A DNA stretch of 35,483 nt from contig JAOPVX010000010.1 of the NCBI GenBank assembly GCA_025965975.1, positions 1 through 35,483 of the forward strand, in the 5' to 3' direction. Below are positions 1 to 35,483 of the stretch, piece by piece. Numbering within the stretch: position 1 is the stretch's first letter; every line of letters begins with the position of its first letter. A model generated the notes under the pieces. The model worked only from the letters and a program-made list of their open reading frames with translations, ran no database searches and was not told where the DNA came from. Both the position numbers and the translations under genes were made by a program. This stretch comes from Mycobacterium sp. (GTDB taxonomy: Bacteria > Actinomycetota > Actinomycetes > Mycobacteriales > Mycobacteriaceae).

Positions 1-190
1 GGGCGAGCCCGACCCACCAGTTCGCGTCGGTGCCGAAGTACAGATCCACCGGGTTTCTGCTTGCGCCTTTGTCCCGTTCCCGCACAAGTCCTGGGGCGAA
101 GCCGGCGACGGTAAGGACGACACCGTAAATCGCCAACAGCGCGCCGATGACGTTGCGGATGTCGAACAAATGGGAAAGCTTGCTGGTCAT
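1..190 (-). CDS. Small membrane protein, partial (continues beyond the left edge)
   Basis: This leftward reading frame opens with ATG at 190 and runs off the edge of the window, so only about 63 residues are visible. The start is preceded by an AGGAG Shine-Dalgarno element. The visible part reads MTSKLSHLFDIRNVIGALLA, followed by a hydrophobic stretch (roughly residues 14-33) that looks like one membrane helix, then a polar loop and the start of a second hydrophobic part (WWVGLA). It follows the sodium:solute symporter by 18 nt on the same strand, so the two are probably co-transcribed and may act together at the membrane. I do not recognise a characterised function; a symporter accessory subunit is only an inference from position. 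Confidence 0.75.
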   Translation of the reverse strand, partial: MTSKLSHLFDIRNVIGALLAIYGVVLTVAGFAPGLVRERDKGASRNPVDLYFGTDANWWVGLA

Positions 191-208
191 GGTTGCTCCT
201 AACAGCGG

Positions 209-1933
209 TCAATGGAAGGCGACGTTGAGGATGATGGTGAGGGTGAGCGCAACGGCGGCGAGCGGAACCGGCCTGTAGTACCAGGCCTTTCCGGCGCTTT
301 CGGGGTCACCGAAAACTTCCCTCGGTGTCTCCGAGTACACCAATCCCGCCAGTTCGGTCACCGGCTTTGGGGTGGTCACCATGGTGACCGCCACGCTGAC
401 GACGATGTCGATGACGAACGCGGCCGAGGCCGCAACGAACGGCATGCCCTGGCCGGGAAGGTTGATCACTCCGACCTCGGAGAGGATGAAAACGAAAACA
501 GCAGAAAGGGTTCCGGCGACCAGACCGGCCCAGCCAGCGGTTGAGGTCATTCGCTTCCAGAACATGCCGAGGATAAACGTGGCGAACAATGGTGCGTTGA
601 AGAAGCCGAACAGCGTCTGCAGATAGTCCATCAGGTTGGAGTAACCGGCGGCGATCAGCGCGGTGAAGATCGCCAGTATCGCCGCGGCGACCGTCGCGAT
701 CCGGCCGACCACGATGTAGTAGTGGTCGGGGCGATCCTTTACCACGTAGTCCTGCCAGATGTCGTAGCTGAACACGGTGTTGAACGCAGAGATGTTGGCC
801 GCCATGCCCGCCATGAAGGAGGCCAGCAGACCCGCGACGGCGACACCAAGCAGGCCATTGGGCAGGATGTCGCGGATCATCAACAACATCGCGTCGTTGT
901 ACGTGACGTCGCCTTTGCCAGTCGATTTCAAGCGGATCATGTCACCGATCGCGGCGGCGGCGATCATGCCGGGCACGATGATGACAAACGGAATGAACAT
1001 CTTCGGAAACGCCGCGATGATCGGGGAGCGGCGGGCCGCCGACATTGAATTGGAGGCCATCGCGCGCTGGACTTCGACGAAGTTGGTCGTCCAATACCCA
1101 AAGGACAGCACGAACCCGAGACCGAACACGATCCCGATCACCGACCACACCGGGCTGTCGAACCCGCTGAGTGCCTGACCCGGCCACGTGGTCAATTGAT
1201 CATGCACGGACGCGGTCACCTTCCCACCGGACGTGGTGTCGATCACCTTGTCCTTCAGGCCGTTCCAGCCGCCCACCCTGATGAGCCCGAACACCGTCAG
1301 CGGGACCAGCGCCGCGAGGATCACAAAGAACTGGAGCACCTCGTTGTAGATCGCGGCCGAGAGTCCGCCGAGCGTGATGTAGCTGAGCACGACCGCCGCC
1401 GCGACGATCAGCGATAGCCAACGCGGCCAGCCGACCAATGCATTGATCACCGTCGCCAGCAGGAACAGGTTGACACCGGCGATGAGGATCTGGGCAAACG
1501 CAAAGCTGATCGCATTCACCAGGTGCGCTCCGGGGCCAAAGCGTCGACGCATGAACTCGGGAACGCTGCGCACCTTGGAGCCGTAGTAGAACGGCATCAT
1601 CACCACGCCGAGGAACAGCATGGCCGGTACGGCGCCGATCCAGTAGTAGTGCATGGTCGAAAGTCCGACCTCGGCACCATTTGCCGACATGCCCATGATC
1701 TCGATGGCGCCGAGATTCGCCGAAATGAACGCCAGCCCGGTCACCCATGCGGGCAGCCGACGGCCGGACAGAAAGAAGTCAAGGCTGGTCGAGATTTGGC
1801 TTCGGGCGATGAAGCCGATGCCGAGGACGAAGACGAAGTAGATCGCGACGAGTACGTAATCGAGCCAGCCCAGGTTGAGCCGCAGCACGTTCTCTGCCGC
1901 CAGTGTGGTGGTCGTGGTCATCAACTCCTTCAT
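209..1933 (-). CDS. Sodium:solute symporter (SSS family), probable galactose/sugar transporter
   Basis: A 574-residue polytopic membrane protein with the length and pattern of the SSS family (about 13-14 helices). Early motifs typical of SSS proteins are the FLSGRRLPAW segment near residues 54-63 and the NLGAIEIMG segment near 73-81. The family couples Na+ entry to uptake of sugars, amino acids or acids. It diverges from a DeoR regulator that heads a galT-galK operon, so galactose or a galactoside is the most likely substrate; this is inferred from context. Two starts are possible: ATG at 1933, or ATG at 1921, which has AAGGAG only 3 nt upstream and begins with a threonine run. The 102-bp gap to the regulator holds repeats that look like shared operators. 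Confidence 0.9.
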   Translation of the reverse strand: MKELMTTTTTLAAENVLRLNLGWLDYVLVAIYFVFVLGIGFIARSQISTSLDFFLSGRRLPAWVTGLAFISANLGAIEIMGMSANGAEVGLSTMHYYWIGAVPAMLFLGVVMMPFYYGSKVRSVPEFMRRRFGPGAHLVNAISFAFAQILIAGVNLFLLATVINALVGWPRWLSLIVAAAVVLSYITLGGLSAAIYNEVLQFFVILAALVPLTVFGLIRVGGWNGLKDKVIDTTSGGKVTASVHDQLTTWPGQALSGFDSPVWSVIGIVFGLGFVLSFGYWTTNFVEVQRAMASNSMSAARRSPIIAAFPKMFIPFVIIVPGMIAAAAIGDMIRLKSTGKGDVTYNDAMLLMIRDILPNGLLGVAVAGLLASFMAGMAANISAFNTVFSYDIWQDYVVKDRPDHYYIVVGRIATVAAAILAIFTALIAAGYSNLMDYLQTLFGFFNAPLFATFILGMFWKRMTSTAGWAGLVAGTLSAVFVFILSEVGVINLPGQGMPFVAASAAFVIDIVVSVAVTMVTTPKPVTELAGLVYSETPREVFGDPESAGKAWYYRPVPLAAVALTLTIILNVAFH

Positions 1934-1951
1934 CGGGAGCTAGCACATGTT

Positions 1952-2018
1952 CCAACAGAATCCACCAGAAACTAACAGCATCAGGCCCAAAATTCGGTGA
2001 AACAGGTGAAGTCTGTTT
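1952..2018. promoter_or_regulatory. Candidate DeoR operator cluster between the symporter and the galactose operon
   Basis: Three tandem 10-bp units sit end to end: CCAACAGAAT (1952-1961), CCACCAGAAA (1962-1971) and CTAACAGCAT (1972-1981). A perfect inverted repeat follows, AAACAG at 2000-2005 and CTGTTT at 2013-2018 with a 7-bp spacer. The shared core is AACAG. Repeats phased by one helical turn are typical of DeoR-family operators, so this is probably where the adjacent regulator binds to control both divergent units. Confidence 0.6.
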
Positions 2019-2024
2019 GATAAT
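2019..2024 (+). promoter_or_regulatory. Candidate -10 box (GATAAT) for the deoR-galT-galK operon
   Basis: GATAAT differs from the SigA -10 consensus at one base and directly abuts the AAACAG/CTGTTT inverted repeat. It lies 10 nt upstream of the regulator's ATG, so the transcript would have a very short leader. A repressor bound at the inverted repeat would overlap the polymerase site, which suggests autorepression. No convincing -35 element is visible. Confidence 0.45.
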
Positions 2025-2034
2025 GTGAGTTCTC

Positions 2035-2826
2035 ATGCTCGCAGCTGAACGTCGCCACGCGATCTTGCGGACGTTGAACGCCGGCGGCGCGGTCCGGGTC
2101 GCCGACCTGGCCGCCGAACTCGATGTGTCCGAGATGACGGTCCGTCGCGACCTCGATGCGCTGGATGCACAGAACCTGCTGAGCAAGGTGCACGGCGGCG
2201 CGGTGACTCGCCACAACCGCGGGGAAGAACCGTGGTCGTCGGTGAAGGCCGGTCAGCAGCGCGCCGAGAAGGCGGCGATCGCCGCGGAGGCGGCCGAAAC
2301 CGTCGAGGACGGCATGACGATTGCGATCAGCGCGGGCACGACCACTACCGAACTGGCCCGCCGACTGCGCCAGCGGTCATCGATCACCGTGGTGACGAAC
2401 TCCATCACCGTTTTTGACGTGCTGACCGATCCCGGCGCGGATGCCGCGGACGCGCCGCAGGTGTATCTGTCCGGCGGTGTCCGCACCCCGTCGGATGCGC
2501 TTGTCGGACCGATCGCCGACGCTGCGATCTCATCGTTCCGGGTGGACGCGACGTATCTCGGCGTGCACGGCTTCGATCCGCGCGCCGGCCTGACCACACC
2601 CAATATCGCCGAGGCGCAGACGAATCGGACACTGATCGGGATCGGAGCGCAGTTGACCGTGCTCGCCGATCACACGAAGTACCGCGAAGTGGGGACCAAT
2701 GTGTTCGCTCCGATGCGCATGGTGGACAACCTGATCGTCGACGACGGTCTTGCCGTCGGTGACCGCGGCATCGTCGAGGAGCATGTCGGACGCCTGACCA
2801 TCGCCGTGCCGATGCGACAACCATGA
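2035..2826 (+). CDS. DeoR-family transcriptional regulator of galactose genes
   Basis: 263 residues. The N-terminal DeoR helix-turn-helix (about residues 4-57) contains the classic SEMTVRRDLDAL recognition helix and the KVHGGAV segment just after it. The C-terminal part (about 75-240) is the sugar-phosphate-binding DeoRC domain, with a SAGTTTTELAR motif near 98-108. Family members usually repress sugar operons and are released by phosphorylated sugar intermediates; galactose 1-phosphate would be a reasonable effector here, but that is inference. Its stop overlaps the galT start (ATGA), so the regulator is translated with the enzymes it probably controls. The start at 2035 is supported by the near-consensus -10 just upstream and the homologous N-terminus. 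Confidence 0.92.
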   Translation: MLAAERRHAILRTLNAGGAVRVADLAAELDVSEMTVRRDLDALDAQNLLSKVHGGAVTRHNRGEEPWSSVKAGQQRAEKAAIAAEAAETVEDGMTIAISAGTTTTELARRLRQRSSITVVTNSITVFDVLTDPGADAADAPQVYLSGGVRTPSDALVGPIADAAISSFRVDATYLGVHGFDPRAGLTTPNIAEAQTNRTLIGIGAQLTVLADHTKYREVGTNVFAPMRMVDNLIVDDGLAVGDRGIVEEHVGRLTIAVPMRQP

Positions 2827-3917
2827 ACGGCCCCGCGACCCGGTGGACGCTGGCCGACGGCCGCGACCTGTTGTTGTTCGCGCTGCCAGGGCACACGCCG
2901 GCGCCGGTACCCGACCGGCGGCCGCTGCCTGAGCGGGGAAACCAGCAGTCGCGGGTGCGATTGGACCGCCAGACCGGCCAGTGGGTGATCATCGCGGCGC
3001 TGCGCCAGGACCGCACCTACAAACCGCCGCAGGACCGATGCCCGCTGTGTCCAGGGCCGTCCGGGCTGACCAGTGAGATCCCCGCTCCCGATTACGACGT
3101 CGCGGTCTTCGAGAACCGATTTCCCAGCCTGTCCGCTGCGGTCAGCGCGCCGTTTGACCTGCCCACCGTCAATGGCGCCCTTTTCCTGTCCGCGCCAGGC
3201 CACGGCCGGTGCGAGGTGATCTGCTTCTCCAGCGACCACACCGGGTCGTTCAGCCAGCTCGAACTGCCGCACGCGCGCCTCGTCGTCGACGCATGGCGCC
3301 ACCGCACCGCCGATCTGATGGCGCGTCCTGGCATCGCGCAGGTGTTCTGCTTCGAAAACCGCGGCGAGGAGATCGGCGTGACGTTGACGCATCCGCACGG
3401 CCAGATCTACGGCTATCCGTATCTGCCCCCGCGCGCGGCGCTGATGCTGCGTGAGGCGCGCGCCCATGCCGACCGCACAGGCGGCAATCTGTTCACGGAC
3501 ATCCTCGCCAACGAGGTGGCCGACGGCAGTCGCGTGATCGCCCGGACCAAGTTGTTCACCGCATTCGTTCCGTTCGCGGCGCGGTGGCCGGTCGAGGTGC
3601 ACATCTATCCAAACCGGTTCGTGCACAACCTCGTTGACCTCCGCGACGCGGAACTCGACGGTTTCGCGCAGATCTACCTCGATGTGCTCGGCCGGTTTGA
3701 CCGAATGTATCCGACTGCGCTGCCCTACATCTCGGCGTTGCACCAATACGCCAACACCGGCGAACAGCGCGAAGGCTACTTCCACGTCGAGTTGATGTCT
3801 GTGCGGCGCAGCGCGAGCAAGCTGAAGTTCTTGGCCGGATCCGAATCGGCGATGGACGCGTTCATCAGCGACGTCACCCCGGAAAGCGTGGCGCAGCGGT
3901 TGCGGGAGCTGCGATGA
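2823..3917 (+). CDS. galT: Galactose-1-phosphate uridylyltransferase
   Basis: Transfers UMP from UDP-glucose to galactose 1-phosphate in the Leloir pathway (cytoplasm). The 364-residue length fits the family. Metal-ligand cysteines are visible as CPLC at residues 73-76, the FENRFPS motif at 96-102, and the active-site HPHGQ at 190-194, where His192 is the expected covalent nucleophile. The ATG overlaps the regulator's stop by 4 nt and the TGA overlaps the galK start by 4 nt, so the three are translationally coupled. No galE is present in the window; the epimerase must be encoded elsewhere. Confidence 0.95.
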
Positions 3918-5008
3918 CGGCGATCAGATACGCGGCGCCGGGCCGGATCAACCTGATCGGCGAGCACACCGACTACAACCTCGGTTTCGCGCTGCCGATC
4001 GCACTGCCCGAACGCACGGTGGTGACCTATGTGCCCGACGACAGTGCCGAGGTCGCGGTGCGCAGCGACCGGGAGGGCGGCTACGTTCGGATCCCGCTCG
4101 ACACCGCTCCCGGCGACGTGGCGGGCTGGGCCGGGTATGTGGCCGGGGTGATGTGGGCGCTCTGCGCGGCGGGTCAGCGCATCCGGGGTGGGACGATGTC
4201 CATCGCGAGCGACGTCGAGATGGGTTCTGGGGTGGCATCTTCGGCGGCGCTGGAGTGCGCGGTTCTCGGCGCGCTCACGAGCGCCACGGGCCAGCGCGTC
4301 GATCGGATCGAGCTGGCGCGCATCGCGCAGCGGGCCGAGAACGACTATGTCGGTGCGCCCACCGGGTTGATGGACCAACTCGCCGCCCTGTGCGGACAGC
4401 CGCGCAAGGCGTTGATGATCGACTTTCAGGAGCTGACCGTGCGGGCGGTGGGGTTCGACCCGGACGCCTCCGATGTCGCCTTGCTGCTGATCAATTCGCG
4501 TGCCCCGCACCAACATGCGGGCGGGGAGTACGCGTCGCGCCGGGCGGCGTGTGAACGCGCGGCGGTCGACCTGGGGGTGTCGTCACTGCGGGAGGTGCAG
4601 AACCGCGGCGTGGAGGTGCTCGCCGCGGTGGCCGATCCGGTCGATGCGCGTAGGGCCCGCCACATCCTCACCGACAATCAGCGGGTCCTCGATGTCGTCG
4701 CAGTGCTGGAGAAGTCCGACTTCACCGCAGTCGGAGCGCTCTTCAACGCATCGCAGGCGTCCATGCGTGACGACTTCGAGATCACCACCGACCACATCGA
4801 TATGATCGCCGACACCGCCGTGCTGGCGGGCGCACTCGGCGCACGGATGACCGGCGGTGGCTTCGGCGGATGCGTGATCGCATTGGCGCCGGTCGAGAAG
4901 GCCGACCACATCGCCGAGCAGGTACGCAAAGCCGTCGGTAATGCCGGCTATCATCCGCCAACGATCACTCGCACGCGGGCCGGCCAGGGTGCCGCACTAC
5001 TGCGGTAG
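3914..5008 (+). CDS. galK: Galactokinase (GHMP kinase)
   Basis: Phosphorylates galactose with ATP to give galactose 1-phosphate, the substrate of the preceding galT. 364 residues. The galactokinase signature [15 protein letters not shown] lies at residues 10-24, the GHMP ATP-binding loop [10 protein letters not shown] at 103-112, the catalytic region PTGLMDQLA at 149-157 (Asp154), and the C-terminal GHMP motif GGGFGGCV near 317-324. The start overlaps galT by ATGA. The 3' end overlaps the convergent ANTAR gene by 12 bp, leaving no space for an intrinsic terminator. Confidence 0.96.
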
Positions 5009-5797
5009 CGGGGCTTCCGACAGCGCGGCCCACATCAAGCCGGCCGCCTCGCGCGTGCGGTCGTCCGGCGTGATCGGCGTTCCGGTGTCGGGCTGTTCGG
5101 CAGGGGCGCCGCTGACGTGCTCGACAAGCGCTACCGCCAACTCCCGCAGCTTGACGTTGAACTCCTGGCTGGCGCGGCGCAGGATTGCCCATGCGCGTTC
5201 CGCGTCGCAGCGGACCAGGCCCATCAGCGCACCCTTGGCCTGTTCGATGGCGCCGCGCGACTGTAGGACCGTGATGATGTCCGCGATGGCCGAGGCGTTC
5301 TCCGCCGCGGTGGTGATCAGCGCCGCAGAGACAAGCTGTTCGTAGTTGATCAGGCTGGCCACCGTCGATGCGCTGGCCGGTTGGCTGAGCGTGCAGCAGA
5401 CGACGACGGTCGCCTCGTCGGCCCAGACACCGGGCACGGCCGCGGCACCATGGACCTGTTCCCAGCTCGACTCGTGTTGCCGTGCGCGGTCGCGCATGGC
5501 CGCCAACGTCAGCTCGGGCCACCGGTCGTCGGTCCACAGGTCGAGGCTCAGCACCGGCACCTGATAGGCAAGCGCATCGGGAAGAGGACCACCGATGCCC
5601 GACAGTTGGGCATCGACGAAATCAGAGCCAACGCCAAGCGCGGCGATTACCGATGGCCCTTCGTCATGGCGCTTGTCGTGGACGGTGATCGCCAGGCCGA
5701 GCGCATTGAGCAGATCCGACTGCATGCGCTCGAGGATGCGGTGCATCAGCGCCATCAGCTGCGGGTGTTGGCGTGGCTGGAAGTGCGGCGGAGACAT
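4997..5797 (-). CDS. GAF-ANTAR domain protein (candidate RNA-binding antiterminator), last gene of the stressosome operon
   Basis: 266 residues from ATG at 5797, two bases after the STAS gene's stop; the frame is open further upstream but that part overlaps the STAS gene. The N-terminal two thirds form a GAF-like sensor domain. The C-terminal about 60 residues match ANTAR, with the [15 protein letters not shown] segment followed by [22 protein letters not shown] proteins bind paired RNA hairpins and prevent termination, usually under control of an attached or partner signalling domain. Its place at the end of a partner-switching operon makes it the likely output or a co-regulated stress effector. 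Sequence supports the domain call strongly; the RNA targets are unknown. Confidence 0.88.
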
Positions 5798-5799
5798 GA

Positions 5800-6111
5800 T
5801 CAGGCGCGGGTCGTGACCGTCGCGACGCGGTCGAGGCCGGAGATGCTCAAAAGCGTCATGATCGGCCCCGTCGCGGGCACGATCAGCCCGAGTTTCGTCG
5901 TAGCGGCGACGGCGAACAACGCGCGCACGGCGGCGCTGTCGCAATAGGACACGTCCGACAGGTCGACCGTGATGGCGTCGCTGTCGTCGGCCGCTCGGTT
6001 CAGTACGTCCTGGAACTCGTTGACGTTGGCCAGATCGATGTCGCCGGTCGCTGTGACAACCGGCGGCTGCTCGGCCTCCGCAGCGGAGAGCCCGAACTGG
6101 CTATTGGTCAT
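5800..6111 (-). CDS. STAS-domain anti-sigma factor antagonist (RsbV-like)
   Basis: A 103-residue single-domain STAS protein. The phosphorylatable serine expected for this family lies in SYCDSAAV, Ser59, after the DLSDVS strand. In the partner-switching scheme the unphosphorylated form sequesters an RsbW-type kinase, and phosphorylation releases that kinase. The ATG overlaps the stop of the RsbW-like gene (ATGA at 6108-6111), and the ANTAR gene starts two bases after its stop, so all three are coupled. Its phosphatase is probably the 741-residue RsbU-like protein upstream. Confidence 0.92.
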   Translation of the reverse strand: MTNSQFGLSAAEAEQPPVVTATGDIDLANVNEFQDVLNRAADDSDAITVDLSDVSYCDSAAVRALFAVAATTKLGLIVPATGPIMTLLSISGLDRVATVTTRA

Positions 6112-6530
6112 GGATGCAGCTCCTTGCGCATTTCCACCGTGGTCCCCTGCAGGGATGGCGTGATCGTGACCTGGTCGACGAGGGCGCTCATCAACCTGCT
6201 GCCGTGTCCGCGTCGGCCATGCGCACTTCGCGGCGACGCATGCCAGCGTCCGTTGTCCCTGACCGTCAGCGCAAGACCGGTGTCGGTCGCCCGGGCCGTG
6301 ACCTCGAGTTCGACGTTACCCGTGGCGCCATGGACGGCATGCTCAACGGCGTTGGAGGCGGCCTCTCCTACGGCGAGCAGGACATCGGCGGCGGTGCAGG
6401 GATTGACCGCGGCGGTCGGCAGCCAGGTGCGCAGGTGCGCACGGATGACGGCAAGGCTGGCTGGTATCGCGGGTAGCCGGATCCGCAACGGGGCAGGTCC
6501 GCCCGCGTCGGCGCCGGGAACCCGTGACAC
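6108..6530 (-). CDS. RsbW-like anti-sigma factor / serine kinase (HATPase_c_2)
   Basis: A GHKL-type ATPase of about 140 residues. The N-box reads VGEAASNAVEHAVHG and the ATP lid DNGRWHASPRSAHGRRGHGS, typical of RsbW serine kinases that phosphorylate RsbV-type STAS proteins and hold a partner (usually a sigma factor) when idle. I chose GTG at 6530 because GGAGG lies 5 nt upstream and it gives the normal family length. A TTG at 6617 in the same frame would add 29 atypical residues. With the GTG start there is a 100-bp gap to the preceding phosphatase gene. Its output partner is not visible; no sigma gene lies in the operon. Confidence 0.85.
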   Translation of the reverse strand: MSRVPGADAGGPAPLRIRLPAIPASLAVIRAHLRTWLPTAAVNPCTAADVLLAVGEAASNAVEHAVHGATGNVELEVTARATDTGLALTVRDNGRWHASPRSAHGRRGHGSRLMSALVDQVTITPSLQGTTVEMRKELHP

Positions 6531-6630
6531 CAGCACCTCCGGTTGTCTAGCAGCGGCGACGCCGCCTGAATGTATGCGAAACCCCCCGCATCGCCTGCCT
6601 CTGCTCGACAGCCGCAATGTGCCGTTGTTG

Positions 6631-8856
6631 TCATATCACGCGGACGTGCGGGCCGTCCGACACACGGTCTTTTCCGAATACGAACCGCATACCGACGGTG
6701 GTGCCTTCTGCCGTTCCTTCGAGCTCGACATGGTTGCTCAGCGCCCGCATCAGCAGCAGCCCCCTGCCGCGCGTACCGGGGTCGGCCGGTGGTGTCTTCC
6801 ACGAACCCGAGTCGGCGATCTTGACCGCAACCTGGCGGTCGTCGAGTGTCGCCTCGATGTGCATCGTCCCGGGATCTTGCCCGCGATACCCGTGCTCGAC
6901 ACTGTTGCTGCACGCCTCGTTGACCACCAACACGATGTCTGCGACGAGCGAATCGGGCACACCCGCGCTCCGAAGCCACTCGGCGAGCTCATGTCGGACG
7001 TCGGCCAACCGCGCCGGGATCGCCTCGTTCTCGATGAGAAGCGCGCAACCTGGATGTCGGTAAAGCACGATCGCGACATCGTCGTCGTATCCGACCTTGG
7101 GGGCCAGCTTGTCGAGCATCGCGTCGGCAACCGCGTCGATGGGCAACTCGATGGTCTGCGCCATCACCTCGACGACGCGCGCGATTCCCGCATCGATCGG
7201 TTCGGCACGCCGCTCGACGAGCCCGTCGGTGTAGAGCAACAGGGTCGATCCGGTCGACAGTGCCGCGGCGGCCTGCGGTCGGGGATCGTCTCGGTTCACC
7301 GCGAGCGGCACCGAGCGCGCATCGGTCAACAATCGCGGCCGCGACCCCGGCGTGGCGAGCACAGCGGGGACGTGTCCGGCGCTGCTGTAGGACAGCATCT
7401 GGGACCGGGTGTCGAGGATGGCGACAAATACCGTGGTGCAGAACGCATCTGGAATGAAGGCCGCCACCGCATCGAGCTGTTCGAGCAGGGTCGCAGGCGA
7501 TGCCCCGGTGAGCAGCAGCGCGCGGGCCGAACTGCGGAGCTGACCCATCACCGCCGCAGCGGACAGCCCGCGACCGACACAGTCGCCGACGATGATGCCG
7601 ATGCGGTCGTCGCCGACGGGCAGCACGTCATACCAGTCACCACCGATTTCCAGTGGCGACACCGCGGGCTCGTACCGCACGGCGAAGCCCGCCGGCAATT
7701 CGGTCGGCGCAAGCATCGAACGCTGCAGCGTCAACGACGTGTCACGGGCGAGCTCGAACTGGCGAACATGCTGCATCGCGAGGCTGAGGTGTCCGACGAG
7801 GGCGGTGACGAGCGCCCTGTCCTCCGCGCTGACCCTGCGGGGCTCTGCGAACTCGAGCCACAGAGTGATGTCGCGCAACAGCGTGGCCACGATGCCGGGT
7901 GAGGAGTCGGGGTCGGCGGCCCATCCAATGGGTTCGACCGACAGCGGCAGCAGGGCGCGGGCGTCCTCGAGGGACTGTCGCAGCTGCAGTTCGAGATCGT
8001 GCCATTGCACTGCCTGCGACGTTCCCGCCAGGTGGACGCTCGGGTCGTGCTCGGCGTTCGGCCACATGATCGCCGCGACGCGCCGCACCCCAAGCGTGGT
8101 GCGGCACTCGTCGAGCGCACTCGACAGCACCTCGCCGACGCTCTTGGCCACGGTCACAGCCGTGGCGAGGCGGGCGACCGCCCGCTCCCGTTCTGCCGCC
8201 GCCCGCGCGGCGGTGATATCGCGAATCGTTCCGACGTAGGTGTCCTCGTCGGCGCTGGGCGACGTGACGGCGTTGACGCTCATCGCCACCCAGACCAGGT
8301 GGCCGTCTCGGTGCCGGATCGGCGCCTCCTCCAGCGTGCCCTGCGCGAGCAGCCAGGCCAATCGCTCATTCGACGCCCCATCGCCGGTCATCCACGGGAG
8401 CGGCCACGCGTAGGGCAGACCGTCGGGACCGTAGCCGGTGATGTCGGCGAACGCATCATTGATCTCGATCACCGCCCCGGTGCGGTCCGCGACAAAGAAC
8501 CCCTCCTGCAGCGAATTCACCAGCGCGGTGCGGAACTCGTCCCGGTGGGCGAGATCGTCGGCGCGGGCCCGCTGTTGTTCGTATCGCTTTGTGCCGTCGA
8601 GGAATCCGCGCGTCACCACGTCAAGGGCCGCCAGCGTCTGCAGCAGAAACTGCAGCGCGGCCGCGGTATCGATGCCGGAGTCCGGCCCGTCGACCAGCCG
8701 GGAGTGGTTCTCGACGATCTCCAATATGCTGATCTGTTCCTGCAGGGCCCGGCGTCCGAGCTCATGACCGACGGCCAGGGTGTCCTCGCCCTTGGCCGCC
8801 AGGTAGGCGCGCAGCGAGGCAGCGTACTTGGCGTGGAAATCCGCGGCACCGGTCAT
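6631..8856 (-). CDS. Five-domain PP2C (SpoIIE/RsbU) phosphatase with fused kinase-like ATPase
   Basis: 741 residues. Domains in order: an RsbU N-terminal-like helical domain (about 7-85, with GEDTLAVGHELGRRALQEQ), a PAS domain (about 108-216), a GAF domain (about 226-370), a SpoIIE-type PP2C phosphatase (about 375-590, with metal-binding GGDWYD at 405-410 and GDCVGRG at 424-430), and a C-terminal HATPase_c_2 with N-box VVNEACSNSVEHGY and an RGRGLLLM lid (about 605-730). The RsbU_N domain is the known docking site for RsbT in B. subtilis, and rsbT lies two genes upstream. The protein thus could both dephosphorylate and phosphorylate STAS antagonists. It resembles M. tuberculosis Rv1364c in fusion style but has a GAF and lacks a C-terminal STAS. 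The ATG overlaps the preceding stop (8853-8856). Confidence 0.93.
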   Translation of the reverse strand: MTGAADFHAKYAASLRAYLAAKGEDTLAVGHELGRRALQEQISILEIVENHSRLVDGPDSGIDTAAALQFLLQTLAALDVVTRGFLDGTKRYEQQRARADDLAHRDEFRTALVNSLQEGFFVADRTGAVIEINDAFADITGYGPDGLPYAWPLPWMTGDGASNERLAWLLAQGTLEEAPIRHRDGHLVWVAMSVNAVTSPSADEDTYVGTIRDITAARAAAERERAVARLATAVTVAKSVGEVLSSALDECRTTLGVRRVAAIMWPNAEHDPSVHLAGTSQAVQWHDLELQLRQSLEDARALLPLSVEPIGWAADPDSSPGIVATLLRDITLWLEFAEPRRVSAEDRALVTALVGHLSLAMQHVRQFELARDTSLTLQRSMLAPTELPAGFAVRYEPAVSPLEIGGDWYDVLPVGDDRIGIIVGDCVGRGLSAAAVMGQLRSSARALLLTGASPATLLEQLDAVAAFIPDAFCTTVFVAILDTRSQMLSYSSAGHVPAVLATPGSRPRLLTDARSVPLAVNRDDPRPQAAAALSTGSTLLLYTDGLVERRAEPIDAGIARVVEVMAQTIELPIDAVADAMLDKLAPKVGYDDDVAIVLYRHPGCALLIENEAIPARLADVRHELAEWLRSAGVPDSLVADIVLVVNEACSNSVEHGYRGQDPGTMHIEATLDDRQVAVKIADSGSWKTPPADPGTRGRGLLLMRALSNHVELEGTAEGTTVGMRFVFGKDRVSDGPHVRVI

Positions 8857-9479
8857 GACGAGACGCCCCGATGACGCGCAGCGAGCACCAGTGCGTCATC
8901 GGATTCCTTGCTGTGGGCGGCCACAATGTGCTCGGCGATCACGGTGGCCGATGCCGCGAAATCCAGCGTATCCAGGTAGCCGTCGGAGATGCCGTCGCTG
9001 GTGATCACGACCAGGTCACCGTGGCTAATCGAAACCTCTTGGGGTGCAGTGCCGTCCGGTATCCGGAAACCGATGATACCGCCGGCCAGCCGCACCGAAG
9101 ATCGGACCTCGGCGCCGCCGGGTCGTTTGGCGATCAGGTTGGCCGTGACGTTGCCAACGCCGATCCAACTGAGCATGTCCGTGTCGAAGTTGATGCGGGC
9201 CAAAGTGATTGCCGCGCCCCTGGTCTCGGTGAGCGCGCGATGACACAGCTGCATCAGGTCGGCGAGTGGTTCGGTAGGCGCGCCGTCGACCACCTCCACT
9301 GCACATGCTGCCGCGGTGGCCGCATGCGAACCGTGGCCAAGCCCGTCCACCACACCGAACAACGCGCCGTTCGTCCCAGAGTCGATTGCGATCGAACGGT
9401 CACCGGACACCACCTCGCCCGGTCGCGGGCGACCGGCCGCCGCCCACTCGATCGGCCCGAGCCAGCCGTGCTCATCCAT
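8853..9479 (-). CDS. rsbX: RsbX-like PP2C phosphatase
   Basis: 208 residues comprising only a SpoIIE/PP2C-type catalytic domain. Visible metal-binding motifs are VVDGLGHGSHA near residues 43-53 and TSDGISDGYL near 160-169. Single-domain phosphatases at this place in stressosome operons are RsbX, which resets the stressosome by dephosphorylating RsbR and RsbS after RsbT has acted. Here it sits directly after rsbT (start overlapping the rsbT stop by 8 bp) and before the large RsbU-like gene (4-bp overlap). The gene symbol is assigned by domain and position, not by measured activity. Confidence 0.87.
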   Translation of the reverse strand: MDEHGWLGPIEWAAAGRPRPGEVVSGDRSIAIDSGTNGALFGVVDGLGHGSHAATAAACAVEVVDGAPTEPLADLMQLCHRALTETRGAAITLARINFDTDMLSWIGVGNVTANLIAKRPGGAEVRSSVRLAGGIIGFRIPDGTAPQEVSISHGDLVVITSDGISDGYLDTLDFAASATVIAEHIVAAHSKESDDALVLAARHRGVSS

Positions 9480-9894
9480 CCGGCGGAATCCATTTCCACA
9501 TCTCGACGACCGTGCCCTTACCGGGCGCCGAGTCTACGATCAACCGATCCATCAGCCGCCGCGCGCCCGGGAGCCCGAGGCCCAGCCCGCGGCCGGTGGA
9601 ATAGCCGTCTTCGAGCGCGCGCTCGATGTCGGCGATGCCGGGGCCGTCGTCCTCCGCGCGCACCACCAACGCCTGTCGGCCGTCGCGGTACTGGACTCCC
9701 ACTGAAACCTCGCCCCTCCCGGCGTAACTGGTGATGTTGCGGGCGATTTCGGAGATCGCAGTAGCGATCATCGTGACATCGGTCAACGAGAAGCCGAGCT
9801 GACGGGCAAGTTCGTGCCCGGCCTGGCGGGCGGTGACGATGTCGTCGGAGTTGTTGACGTCGACCACGAAGTCAGCCACCACCGCCGCGCCCAT
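9472..9894 (-). CDS. rsbT: RsbT-like serine/threonine kinase of the stressosome
   Basis: 140 residues, a GHKL ATPase of RsbT type. The N-box is SEIARNITSYAGRGEV and the G-boxes DDGPGIADIERALEDG and STGRGLGLGLPGARRL, which is characteristic of RsbT rather than RsbW. RsbT phosphorylates RsbR and RsbS, leaves the stressosome, then activates an RsbU phosphatase. The ATG at 9894 overlaps the end of rsbS by 23 bp; GTG codons at 9882 or 9879 are alternative starts closer to the rsbS stop. It lies between rsbS and the RsbX-like gene, the usual order. Confidence 0.92.
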   Translation of the reverse strand: MGAAVVADFVVDVNNSDDIVTARQAGHELARQLGFSLTDVTMIATAISEIARNITSYAGRGEVSVGVQYRDGRQALVVRAEDDGPGIADIERALEDGYSTGRGLGLGLPGARRLMDRLIVDSAPGKGTVVEMWKWIPPDG

Positions 9895-10261
9895 TCGCCA
9901 GCTTCTTCGATTCGAGCTGCCGATTCAGCAGCGCAAGGCCTTCTTCCAAGTCCAGCGCTGTGTGCATGTCGTCGAACGCCAGGCCCAGCTGGACCATCGC
10001 GAAGGCCACCTCGGGCTGCAGGCCAACGATCACGGTGTCCGCGCCGCGCAACCGCGTCATGTGCGCGATGGTGCGTATCGACCGGGCGGCGAACGAATCC
10101 ATCACGTCGATCGCGGTGACGTCCACGATGATCCCGTGCGCGCGGTAGCGGCTGACCCGCTCCATCAGATCGTGGCGCAACCGCTCGGCGTCGGAGTCCG
10201 TGAGCGCGGCCTGCACCGAGGCGATGAGGATCGTGCCCTGTTTCAGGATGGGTACTGGCAT
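9872..10261 (-). CDS. rsbS: RsbS-like stressosome scaffold (STAS)
   Basis: 129 residues, a lone STAS domain with high similarity in pattern to RsbS. The phosphorylation site expected from B. subtilis RsbS Ser59 is conserved as Ser56 in VMDSFAAR. Downstream motifs VIVGLQPEVAFAMVQLGL and the C-terminal LDLEEGLALL are also typical. RsbS co-assembles with RsbR into the stressosome core and traps RsbT. It starts 22 bp after the rsbR stop. No strong Shine-Dalgarno is visible before the ATG, so it may depend on coupling with rsbR. The C-terminus ends in a glycine run whose codons overlap the rsbT start. Confidence 0.93.
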   Translation of the reverse strand: MPVPILKQGTILIASVQAALTDSDAERLRHDLMERVSRYRAHGIIVDVTAIDVMDSFAARSIRTIAHMTRLRGADTVIVGLQPEVAFAMVQLGLAFDDMHTALDLEEGLALLNRQLESKKLANGRGGGG

Positions 10262-10283
10262 GAGAAGGCCGCGACAGCGGTGG

Positions 10284-11165
10284 TCAGCCGTTGAGTTCGC
10301 CGGTGCGGGTCACTTCGTAGCCCAGCAACCGCTCAGCCTCCTCGATGCCGCCCTGCAGGTCGCCGACCGCATTCATCTTGGACAGGTCAAGGCCGATCGT
10401 CACAAGGGTCAACGCGATGTCCGAGGAAAGGCCGGTGATGATCACGCTCGCACCCATCAGGCCCGAGGCGTCGACCGTCTGCACCAGATGGTTGGCCACC
10501 GTTGAGTCGATGGTGGGTACCCCGGTGATGTCGATGACCACGACCTTTGCGCGGTTGGCGCGGATCGCACGCAACAGCTGCTCGGTGACCTGCCGGGCCC
10601 GCTGGCTGTCAAGCACGCCGATGATCGGCAGGATCAAGAGCTGCTCGCGCACCTGCAGCACCGGCGTGGACAGCTCGCGGATGGCCTCCTGCTGCTGGCG
10701 AATGATGCGTTCGCGTTCCTGCACGAAGCTGACGCCCACGGTGTTGGCGATGCGGTTGGCGGCGGGCTCGTAGGCGTCGAGCACCCGGTTCAGCAGGTCG
10801 AAGTCGGTCTGATACTTCTCGAACAGCGACCGCGCGAGCACGTCGCGCAGCAGCAGCACGATGCCGAGGACCTCGTCGGTCTCCACGCCACGGGGGATGA
10901 TGCGTTCCGACAGGTCACGCGCATAGGCCTGCAGCGCCTCGACGCTGCCGGTCTCGAGCACCTCGACGTAGTTGTCGTACACCGCGGTCGCCTCGGAGAA
11001 CAACTCGTCGGGGGTCATCGCCGTCAGCAGTTCCGCCTCGGTGATCCGGCGGGCCCACTCCTCCCGCAGAGCGGTTCGATTCTGTCGCAGGTGCTTGACG
11101 AGTTGGGGCAGTAGACCTTCGCCCGAAGTCTCGGTGCTCGCGAAATCCGTCGACGATTCGGACAT
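10284..11165 (-). CDS. rsbR: RsbR-like stressosome sensor/scaffold
   Basis: 293 residues from ATG at 11165, chosen because GGGAGG lies 4 nt upstream; the frame is open to 11261 but the extra residues look non-coding. The N-terminal half (about 15-165) is a helical, globin-like RsbR_N sensor region without an obvious ligand motif. The C-terminal STAS domain (about 175-285) contains GVLDSQRAR and DITGVPTIDSTVANHL. These align with the B. subtilis RsbRA phosphosites Thr171 and Thr205, spaced by the same 34 residues, but both are serine here. It is the first gene of the eight-gene operon. An 8-bp inverted repeat lies 16 bp upstream of its start. Confidence 0.93.
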   Translation of the reverse strand: MSESSTDFASTETSGEGLLPQLVKHLRQNRTALREEWARRITEAELLTAMTPDELFSEATAVYDNYVEVLETGSVEALQAYARDLSERIIPRGVETDEVLGIVLLLRDVLARSLFEKYQTDFDLLNRVLDAYEPAANRIANTVGVSFVQERERIIRQQQEAIRELSTPVLQVREQLLILPIIGVLDSQRARQVTEQLLRAIRANRAKVVVIDITGVPTIDSTVANHLVQTVDASGLMGASVIITGLSSDIALTLVTIGLDLSKMNAVGDLQGGIEEAERLLGYEVTRTGELNG

Positions 11166-11181
11166 TCGGCCTCCCAACTCC

Positions 11182-11209
11182 ACTCGTGCGAGCGTGTTAG
11201 TGCACGAGT
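11182..11209. promoter_or_regulatory. Perfect inverted repeat in the rsbR leader
   Basis: ACTCGTGC (11182-11189) and GCACGAGT (11202-11209) are perfect complements separated by 12 bp, ending 16 bp before the rsbR start codon. It could be an operator for a dimeric regulator of the stressosome operon or a hairpin in the 5' leader. The spacing of the half-sites (about two helical turns centre to centre) favours a protein site, but this is not decisive. Confidence 0.45.
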
Positions 11210-11282
11210 CCTGTGCCGACACTAGCGCCAGCTGCGGGCGCGGAAGCGTCGAAGTTACCAATCTCCAACCGCGATCGACGGC

Positions 11283-11288
11283 TAGGCT
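11283..11288 (+). promoter_or_regulatory. TANNNT -10 box giving a possible leaderless start for the divergent STAS gene
   Basis: TAGGCT is followed by 6 nt and then ATG at 11295, the arrangement of leaderless mycobacterial promoters. An alternative TTG start at 11328 has GGAGG 7 nt upstream, so the gene has two competing initiation signals. Confidence 0.4.
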
Positions 11289-11327
11289 CGGCGCATGCCC
11301 CCCAGGGCGCGAGACGGAGGACGACCG

Positions 11328-11690
11328 TTGTCAGGCACGGATGCGATCAACACCGCGCTCGCCTACCAGAACGGGATCGCGGTGCTGAAGGTCGCTGGCG
11401 ACATCGATCTGGCCACCGTCCCTGCGCTGGAAGCTGCTATCGAGGAAGCGCTGATACCCAAGCCGACGGGACTGGTCATCGACCTGTCCGAGGTCGGGTT
11501 CCTTGCCTCGGCGGGACTTCAGGCCCTGGTGGCGACACACAACAACGTCAGCCCGTCCGCGCATTTTGCGGTCGTCGCGAACAGTGCGGCGACGAGTCGG
11601 CCGATACAGCTGACCGGCCTCGACCAGATCTTCGCGCTGTACCCGACGCTGGGCGAGGCGCTGACCGCCGTTGAGGCGAGCTCGAAGTAG
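11328..11690 (+). CDS. STAS-domain anti-sigma factor antagonist, divergent from the stressosome operon
   Basis: A single STAS domain, 120 residues from TTG at 11328 (GGAGG at 11316-11320) or 131 from ATG at 11295. The strand-loop-helix expected to carry the phosphoserine reads DLSEVGFLASAGLQAL, a common actinobacterial variant in which Asp before Ser is Ala. It is transcribed away from rsbR, with 162 bp between the two coding regions. It may be an additional substrate of the kinases and phosphatases in the neighbouring operon, or belong to a separate sigma switch. Its end lies 30 bp from the convergent lactate permease. Confidence 0.85.
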   Translation: MSGTDAINTALAYQNGIAVLKVAGDIDLATVPALEAAIEEALIPKPTGLVIDLSEVGFLASAGLQALVATHNNVSPSAHFAVVANSAATSRPIQLTGLDQIFALYPTLGEALTAVEASSK

Positions 11691-11720
11691 CTTGTCCGAC
11701 AGCTGGTTCCGCAGATCCGG

Positions 11721-13376
11721 TCATGGCACCATCCACGACAGCAGAGACGACGACTGCAGGACCGACAGCACGCACAGCAGTGCAAGGAGCACCACACTCC
11801 ACACGACGACGCGGCGGAAGATGTCGCCTTCCTTGCCGTTCATGCCGACCGCGGCCGCCGCGATGGCCAGGTTCTGCGGCGAGATCATCTTGCCGAGCAC
11901 GCCGCCCGAACTGTTCGACGCGGCCATCAGCACATCGGACAGCCCGGCCTGATTGGCCGCGGTCACCTGAAGGGCGCCGAACAGAGAGTTCGACGACGTG
12001 TCCGAACCGGTGACGGCGACGCCGAGCCAGCCGAGCACCGGCGAAAGCAGCGCGAACGCCCCGCCGGCGCCGGCCATCCACGTGCCGAGGGTGATCGTTT
12101 GGCCCGAGAGGTTCATCACGAACGCCAGCGCCAGCACCGCCATCACGGTGACGATCGCGAACCGCAGCTGAAACAGTGTGGCGCCGTACGCCTTGAGCGC
12201 GCGGGGCACGGACAACTTGAGCACGATCATCGTCAGCACGCCGGCGACCAGCATTTGGGTGCCGGGGGTGGTGAGCAGGTTGAGCGTGAACTCGGTGAGC
12301 GACACCGGCTTCCCCTTGGGGCTGACGATGTGCAGCCCCGGCCAATGGACCTTGAAACTCGCCCTGTCGAGCAGATTCTTGACCACGGTGAGCTGACAGA
12401 TCACGAAGACCACGATGATGATCGCGTAAGGGGCGTACGCGCGTGCGACCTCCGCCCGGTCGTCGAGATTGGCCTGCGAGGTGTTTAAGCGCTGCGCGAA
12501 TTCCGGAGGTGGCTCGTCGGCGCCGCCCGCGATGACCGCGGGCGCCTGCTCCTGGCTCGGACGCCTGACGCGAATCAGCGCGACCACCGCGGCCGCCGAC
12601 AGCAGTGATGCGACCACGTCGGCCAGCGGCACCGAGGCGAAGTTGGACGTCGCGTACTGCCCGACCGCGAAGACGAAGCCGCAGACCAGCGCCACCGGCC
12701 AGGTTTCCCGGACGCCGCGCCAACCGTCGACGATCGCGACCAGCGCCAGCGGCACCAACAGCGCAAGGATCGGGGTCTGCCGGCCCACCATCGCGCCGAG
12801 GGTGTCGCTCGGCAGCCCGGTCACCTTGCCAAGCGTCAGGATCGGGGTGGCCATCGCGCCGAACGCGACGGGCGCGGTGTTGGCGGTGAGCGCCAGCACC
12901 GCGGCCTTCAGCGGCCGGAACCCGAGCGCCATCAGCATCACCGACGTCACCGCAACCGGCGTGCCGAACCCGGCCAGCGCCTCGATCAGCGCGCCGAACG
13001 AGAACGCGATGATGATCGCCTGTACCCGCTGGTCGTCGCTGACCCTGGCGAACGAGCGCCGCAACACGTCGAAATGCCCTGTCTCGACAGTCATTTGATA
13101 GACCCAGATCGCGTTGATCACGATCCACAGGATCGGGAAGAACCCGAAGGCGGCGCCTTCCGTCCCTGCGAGCAAAGCCTGACCAACGGGCATCCCGTAC
13201 ACCAGGATCGCGAGCACCACCGCAAGAACCAGCGACACCAGCGACGCCACCCACGCGGTCACCCGCAACACACCAAGCATCACGAACAGCACCACCAGCG
13301 GCAGCGCAGCGACCAACGAGCTCAACGCCAGGGAATGCGCTACCGGATCGAGAATCTGTTTGTACACGGCGACCAC
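11721..13376 (-). CDS. L-lactate permease (LctP family)
   Basis: 551 residues with about 13 hydrophobic helices, matching the lactate permease family (usual length 530-570). Family-typical segments are GFGTPVAVTSVMLMALGF near residues 137-154 and TGSDTSSNSLFGALQVTAANQ near 444-464. It imports L-lactate (often also D-lactate or glycolate) with protons across the cytoplasmic membrane. GTG at 13376 is the longest sensible start; a second GTG at 13367 has AGGTGG 5 nt upstream and may be the true one. No lactate dehydrogenase gene is next to it. The reverse frame spanning 11548-13392 is long because of GC bias and is not coding. Confidence 0.92.
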   Translation of the reverse strand: MVAVYKQILDPVAHSLALSSLVAALPLVVLFVMLGVLRVTAWVASLVSLVLAVVLAILVYGMPVGQALLAGTEGAAFGFFPILWIVINAIWVYQMTVETGHFDVLRRSFARVSDDQRVQAIIIAFSFGALIEALAGFGTPVAVTSVMLMALGFRPLKAAVLALTANTAPVAFGAMATPILTLGKVTGLPSDTLGAMVGRQTPILALLVPLALVAIVDGWRGVRETWPVALVCGFVFAVGQYATSNFASVPLADVVASLLSAAAVVALIRVRRPSQEQAPAVIAGGADEPPPEFAQRLNTSQANLDDRAEVARAYAPYAIIIVVFVICQLTVVKNLLDRASFKVHWPGLHIVSPKGKPVSLTEFTLNLLTTPGTQMLVAGVLTMIVLKLSVPRALKAYGATLFQLRFAIVTVMAVLALAFVMNLSGQTITLGTWMAGAGGAFALLSPVLGWLGVAVTGSDTSSNSLFGALQVTAANQAGLSDVLMAASNSSGGVLGKMISPQNLAIAAAAVGMNGKEGDIFRRVVVWSVVLLALLCVLSVLQSSSLLSWMVP

Positions 13377-13522
13377 CTAGCGGGCACGGCAATACGAGCG
13401 ACGACGGCCGGGTAGCCCGTCGCTGCCCGGTTCAACCCTCGGCGGAGCGGCGGCTGCACAATCTCTGTGCGGCAGCTAAAACATTGGATTAAAGTTCCGT
13501 TCGCCAGACTGATCTTCAAATC

Positions 13523-13535
13523 ACCTGGCACAGGT
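13523..13535. repeat. Short inverted repeat upstream of the small lipoprotein gene
   Basis: ACCTG (13523-13527) and CAGGT (13531-13535) flank a 3-bp centre, about 20 bp before the ATG. It may be an operator or part of the promoter; the rest of 13393-13556 shows only a weak hairpin (CGACGG/CCGTCG near 13395-13416). Confidence 0.25.
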
Positions 13536-13556
13536 CTCCGAAGATAGGACGAAATC

Positions 13557-13832
13557 ATGGGTCGTAGGGCTCGCCGTGTCGCGGCGCTTGCTGGTGGTGC
13601 TGCGATTGTGACGATGGTGGGCTTGACCGCCTCGTGCGCCAAGGAACAACAGAAGGCGCCGGAGACATCGACCACCACGTCCACCACCACGACGACCACA
13701 TCGCCGGCCACATCGACGGCCACGCCGCCGGTCGCGCCGACGGAGAAGTCGATCAACCCGACCGGCGGCAACCTGTTCACGCCCCCCGTGAAGGCGCCAC
13801 CGGCGCCGACGGCCATCCCTGGCGATCACTAG
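13557..13832 (+). CDS. Small Thr/Pro-rich exported protein, possible lipoprotein
   Basis: 91 residues. The N-terminus has an Arg-rich start (MGRRARRVAA), a hydrophobic core and a cysteine at position 27 in LTASCAKE, which resembles a lipobox although Thr at -3 is not ideal. The remainder is a threonine/serine-rich linker (about 36-57) followed by proline-rich sequence, and no folded domain is visible. Such proteins are common on mycobacterial surfaces. AGGAC precedes the ATG by 6-7 nt. It lies 37 bp upstream of the sedolisin gene, so it may be exported together with that protease. Function unknown. Confidence 0.65.
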   Translation: MGRRARRVAALAGGAAIVTMVGLTASCAKEQQKAPETSTTTSTTTTTTSPATSTATPPVAPTEKSINPTGGNLFTPPVKAPPAPTAIPGDH

Positions 13833-13856
13833 CACCTCCTCAGGCCAGCTCGGACG

Positions 13857-13862
13857 TACGCT
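13857..13862 (+). promoter_or_regulatory. TANNNT -10 box for a leaderless protease transcript
   Basis: TACGCT is followed by 7 nt and the GTG start of the S53 protease at 13870. No Shine-Dalgarno is visible before that GTG, which supports leaderless initiation. Confidence 0.45.
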
Positions 13863-13869
13863 GGCGATC

Positions 13870-15456
13870 GTGGTAACCCGGCGCGTCGGCGCGTTGGCGC
13901 TCATCGCCGCAGGGGTGTTCGTGCTCGTCTCTGACCTGCGTCCCTCGGTGTCCGGCGATGCGGGCCTGATCGCAGGGCCCTACGCGTACCTGCTCGCCAG
14001 CTCGACCGACCTCGGGCCCTCGCACAGGGCCGATGCCCAACTGACCGCCGCCCTGCGCGACTCGGTGCGGCCCGGTGCTCTGTTCGGTTGGGCCGGCGAC
14101 AACGGCTTGGCGGTGCGCTGGCGACCGGGCACCCGGTGGGCCGTCGTAGAGGGCGCAGCGGAGAACGTGGCGAAGGCATTCGATGTCGAGGTACACGACT
14201 ACCGCGGCCAGCGCGGGCAGGTGTTCTACGCCTCGCCGCAGCAGCCGTCGATCCCCGAGCCGCTACGCAACGAGGTAACCGAGTTCGGCAGGATCCTGGG
14301 CTACACGCCGCACCACACGTCGCGGCCGTCGATCCTGCCCCTGGATGTGCCGGACAGGGGACTGACCCCCGGCGGCCTGTTGACCACCTACAACGCCAAC
14401 CGGCTTGCCGCAGACGGCTACACAGGCAAGGGCACCACGATCGTCTTCTTCGCGTTCGACGGCTTCGAGCAGGCCGACCTCGACACCTTTGCCACCACCT
14501 ACGGGCTGGCGAAGTTCACCCCGACGGTGGTCGGCGGGCAGCCGGGCAAGGCGCGCGGTGAGACGACGATGGACCTCGAGGTCGCCCACGCCGTCGCGCC
14601 CGATGCGCAGAAGGTCGTCGTGAACGCCCGTTCCACCGTGGAAAGCGACGGCGGCTACGAGAAGATCGGGCAGATGCTCGAGAACGCCGACCGGCAGTTC
14701 CCTTCAGCGGTGTGGAGCTTCTCGATCGGCTGGGGTTGCGACAAGCTGACCACCGCGGCCGATCTGGTGCCGGTGCGCTCGGCACTGGCGACCGCGCAGT
14801 CGCGCGGCACGACGGCGTTCAACGCCAGCGGCGACCTCGCGGGTCTTGAGTGCAAGGGCGGTGAGGACTGGTCGTCGCCGCCGGGCGCCAACGATGTCGG
14901 GCTTGACTCGGTGGCGTCGCTGCCGGAGATGGTCGACGTCGGCGGCACCACCCTGTCGACCGACGCCAACGGCGTGTGGCAGGCCGAGCAGGCATGGTTC
15001 GACGTGCCGCTGTCGCAGGGCACCGGCGGCGGGGTGTCGTCGCTGTTCGATCGCCCGGAATGGCAACGTGAGGTGTTGCCCGATCAGAACCCAACGCGCC
15101 GGCTGACGCCCGATGTCGCGGCGGTCGCCGACCCGTTCACCGGCGTGCGGATCGTGTTCGACCAGCAGCAACTCGTCGGCGGCGGCACGTCGCAGTCCGC
15201 GCCCGTCTGGGCCGGCTTGGCCGCGGTGATGAATCAGTACCTGCTCGCCAACGGCGGCCACGCCCTCGGCGACCTCAACCCGCTGCTGTATCGCATCGCC
15301 GCCGGTGCGCCGCTGCCCGGCTTCCGCGACATCACCCTCGGCGGGAACGCCGTCGACACCGCCGGTCCGGGCTACGACCTGGTCACCGGGCTCGGTACAC
15401 CCGACATCGACAACCTGGTGCGCAATCTGCTCATCCTCCAGAAGGCAACGCGATGA
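13870..15456 (+). CDS. Sedolisin (S53) serine-carboxyl protease with pro-domain, membrane anchored or secreted
   Basis: 528 residues. An N-terminal signal or anchor helix (about 5-21) is followed by a pro-kumamolisin domain (about 35-150) and an S53 catalytic domain (about 165-520). The catalytic residues are recognisable: Glu231 and Asp235 in GETTMDLEVAHAVAP, Asp322 (oxyanion) in NASGDLAG, and Ser441 in GGTSQSAPVWAG. The C-terminal DLVTGLGTPDIDNL matches the calcium-binding end of the family. These enzymes self-process and usually work at acidic pH outside the cytoplasm. Its stop overlaps the start of the zinc-ribbon membrane protein by 4 nt, and that gene in turn overlaps a third, so this is a tight three-gene operon. 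Confidence 0.93.
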   Translation: MVTRRVGALALIAAGVFVLVSDLRPSVSGDAGLIAGPYAYLLASSTDLGPSHRADAQLTAALRDSVRPGALFGWAGDNGLAVRWRPGTRWAVVEGAAENVAKAFDVEVHDYRGQRGQVFYASPQQPSIPEPLRNEVTEFGRILGYTPHHTSRPSILPLDVPDRGLTPGGLLTTYNANRLAADGYTGKGTTIVFFAFDGFEQADLDTFATTYGLAKFTPTVVGGQPGKARGETTMDLEVAHAVAPDAQKVVVNARSTVESDGGYEKIGQMLENADRQFPSAVWSFSIGWGCDKLTTAADLVPVRSALATAQSRGTTAFNASGDLAGLECKGGEDWSSPPGANDVGLDSVASLPEMVDVGGTTLSTDANGVWQAEQAWFDVPLSQGTGGGVSSLFDRPEWQREVLPDQNPTRRLTPDVAAVADPFTGVRIVFDQQQLVGGGTSQSAPVWAGLAAVMNQYLLANGGHALGDLNPLLYRIAAGAPLPGFRDITLGGNAVDTAGPGYDLVTGLGTPDIDNLVRNLLILQKATR

Positions 15457-16655
15457 GCACGAACGACGAGCAAGTCCCCACCGCGGAATGCCGGGTGTGT
15501 CAAACGGACGTCCCTGCGGGCGAGTACTGCGGGCTGTGCGGCTGTCACCTCACGCCGCGGCGCGGGGAAGGCCCCGACTGGCTGCGTATCAGGGACTACG
15601 GAGCCGCGCCTGGCGAACACCTGCTGCAGCTGTCGTTGGCGAGTTCACTGTTCCCCCACCTGCCGCCGCGGTCACGCACCGTGTTCCGGATCGGGCTTGC
15701 GGTGGTGCTGGCGGCGCTGGTCGCGTTCTCGCTGCTCCGGTTGCCCGCCGCGCTCATCACCGTCGCCGCGCTTGGCTTCGTGTTCTTGTTCCTGCTCTAT
15801 CTGCGCGAGTCCGACGCATTCGCCGACATCCCCGCGCGCACCTGGGCGCTCACCGCGGTGCTTGGCATCGGGCTTGGTGTCGGATGGGTCCTGCTGACGG
15901 GCGCGGCGGTGGCCCGGTCGTACGGAATTGCGTTGGGCGCAGGCGTTGCTGGGGCCCGCATGATGCGTGACGGGATCGGCATCCCGCTTGGCGGGGTCAT
16001 CCTCATGCTGATGCCAGCGGTGATCGTCCGGCTGTTGTGGTCACCCACGCGGGAAGCGTTGGACGGCTTCATGATTGGGGCGCTGGGCGCGCTCACCTTC
16101 ACCGCGGCCGCGACAATGACGCGGCTGGCCCCGCAGTTCGGCACCGGCGTGGTGAGCAAGCGACCCATGGAAAGCCTGATCGTCGAGGCGGGCATCAGGG
16201 GAGTGGCGGTGCCGCTCACCGCCGCGGCGGCAGGCGGGTTGATCGGTGCCGCACTGTGGTTCACTCGTCCAGCGAGCAAGGAGAATCAGCGTCAAGGCCT
16301 CGTGCGCCTGCTCCTTGTAGCGTTCGCGGTGGCGGTGCTCGTGGTGTACCTGGGCCTGGGCCTGATCGACGTCGCCCACTTCCCGCAGGTGCTGATGCTG
16401 GTGCTCTACCTGGCGTTGGCGCTGGTGGCTTTGCTTCTGCTGCGCGTCGGGCTGCACCTTGCGCTGCTGCACGAGGCGCACGACGAGATTCAGTCCGACG
16501 AGCCGCTGCTATGCCCGCACTGCGGCCATGTCGTTCCCGATATGGCGTTCTGTCCCGCCTGCGGCGTCGCGACGCGGGCGTCGTCGCGCTCGTCGCGCAC
16601 GGCGCGACGTGAGATACGGCCGGTGCGCAGCGATCAGGAACCCGACGGGTCATGA
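15453..16655 (+). CDS. Polytopic membrane protein with a zinc ribbon at each end
   Basis: 400 residues. An N-terminal zinc ribbon has Cys13, Cys16, Cys26 and Cys29; a C-terminal one has Cys354, Cys357, Cys367 and Cys370. Between them are about 8-9 hydrophobic helices (roughly 75-340). Both ribbons probably face the cytoplasm. I do not recognise the family beyond zinc-ribbon membrane protein. The ATG overlaps the protease stop and the TGA overlaps the next start, so it is translated with the S53 protease and the anchored protein downstream. A role in protease assembly, export or signalling is possible but is inference. The C-terminal tail is Arg/Ser rich. Confidence 0.85.
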   Translation: MSTNDEQVPTAECRVCQTDVPAGEYCGLCGCHLTPRRGEGPDWLRIRDYGAAPGEHLLQLSLASSLFPHLPPRSRTVFRIGLAVVLAALVAFSLLRLPAALITVAALGFVFLFLLYLRESDAFADIPARTWALTAVLGIGLGVGWVLLTGAAVARSYGIALGAGVAGARMMRDGIGIPLGGVILMLMPAVIVRLLWSPTREALDGFMIGALGALTFTAAATMTRLAPQFGTGVVSKRPMESLIVEAGIRGVAVPLTAAAAGGLIGAALWFTRPASKENQRQGLVRLLLVAFAVAVLVVYLGLGLIDVAHFPQVLMLVLYLALALVALLLLRVGLHLALLHEAHDEIQSDEPLLCPHCGHVVPDMAFCPACGVATRASSRSSRTARREIRPVRSDQEPDGS

Positions 16656-17383
16656 GCTCGCCGACATCCAGCTACTTCCCTGGCTATGCGGTGCCGCGAG
16701 GAACGTACAGCGCTCCGCCGCCGCGGCGCACCTCGCATGCCCGCGTCCTACTGATCTGGTTCAGCGCGATCGCGGTGATAGCCGTGGCGCTGGTCGGCGT
16801 CACGATGTTGATCAGCAAGCCCCCGATTCGCTATGCGTGTCCGCCTGACTGCGGGCGGCCGCCGACGGGCACACCGGTGGAGACCAATCCCCGGTTCACC
16901 GCACCGGATGGCACGTTCTCGGTGTCCTATCCCGCCGCGGGTGCGGCGTACAAGATCACCACCAAACCCAATGGGGTGACAGCGGATCTGCAGGCCGGCG
17001 ACGGTGGCACGCTGCAGCTGATCAGCGAGCCGTCGTCGAACCGGTCACCGGAACAGATCGCCAAAGCCTTGATTAGCCAGACGTTTCCGGACGCCCGCAC
17101 CGCATACAAGCTCCCCAACGCGATGGTCGGGTACCAGCCCGGCTATGGCGAGGCCGCCGATTGCTGGCCACAGGGTGCCAACAGCAGCTACCTGAAGATG
17201 CGCGTGCTGGTGATGGTCGCGGTCAAGAACGGGCTGGCGTTGGTCGCCGCGGCGGTCGGCCCGTTCCGTCAGTTCGGCCCGGACTTCGGCAGTGGCAAGC
17301 CGTCGGGGGCCAATCTCCAAATCGCTTTGGATATGGGCAAATACGTCAACAGCTTTTCCTGGCGTGGCGACCCGCCCCGGTAA
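16652..17383 (+). CDS. Single-pass membrane-anchored extracytoplasmic protein of the protease operon
   Basis: 243 residues. A short Pro/Tyr-rich cytoplasmic part (1-28) precedes one transmembrane helix (about 32-54). The external portion includes a CPPDCGRPP motif near 63-71 and a mixed alpha/beta domain (about 80-240) with a single further Cys in ADCWPQG. I do not recognise the family. It overlaps the zinc-ribbon gene by ATGA and completes the protease operon. The operon order suggests it is a partner, inhibitor or substrate of the sedolisin. It ends directly against the convergent SigH-like gene with no intergenic base. Confidence 0.82.
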   Translation: MSSPTSSYFPGYAVPRGTYSAPPPRRTSHARVLLIWFSAIAVIAVALVGVTMLISKPPIRYACPPDCGRPPTGTPVETNPRFTAPDGTFSVSYPAAGAAYKITTKPNGVTADLQAGDGGTLQLISEPSSNRSPEQIAKALISQTFPDARTAYKLPNAMVGYQPGYGEAADCWPQGANSSYLKMRVLVMVAVKNGLALVAAAVGPFRQFGPDFGSGKPSGANLQIALDMGKYVNSFSWRGDPPR

Positions 17384-17998
17384 TCAGGCGACGTCGGTCA
17401 AGCCGTATCCGCGGACCCTGGCGACTTCGGCCAGCAGGCGCCGCAGCCGATGCCGCCCGCGATGCAGCCGCGACATCACCGTCCCGATCGGGGCGTCGGT
17501 GAGCTCGGCGATCTCCTTGAAACGACGGCCCTCGATATCGGCGTAATAGACGGTGGTGCGCAACTTTTCGGGCAGCGCCCGCATCGCTTCCCTGATGTCA
17601 TTGTCACCCAACAGGTCAAGCACCTGATCCTCCGCTGAGCGCAGTCCGCGTGATGAGTGACGGGCCTCGGCGAGCAGTTGGCCGTCGGTGATCTCGTCGG
17701 TCAGCCACTGCACCGGCCGTCGCTGTTGTTTGCGGTAGCCGCTGATGTGGGTGTTGAGCAGAATGCGGTACAGCCAGCCGCCGAGGTTGGTGCCGTCGCG
17801 AAACCCGTGAAACCCGGCGAACGCCTTCGCCGCGGTCTCCTGCAGCAGGTCTTCGGCCTCGGTGCGGTTGCGGGTCATCTTCATCGCCTGCGGGTAGAAC
17901 CCGTCCAACAATGGGATCGCGTCACGCTCGAACCGCGCGGTCAGCCCGAGATCGCGATCGACTGACTGGAACTGCGATGTTGCGGTGCTTCTGTGCAT
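17384..17998 (-). CDS. ECF RNA polymerase sigma factor, SigH-like paralogue
   Basis: 204 residues from ATG at 17998, which has AGGAG 6 nt upstream. Sigma region 2 starts at [14 protein letters not shown] and contains [20 protein letters not shown] and [12 protein letters not shown]; region 4 contains [16 protein letters not shown] and [17 protein letters not shown]. The sequence is close to mycobacterial SigH (same [12 protein letters not shown] and [11 protein letters not shown] blocks) but diverges elsewhere. SigH is normally followed by rshA, its zinc anti-sigma. Here nothing follows on this strand, since the gene ends against the convergent protease operon. It is therefore either an orphan sigma factor or one controlled from a distance. 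Confidence 0.92.
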
Positions 17999-18245
17999 TG
18001 GGCACTCCTGAGGGCAACGGATCTCGCTGGACGCCCTCAACTGTCGCGTCCGGTCGGAGGTCTGTCTGCACGGCTGGCCCCCCAACGCCGGTATTGGAAA
18101 CCCGACCCTGCGCATACCGGTTAGCCCCCATGCCGGGGCCGGTGAAGAGGACCTGCCAGGCGACCGCCACTGCGGTCGCTACCAGCAGGACGGTCACGAC
18201 GACCTGGCGGAGCAGGCGTACGTCGGTGGTGTGCATGGTGGCCAT
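17922..18245 (-). CDS. Doubtful small membrane ORF upstream of the sigma gene
   Basis: 107 residues from ATG at 18245 (alternatively 18236). One convincing hydrophobic helix ([22 protein letters not shown]) lies near the N-terminus, with GC-rich third codon positions there. The bias fades after about residue 45, and the last 77 bp overlap the sigma factor coding region. It may be the 5' remnant of a membrane protein gene rather than an intact gene, or chance. No Shine-Dalgarno is seen. I give it low confidence. Confidence 0.3.
18088..18120. repeat. Inverted repeat with an ECF-like promoter pattern
   Basis: CCGGTAT (18088-18094) and ATACCGG (18114-18120) are perfect complements, 19 bp apart, about 90 bp upstream of the sigma gene. 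On the plus strand GGAAAC (18096-18101), a 16-bp spacer and CGGTT (18118-18122) resemble a SigH/SigE-type promoter pointing toward the sensor-kinase relic. Either reading is tentative. Confidence 0.3.
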
Positions 18246-18381
18246 GATCGCGGCTTCTGCGGCGTGTGTCGTCGACGCTGGCGGCCATCTGTGATTACCG
18301 TTAGCGGGCAAATTCGTGGCCGTCTGTGGGCGCACAGCCCACGCGCAGCGGCACGGCGGCCACCGAGGTTAACCAGGATGT

Positions 18382-18595
18382 GTGACCACGCGCGGGCCCG
18401 GAGGGGTCGCGCAGAATCGGTGGCAGCACACCGGCGGCCGGGTGTTATCGCTGCTGGTGCGCCCGACGGCGCCGCCGATGTGGCTGGGCCTGCTGGTCGC
18501 GGCTGCCGCGATTTCGGCCGAGACCCTGCTGATGTCGGTGCTCGAGCGTCTCGCCCCGATGGACACTTTCGCACTGGTCTACTTCCTCGCCCCAG
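18382..18595 (+). pseudogene. N-terminal remnant of a membrane sensor histidine kinase (DUF4118-like)
   Basis: From GTG at 18382 the frame encodes about 70 residues. The part MWLGLLVAAAAISAETLLMS followed by VLERLAPMDTFALVYFLA is the usual first-helix region of actinobacterial sensor kinases with a DUF4118 membrane domain. Just after FLA the similarity stops, and the frame runs into the 3' end of fusA2 on the other strand. Everything beyond the first helix or two (remaining membrane, dimerisation and ATPase domains) is missing. It is best explained as a deletion relic. The GTG has an AGGA element close upstream. The rest of 18246-18613 holds no other feature that I can support. Confidence 0.55.
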
Positions 18596-18613
18596 CCGGT
18601 AGGAGTCAACGCC

Positions 18614-20806
18614 TCAGGCAGACGCCTTCACCTTGGAGGCAGCCGATTCCGGCATCGGCTCGTAGCGGGCGAAGGAACGAGTGAACGATCCGGCGCCGTG
18701 CGATAACGACCTCAAATCGATGGCGTACCTGGTCAACTCGACCTCAGGAATCTCGGCCTTCACCAGCGTGCGGTCCTCGCCGACCTTGTCCGTGCCCAGC
18801 ACGCGTCCGCGACGGCTGGCCAGGTCGCTCATCACCGCGCCGACCAAGTCGTCGGGCACCAGCACCGACACCAGGTCCACCGGTTCGAGCAGGTTCACCC
18901 GGGTCGCGGCGGCCGCCTCGCGCAGCGCCAATCCGCCCGCCATCTGGAACGCGAAGTCCGACGAGTCGACGCTGTGGGCCTTGCCGTCCAACAGTGTTAC
19001 CCGGATGTCGACCACCGGATAGCCGGCGCCGACACCCTTCTCCATCTGCGCCCGCACGCCCTTCTCGACGCTAGGGATGAAGTTTCTGGGTACCGCGCCG
19101 CCAACCACTTTGTCGACGAACTCGAATCCCGAGCCCTCCGGTAACGGCTCCACCTCGATGTCACACACCGCGTACTGGCCGTGGCCGCCGGACTGCTTGA
19201 CGTGCCTGCCGTGGCCTTTCGCGTTGCCGCCGAACGTTTCTCGTAGCGGCACTCGCAGCTCGACGGTGTCAACGGCCACGCCGTATCGGCGGGCCAGGCC
19301 GTCGAGCACCACACCGGTATGGGCTTCGCCCATGCACCACAGCACGATCTGGTGTGTCTCGGGGTTTTGCTCGATGCGCAGCGTCGGATCCTCTGCGGCC
19401 AGCCGTTGTAGGCCGACCGACAGCTTGTCCTCGTCGGTTTTGGCGCGCGGTTGCACCGCGATCGGCAGTAGCGGCTCGGGCATCGTCCACGGCCTGAGCA
19501 CCAGCGGTTCGGGCTTGTCGGACAGCGTGTCCCCGGTTTCGGCTTTGCTCAGTTTGCCGATCGCGCAGATGTCGCCCGCAACCACGGCCGGCGCGGCCCG
19601 CTGCTGCTTGCCCAGCGGGAAGGACAGCGTGCCGATGCGTTCGTCCTCGTCATGGTCGGCGTGGCTGGCCATCGAACCGGAGTCTGCGTGGCCTGCAGAC
19701 GAGGACAGGAAACCGTCGGAACCGACGAACGACGAGAGGTGGCCCGACACATGCACCGTCGCGTCGGGCCTTATGGTCCCCGAGAACACCCGGACCAGGC
19801 TGACCCTGCCGACGTAGGGATCCGACGTGGTCTTGACCACCTCGGCGAGCAGAGGACCGTTCGGGTCGCAGGCCAGCCCGTTGCGGGCCTTACCCTGTGG
19901 CGTGAAGACCTCGGGCAGCTGGTGTTCCGGTGGCGACGGAAACCCGCTGGTGACGATTTCCAGCAGTTCCAGCGTTCCGACGCCGGTGCCACTGCATGCC
20001 GGGATCACCGGGAAGAACGACGCGCGGGCGACGGCCTTTTCCAGATCGTCGATCAGCACCGACTGGTCGATCTCCTCGCCACCGAGGTAACGCTCCATCA
20101 GCGTCTCGTCCTCGGATTCCTCGATGATTCCCTCGATCAGCGTGGCACGCAGTTCCTCGATCGCATCGGCGTACGACGCGTCCGGTGCATGGGTCGTGGT
20201 GCGTTTGCCGTTGGAGTACTCGTAATGCGTCTGGGACAGCAGGCCGATCAGGCCGGTACAGGGCGAGTCGGCGGCCAGATACAACGGAAGCACCTTGTCG
20301 CCGAACGCTTCCTGTGCGGCCGCCAGAGCGGTCTCATAGTTGGCGCGGGCGTGGTCGAGCTTGGTGATCACCACCGCGCGCGGCATACCCACCTGAGCGC
20401 ATTCCAGCCACAGCGACTTTGTCGGGTCGTCGACACCTTCGTTGGCGGCGATCACGAACAGCGCGCAGTCCGCGGCCCTCAGCCCGGCCCGCAGCTCGCC
20501 AACGAAGTCGGCATAGCCCGGCGTGTCGATGAGGTTGACCTTGATCCCGTCGTGCTCCAGCGACGCGAGCGCGAGGCCGACCGATCGCTGCTGGGCGATC
20601 TCTGCCTCGTCGCTGTCACAGACCGTGGTGCCGTCGACCACCGAGCCCTGCCTGGTGAGTACGCCGGAGGCGACCAGCAGCGCCTCGACGAGCGTCGTCT
20701 TGCCGCCACCCGATGGGCCCACCAGCACCACATTGCGGATGGCGGCCGGACTGTCCGCGGTCGGGGCGGCTCCGGCGCCCTGGGAAGTTGTCGTCTTGTC
20801 GGCCAT
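18614..20806 (-). CDS. fusA2: Elongation factor G-like GTPase (EF-G2)
   Basis: 730 residues from ATG at 20806, preceded by GGGAGG with 7-nt spacing; the frame extends to 20950 but that part lacks coding character. GTPase motifs: G1 GPSGGGKTT (30-38), which differs from the AHVDAGKTT of canonical EF-G; G3 DTPGYADF (94-101); G4 TKLD (148-151). The later EF-G domains II-V are present with a His/Asp-rich insertion (SHADHDEDE). This is the non-essential EF-G paralogue of mycobacteria (M. tuberculosis Rv0120c is called fusA2); its ribosomal role is not established. Flanking relics on both sides suggest that the locus has been remodelled. Confidence 0.93.
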   Translation of the reverse strand: MADKTTTSQGAGAAPTADSPAAIRNVVLVGPSGGGKTTLVEALLVASGVLTRQGSVVDGTTVCDSDEAEIAQQRSVGLALASLEHDGIKVNLIDTPGYADFVGELRAGLRAADCALFVIAANEGVDDPTKSLWLECAQVGMPRAVVITKLDHARANYETALAAAQEAFGDKVLPLYLAADSPCTGLIGLLSQTHYEYSNGKRTTTHAPDASYADAIEELRATLIEGIIEESEDETLMERYLGGEEIDQSVLIDDLEKAVARASFFPVIPACSGTGVGTLELLEIVTSGFPSPPEHQLPEVFTPQGKARNGLACDPNGPLLAEVVKTTSDPYVGRVSLVRVFSGTIRPDATVHVSGHLSSFVGSDGFLSSSAGHADSGSMASHADHDEDERIGTLSFPLGKQQRAAPAVVAGDICAIGKLSKAETGDTLSDKPEPLVLRPWTMPEPLLPIAVQPRAKTDEDKLSVGLQRLAAEDPTLRIEQNPETHQIVLWCMGEAHTGVVLDGLARRYGVAVDTVELRVPLRETFGGNAKGHGRHVKQSGGHGQYAVCDIEVEPLPEGSGFEFVDKVVGGAVPRNFIPSVEKGVRAQMEKGVGAGYPVVDIRVTLLDGKAHSVDSSDFAFQMAGGLALREAAAATRVNLLEPVDLVSVLVPDDLVGAVMSDLASRRGRVLGTDKVGEDRTLVKAEIPEVELTRYAIDLRSLSHGAGSFTRSFARYEPMPESAASKVKASA

Positions 20807-20927
20807 GACGTTCCCTCCCGGGAAGCCACCGTGCTCCCCATCGGATCTGTTAATCCACAATTCCCCGAACCGACACCGAGCACAAGCGATTCGATGAGTT
20901 TCGCGCGCGGCGGCGGTCAGTTCCGGC

Positions 20928-21175
20928 ATGACCACAGTCACCGCAGACATCGCCGTGTCGCACCGACGGACCCGAGTCCGCCCTTGCGCGGGCCAGGCGG
21001 GCCGCGGGGAATGGTCAGGTGGCGATCGCGGGCGGCGCGGCCACCCTCAACCTGTCGCTGGGTCCGATCGGCGAGCGCGTCTTCGACGGTGTCGGCGGGT
21101 GGGCGTTCGACGTCGGTGGGGGTCCGTTCCACCGCGCACGTGGTGCACGTGACGTTGCGCCCGACCGGCAGGTAA
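20928..21175 (+). pseudogene. Deletion-degraded dihydrofolate reductase-like (RibD_C family) gene
   Basis: Three pieces in three frames recall one family. Piece 1 (from ATG at 20928) begins MTTVTADIAVS, the usual opening strand of RibD_C-type reductases. Piece 2 (about 20962-21100) reads TDGPESALARARRAAGNGQV then AIAGGAATLN, matching the helix and glycine-rich strand near the C-terminal half, and then GPIGERVFDGVGG, normally located about 20 residues later. Piece 3 (to the TAA at 21173-21175) ends AHVVHVTLRPTGR, like the family's last strand. The middle of the protein is missing and the frame shifts at least twice. It is therefore a relic of a reductase that would be about 190 residues when intact. 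Confidence 0.6.
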
Positions 21176-21179
21176 TCCC

Positions 21180-21185
21180 TAAGCT
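21180..21185 (+). promoter_or_regulatory. TANNNT -10 box for a leaderless DUF305 transcript
   Basis: TAAGCT is followed by 6 nt and ATG at 21192, with no Shine-Dalgarno. It supports the upstream ATG rather than the second ATG at 21207 as the start. Confidence 0.45.
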
Positions 21186-21191
21186 GGGCTC

Positions 21192-21773
21192 ATGCCGTCC
21201 GTCGGGATGCGCATAACCGCACTGCTCGCAGCGCTGGCCACCGCCGCTGTCGTAAGTTCCTGCGGAAAATCGCCGCCGGCCGCGGACGCGCAGTCGACCA
21301 CGCACAACGCGGCAGACGTCACCTTCGCCGTGGACATGATTCCGCATCATCAGCAGGCAGTCGACATGTCGGCGATGGTGCCGTCGAACACCACGAACCG
21401 CGATCTCATTCTCCTTGCCAAGCACATATCGGTGGACCAGCAGGCGCAGATAGCGACGCTGCGTGACTTGCTCGGAGGGTGGGGCGAGGGGGTCACCCCT
21501 GACAACGCAGGACATGACGGACACGGCGGCATGCCGATGGACGGCATGGTCGACGCGGCAACGATGGCTCAGCTCCGGTCGCTGACGGGCACCCCGTTCG
21601 ACGTGCTGTGGCTGAAATCGATGATCCGCCACCACGAGGGTGCGCTCGCGATGGCCACGCCGGAGATCGAGCACGGCGAGAATCCCAAAGCCGTAAAGAT
21701 GGCCAAGATCATCGTCGACTGGCAGCAGCTGGAGATCGGCCGAATGAACGCCATGTTGGGGCCGGCGGAGTGA
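21192..21773 (+). CDS. DUF305 lipoprotein, possible metal binder
   Basis: 193 residues. A signal sequence ends at Cys24 in VVSSCGKS, a typical lipobox, so the protein is probably lipid-anchored outside the membrane. The DUF305 fold carries two His-His motifs, DMIPHHQQAVDMS (His52/53) and WLKSMIRHHEGALAMA (His147/148), with a His/Met-rich loop between (GHDGHGGMPMDGM). This pattern suggests copper or other metal binding, as proposed for some DUF305 proteins. A leaderless promoter fits the upstream ATG. It follows the reductase relic by 16 bp and precedes a SnoaL-like gene on the same strand (59-bp gap). Confidence 0.9.
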   Translation: MPSVGMRITALLAALATAAVVSSCGKSPPAADAQSTTHNAADVTFAVDMIPHHQQAVDMSAMVPSNTTNRDLILLAKHISVDQQAQIATLRDLLGGWGEGVTPDNAGHDGHGGMPMDGMVDAATMAQLRSLTGTPFDVLWLKSMIRHHEGALAMATPEIEHGENPKAVKMAKIIVDWQQLEIGRMNAMLGPAE

Positions 21774-21832
21774 TGTTGCGCCTACCCGCCGGGTAATCGA
21801 CAGACGGCCGCTCCGCGGCGAGGGTTGAGGCC

Positions 21833-22198
21833 ATGACATATGACGACTTGGCACAGCGCTACATCGACACCTGGAACGAGACGGATCCGAGCGCCCGCCG
21901 CGCCGCCGTGGATCAGCTCTACACCGAGGACGCCTCCTACATCGACCCGATGGCCGTCGCGGAGGGCCGCGAGGCGATCACATCGATGATCGGCGCGGTC
22001 CAGGAGCAGTTCCCCGACTTCACGTTCCGGTTGGCCGGGCCGGTTGACGGGCACCACAACCAGGCCCGGTTCGGCTGGGAGCTGGGGCCGGCGGGATCGC
22101 CGGCGCCGATCGTGGGATTCGACGTCGCGGTCAGCGACGCCTCAGGACGCATCCAGGCCGTGCTCGGGTTCCTCGACAAGGTGCCAGCCACGGCCTGA
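21833..22198 (+). CDS. SnoaL-like / NTF2-fold protein
   Basis: 121 residues with an NTF2-like cone fold pattern: an N-terminal helix (YDDLAQRYIDTWNETD), a loop with DQLYTEDASYIDPM, then strands holding FTFRLAGPVDGHHNQARFGWELG and the C-terminal IQAVLGFLDKV. Members act as isomerases, hydrolases or simple binding proteins; there is no way to predict the ligand here. The closest ribosome-binding element is GAGG directly before ATG. It ends 5 bp from the convergent F420/PPOX gene. Confidence 0.88.
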   Translation: MTYDDLAQRYIDTWNETDPSARRAAVDQLYTEDASYIDPMAVAEGREAITSMIGAVQEQFPDFTFRLAGPVDGHHNQARFGWELGPAGSPAPIVGFDVAVSDASGRIQAVLGFLDKVPATA

Positions 22199-22203
22199 GC
22201 GCG

Positions 22204-22614
22204 TCAGGCCTGCCAGGACGCCCAGCGCTGCACATCGACGGTGACGACGGGCCCGTCGAGCGCAATTCGTTTGTACTGAAGGTATTTCTTGCGAAGCAGG
22301 GCGTAGCCGGTGGCCATCTCCTCGCCGCTGTAGTGGATCGCCGCTATCCCGTCGGCGCGCACCCACCACAGTTGCGTCCAATCGTCGTCGTAGTGGTCGA
22401 CGAGCATGCTCACCGTGGGGTTGGCCTCGATGTTGGCCAACCGGCGAAGACGTTGCGTGGACTTGCGTTTGGCGTCGACGGCGGTGTACACGACGTCGTC
22501 GTGGACCGCGAAGACGACCGGGACCAGGTGCGGTGCGCCGTCGGCGCCAACCGTGGCAAGCATCGCCACGGGCGATTCCGCGAACATGGCCACCACGGCG
22601 TCGGATTCGGCCAT
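22204..22614 (-). CDS. PPOX-class F420-dependent oxidoreductase-like protein
   Basis: 136 residues forming a split-barrel flavin/F420-binding domain. Typical strands are [20 protein letters not shown] and [11 protein letters not shown], then the [22 protein letters not shown] helix-strand and a WWVRADG strand. The family (mycobacterial TIGR03668 type, as M. tuberculosis Rv0121c, next to fusA2 there also) is thought to use F420, but the substrate is unknown. On the minus strand TAGTCT (22621-22626) lies 6 nt before the ATG, so it is probably leaderless. Confidence 0.9.
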
Positions 22615-22620
22615 CGGTCC

Positions 22621-22626
22621 AGACTA
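22621..22626 (-). promoter_or_regulatory. TANNNT -10 box for the leaderless PPOX gene
   Basis: Read on the minus strand, TAGTCT is followed by 6 nt and then ATG at 22614. No Shine-Dalgarno precedes the start. Confidence 0.45.
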
Positions 22627-22637
22627 TTCCTGGCGCG

Positions 22638-22790
22638 CTAATCCTCGGTGCGCGCCAGGGTGGTGTCGAGCGCCTCGGGGCATGTGGGGCACGTGGGGCT
22701 CGCGGTGGCGCGCAACAGCAGTGCGTAGAACGTCTGCCGTTCCTGTGGGGTCAATGGCCCAAGGACAGGCTGCTCGACCCCCGGCTCGAA
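22638..22790 (-). pseudogene. Possible C-terminal remnant of a MarR-family regulator
   Basis: The last about 50 codons before TAG at 22638 read PGVEQPVLGPLTPQERQTFY and then ALLLRATASP, which resembles the final helix of MarR regulators (LTPEER..LLALL). No DNA-binding wing or start is found upstream in the same frame; the sequence there runs into the LysR gene start. The evidence is a short similarity only. The rest of 22615-22930 shows no other gene. Confidence 0.35.
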
Positions 22791-22930
22791 CCTCGGCCCC
22801 GGTCTGCATCCGGCGGGCCAGGTGGACGAGCAGCGGGGGCGGGCAGGTGCTCCGAGCAACGTGGTCGATTGCGGCGATAAGCTCGGCGCATGTTGGCGGG
22901 GTCGGTGGCGCGTTCCTGGCGGCCGTAGAC

Positions 22931-23830
22931 ATGGAGCTGCGCGAACTGGCCGCATTCGTCGCGATCGTCGAGGAGGGCGGGTTGTCGGCCGCCTCGCGCC
23001 GCCTCCATGTCAGCCAGCCCGCGCTGTCGCAGACCGTCAACAACCTCGAACGCGAGTTGGCCGTCAGGCTGTTGGTTCGCAACAGCACGGGTGCGCAGCC
23101 GACCGAGGCGGGGATAACGTTGTTGGCGGAGGCGCGCGCGGTGCTGGCGCGCCGTGACCAGGCGCTGGCGACGATGGCCGAATCGACCACCGACGGCGGC
23201 AGCGTCATCAGGCTCGGGATCCCGCTGGAGCTGGACCCGGATGTGCTGCCGCGTGCGTTGGCCCGCTTCACCTCGAAATTCCCTGAGACACGGGTGGTTC
23301 CGCGCCAGCTGTCCACGGCGGCGCAGTTAACGGCGCTGCGTGATGACACCCTCGACGTCGGACTCATGCGCGAACGCCCGGCCGGTCCCGAGTTCGACGC
23401 GATGCTGGTGGCCCGCGAGAACCTCGGCATTCTGATCGCGTCCGAGGTGGCCGACGAGCTCGTCGGCCCGGACGGCGTGCAGCTCGATGCGTTGCACGGG
23501 TTGAAGTGGGTCGGCTTTCCGCGCGCGGGCAGTCCGGCCTGGTTCGACGAGCTGACGTCGATCCTGCGCAGCCATGGAATTGACGTTGGTCCGCCAGTGC
23601 CGGAGGACCTCGAGCTCATCGTCGCGATGAAGTTCGCGTCCGTCAGCTCCGGCCACGCGTTCGCTCTGGCCCCGCGGCGACGAGAAGACCAGCTGCCCGA
23701 GGCCGTCGCCTGGGCGCCGTTGGTCGGCAACCCGCTGGTGCGAAGGACCTGGGCGGTGTGGCTGGCCAATTCGCGCAGGCGCGACGTCGGACACTTCATC
23801 ACCACGTTCGACCGCCCGGACGATGGCTAG
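22931..23830 (+). CDS. LysR-family transcriptional regulator
   Basis: 299 residues from ATG at 22931, where MELRELAAFVAIVEEGGLSA marks the normal LysR N-terminus; the frame stays open to 22406 but that part is antisense to the PPOX gene. The winged helix (1-60) includes ASRRLHVSQPALSQTVNNLE. The effector-binding domain (about 90-290) has the usual RLGIPLELDPDVLPRALARF opening. Regulators of this family control a divergent or nearby metabolic gene. The convergent SDR (3-bp gap) or the MarR-like relic region are the only close candidates. No ribosome-binding site is clear. Confidence 0.92.
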   Translation: MELRELAAFVAIVEEGGLSAASRRLHVSQPALSQTVNNLERELAVRLLVRNSTGAQPTEAGITLLAEARAVLARRDQALATMAESTTDGGSVIRLGIPLELDPDVLPRALARFTSKFPETRVVPRQLSTAAQLTALRDDTLDVGLMRERPAGPEFDAMLVARENLGILIASEVADELVGPDGVQLDALHGLKWVGFPRAGSPAWFDELTSILRSHGIDVGPPVPEDLELIVAMKFASVSSGHAFALAPRRREDQLPEAVAWAPLVGNPLVRRTWAVWLANSRRRDVGHFITTFDRPDDG

Positions 23831-23832
23831 CG

Positions 23833-24573
23833 CTACGGCGCGATGGCGAGCTGACCGCCAGTGGCGTGCAGGATCGCACCGTTGATGTAGCTGGCGTCGG
23901 GGGAGGCCAGAAACGTTACCGCCCGGGCAATTTCGTCGGGTTCGGCGACGCGGCCCAGCGTCGTGGTGGTGGCGAGCCCGTCGGTGAGCCCCGGCGTGAC
24001 GGCGGTGCCCGGCGTCGCCGTCGGTCCGGCCGCCACCGTGTTCACCCGCACGCCGGAGGGGCCGAACTCGTCGGCCCACACACGGGTGAGTAGCTCGACG
24101 CCGGCCTTGGTGGCCCCGTAGATGCCCGCCTGCCGCGCAGGGGTCGAGGCGGCCACGGTGCTGATGTTCACGACGGTGCCATGGCCCCGTTCGGCCATGC
24201 CCGGCACGAGTTTCTGAACCAGAATGTAGGGCGCGCGCAGGTTCAGGTTGACGTGCTCGTCAAAGAACGTATCGTCGGTGTCGGCCGTCGCCCCGAACCG
24301 GTAGACGCCGGCGTTGTTGATCAGGATGTCGACCGGGCCCGCCTCGTCGGCCAGGCGGCGGACCTCGTCGGCCCTTGACAGGTCGGCGGCCACGAAACGT
24401 GCGTTCCCGCCGGCATCTTCGATCGCCTGCACCGTCTCGGCGCCCCGTTGGGGGCTGCGCCCGTGCACAACGACCTTGGCGCCAAGGGCGGCCAGCTGCT
24501 GCGCGATCGCGATGCCGATGCCCGCCGTCGCCCCGGTGACCAGTGCGGTTGAACCCTCGAGTGTTGTTGCCAT
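23833..24573 (-). CDS. Short-chain dehydrogenase/reductase (SDR)
   Basis: 246 residues, classical SDR. Cofactor motif TGATAGIG (13-20), NNAG (86-89), catalytic Ser138, Tyr152 and Lys156 in YGATK, and PG-motif-like AAGPTATPG. HGRSPQ after strand two (Arg39) favours NADP(H). The substrate is not predictable. It converges with the LysR gene, which may regulate it. TTTAAT lies 5 nt upstream of the ATG and GAGGT touches it, so the start could be near-leaderless. Confidence 0.92.
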   Translation of the reverse strand: MATTLEGSTALVTGATAGIGIAIAQQLAALGAKVVVHGRSPQRGAETVQAIEDAGGNARFVAADLSRADEVRRLADEAGPVDILINNAGVYRFGATADTDDTFFDEHVNLNLRAPYILVQKLVPGMAERGHGTVVNISTVAASTPARQAGIYGATKAGVELLTRVWADEFGPSGVRVNTVAAGPTATPGTAVTPGLTDGLATTTTLGRVAEPDEIARAVTFLASPDASYINGAILHATGGQLAIAP

Positions 24574-24720
24574 ACCTCATTAAATCGCGGGGCCGGGCCG
24601 CTTCTTCCGGTTCGGCAATGCACACAACTTATGGCGGCCATCGGGCGCAGATATCGACGATCGCAATAGTCGGGTGCGCCGCTTTGTTGTCACCTGCACG
24701 ACCATCACGAGAGGAATCCC

Positions 24721-25536
24721 ATGACCAACCCGATCCGCGTCGGCGTGCAGCTATGGCCCGGCGGTACGCCCGACTACCGAACCTGGCGCGAAGCGGTGCT
24801 GACGGCCGACGAACTCGGCGCCGACGCCATCTTCGGCTATGACCACTTCCACAAGCCGTTCACCATCGCCCCCGACGACGGACCGCCCCAACTGCTACCC
24901 GAGCAACCGGACGTGAACAACTTCGAAGGCTGGACCGCGCTGGCCTCGTGGGCCGAGATCACCAGCCACGCCGACATCGGGCTGCTGGTCACCGGCATCG
25001 GCTACCGCAATCCCGACCTCTTGGCCGATATGGCCCGCACGGTCGACCACATCAGCGGAGGCCGGTTGGTCCTCGGCCTCGGGTCGGGATGGTACGAGAA
25101 GGACTACGCCGTCTACGGATATGACTTCGGCACGGTCAAGTCCCGGATGGACCTGTTCGAGGACGGCCTGGCCCGAATCGAGAGCCGGCTTGACGAGTTG
25201 GTGCCGCCACCGGTGCGTCGGATTCCGATCCTGATCGGCGGCATCGGCGTCAAGCGAACGCTTCCGCTCGTCGCCAAGCATGCCGACATCTGGCACACCT
25301 TCGCCAGCGTGCCCGAGTTCCAACGCAAGAACGCCCTCCTCAAGGAACTGGTCGCCGCGGCCGAGCGTGACGACACGTCGATCGAACGGGCGGTGCAGTG
25401 GACGGGGCGCGCGAACGCCGACGCGTTCGTCGCGGAGGGCGTCACCTTGTTCACCACCGAGATCCACCCGACCGACGACGGCTACGACTTCGCGGAACTG
25501 AAGGACATGCTGGCCTGGCGCGACCGCCAACGCTAA
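24721..25536 (+). CDS. LLM-class F420-dependent oxidoreductase
   Basis: 271 residues, a luciferase-like TIM barrel. Typical pieces are IRVGVQLWPG (strand 1), ADAIFGYDHFHKP, DIGLLVTGIGYRNPDLLADMA, the SGGRLVLGLGSGW motif and RRIPILIGGIGVKRTLPLVA. Mycobacterial members use cofactor F420 for hydride transfer; the substrate is unknown. AGAGGA lies 5 nt upstream of the ATG. It overlaps the end of the convergent proline-rich gene by 4 bp. Confidence 0.92.
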   Translation: MTNPIRVGVQLWPGGTPDYRTWREAVLTADELGADAIFGYDHFHKPFTIAPDDGPPQLLPEQPDVNNFEGWTALASWAEITSHADIGLLVTGIGYRNPDLLADMARTVDHISGGRLVLGLGSGWYEKDYAVYGYDFGTVKSRMDLFEDGLARIESRLDELVPPPVRRIPILIGGIGVKRTLPLVAKHADIWHTFASVPEFQRKNALLKELVAAAERDDTSIERAVQWTGRANADAFVAEGVTLFTTEIHPTDDGYDFAELKDMLAWRDRQR

Positions 25537-26225
25537 TGGTTTCCCAAATGCGGGCTGCGCGGTTGCGGCGCGACGCTCATCGGTAACCGGGTCACGTTGA
25601 TCTGAGGCGCCTTGGTCGGTCGTGGCTGCGACGTCGGGTTGTAGGTCGGCGCCGTGTTTATCGGCGAGGCCGTCTCCGGTGGAGGAGGCGGCGGCAGCGG
25701 TGGTGGCGGTGCCGCGCTGGTGGCCACCTGAACCGGGTCAGCGCTGGTCGGTGCGGTCGGGGTCACCGACGACGTTCCTCCGTCGAGGGCGCTGCCAGGG
25801 CCGCGGAACACCAGCAGCACGGCCGACACCACGATCGCGGCCGTCGCGGCGGACGCCGCGATGATCGCGGTGACGGCCGGCTTGGTGCGATACCACGGCG
25901 CCGGCGGCGGCGAGAAACTCCAGGTCTTCATGTTGAACGCGTCGAAGTGGCCATCGAAGTGGCCGTCGAAGTGGCCGTCCTCGTTGGGATGGTCATCGGG
26001 GCCCGGCTGGCCATCCCAGAAGCTGTCGTCCGGTTCGTCCAACAGATCGTCGTCCGGGTCCAGATCGTCGTCCGGGTCCAGATCGTCGTCCGGGTCGTTG
26101 CGCGCGGGAGCCGGTTCCTCCGCAGGAGGAGCGCCGGGAATCTGGTCATGGCAAATCAACCCGTCGACGTCGGCCGGGTCGTCCAAGGGGTAGTCGAAGT
26201 CCCCCGAGGCTTCGCGTTCAGCCAC
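25533..26225 (-). CDS. Acidic/proline-rich single-pass membrane protein with internal tandem repeats
   Basis: 230 residues from GTG at 26225, which has TAGCAT 6 nt upstream on its strand (leaderless pattern). The N-terminal cytoplasmic half is very acidic, with (DPDDDL)-type repeats near residues 44-60 and GHFD repeats near 83-95. One transmembrane helix (about 115-138) follows WYRTKPAV, and the C-terminal external part is Thr/Ser/Pro rich (PPPPLPPPPPP near 172-182). The family is not recognised, though the layout of acidic cytoplasmic tail, helix and Pro-rich outside is common in mycobacteria. Confidence 0.75.
   Translation of the reverse strand: MAEREASGDFDYPLDDPADVDGLICHDQIPGAPPAEEPAPARNDPDDDLDPDDDLDPDDDLLDEPDDSFWDGQPGPDDHPNEDGHFDGHFDGHFDAFNMKTWSFSPPPAPWYRTKPAVTAIIAASAATAAIVVSAVLLVFRGPGSALDGGTSSVTPTAPTSADPVQVATSAAPPPPLPPPPPPETASPINTAPTYNPTSQPRPTKAPQINVTRLPMSVAPQPRSPHLGNH
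25941..25976. repeat. 12-bp tandem repeat, three copies, inside the acidic membrane protein gene
   Basis: GTCGAAGTGGCC at 25941-25952 and 25965-25976 with one variant copy (ATCGAAGTGGCC) at 25953-25964, encoding GHFD units on the minus strand. Confidence 0.9.
26043..26096. repeat. 18-bp perfect tandem repeat, three copies, inside the same gene
   Basis: CAGATCGTCGTCCGGGTC is repeated exactly at 26043-26060, 26061-26078 and 26079-26096, encoding six-residue acidic units (DPDDDL) on the minus strand. Identical copies point to recent expansion, and the number may vary between strains without breaking the frame. Confidence 0.92.
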
Positions 26226-26231
26226 ACAGAG

Positions 26232-26237
26232 ATGCTA
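26232..26237 (-). promoter_or_regulatory. TANNNT -10 box for the acidic membrane protein gene
   Basis: On the minus strand TAGCAT is followed by 6 nt and GTG at 26225, without a Shine-Dalgarno, so a leaderless transcript is likely. Confidence 0.42.
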
Positions 26238-26418
26238 ACGCCGGTACCAGGGCAAATGCGTAGCCGATGGGAAACCTGGTCGAGTGATGGGAACTCCCGC
26301 CGACACCTCTGCCGCCACGGTAGGGTTCGGTCGCCCCGTTGGATTCATTCACCGCGGCGACCCGGCGCCGACACCGCTGCGCCACCGCGCCGCCACCTAC
26401 CCATCGGAAGGTTCGGCA

Positions 26419-27543
26419 ATGAACAAGTCTCTCCTGGCAGTCTCCGCGGCGTGCGGGCTCGTCCTGGCGGCGCTGATCGCGTGCGCCCCGCCCCAGAAGG
26501 GAAACACGGGCGGACAGACGTCCTCGGGCGTCAAGGTCAGCGAGGCGACCTCCGCCGCGGACTTCGGCGGGATGGACGCCCTCGTCGAGGCGGCCAAGAA
26601 GGATGGCGGGCTCAATGTGATCGCCCTTCCGCCGGATTGGGCCAACTACGGCGCCATCATCAAGGCGTTCTCAGACAAGTACGGCATCAAGGTCAACTCG
26701 GCGCAACCCGATGCCGCCAGCCAGGACGAGATCAACGCTGCCAACCAGCAAAAGGGTAAGAGCACCGCGCCCGACGTCTTCGATCTGGGTCAGTCGGTGG
26801 CGCTGGCCAACACGTCGATTTTCGCGCCGTACAAGGTTGCGACGTACGACAAGATCCCAGAAGCGTACAAGGACCCCAACGGCGCGTGGGTCAACGACTA
26901 CGGCGGCTACATGTCCATCGGCTTCGACTCGGCGAAGGTGCCGCCGGTGACGAACGTCAACGATCTTCTCAAGCCCGAGTACAGCGGCAAGGTCGCGCTG
27001 AACGGTGACCCCACGCAGGCCGGCGCCGCGTTCTCCGGCGTGCTGATGGTGGCACTGTCTCAGGGCGGGTCGGCCGACGACATCGCTCCGGGTGTCGAGT
27101 TCTTCCGCAAGCTCAAGGCTGCGGGCAACTTCCTGCCGGTCGATCCGACTCCGGCGACCATCGAGTCGGGCCAGACACCGGTGGTGATCGACTGGAACTA
27201 CCTGAACGCGGCAGTGACCAAGAAGCTGCCCACCTGGCAGCTGGTGGTTCCGGAGAACGCCGTCGCCGGCTACTACTACCAGGCCATCAACAAGGATGCC
27301 CCGCACCCCGCGGCGGCGCGCCTGTGGCAGGAGTTCCTCTACAGCGACGAGGGGCAGAATCTGTTCGCTGTCGGCGGTGTCCGGCCGGTGCGCGCCGACA
27401 ACATGATGGCCGACGGGACCATCGACAAGGCGGTGTCGGACACGCTACCGATCATCGACGGCCCGGTGACGGTCCCGAGCCCGGACCAGACCAAGGCCGC
27501 CAGCAAGTACCTGGCGGACAACTGGGCCAAGGCGATCAGCTGA
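26419..27543 (+). CDS. ABC transporter substrate-binding lipoprotein (polyamine/iron-type)
   Basis: 374 residues from ATG at 26419, which has GGAAGG 7 nt upstream; the frame extends to 26284 but lacks coding character there. The lipobox is LAALIAC with Cys22 as the lipidated residue. The mature part is a two-lobed binding protein of the PotD/AfuA (SBP_bac_6/8) type, with features such as ALPPDWANYGAIIKAFSDKY and PDVFDLGQSVA. It is the first gene of a four-gene importer: two permeases and an ATPase follow with 1-bp gap or overlaps. The substrate might be a polyamine, ferric ion or another small organic ligand; the sequence does not decide. Confidence 0.92.
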   Translation: MNKSLLAVSAACGLVLAALIACAPPQKGNTGGQTSSGVKVSEATSAADFGGMDALVEAAKKDGGLNVIALPPDWANYGAIIKAFSDKYGIKVNSAQPDAASQDEINAANQQKGKSTAPDVFDLGQSVALANTSIFAPYKVATYDKIPEAYKDPNGAWVNDYGGYMSIGFDSAKVPPVTNVNDLLKPEYSGKVALNGDPTQAGAAFSGVLMVALSQGGSADDIAPGVEFFRKLKAAGNFLPVDPTPATIESGQTPVVIDWNYLNAAVTKKLPTWQLVVPENAVAGYYYQAINKDAPHPAAARLWQEFLYSDEGQNLFAVGGVRPVRADNMMADGTIDKAVSDTLPIIDGPVTVPSPDQTKAASKYLADNWAKAIS

Positions 27544-27544
27544 G

Positions 27545-28387
27545 GTGCGACGGCTACGCGAGGGGCTGCCGCTGCTGCCGTTCCTGGCCGTGGTGGTGAT
27601 CTTCTTGATCATTCCGACCGTGACGGTGATCGTCAGTGCGGTCTACGCCGACGGCGTGTTCTCATTCGCGCGGATCCAGGCGCTGTTCAGCGGGACCGCG
27701 CTGAGCGCACTGGCCAAGAGCGTGCTGCTGTCGGGCAGCACGGCCATCATCGGGGCACTACTGGGCGCGGTGCTGGCGTGGCTGATCGTGAGCAGCCCAC
27801 CCACCTCGATGGTGCGCCGCGCGGTGATCTCGTTGTGCAGTGTGCTGGCCCAGTTCGGTGGCGTCGCACTGGCATTCGCCTTCTTGGCCACGGTCGGGCT
27901 CAACGGCGTGCTGACATTGTGGGTGCAGCAGGTCTTCGGCCTCAACCTCGCAGGCTCGGGCTGGCTATACAGCCTGACCGGACTGATCCTGGTCTACACC
28001 TATTTCCAGATCCCGTTGATGGTGATCGTGTTCGTCCCCGCGCTCGAAGGACTGCGCGATCAATGGCGGGAGGCGGCGGTCAGCCTGGGGGCGTCGACGT
28101 GGCGCTACTGGCGGGAGGTGGCGGTCCCGTTGCTGACGCCCGCCTTTCTGGGCTCAGTGCTTCTGTTGTTCGCCAACGCTTTTGCGGCGTACGCGACGGC
28201 CGCCGCGCTGGTCAGCCAGGGCAGCCCGATCGTGCCGCTGTTGATCCGCTCCGCGCTCACCAGCGAGGTTGTGCTCGGCCAGTCCGGGTTCGCCTATGCG
28301 CTGGCGCTCGAGATGATCGTCGTCGTGGCCCTGGTGATGGTGGCCTACAGCGCGTTGGTGAGACGCACCGCGAGGTGGCTGCGGTGA
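27545..28387 (+). CDS. ABC transporter permease 1
   Basis: 280 residues from GTG at 27545, directly after the binding protein's stop. Six hydrophobic helices are visible. The cytoplasmic EAA-type loop reads EAAVSLGASTWRYWREVAVPLLTP near residues 177-200 and contacts the ATPase. The family is the PotB/CysT type of binding-protein-dependent permeases. Its stop overlaps the second permease (GTGA at 28384-28387). Confidence 0.92.
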   Translation: MRRLREGLPLLPFLAVVVIFLIIPTVTVIVSAVYADGVFSFARIQALFSGTALSALAKSVLLSGSTAIIGALLGAVLAWLIVSSPPTSMVRRAVISLCSVLAQFGGVALAFAFLATVGLNGVLTLWVQQVFGLNLAGSGWLYSLTGLILVYTYFQIPLMVIVFVPALEGLRDQWREAAVSLGASTWRYWREVAVPLLTPAFLGSVLLLFANAFAAYATAAALVSQGSPIVPLLIRSALTSEVVLGQSGFAYALALEMIVVVALVMVAYSALVRRTARWLR

Positions 28388-29211
28388 GGCGCACCACGCT
28401 GGGCGGCAAGGTCTTTCGCGCGGTGCTGTGGGTGGCGTTCGGGCTGTTCTTCTTGTTCCCGCTGTACGCGATGGCCGACTTCTCCACCCGCAACCTGATC
28501 GCCGGCGGGCGCACCATGGCCGCGTGGAAGAACCTGGTCGCCGACGAAGCGTTGTATCAGGCGATCGTGATCTCGTTGCTGCTGGCGGTTTTCACTGTGG
28601 TGGCGATGCTGCTGGTGCTGGTGCCGACGATGATCTGGGTGCGGCTGCGGGCACCGTGGGCCAAGGGCATGGTGGAGTTCCTGTGCCTGCTTCCGCTGAC
28701 GATCCCGGCCCTGGTGATCGTGGTCGGGCTGCGCAACGTATATCTGTGGGTGGCGTACTTCCTCGGTGAATCGGCGTTGACGCTGACGTTCGTCTACGTC
28801 GTGTTGGTGTTGCCGTTCGCGTACCGGGCGATCGACGCCGCGCTGTCAGCGATCGACCTGCAGACGCTCGCCGAGGCGGCACGCTCGCTGGGCGCCGGCT
28901 GGCCGACGACGATCCTGCGGGTCGTGGTGCCCAACATCTGGTCAGGAATCCTTTCGGCCGCCTTCATTTCGATCGCGGTTGTGCTGGGCGAGTACACCAT
29001 CGCGTCGCTGTCCGGATATCAGACGCTGCAGGTGCAGATCGTCGCGATCGGCAAGACCGACGGCCCGACCTCCGTCGCCGCATCGTTGGCCGTGCTGCTG
29101 TTCGGCTTCGTGCTGCTGCTGATCCTCTCGCTGGTGACCCGCGGGCGTCGCCGCGCTGCGGCGGCCGACCCCGCCGTTGCCACCGCCGCCCCGTCGGGGG
29201 TCTTCGCATGA
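28384..29211 (+). CDS. ABC transporter permease 2
   Basis: 275 residues from GTG at 28384, which overlaps the stop of permease 1 (GTGA). The same frame is open back to 27778, but that stretch is antisense-free overlap with permease 1 and not coding. Six helices and the EAA loop EAARSLGAGWPTTILRVVVPN near 164-182 define a PotC-type permease. Its stop overlaps the ATPase start by 4 nt (29208-29211). Confidence 0.92.
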   Translation: MRRTTLGGKVFRAVLWVAFGLFFLFPLYAMADFSTRNLIAGGRTMAAWKNLVADEALYQAIVISLLLAVFTVVAMLLVLVPTMIWVRLRAPWAKGMVEFLCLLPLTIPALVIVVGLRNVYLWVAYFLGESALTLTFVYVVLVLPFAYRAIDAALSAIDLQTLAEAARSLGAGWPTTILRVVVPNIWSGILSAAFISIAVVLGEYTIASLSGYQTLQVQIVAIGKTDGPTSVAASLAVLLFGFVLLLILSLVTRGRRRAAAADPAVATAAPSGVFA

Positions 29212-30257
29212 CGAACGGCGTCGCCGTCGAGCTCAACGACCTGACCCGGGTCTACGGCAGCGTGAAGGCGCTCGACGGGCTCACCCTGCACATCGAGCCC
29301 GGCGAGCTCGTCGCGCTGCTCGGCCCGTCCGGCTGCGGAAAGACCACCGCGCTGCGGATCCTTGCGGGCCTCGACGAAGCCACGTCGGGCACGGTGACGG
29401 TGCGCGACCAGGACGTCGGCAACGTGCCAGCCAACAAACGCGACATGGGCATGGTGTTCCAGGCGTACAGCCTGTTCCCCCATCTGACCGTGCTCGACAA
29501 TGTGGCGTTCGGCTTGAAGATGCGCGGAAAATCCAAGAGCGAGCGCACGTCTCGGGCCGCCGACATGCTGGACTTGGTCGGCCTTTCGGCGCACAAACAC
29601 AAGTACGCCAGCGAGCTTTCTGGCGGCCAGCAGCAGCGGGTCGCGCTCGCCAGGGCGCTGGCGATCCAGCCGCAGGTGCTTCTCCTGGACGAGCCGCTCT
29701 CGGCACTGGACGCCAAGGTGCGCACGCAGCTGCGCGACGAGATCCGCCGCGTCCAGCTCGAAGTCGGCACGACGACACTGTTCGTCACCCATGACCAGGA
29801 GGAGGCGCTGGCCGTCGCCGACCGGGTCGGCGTGATGAGCCAGGGCAAGCTCGAGCAGCTGGCCGCTCCCGCCGATCTCTACGCCAACCCGGCGACGCCC
29901 TTTGTCGCCGAGTTCGTCGGCCTGAACAACAAAGTCCCGGCCGCGGTGTCGGGCGAACGCGCGCACCTGCTCGGCACGTCGGTGCCCGCGCTGCACGGCT
30001 CTATCGCGTCGGGCCCCGGACTGGCGATGGTCCGGCCCGAGTCCGTCACGGTCTCACCCGATCCGGCAGGCGCCTCGACCGTCAGCACGGTGGCGTTCCT
30101 CGGCCCGATCTCGCGGGTGTTCTGCACCATGGCCGACGGCTCGGTGATCAGCGCCCAGATGACGAGCTCGCAGGCCAGGGCGTTCACGCCGGGGGCGTCG
30201 GTCAGTGTCGGGGTCGAACCGACCGGCGTGCTAGTCGTGAAGGGTGAAAGGCCTTGA
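29208..30257 (+). CDS. ABC transporter ATP-binding protein (PotA/FbpC-type)
   Basis: 349 residues. Walker A GPSGCGKTT at 39-47, Q-loop Gln85 in VFQAYSLFPH, signature LSGGQQQR at 137-144, Walker B VLLLDEP at 157-163, and a switch His in FVTHDQEE. A TOBE-like C-terminal domain (about 270-345) is present, as in PotA, FbpC and MalK. It powers the two permeases encoded upstream. It ends 4 bp from the convergent LysA-like gene. Confidence 0.94.
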   Translation: MTNGVAVELNDLTRVYGSVKALDGLTLHIEPGELVALLGPSGCGKTTALRILAGLDEATSGTVTVRDQDVGNVPANKRDMGMVFQAYSLFPHLTVLDNVAFGLKMRGKSKSERTSRAADMLDLVGLSAHKHKYASELSGGQQQRVALARALAIQPQVLLLDEPLSALDAKVRTQLRDEIRRVQLEVGTTTLFVTHDQEEALAVADRVGVMSQGKLEQLAAPADLYANPATPFVAEFVGLNNKVPAAVSGERAHLLGTSVPALHGSIASGPGLAMVRPESVTVSPDPAGASTVSTVAFLGPISRVFCTMADGSVISAQMTSSQARAFTPGASVSVGVEPTGVLVVKGERP

Positions 30258-30261
30258 CACG

Positions 30262-31464
30262 CTAGCCACCTGACCACCCGCGGTCGCGCACCAGCAGGTC
30301 CGCGGTCGTCTCGCGGCGCACGAGTTCGGCGGCGCGTCCACGCCGGACCCCGATCACGGGCGGGCGGCCCACCATGTGGTAGTTCGACTCGTTGCTGTGC
30401 TGATCGGCACCGGTGCCCGCCATGGCCAGCAGGTCGCCGGGATGTACATCTGCTGGCAGCTCAACGTCACGGGCGAGCACATCATGGCAATGGTGCCCGG
30501 CGACGGTAACCGACTTGGTCGGGCCAAGCGGATGCCGGTTTGCCAGCGCAACAGTGTGTTTCGCATGCGCAGAGTCTTCGGATACGCTGCCGTCCACCCA
30601 GACGAGCGCGTCTCCGCCCGGCCGCGACTCGACCGCGACGACGCCAAACAGCGTGACGCCGGCCTTGGCGCTGATCGCACGTCCCTGCTCGACCACGACG
30701 CGCGGTCGCGGGAACCGCTCGGTGGCGCATGCCCAGTCCAGTGCGTCGCCGATCACGTCGGCCAGCTCAGCGGGGTCGCCGGCATCCGGACCGCCGAGGT
30801 TGACCTCGTGCGGGATCGCGCCGGTTTGCGCGCGGACGTCGGCCATCGCGGCGATCATCCGAGGGATCGTCTCGGTGACGTGCGCGTCGATGGGGCAGTG
30901 CAGCCCGACAAGGGTTAGAAGCGGTTGCTGCAGAACACGTTCCGCAATCTGCGCGGTGTGCCGGGCGATGTCGTCTTCCGCGGTCACCCCGATCAGCACC
31001 GGCTGAGGACGACGGACCGCGCAGGCCAGGTAGGCCACGTCCATCACCGAGTCGACCACCACACGACCGACGCCGACGCCGTCGCTCACATCGCCGTGCA
31101 TGACGATCCGGGCCGCGTCGACGCCGCCGGCCATGGCGATGGTCAGCTCACCTGCGGAGTGCACGGCAAGCCCGACACCCTCTTCTGCCACCCAGCTGGC
31201 CATCGCGGTGGTCAGTAGAGAACCTGCGTCGTAGGCGATTTCGATGTCCCGCTGCGCACGATAGCGCTGCAACCGACGACGGAAGTCGATCTCGTCGACC
31301 ACATGGGCGGGGGTGCGGAACTGGTCGGCGATGTCGGTCAACGGCACATCGCCGACGCAGAGCCGGCCCAGTGCATCGACGGTGGCGGTCGACGGCCAGG
31401 TCGCGGGGTCTATCCGGGGCGTGGCGGCCCGCTGTAAGGACGGCAAATGGTCCAGCAATGTCAT
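30262..31464 (-). CDS. LysA-like (fold type III) protein that has lost its catalytic residues
   Basis: 400 residues, clearly homologous along its length to diaminopimelate decarboxylase. Compared with M. tuberculosis LysA as I recall it: AYAAKAFL is AYDAGSLL here, so the PLP lysine is Gly81; HGNNKS is HGDVSD (123-128); HSHIGSQ is HCPIDAH (189-195); the phosphate loop DLGGGLG is NLGGPDAG (222-229); CESGD is CHD (326-328), missing two residues; and TGAY is TGAD (351-354). C-terminal structure motifs (NYHMVGRPPVIGV, RRETTADLL) are kept. It probably cannot hold PLP as an internal aldimine, so it may be a ligand-binding or regulatory pseudoenzyme. It converges with the ABC importer. Start at 31464 lacks a clear Shine-Dalgarno. 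Confidence 0.85.
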   Translation of the reverse strand: MTLLDHLPSLQRAATPRIDPATWPSTATVDALGRLCVGDVPLTDIADQFRTPAHVVDEIDFRRRLQRYRAQRDIEIAYDAGSLLTTAMASWVAEEGVGLAVHSAGELTIAMAGGVDAARIVMHGDVSDGVGVGRVVVDSVMDVAYLACAVRRPQPVLIGVTAEDDIARHTAQIAERVLQQPLLTLVGLHCPIDAHVTETIPRMIAAMADVRAQTGAIPHEVNLGGPDAGDPAELADVIGDALDWACATERFPRPRVVVEQGRAISAKAGVTLFGVVAVESRPGGDALVWVDGSVSEDSAHAKHTVALANRHPLGPTKSVTVAGHHCHDVLARDVELPADVHPGDLLAMAGTGADQHSNESNYHMVGRPPVIGVRRGRAAELVRRETTADLLVRDRGWSGG

Positions 31465-31501
31465 AACCCCAAGGTGCGCGCTCGCCGGGCGGATGGCACC
31501 G

Positions 31502-31540
31502 GTCTTGACACTGTCTTGACGGCCCTGTGGTCAATATTGA
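31502..31540. promoter_or_regulatory. Direct repeats and a palindrome upstream of the LysA-like gene
   Basis: GTCTTGAC occurs at 31502-31509 and again at 31513-31520 (11-bp period), followed by GTCAA at 31530-31534, which is an inverted half-site. TCAATATTGA (31531-31540) is itself a perfect 10-bp palindrome. The cluster lies in the 112-bp gap between the LysA-like gene and the upstream orotate phosphoribosyltransferase gene on the same strand, the natural place for its operator. Confidence 0.45.
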
Positions 31541-31576
31541 TGCGGCGGCATCGCTTGGCCGGCACTCCCGGCGCAC

Positions 31577-32170
31577 TCACACGTCTTTGACCGGTTCGAT
31601 CCCGAGATCACGGTAGGTGACCAGTGCGACGAACGGCACGTTGCGCGCAGCGAAGCGTGAGGTAGCGACATCGCCGCGGTCCACCATTGGGATCACCCCG
31701 GTGACAACGGCGCCCACCGCCGTTACGCGCTCGTAGGCCTTCTCCGTTGAGCCGCCGGTGCTGATCACGTCGTCGACGAGCAGCACGCGCGTGCCTTGCT
31801 CCAGTCGGGTGCCCTCGATCCACTGCTCACGGCCGCGGGCCTTCTGCTCCTTGCGCACCGAGAACCAGGCCTTGCCGGTGACCATCGCGACACCGTGTGC
31901 CAGCGGGTCCGCGCCCATCGTGAGGCCGCCGACCGCGTCGAATTCGATCCCGCTCTGCGCCGCCAGGTCGGCGACCGCACGGCTGACGATCGCCAGCCGC
32001 TCCCCGGTGTCGACGGCGAACTTGCCGTCGATGTAGTCGTGGCTGAGCTGGCCGCTGGCCAACTTGAAGGGTTCGCCACGATGCTCGTAACCGCGGGTGC
32101 GGATCAAGTCGAAGGCCGCTTGCCAGGTGTCCGGTCGGTCGGCAGCAGGCGTAGGGGACTTGTGAGACAT
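31577..32170 (-). CDS. Orotate phosphoribosyltransferase-like protein
   Basis: 197 residues. The PRPP-binding loop is VLLVDDVISTGGST (129-142), and the orotate-specific segment SVRKEQKARGREQWIEG (104-120) matches the catalytic lysine loop of PyrE. It would form orotidine 5'-phosphate from orotate and PRPP. I leave the symbol blank because it may be a paralogue rather than the main pyrE. Read on the minus strand, TACCAT (32177-32182) is 6 nt before the ATG, so the transcript is probably leaderless; that box lies between this ATG and the stop of the upstream gene. Confidence 0.88.
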   Translation of the reverse strand: MSHKSPTPAADRPDTWQAAFDLIRTRGYEHRGEPFKLASGQLSHDYIDGKFAVDTGERLAIVSRAVADLAAQSGIEFDAVGGLTMGADPLAHGVAMVTGKAWFSVRKEQKARGREQWIEGTRLEQGTRVLLVDDVISTGGSTEKAYERVTAVGAVVTGVIPMVDRGDVATSRFAARNVPFVALVTYRDLGIEPVKDV

Positions 32171-32176
32171 ATGAGA

Positions 32177-32182
32177 ATGGTA
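32177..32182 (-). promoter_or_regulatory. TANNNT -10 box for the leaderless orotate phosphoribosyltransferase gene
   Basis: TACCAT on the minus strand, then 6 nt, then ATG at 32170. The 14-bp gap to the upstream gene means the promoter's -35 side lies within that gene's 3' end. Confidence 0.42.
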
Positions 32183-32184
32183 TT

Positions 32185-32985
32185 TCAGCCCTGCCGGGCC
32201 CGACGTGTCAACTCAACGGTGGCCGAACGTAATTCGTCGATCGAGTCGATCGGGGCGGCGTAACCGATCCGGGTGTAGGCAACGCCGCGCTTCGTGCCGA
32301 CCCTGAGGTCGAGTCCGTACCGGTCTGCTCCGGTGCAGGTGGCCGCGATCGTGTCGGGATATCCGCCGAGCATCTGCGCCATCGCGACGAGGGCGTCGGC
32401 GTGGTCGGCGTTGAGATGGGCCACCGCCGCGTCCGACCGCGGCGAGACCGGGTCGGGTTCGGCCACGGCGTAGGCCTCGCCGGTCGCAGAATCCATCCGC
32501 CCGTACCCGCCGACCCAGCGCACCCGCCGCACCCGAAGCACCCACAGCGAGAAGTCGCTGTAGTCGATGTAGTACTTCGCCGAGGCGACGGCAAACAGGT
32601 GCGCATCGCGGGCAGCCACACGTTGGTCACCGGTGGGTTCCTCGACGACACCTGCCAGCGTGACGCGGCCGCTGGCCAGCGGATCAGCATCGCGCTGCGG
32701 CGCCAGGATCGCGATGCTGGCGCGCGGGTCGGCCGCGAGATTGCGGCCATGCTCGGCCAGATCGGAGACGCACAGCACGGGTGCACCGCCGAGGAGTCCG
32801 TAGGTGACGAACGACGCCCACGGATCGCCGTCGGTGGTCAACGTCGCCAGGGTGCCCGTGTTGGTCGATGCGGCGATCGTGCGGGCTTCCTCGGCGGCCG
32901 ACGGGCGAACTCCATTGGCCATCGCGGTTAGCGGGGGAGGGACCGAAGGGGCATCGCCCGGGTCGCCGTGATCACTGGACGCCAC
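32185..32985 (-). CDS. HugZ-like split-barrel protein with C-terminal DUF2470 domain
   Basis: 266 residues from GTG at 32985. The N-terminal half (about 30-175) is a flavin-type split barrel (NTGTLATLTTDGDPWASFVTY and PRASIAILAPQRDADPLASG). The C-terminal part (about 185-260) resembles DUF2470, with AAVAHLNADHADALVAMAQM containing His residues used for heme in related HugZ proteins. Related proteins bind or degrade heme or are PPOX-family oxidoreductases; the role here is not certain. TATCGT (32992-32997, minus strand) 6 nt before GTG suggests leaderless transcription. Confidence 0.87.
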   Translation of the reverse strand: MASSDHGDPGDAPSVPPPLTAMANGVRPSAAEEARTIAASTNTGTLATLTTDGDPWASFVTYGLLGGAPVLCVSDLAEHGRNLAADPRASIAILAPQRDADPLASGRVTLAGVVEEPTGDQRVAARDAHLFAVASAKYYIDYSDFSLWVLRVRRVRWVGGYGRMDSATGEAYAVAEPDPVSPRSDAAVAHLNADHADALVAMAQMLGGYPDTIAATCTGADRYGLDLRVGTKRGVAYTRIGYAAPIDSIDELRSATVELTRRARQG

Positions 32986-32991
32986 GTCGGC

Positions 32992-32997
32992 ACGATA
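32992..32997 (-). promoter_or_regulatory. TANNNT -10 box for the HugZ-like gene
   Basis: On the minus strand TATCGT is followed by 6 nt and GTG at 32985, with no Shine-Dalgarno. Confidence 0.43.
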
Positions 32998-33046
32998 CCC
33001 AACAAACGGACGGTTGCCGGGCCTCTGGCGAAAACTGACGCACGCG

Positions 33047-33094
33047 TTGAATAGATCTTCAATTCAGCAACGAACTTTTTCCAACTAATTGACA
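33047..33094 (+). promoter_or_regulatory. AT-rich control region of the secreted protein gene
   Basis: The region is distinctly AT-rich. It contains an inverted repeat TTGAA (33047-33051) / TTCAA (33058-33062) and an exact -35 consensus TTGACA (33089-33094). No well-spaced -10 is certain; TACGCA (33110) and TTATCT (33119) are the only options. Confidence 0.35.
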
Positions 33095-33163
33095 TGAATG
33101 TGCGAGAATTACGCAGAATTATCTGTTTGGCGGGCAACCATTCTTTTCGGGAGTGAGGACATC

Positions 33164-34150
33164 GTGGCGGGGTCGGCTATGCGTTTGATCGCATGTGCCG
33201 GCTTGCTCACCGCGGGTCTACTGATGGGCGGCGCGGGTGTCGGCATCGCGATCGCCGACACAGGTGATTCGGCAGGTCCGAGCCCGGAGGCCGCCTCCGT
33301 GCCCAGCAAAGCCGACAGCGGTTCTGGCGGTTCGTACGGTGCGACTGGCGCCACTAATCTCGAACCTCCCACCAGCACCGTTGGACATGGCCGCGACGGT
33401 GTCGACGTCAAGTCGACCAACGAAGAGAAAAAGAAAAACGACAATGCGGTCCTGCCCAAGAAGTTCACCGGTTCGCTGACCATTCCGGTCCTGCGCCTGC
33501 CCACGAAAGGAGAGCTGCCAGCGAGCGGCTTGCCCTATCCCACCCTCTTCTTCACGACGGTGGTGATACCGCTGCCGACGCTCAGCGATGTCTTCGCGGC
33601 GATGCAACCCCGGCCCGAACCAACACCTGCGCCCGGTCCCGCCTTCAGGACGCAGCAGGAGGCGCCAGCGCCAGCGGTGGCGGACTCCGGCGGCGGTGGG
33701 GGCGGTGGGCTCGATGCGCTATCTGCCGGCGTCGCGGCCGAGCCGCCGGTGTTGCATGCCCCGATGGTGATTGCGCCGCTCCCGATCCCGCTTCCGCGGG
33801 TCGTCGCGCCCGTCGCACCGCTCGGCGCGTCGGCGGGCACAGGCCCGACGCCTGCTGTCGCCGTTGATGCCGCGGCCGCAGGTGCCAGGGCCCCGGTGAT
33901 CCGCGGTTCATTGCCGCCGACTGCTGTGGAACCGCCGGCCACGGCGCTGACACCGATGAGCGGGCGGGCGACGCGGCTAGGGTATCCGCGCTATCTGCGC
34001 AACCCGACGGTCGGTGAACTTGCGGCCGTCGCATTGCCGGGGGCGACCGGACTGCTGTTCCTCACCTTCAGCGGCGGGTTCATCGGCTACCGCCAGGCCA
34101 ACAGCGTCCGCTTCATCCGCACGGATGGCCCCGAGCGCTTCCTGCGCTAG
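33164..34150 (+). CDS. Exported Pro/Ala-rich mycobacterial protein with C-terminal membrane helix
   Basis: 328 residues from GTG at 33164, which has GAGGA 4 nt upstream. A signal peptide (about 5-31, ending near GIAIADTG) precedes a Lys-rich segment (STNEEKKKNDN) and two short hydrophobic/proline motifs (PKKFTGSLTIPVLRLP and PYPTLFFTTVVIPLPTLSDV). A long Ala/Pro/Gly-rich linker (about 160-280) follows. The C-terminus (YPRYLRNPTVGELAAVALPG, then GLLFLTFSGGFIGYRQ) is a conserved-looking hydrophobic segment. I recognise the general layout of cell-wall-associated mycobacterial proteins but not a function. It ends 5 bp from the convergent HTH gene. Confidence 0.82.
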   Translation: MAGSAMRLIACAGLLTAGLLMGGAGVGIAIADTGDSAGPSPEAASVPSKADSGSGGSYGATGATNLEPPTSTVGHGRDGVDVKSTNEEKKKNDNAVLPKKFTGSLTIPVLRLPTKGELPASGLPYPTLFFTTVVIPLPTLSDVFAAMQPRPEPTPAPGPAFRTQQEAPAPAVADSGGGGGGGLDALSAGVAAEPPVLHAPMVIAPLPIPLPRVVAPVAPLGASAGTGPTPAVAVDAAAAGARAPVIRGSLPPTAVEPPATALTPMSGRATRLGYPRYLRNPTVGELAAVALPGATGLLFLTFSGGFIGYRQANSVRFIRTDGPERFLR

Positions 34151-34155
34151 CGTCG

Positions 34156-34620
34156 CTAGCCGCCGAGTGCGGCGATGAGGTCCTTGATCCTGCTGGTCTC
34201 GTCTTCGGTGGCGGGTTCCTCCGCCTCGACGGCCTCGATGAGGTCCTTACGCAGACCCACGCCGTTGGCCGCTTCCTTCGTCGACAGCTTGGCGCGCCCG
34301 CGGGCGACGTACAGCCGCTGCCCCAGCGTCGCGCCAGGCCCGTGGGCGGCCGTCTCCATCAGCTCGTCGTAGCGGTGCCGCACGCCACTGAGCGCGACGA
34401 TGACCGACGGGGTAACACGGCTGCGGCCTGCAGCATCGGACAGCGATGCCTGAAGTTTGCGGAGCCCGGCGAGGATGATGCCGGCGCGGTGCGGATACTC
34501 GGGGTCGCCCGGGTCGGGGAGCGTGTCGATGGCGGCGGAATACATGTGCATCGCCGCATCGGACATACCAACGATTACTGGGGCTTCACCATCATTCGGC
34601 GTCGAATCAGCCACGGCCAC
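34156..34620 (-). CDS. Small protein with XRE-like helix-turn-helix
   Basis: 154 residues from GTG at 34620 (a second GTG at 34614 is possible). The N-terminal 90 residues are helical without a recognised domain. The C-terminal part (about 97-135) reads LGQRLYVARGRAKLSTKEAA then NGVGLRKDLIEAVEAEEP, an XRE-type helix-turn-helix. A DNA-binding role is likely; targets are unknown. It lies upstream of, and divergent from, treS, with a 388-bp gap. Confidence 0.78.
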   Translation of the reverse strand: MAVADSTPNDGEAPVIVGMSDAAMHMYSAAIDTLPDPGDPEYPHRAGIILAGLRKLQASLSDAAGRSRVTPSVIVALSGVRHRYDELMETAAHGPGATLGQRLYVARGRAKLSTKEAANGVGLRKDLIEAVEAEEPATEDETSRIKDLIAALGG

Positions 34621-34715
34621 TCGATTCTTTGTCGTACAAACATCGCCAGTGATGGCCCGATCGCCCCGCTGACAGATCTAGGACGCCGAAACGGTAACCC
34701 GTCTTGATTGCGGAT

Positions 34716-34946
34716 TCAACCGGTACAGGGCGGGAAATAGTTGGTCACTGGCGGGGCTTCGTCGATTTGAACGTTGCTAGGAGTGGAATTTTGAATTGCG
34801 AGGCTGCCACGCCGATGCATGACTGCTGCACCATCGGTGTTGTGCGGATCGCCACCGCCACCGAATAGCCCTTTCTTTGCCTCCCTACGGATCAAAGGCT
34901 GCCCGCGGGGGCGTCCTTGAGCTCGACGTTGCCGGGCGACCGGCAC
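34716..34946 (-). CDS. Doubtful small ORF in the gap before treS
   Basis: Up to 76 codons; the last about 35 (from ATG at 34820 or so) have lower GC than the surroundings and end in a Pro-rich tail (EAPPVTNYFPPCTG). It has no Shine-Dalgarno and no recognised domain. It may be a small exported-protein remnant or chance. Otherwise 34621-35008 holds only the presumed treS promoter. Confidence 0.22.
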   Translation of the reverse strand: MPVARQRRAQGRPRGQPLIRREAKKGLFGGGGDPHNTDGAAVMHRRGSLAIQNSTPSNVQIDEAPPVTNYFPPCTG

Positions 34947-34993
34947 ACAGTTGCCGACGCAGCTGGCGGCGATTGAGTTTCGCCCGACATGGG

Positions 34994-34999
34994 TAGGTT
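34994..34999 (+). promoter_or_regulatory. Possible -10 box (TAGGTT) of treS
   Basis: TANNNT 9 nt before the ATG. GAAGG (35001-35005) lies only 3 nt before the start, so initiation may be near-leaderless. Confidence 0.3.
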
Positions 35000-35008
35000 T
35001 GAAGGCTG

Positions 35009-35483
35009 ATGGACCAAAGCATCGGGGAAGCCGCGGTACACGACCCGGCGGAAGGCAGCCACGTCGAGGACGGCGTGGTCGAACACCCCACCGCCGAAGA
35101 CTTCGGGCACGCCCGCGCCCTGCCTGAGGACCGCACCTGGTTCAAGCGCGCGGTGTTCTACGAGGTGCTTGTGCGCGCGTTCTGCGACTCCAACTCCGAC
35201 GGCTCGGGTGACCTGCACGGCCTGACCGAACAACTCGACTACATGAAGTGGCTTGGCGTCGACTGTCTTTGGCTGCCACCGTTCTACGACTCGCCGCTGC
35301 GCGACGGCGGCTACGACATCCGCGACTTCTACAAGGTGCTGCCCGAGTTCGGTACAGTCGACGATTTCGTCGAGCTGCTCGACGCCGCGCACCGCCGCGG
35401 CATTCGCGTCGTCACCGATCTCGTCATGAACCACACGTCCGACTCGCACGCCTGGTTTCAGGAGTCACGCCGCGATTCGGACG
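35009..35483 (+). CDS. treS: Trehalose synthase (maltose alpha-D-glucosyltransferase), 5' part
   Basis: The first 158 residues of a GH13 enzyme that interconverts maltose and trehalose; the rest lies beyond the window (full length is about 600 residues). After a 30-residue acidic N-terminal extension typical of mycobacterial TreS come [48 protein letters not shown] and the GH13 region I strand [22 protein letters not shown]. In mycobacteria treS is usually followed by the maltokinase gene and feeds the GlgE pathway to alpha-glucan; that part cannot be checked here. Confidence 0.96.

Follow-up and report, generated by a model that had tools for sequence, protein, structure and literature searches.

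In mycobacteria, a gene coding for an RsbV-like STAS protein, called here STASv, is situated immediately upstream of an ANTAR regulator gene in nearly every genome carrying the latter, and in a few of them, including the one analysed here, the pair forms the tail of a stressosome operon. The stressosome set itself is already published for mycobacteria and the unusual part is the STASv–ANTAR tail. The pair may be the core of a partner switch with STASv as its hub and the ANTAR protein as its output, a reading to which we give a probability of about 0.5. A broader and more tentative proposal is that it represents a class of partner switch not described before: a STAS protein regulated by phosphorylation would directly control an RNA-binding ANTAR antiterminator, linking stress to antitermination via the stressosome in some species and via different phosphatase/kinase inputs elsewhere. 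Dozens of mycobacterial species would have such a switch, as would, with the genes ordered differently, part of a second actinobacterial family. A literature search found no paper joining a partner-switch STAS protein to an ANTAR regulator.

Partner switches are best known as sigma-factor controllers. The one proposed here, if true, would carry stress control beyond the choice of promoter into transcription elongation through an RNA-level output, and would provide one ANTAR protein, among the many that these bacteria have (17 matches in the genome under study), with an input. The ANTAR tail hints at an unstudied route from a stress signal to gene control, with RNA binding by the ANTAR protein predicted from its sequence.

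Organization of the operon

The window, i.e., the whole analysed stretch of 35,483 nucleotides of Mycobacterium sp. DNA, comprises all eight genes of the original prediction, identified by open reading frames and Pfam matches, on the minus strand and in the order claimed, from rsbR to the ANTAR gene (some Pfam E-values were computed on frames slightly longer than the gene calls). rsbR (10284–11165) codes for the stressosome sensor and scaffold, with an N-terminal domain and a C-terminal STAS domain (Pfam STAS, 6e-15; a weak RsbRD_N match of 1e-3 falls under its cut-off; both on the longer frame), and rsbS (9872–10261) for a STAS scaffold protein of 129 aa (STAS, 2e-14). Both match solved stressosome chains by phmmer, RsbR at 4e-29 (residues 27–287 of 294) and RsbS at 1.1e-24 to 6jhk (residues 1–113 of 126), as expected of stressosome scaffold proteins. 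The phosphorylatable residues are in place, the DSF motif of RsbS being aligned, while RsbR shows D-S opposite the D-T of the solved chain, with the later T aligned. The roles of these residues are known from work on B. subtilis. rsbT (9472–9894), overlapping rsbS by 23 bases, codes for the switch kinase (HATPase_c_2, 6e-13); it is followed by an rsbX-like gene for a SpoIIE/PP2C phosphatase (8853–9479; SpoIIE, 1e-9), and by rsbUW (6631–8856), coding for a phosphatase/kinase with RsbU_N (7e-15), the target of RsbT, PAS, SpoIIE-type PP2C (1e-38) and HATPase_c_2 (1e-29) domains. A GAF domain had also been claimed for this RsbU-like protein, and none is found by Pfam. Assembly of a stressosome complex is predicted from these genes.

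The remaining genes form a tail separated from rsbUW by 100 bases (6531–6630, minus strand), so the tight coupling claimed originally does not extend along the whole chain. The first of them codes for an RsbW-like kinase of 140 aa (6108–6530; HATPase_c_2, 1e-21 on the longer frame 6108–6617), whose GTG start was picked by comparison. The kinase shares 41% identity with the HATPase domain of RsbUW, scores E 0.07 against UsfX of the same genome, and matches a single solved chain, that of Rv1364c (4e-10). Its gene overlaps by 4 bases that of STASv (5800–6111; STAS, 6e-11), which carries a YCDS motif with a presumed phospho-serine; HATPase kinase, STAS antagonist and PP2C phosphatase, the parts of a partner switch, are thus all present. 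The ANTAR regulator of 266 aa (4997–5797) follows after the 2-base gap originally noted. A divergent STAS gene (11295–11690, plus strand; STAS, 2e-15) is present also in 67 of the 68 other RsbT loci and so belongs to the locus as its ninth gene; by its position, it is the published rsbV of the mycobacterial set.

The STASv–ANTAR pair in mycobacteria and their relatives

Of 396 genomes of the genus, 57 have an orthologue of the ANTAR gene, the window genome counted among them, mostly without adjacent RsbRST, and STASv lies immediately upstream in 56 of the 57 (55 of 56 fetched loci and the window), counts which are not independent since the loci are related by descent. The spacing is 8–10 nt in 41 of 55 loci and 2–23 nt in 53, the remaining two having –1 and 40. 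STASv at E ≤ 1e-22 is present in 64 of the 396 genomes, 56 with ANTAR and eight without, and in one genome ANTAR occurs without STASv; since those eight keep it, STASv has a different role or can acquire one. The ANTAR gene is hence no chance neighbour of the STAS gene, and what differs is the input upstream of the pair: a full stressosome (5), RsbT only (2), a phosphatase-kinase, a kinase, or none. The complete chain from stressosome to ANTAR holds for the window but is rare, comprising 5 of the 57 ANTAR loci. RsbT matches at E < 1e-25 are found in 69 of 198 genomes of the genus, the one studied here among them, and ANTAR is carried by two of the 68 other RsbT loci, although some RsbT and ANTAR loci end at contig boundaries (e.g., L099, L106, L141, L186, L188). 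A possible sixth full locus, in genome G005, may be split between contigs L099 and L141. RsbU_N accompanies RsbT in 6/6 loci with RsbT, compared with 0/12 phosphatase loci without RsbT. L286 is a divergent RsbT locus (45% identical), with no RsbU_N or PP2C match there.

The history of the kinase gene bears on the choice of the ANTAR protein's partner. A kinase domain is encoded upstream of the pair in 31 of 56 loci and in the window, and this, together with the 4-base overlap of the rsbW-like gene with STASv, would suit a classical switch following the RsbW–RsbV–SigB logic, with ANTAR in the sigma-factor seat, sequestered by the RsbW-like kinase and freed by unphosphorylated STASv. Such an arrangement is unlikely, as the kinase is precisely the part that is lost: it is missing next to the pair in 24 of 55 loci, with remnants in nine of the 24, one of just 9 residues, while STASv and its YCDS motif stay (55/55 related loci, including 24/24 without an adjacent kinase). 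In such a switch, loss of the anti-factor should leave STASv useless, unless a kinase encoded elsewhere serves, and M. smegmatis already has separate proteins for the kinase role and the anti-factor role (PMC7693655). In ten hand-picked pairs, six kinase-less and four with a kinase, dN/dS is 0–0.35 for STASv and 0.03–0.15 for ANTAR. The comparison of genomes predicts, and the pattern of gene loss points to, the STAS protein and not the RsbW-like kinase as the direct partner of the ANTAR protein.

The pair occurs in several neighbourhoods, on the galK side in 5 loci, with a membrane-protein gene (family 4) downstream in 13, and with a gene pair (families 5 and 6) upstream in about 30, besides isolated ones (e.g., L182, L189). 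The family-4 gene that marks one neighbourhood also turns up in loci of another, where it lies several kb upstream, and the two neighbourhoods may therefore derive from a single ancestral site. In a quick-method RsbUW tree of 90 rows, the window groups with four other full operons, and 58 of 63 rows with UW only fall into one branch. This fits an old UW–STASv–ANTAR unit with later losses; because the root was set at the midpoint and not inferred, the tree does not separate gain from loss.

Outside the genus, a STAS gene lies within ca. 1.5 kb of the ANTAR relative in 6 of 13 loci (one match being weak) and a kinase gene in three; seven have no STAS gene nearby. The three kinase-bearing relatives match the C-terminal half of the ANTAR profile only (positions 114–262). 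In part of another actinobacterial family some ANTAR relatives are grouped with STAS genes, three of them with a kinase gene as well, in a different order. Among named relatives, all 8 Amycolatopsis loci have STAS downstream, one of two Actinophytocola loci has it on the other strand, and two Sciscionella and two Kibdelosporangium loci have none. The general STAS profile used was partly seeded from the STAS genes of L298, L305, L307 and L222 and favours those loci; Pfam, applied to part of the loci (L306 and L309 excepted), recovers these four STAS genes too. An apparent ANTAR–STAS fusion in the long open frame of L325 was rejected, since the ANTAR frame ends at 1680 and the STAS match begins at 1738, i.e., the two are separate. 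In control ANTAR genes a STAS gene is nearby in 3/40, 3/27 and 2/8 cases (8/75 in total) and a kinase gene in 0/75; a STAS neighbour is thus no rarity among ANTAR genes at large. The first set consists of 40 consecutive ANTAR match rows with E from 1.0e-18 to 1.0e-16, the G000 and G004 rows being skipped; the second, one locus per genome and biased toward the best-scoring ANTARs, retains 27 of 29 loci (the two removed are L334, of the same genus, and L337, which was counted with the other set). The control value of 8/75 and the neighbourhoods common to related species, which make the adjacency partly inherited, would be the grounds for regarding the pair as a chance adjacency kept by descent only. 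This is very improbable given the existence of more than one neighbourhood, the persistence of the pair while the neighbouring module gene decays, and the different arrangement of the genes in part of another family.

The output of the proposed switch

The original prediction stressed the lack of a sigB-type gene. A SigF-like gene is indeed absent from all 135 fetched loci, some of them mutually overlapping, with a query that recovers sigF elsewhere in the window genome and has other sigma types outside its reach. The place is thus not one consistently held by a SigF-type factor, and a concealed nearby sigma factor of that type is rejected, but the absence is the rule across the genus and not special to this operon. 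A sigma-70 region-2 match lies in the window at 17717–17887 (minus strand), 6.5 kb past the operon start, and in L231 an open reading frame ca. 2 kb upstream of STASv resembles, judged by eye, an ECF sigma factor.

The usfX–sigF locus of this genome is located on contig C291, and for M. marinum RsbRST, RsbUW and RsbV have been proposed to control SigF (PMC8115616). The true output could accordingly be SigF in trans, through UsfX, with ANTAR merely co-transcribed and working alone. With no ANTAR seen in 66 of the 68 other RsbT loci and STASv occurring without ANTAR in eight genomes, this is slightly likelier than the classical switch, though still doubtful: it leaves unexplained why ANTAR is paired with STASv in all but one of the 57 genomes, when RsbT is missing next to the ANTAR gene in 50 of the loci, and the grouping of STAS and ANTAR, in some cases with a kinase, in part of another family.

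The ANTAR domain is recognized by Pfam in the window protein (2e-14) and in 38/38 aligned members. Of the GAF–ANTAR label given originally, the first half fares worse: the window protein has no Pfam GAF match, GAF_2 is matched in 5 of the 38 (best 1e-4) and the unrelated Smoa_sbd in 8, so the GAF label is a weak one, and by these weak Pfam matches the N-terminal part is perhaps GAF-like. R181 (57/57), W203 (56/57), N214 (57/57) and K216 (56/57) are conserved. As compared with EutV (PMC8934654; PDB 6wsh), R142 is kept, Y164 appears as W and R177 as K, and the R175 equivalent is N, as in the ANTAR protein NasR (PDB 4akk). The equivalents of two key EutV contact residues, E160 and M172, however, are replaced in 57/57, the former by A and the latter by H (35) or Q (22), and so are K143 and K147 (G/A/S and Q). 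RNA binding may therefore differ or be lost, and antitermination as originally stated is not supported. No dual hexaloop occurs in the window, which says little since shuffles predict ≤0.05, and no RNA target reaches the Rfam gathering score, both scans bearing on the window alone.

Proposed mechanism and relation to known systems

In the partner switch with STASv as its hub, a HATPase kinase (the RsbW-like protein and/or the kinase domain of RsbUW) would phosphorylate STASv on the YCDS serine, and the PP2C domain of RsbUW would strip the phosphate. One phospho-form of STASv would then bind the ANTAR protein at its N-terminal domain and set the activity of the regulator, probably RNA binding; what we infer here is the STASv–ANTAR contact, which way it works, and the action on RNA. 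In the window genome, stress would free RsbT from RsbR–RsbS to act on RsbU_N of RsbUW, and a second branch, leading to UsfX–SigF, may run through the divergent STAS gene. The RsbT–RsbU, kinase–STAS and phosphatase–STAS steps are established biology. The genes and their domains, the conserved pairing, the loss pattern and the co-occurrence of RsbT with RsbU_N are observed.

The input from a STAS switch, inferred here, sets the ANTAR protein apart from EutV and NasR. The rsbV, rsbR-S-T-X-UW set published for M. marinum (PMC8115616) has these same genes, the divergent STAS gene included; in the fetched loci their order is the same and no SigF-like gene is nearby. In contrast, 66 of 68 such loci, a few of which end at contig boundaries, have no STASv–ANTAR after rsbUW, while in the window the RsbW-like, second STAS and ANTAR genes are added there. 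The M. smegmatis system (PMC7693655, PMC10950880) also has a STAS hub, RsfB, a dedicated HATPase kinase, RsbW2, acting as a kinase only, and a PP2C phosphatase, but the hub's target is another protein, RsbW1, and through it SigF, whereas here an ANTAR gene comes immediately after the STAS gene. The stressosome locus of Vibrio vulnificus (PMC9237108) is likewise tied to a non-sigma output module; its output is presumed to be the D1–D2 two-component proteins, whereas here it would be a partner switch with an ANTAR regulator.

The operon and the usual RsbT loci of the genus

The minus strand of the contig, part of a 7.4-Mb genome, carries from 11165 down to 4997 the genes rsbR, rsbS, rsbT, an rsbX-like phosphatase gene, rsbUW (6631–8856, coding for a phosphatase/kinase with the domains RsbU_N, PAS, PP2C and HATPase), an rsbW-like kinase gene (6108–6530), STASv (5800–6111, coding for an RsbV-like STAS protein) and an ANTAR gene (4997–5797), which confirms the eight-gene stressosome-to-ANTAR operon of the original prediction in its order. 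Solved stressosome proteins match RsbR and RsbS across most of each length. The tight coupling ascribed to these genes holds for those overlapping or nearly touching each other, but not at two places, where rsbS follows rsbR after 22 bases and the rsbW-like gene follows rsbUW after 100. The ANTAR gene overlaps by 12 bases a convergent gene, which we take to be galK from its own sequence and its partner galT, while rsbR is flanked by a divergent STAS gene (11295–11690, plus strand). A sigma-70 region-2 match (17717–17887, minus strand) lies outside the operon, ca. 6.5 kb past its start.

RsbT is encoded in 69 of 198 genus genomes, the present one included (E below 1e-25), with weak matches in 11 further ones. 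At the 68 other loci, all of which were fetched, the typical gene set is R, S, T, X, and UW, accompanied by the divergent STAS gene in 67, and no ANTAR gene was seen in 66 (some few truncated at contig ends), the two exceptions being L047 and L057. A SigF-like gene is found in none of 135 fetched loci (some overlapping), with sigF on contig C291 of the same genome as the positive control; the missing sigma gene, previously regarded as a special feature, is therefore ordinary and no surprise. Ramesh et al. 2021 (PMC8115616) had already reported the R-S-T-X-UW set with the divergent STAS gene and proposed that SigF, whose gene lies elsewhere, is under its control; the term ANTAR is not present in their main text. 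RsbRST is known to be able to feed other outputs, as in excerpts of a Vibrio study (PMC9237108), which also cites Pane-Farre 2005. No paper connecting ANTAR with STAS or partner switching was found in the literature searched: excerpts of PMC8131098, on PdtaR, contain neither STAS nor RsbW, PMC10493332 has Antar solely as an author's name, and 'STAS' and 'sigma' are absent from the main text of the actinobacterial ANTAR RNA survey PMC8164766.

Pairing of STASv with the ANTAR gene

Orthologues of the ANTAR protein occur in 57 of 396 genus genomes, including that of the window (E at most 1e-30). All 56 other loci were fetched and searched for STASv with profiles built in this analysis; STASv lies immediately upstream in 55, at a distance of −1 to 40 nt (8–10 nt in 41/55). 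The sole exception is L190, whose ANTAR protein, at 43% identity, may belong to another subfamily. STASv is present in 64 of the 396 genomes (E at most 1e-22), 56 with the ANTAR protein and eight without, where it is followed by a convergent gene or unrelated genes. The ANTAR protein seems to need STASv, whereas STASv does not always depend on it. In L283 (9870–11035) a Sir2-like gene, recognized by eye, occupies the usual ANTAR place, overlapping the STASv end by 4 bases.

Grouped by gene families round the pair, five loci have the galK side, 13 a family-4 gene downstream and about 30 a family-5/6 pair upstream, while L182 and L189 exemplify isolated neighbourhoods. The family-4 gene is also present in members of the family-5/6 group, several kb upstream; the two neighbourhoods may represent one ancestral site, and hence the locus counts are not independent observations.

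The inputs located 5' of the pair differ between loci. The full R-S-T-X-UW-W set is found in the window, L137, L138, L139, and L047, RsbT-UW without R, S, and X in L140 and L057, UW lacking RST yet accompanied by the divergent STAS gene in L142–L146 and L148–L152, and other phosphatase-kinases in L173 and L189; further loci have a kinase by itself or with a weak phosphatase match, and 24 STASv-containing ANTAR loci have no adjacent kinase. Genome G005 may carry another full operon, split over contigs L099 and L141. In G028, RsbRST-UW (L039) and STASv–ANTAR (L182) are located at separate sites, a natural test case for communication in trans. RsbU_N is present in the phosphatase at 6/6 loci with RsbT versus 0/12 phosphatase loci without it, as expected if RsbT works via RsbU_N. 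RsbT and RsbUW with RsbU_N, in the absence of RsbR, RsbS, and RsbX, are encoded in L287 (=L043, with an RsbR remnant still visible), L288 (=L044), L289 (=L105), L140, and L057, and RsbT without a stressosome is hard to explain there.

Outside the genus, 397 genomes of the order yielded ANTAR relatives in 12 genomes (13 loci; E at most 1e-20), with a STAS match within about 1.5 kb at six loci (weak in L299), all of one family (f14), and an RsbW-type kinase nearby at three. L305–L307, ordered ANTAR, STAS and convergent kinase, match the profile in its C-terminal half only. In Amycolatopsis a STAS gene lies just downstream of the ANTAR relative at 8/8 loci (one confirmed by Pfam), and none was found alongside in Sciscionella and Kibdelosporangium. 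Among control ANTAR loci, STAS accompanies 3 of 40 others, 3 of the 27 best-scoring and 2 of 8 others of the same genome, a kinase none, the STAS profile being biased toward the relatives, whose own STAS genes partly seeded it. A STAS gene near an ANTAR gene is therefore to some extent a general feature of these bacteria; the controls showed neither the kinase nor the tight pairing of the genus.

Several further ANTAR genes were encountered. On contig C291 (L191), an ANTAR gene (8054–8734, minus strand; N-terminus PAS-like by eye) is located ca. 1.3 kb upstream of usfX–sigF, and a small STAS gene (5024–5479, plus strand) is convergent to sigF. In Mycobacterium numidiamassiliense (L240, 8758–13773) another ANTAR gene, whose N-terminus by eye likewise resembles PAS, precedes a STAS-like gene and a large one matching PP2C, HATPase, and STAS, a further ANTAR beside a partner switch. 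Contig C404 of the window's genome (L192, 1051–11461) has six ANTAR matches in two like-ordered trios ca. 9 kb apart, apparently a duplication.

Putative RNA contacts and the likely partner of the ANTAR protein

The last protein of the operon certainly contains an ANTAR domain. Its residues were mapped onto the antiterminator EutV by structure-chain alignment, with an inferred numbering offset of two and contacts taken from excerpts of PMC8934654. R142 is kept, Y164 is replaced by W, R175 by N (as in NasR) and R177 by K, and the K143 and K147 equivalents are likewise replaced. The E160 equivalent is A in 57/57 rows and that of M172 is H or Q; according to the same excerpts, E160A weakens EutV binding 60-fold and M172A abolishes it. 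The best-matching solved chain, 6hmj, a PAS/PAC sensor protein that includes an ANTAR-like segment, has A and S at these positions and so lacks both residues too; a whole subfamily may therefore have a different mode of RNA binding, or none. A scan of the window, of little power, found no RNA target.

The adjacent kinase can be lost at STASv–ANTAR loci: a remnant of it (E at most 0.01; the shortest of nine residues) lies just 5' of the pair in 9 of the 24 kinase-less loci. The YCDS motif of STASv is whole in 24/24 kinase-less and 31/31 kinase-bearing loci, and in ten hand-picked pairs of close loci (six kinase-less, four with the kinase) dN/dS is 0–0.35 for STASv and 0.03–0.15 for ANTAR. Because the ANTAR protein seems to need STASv and the neighbouring kinase is lost at some loci, the comparison favours STASv as the direct partner of the ANTAR protein. 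The predicted partner switch feeding the ANTAR regulator has gained comparative support; STASv is the regulator's likely partner, and any step at the RNA level is putative. There is a precedent in M. smegmatis, where, as stated in excerpts of PMC7693655 and PMC10950880, RsbW2 solely phosphorylates the STAS protein RsfB, which in turn acts on another protein, i.e. a kinase-only role combined with a STAS protein acting on a separate target.
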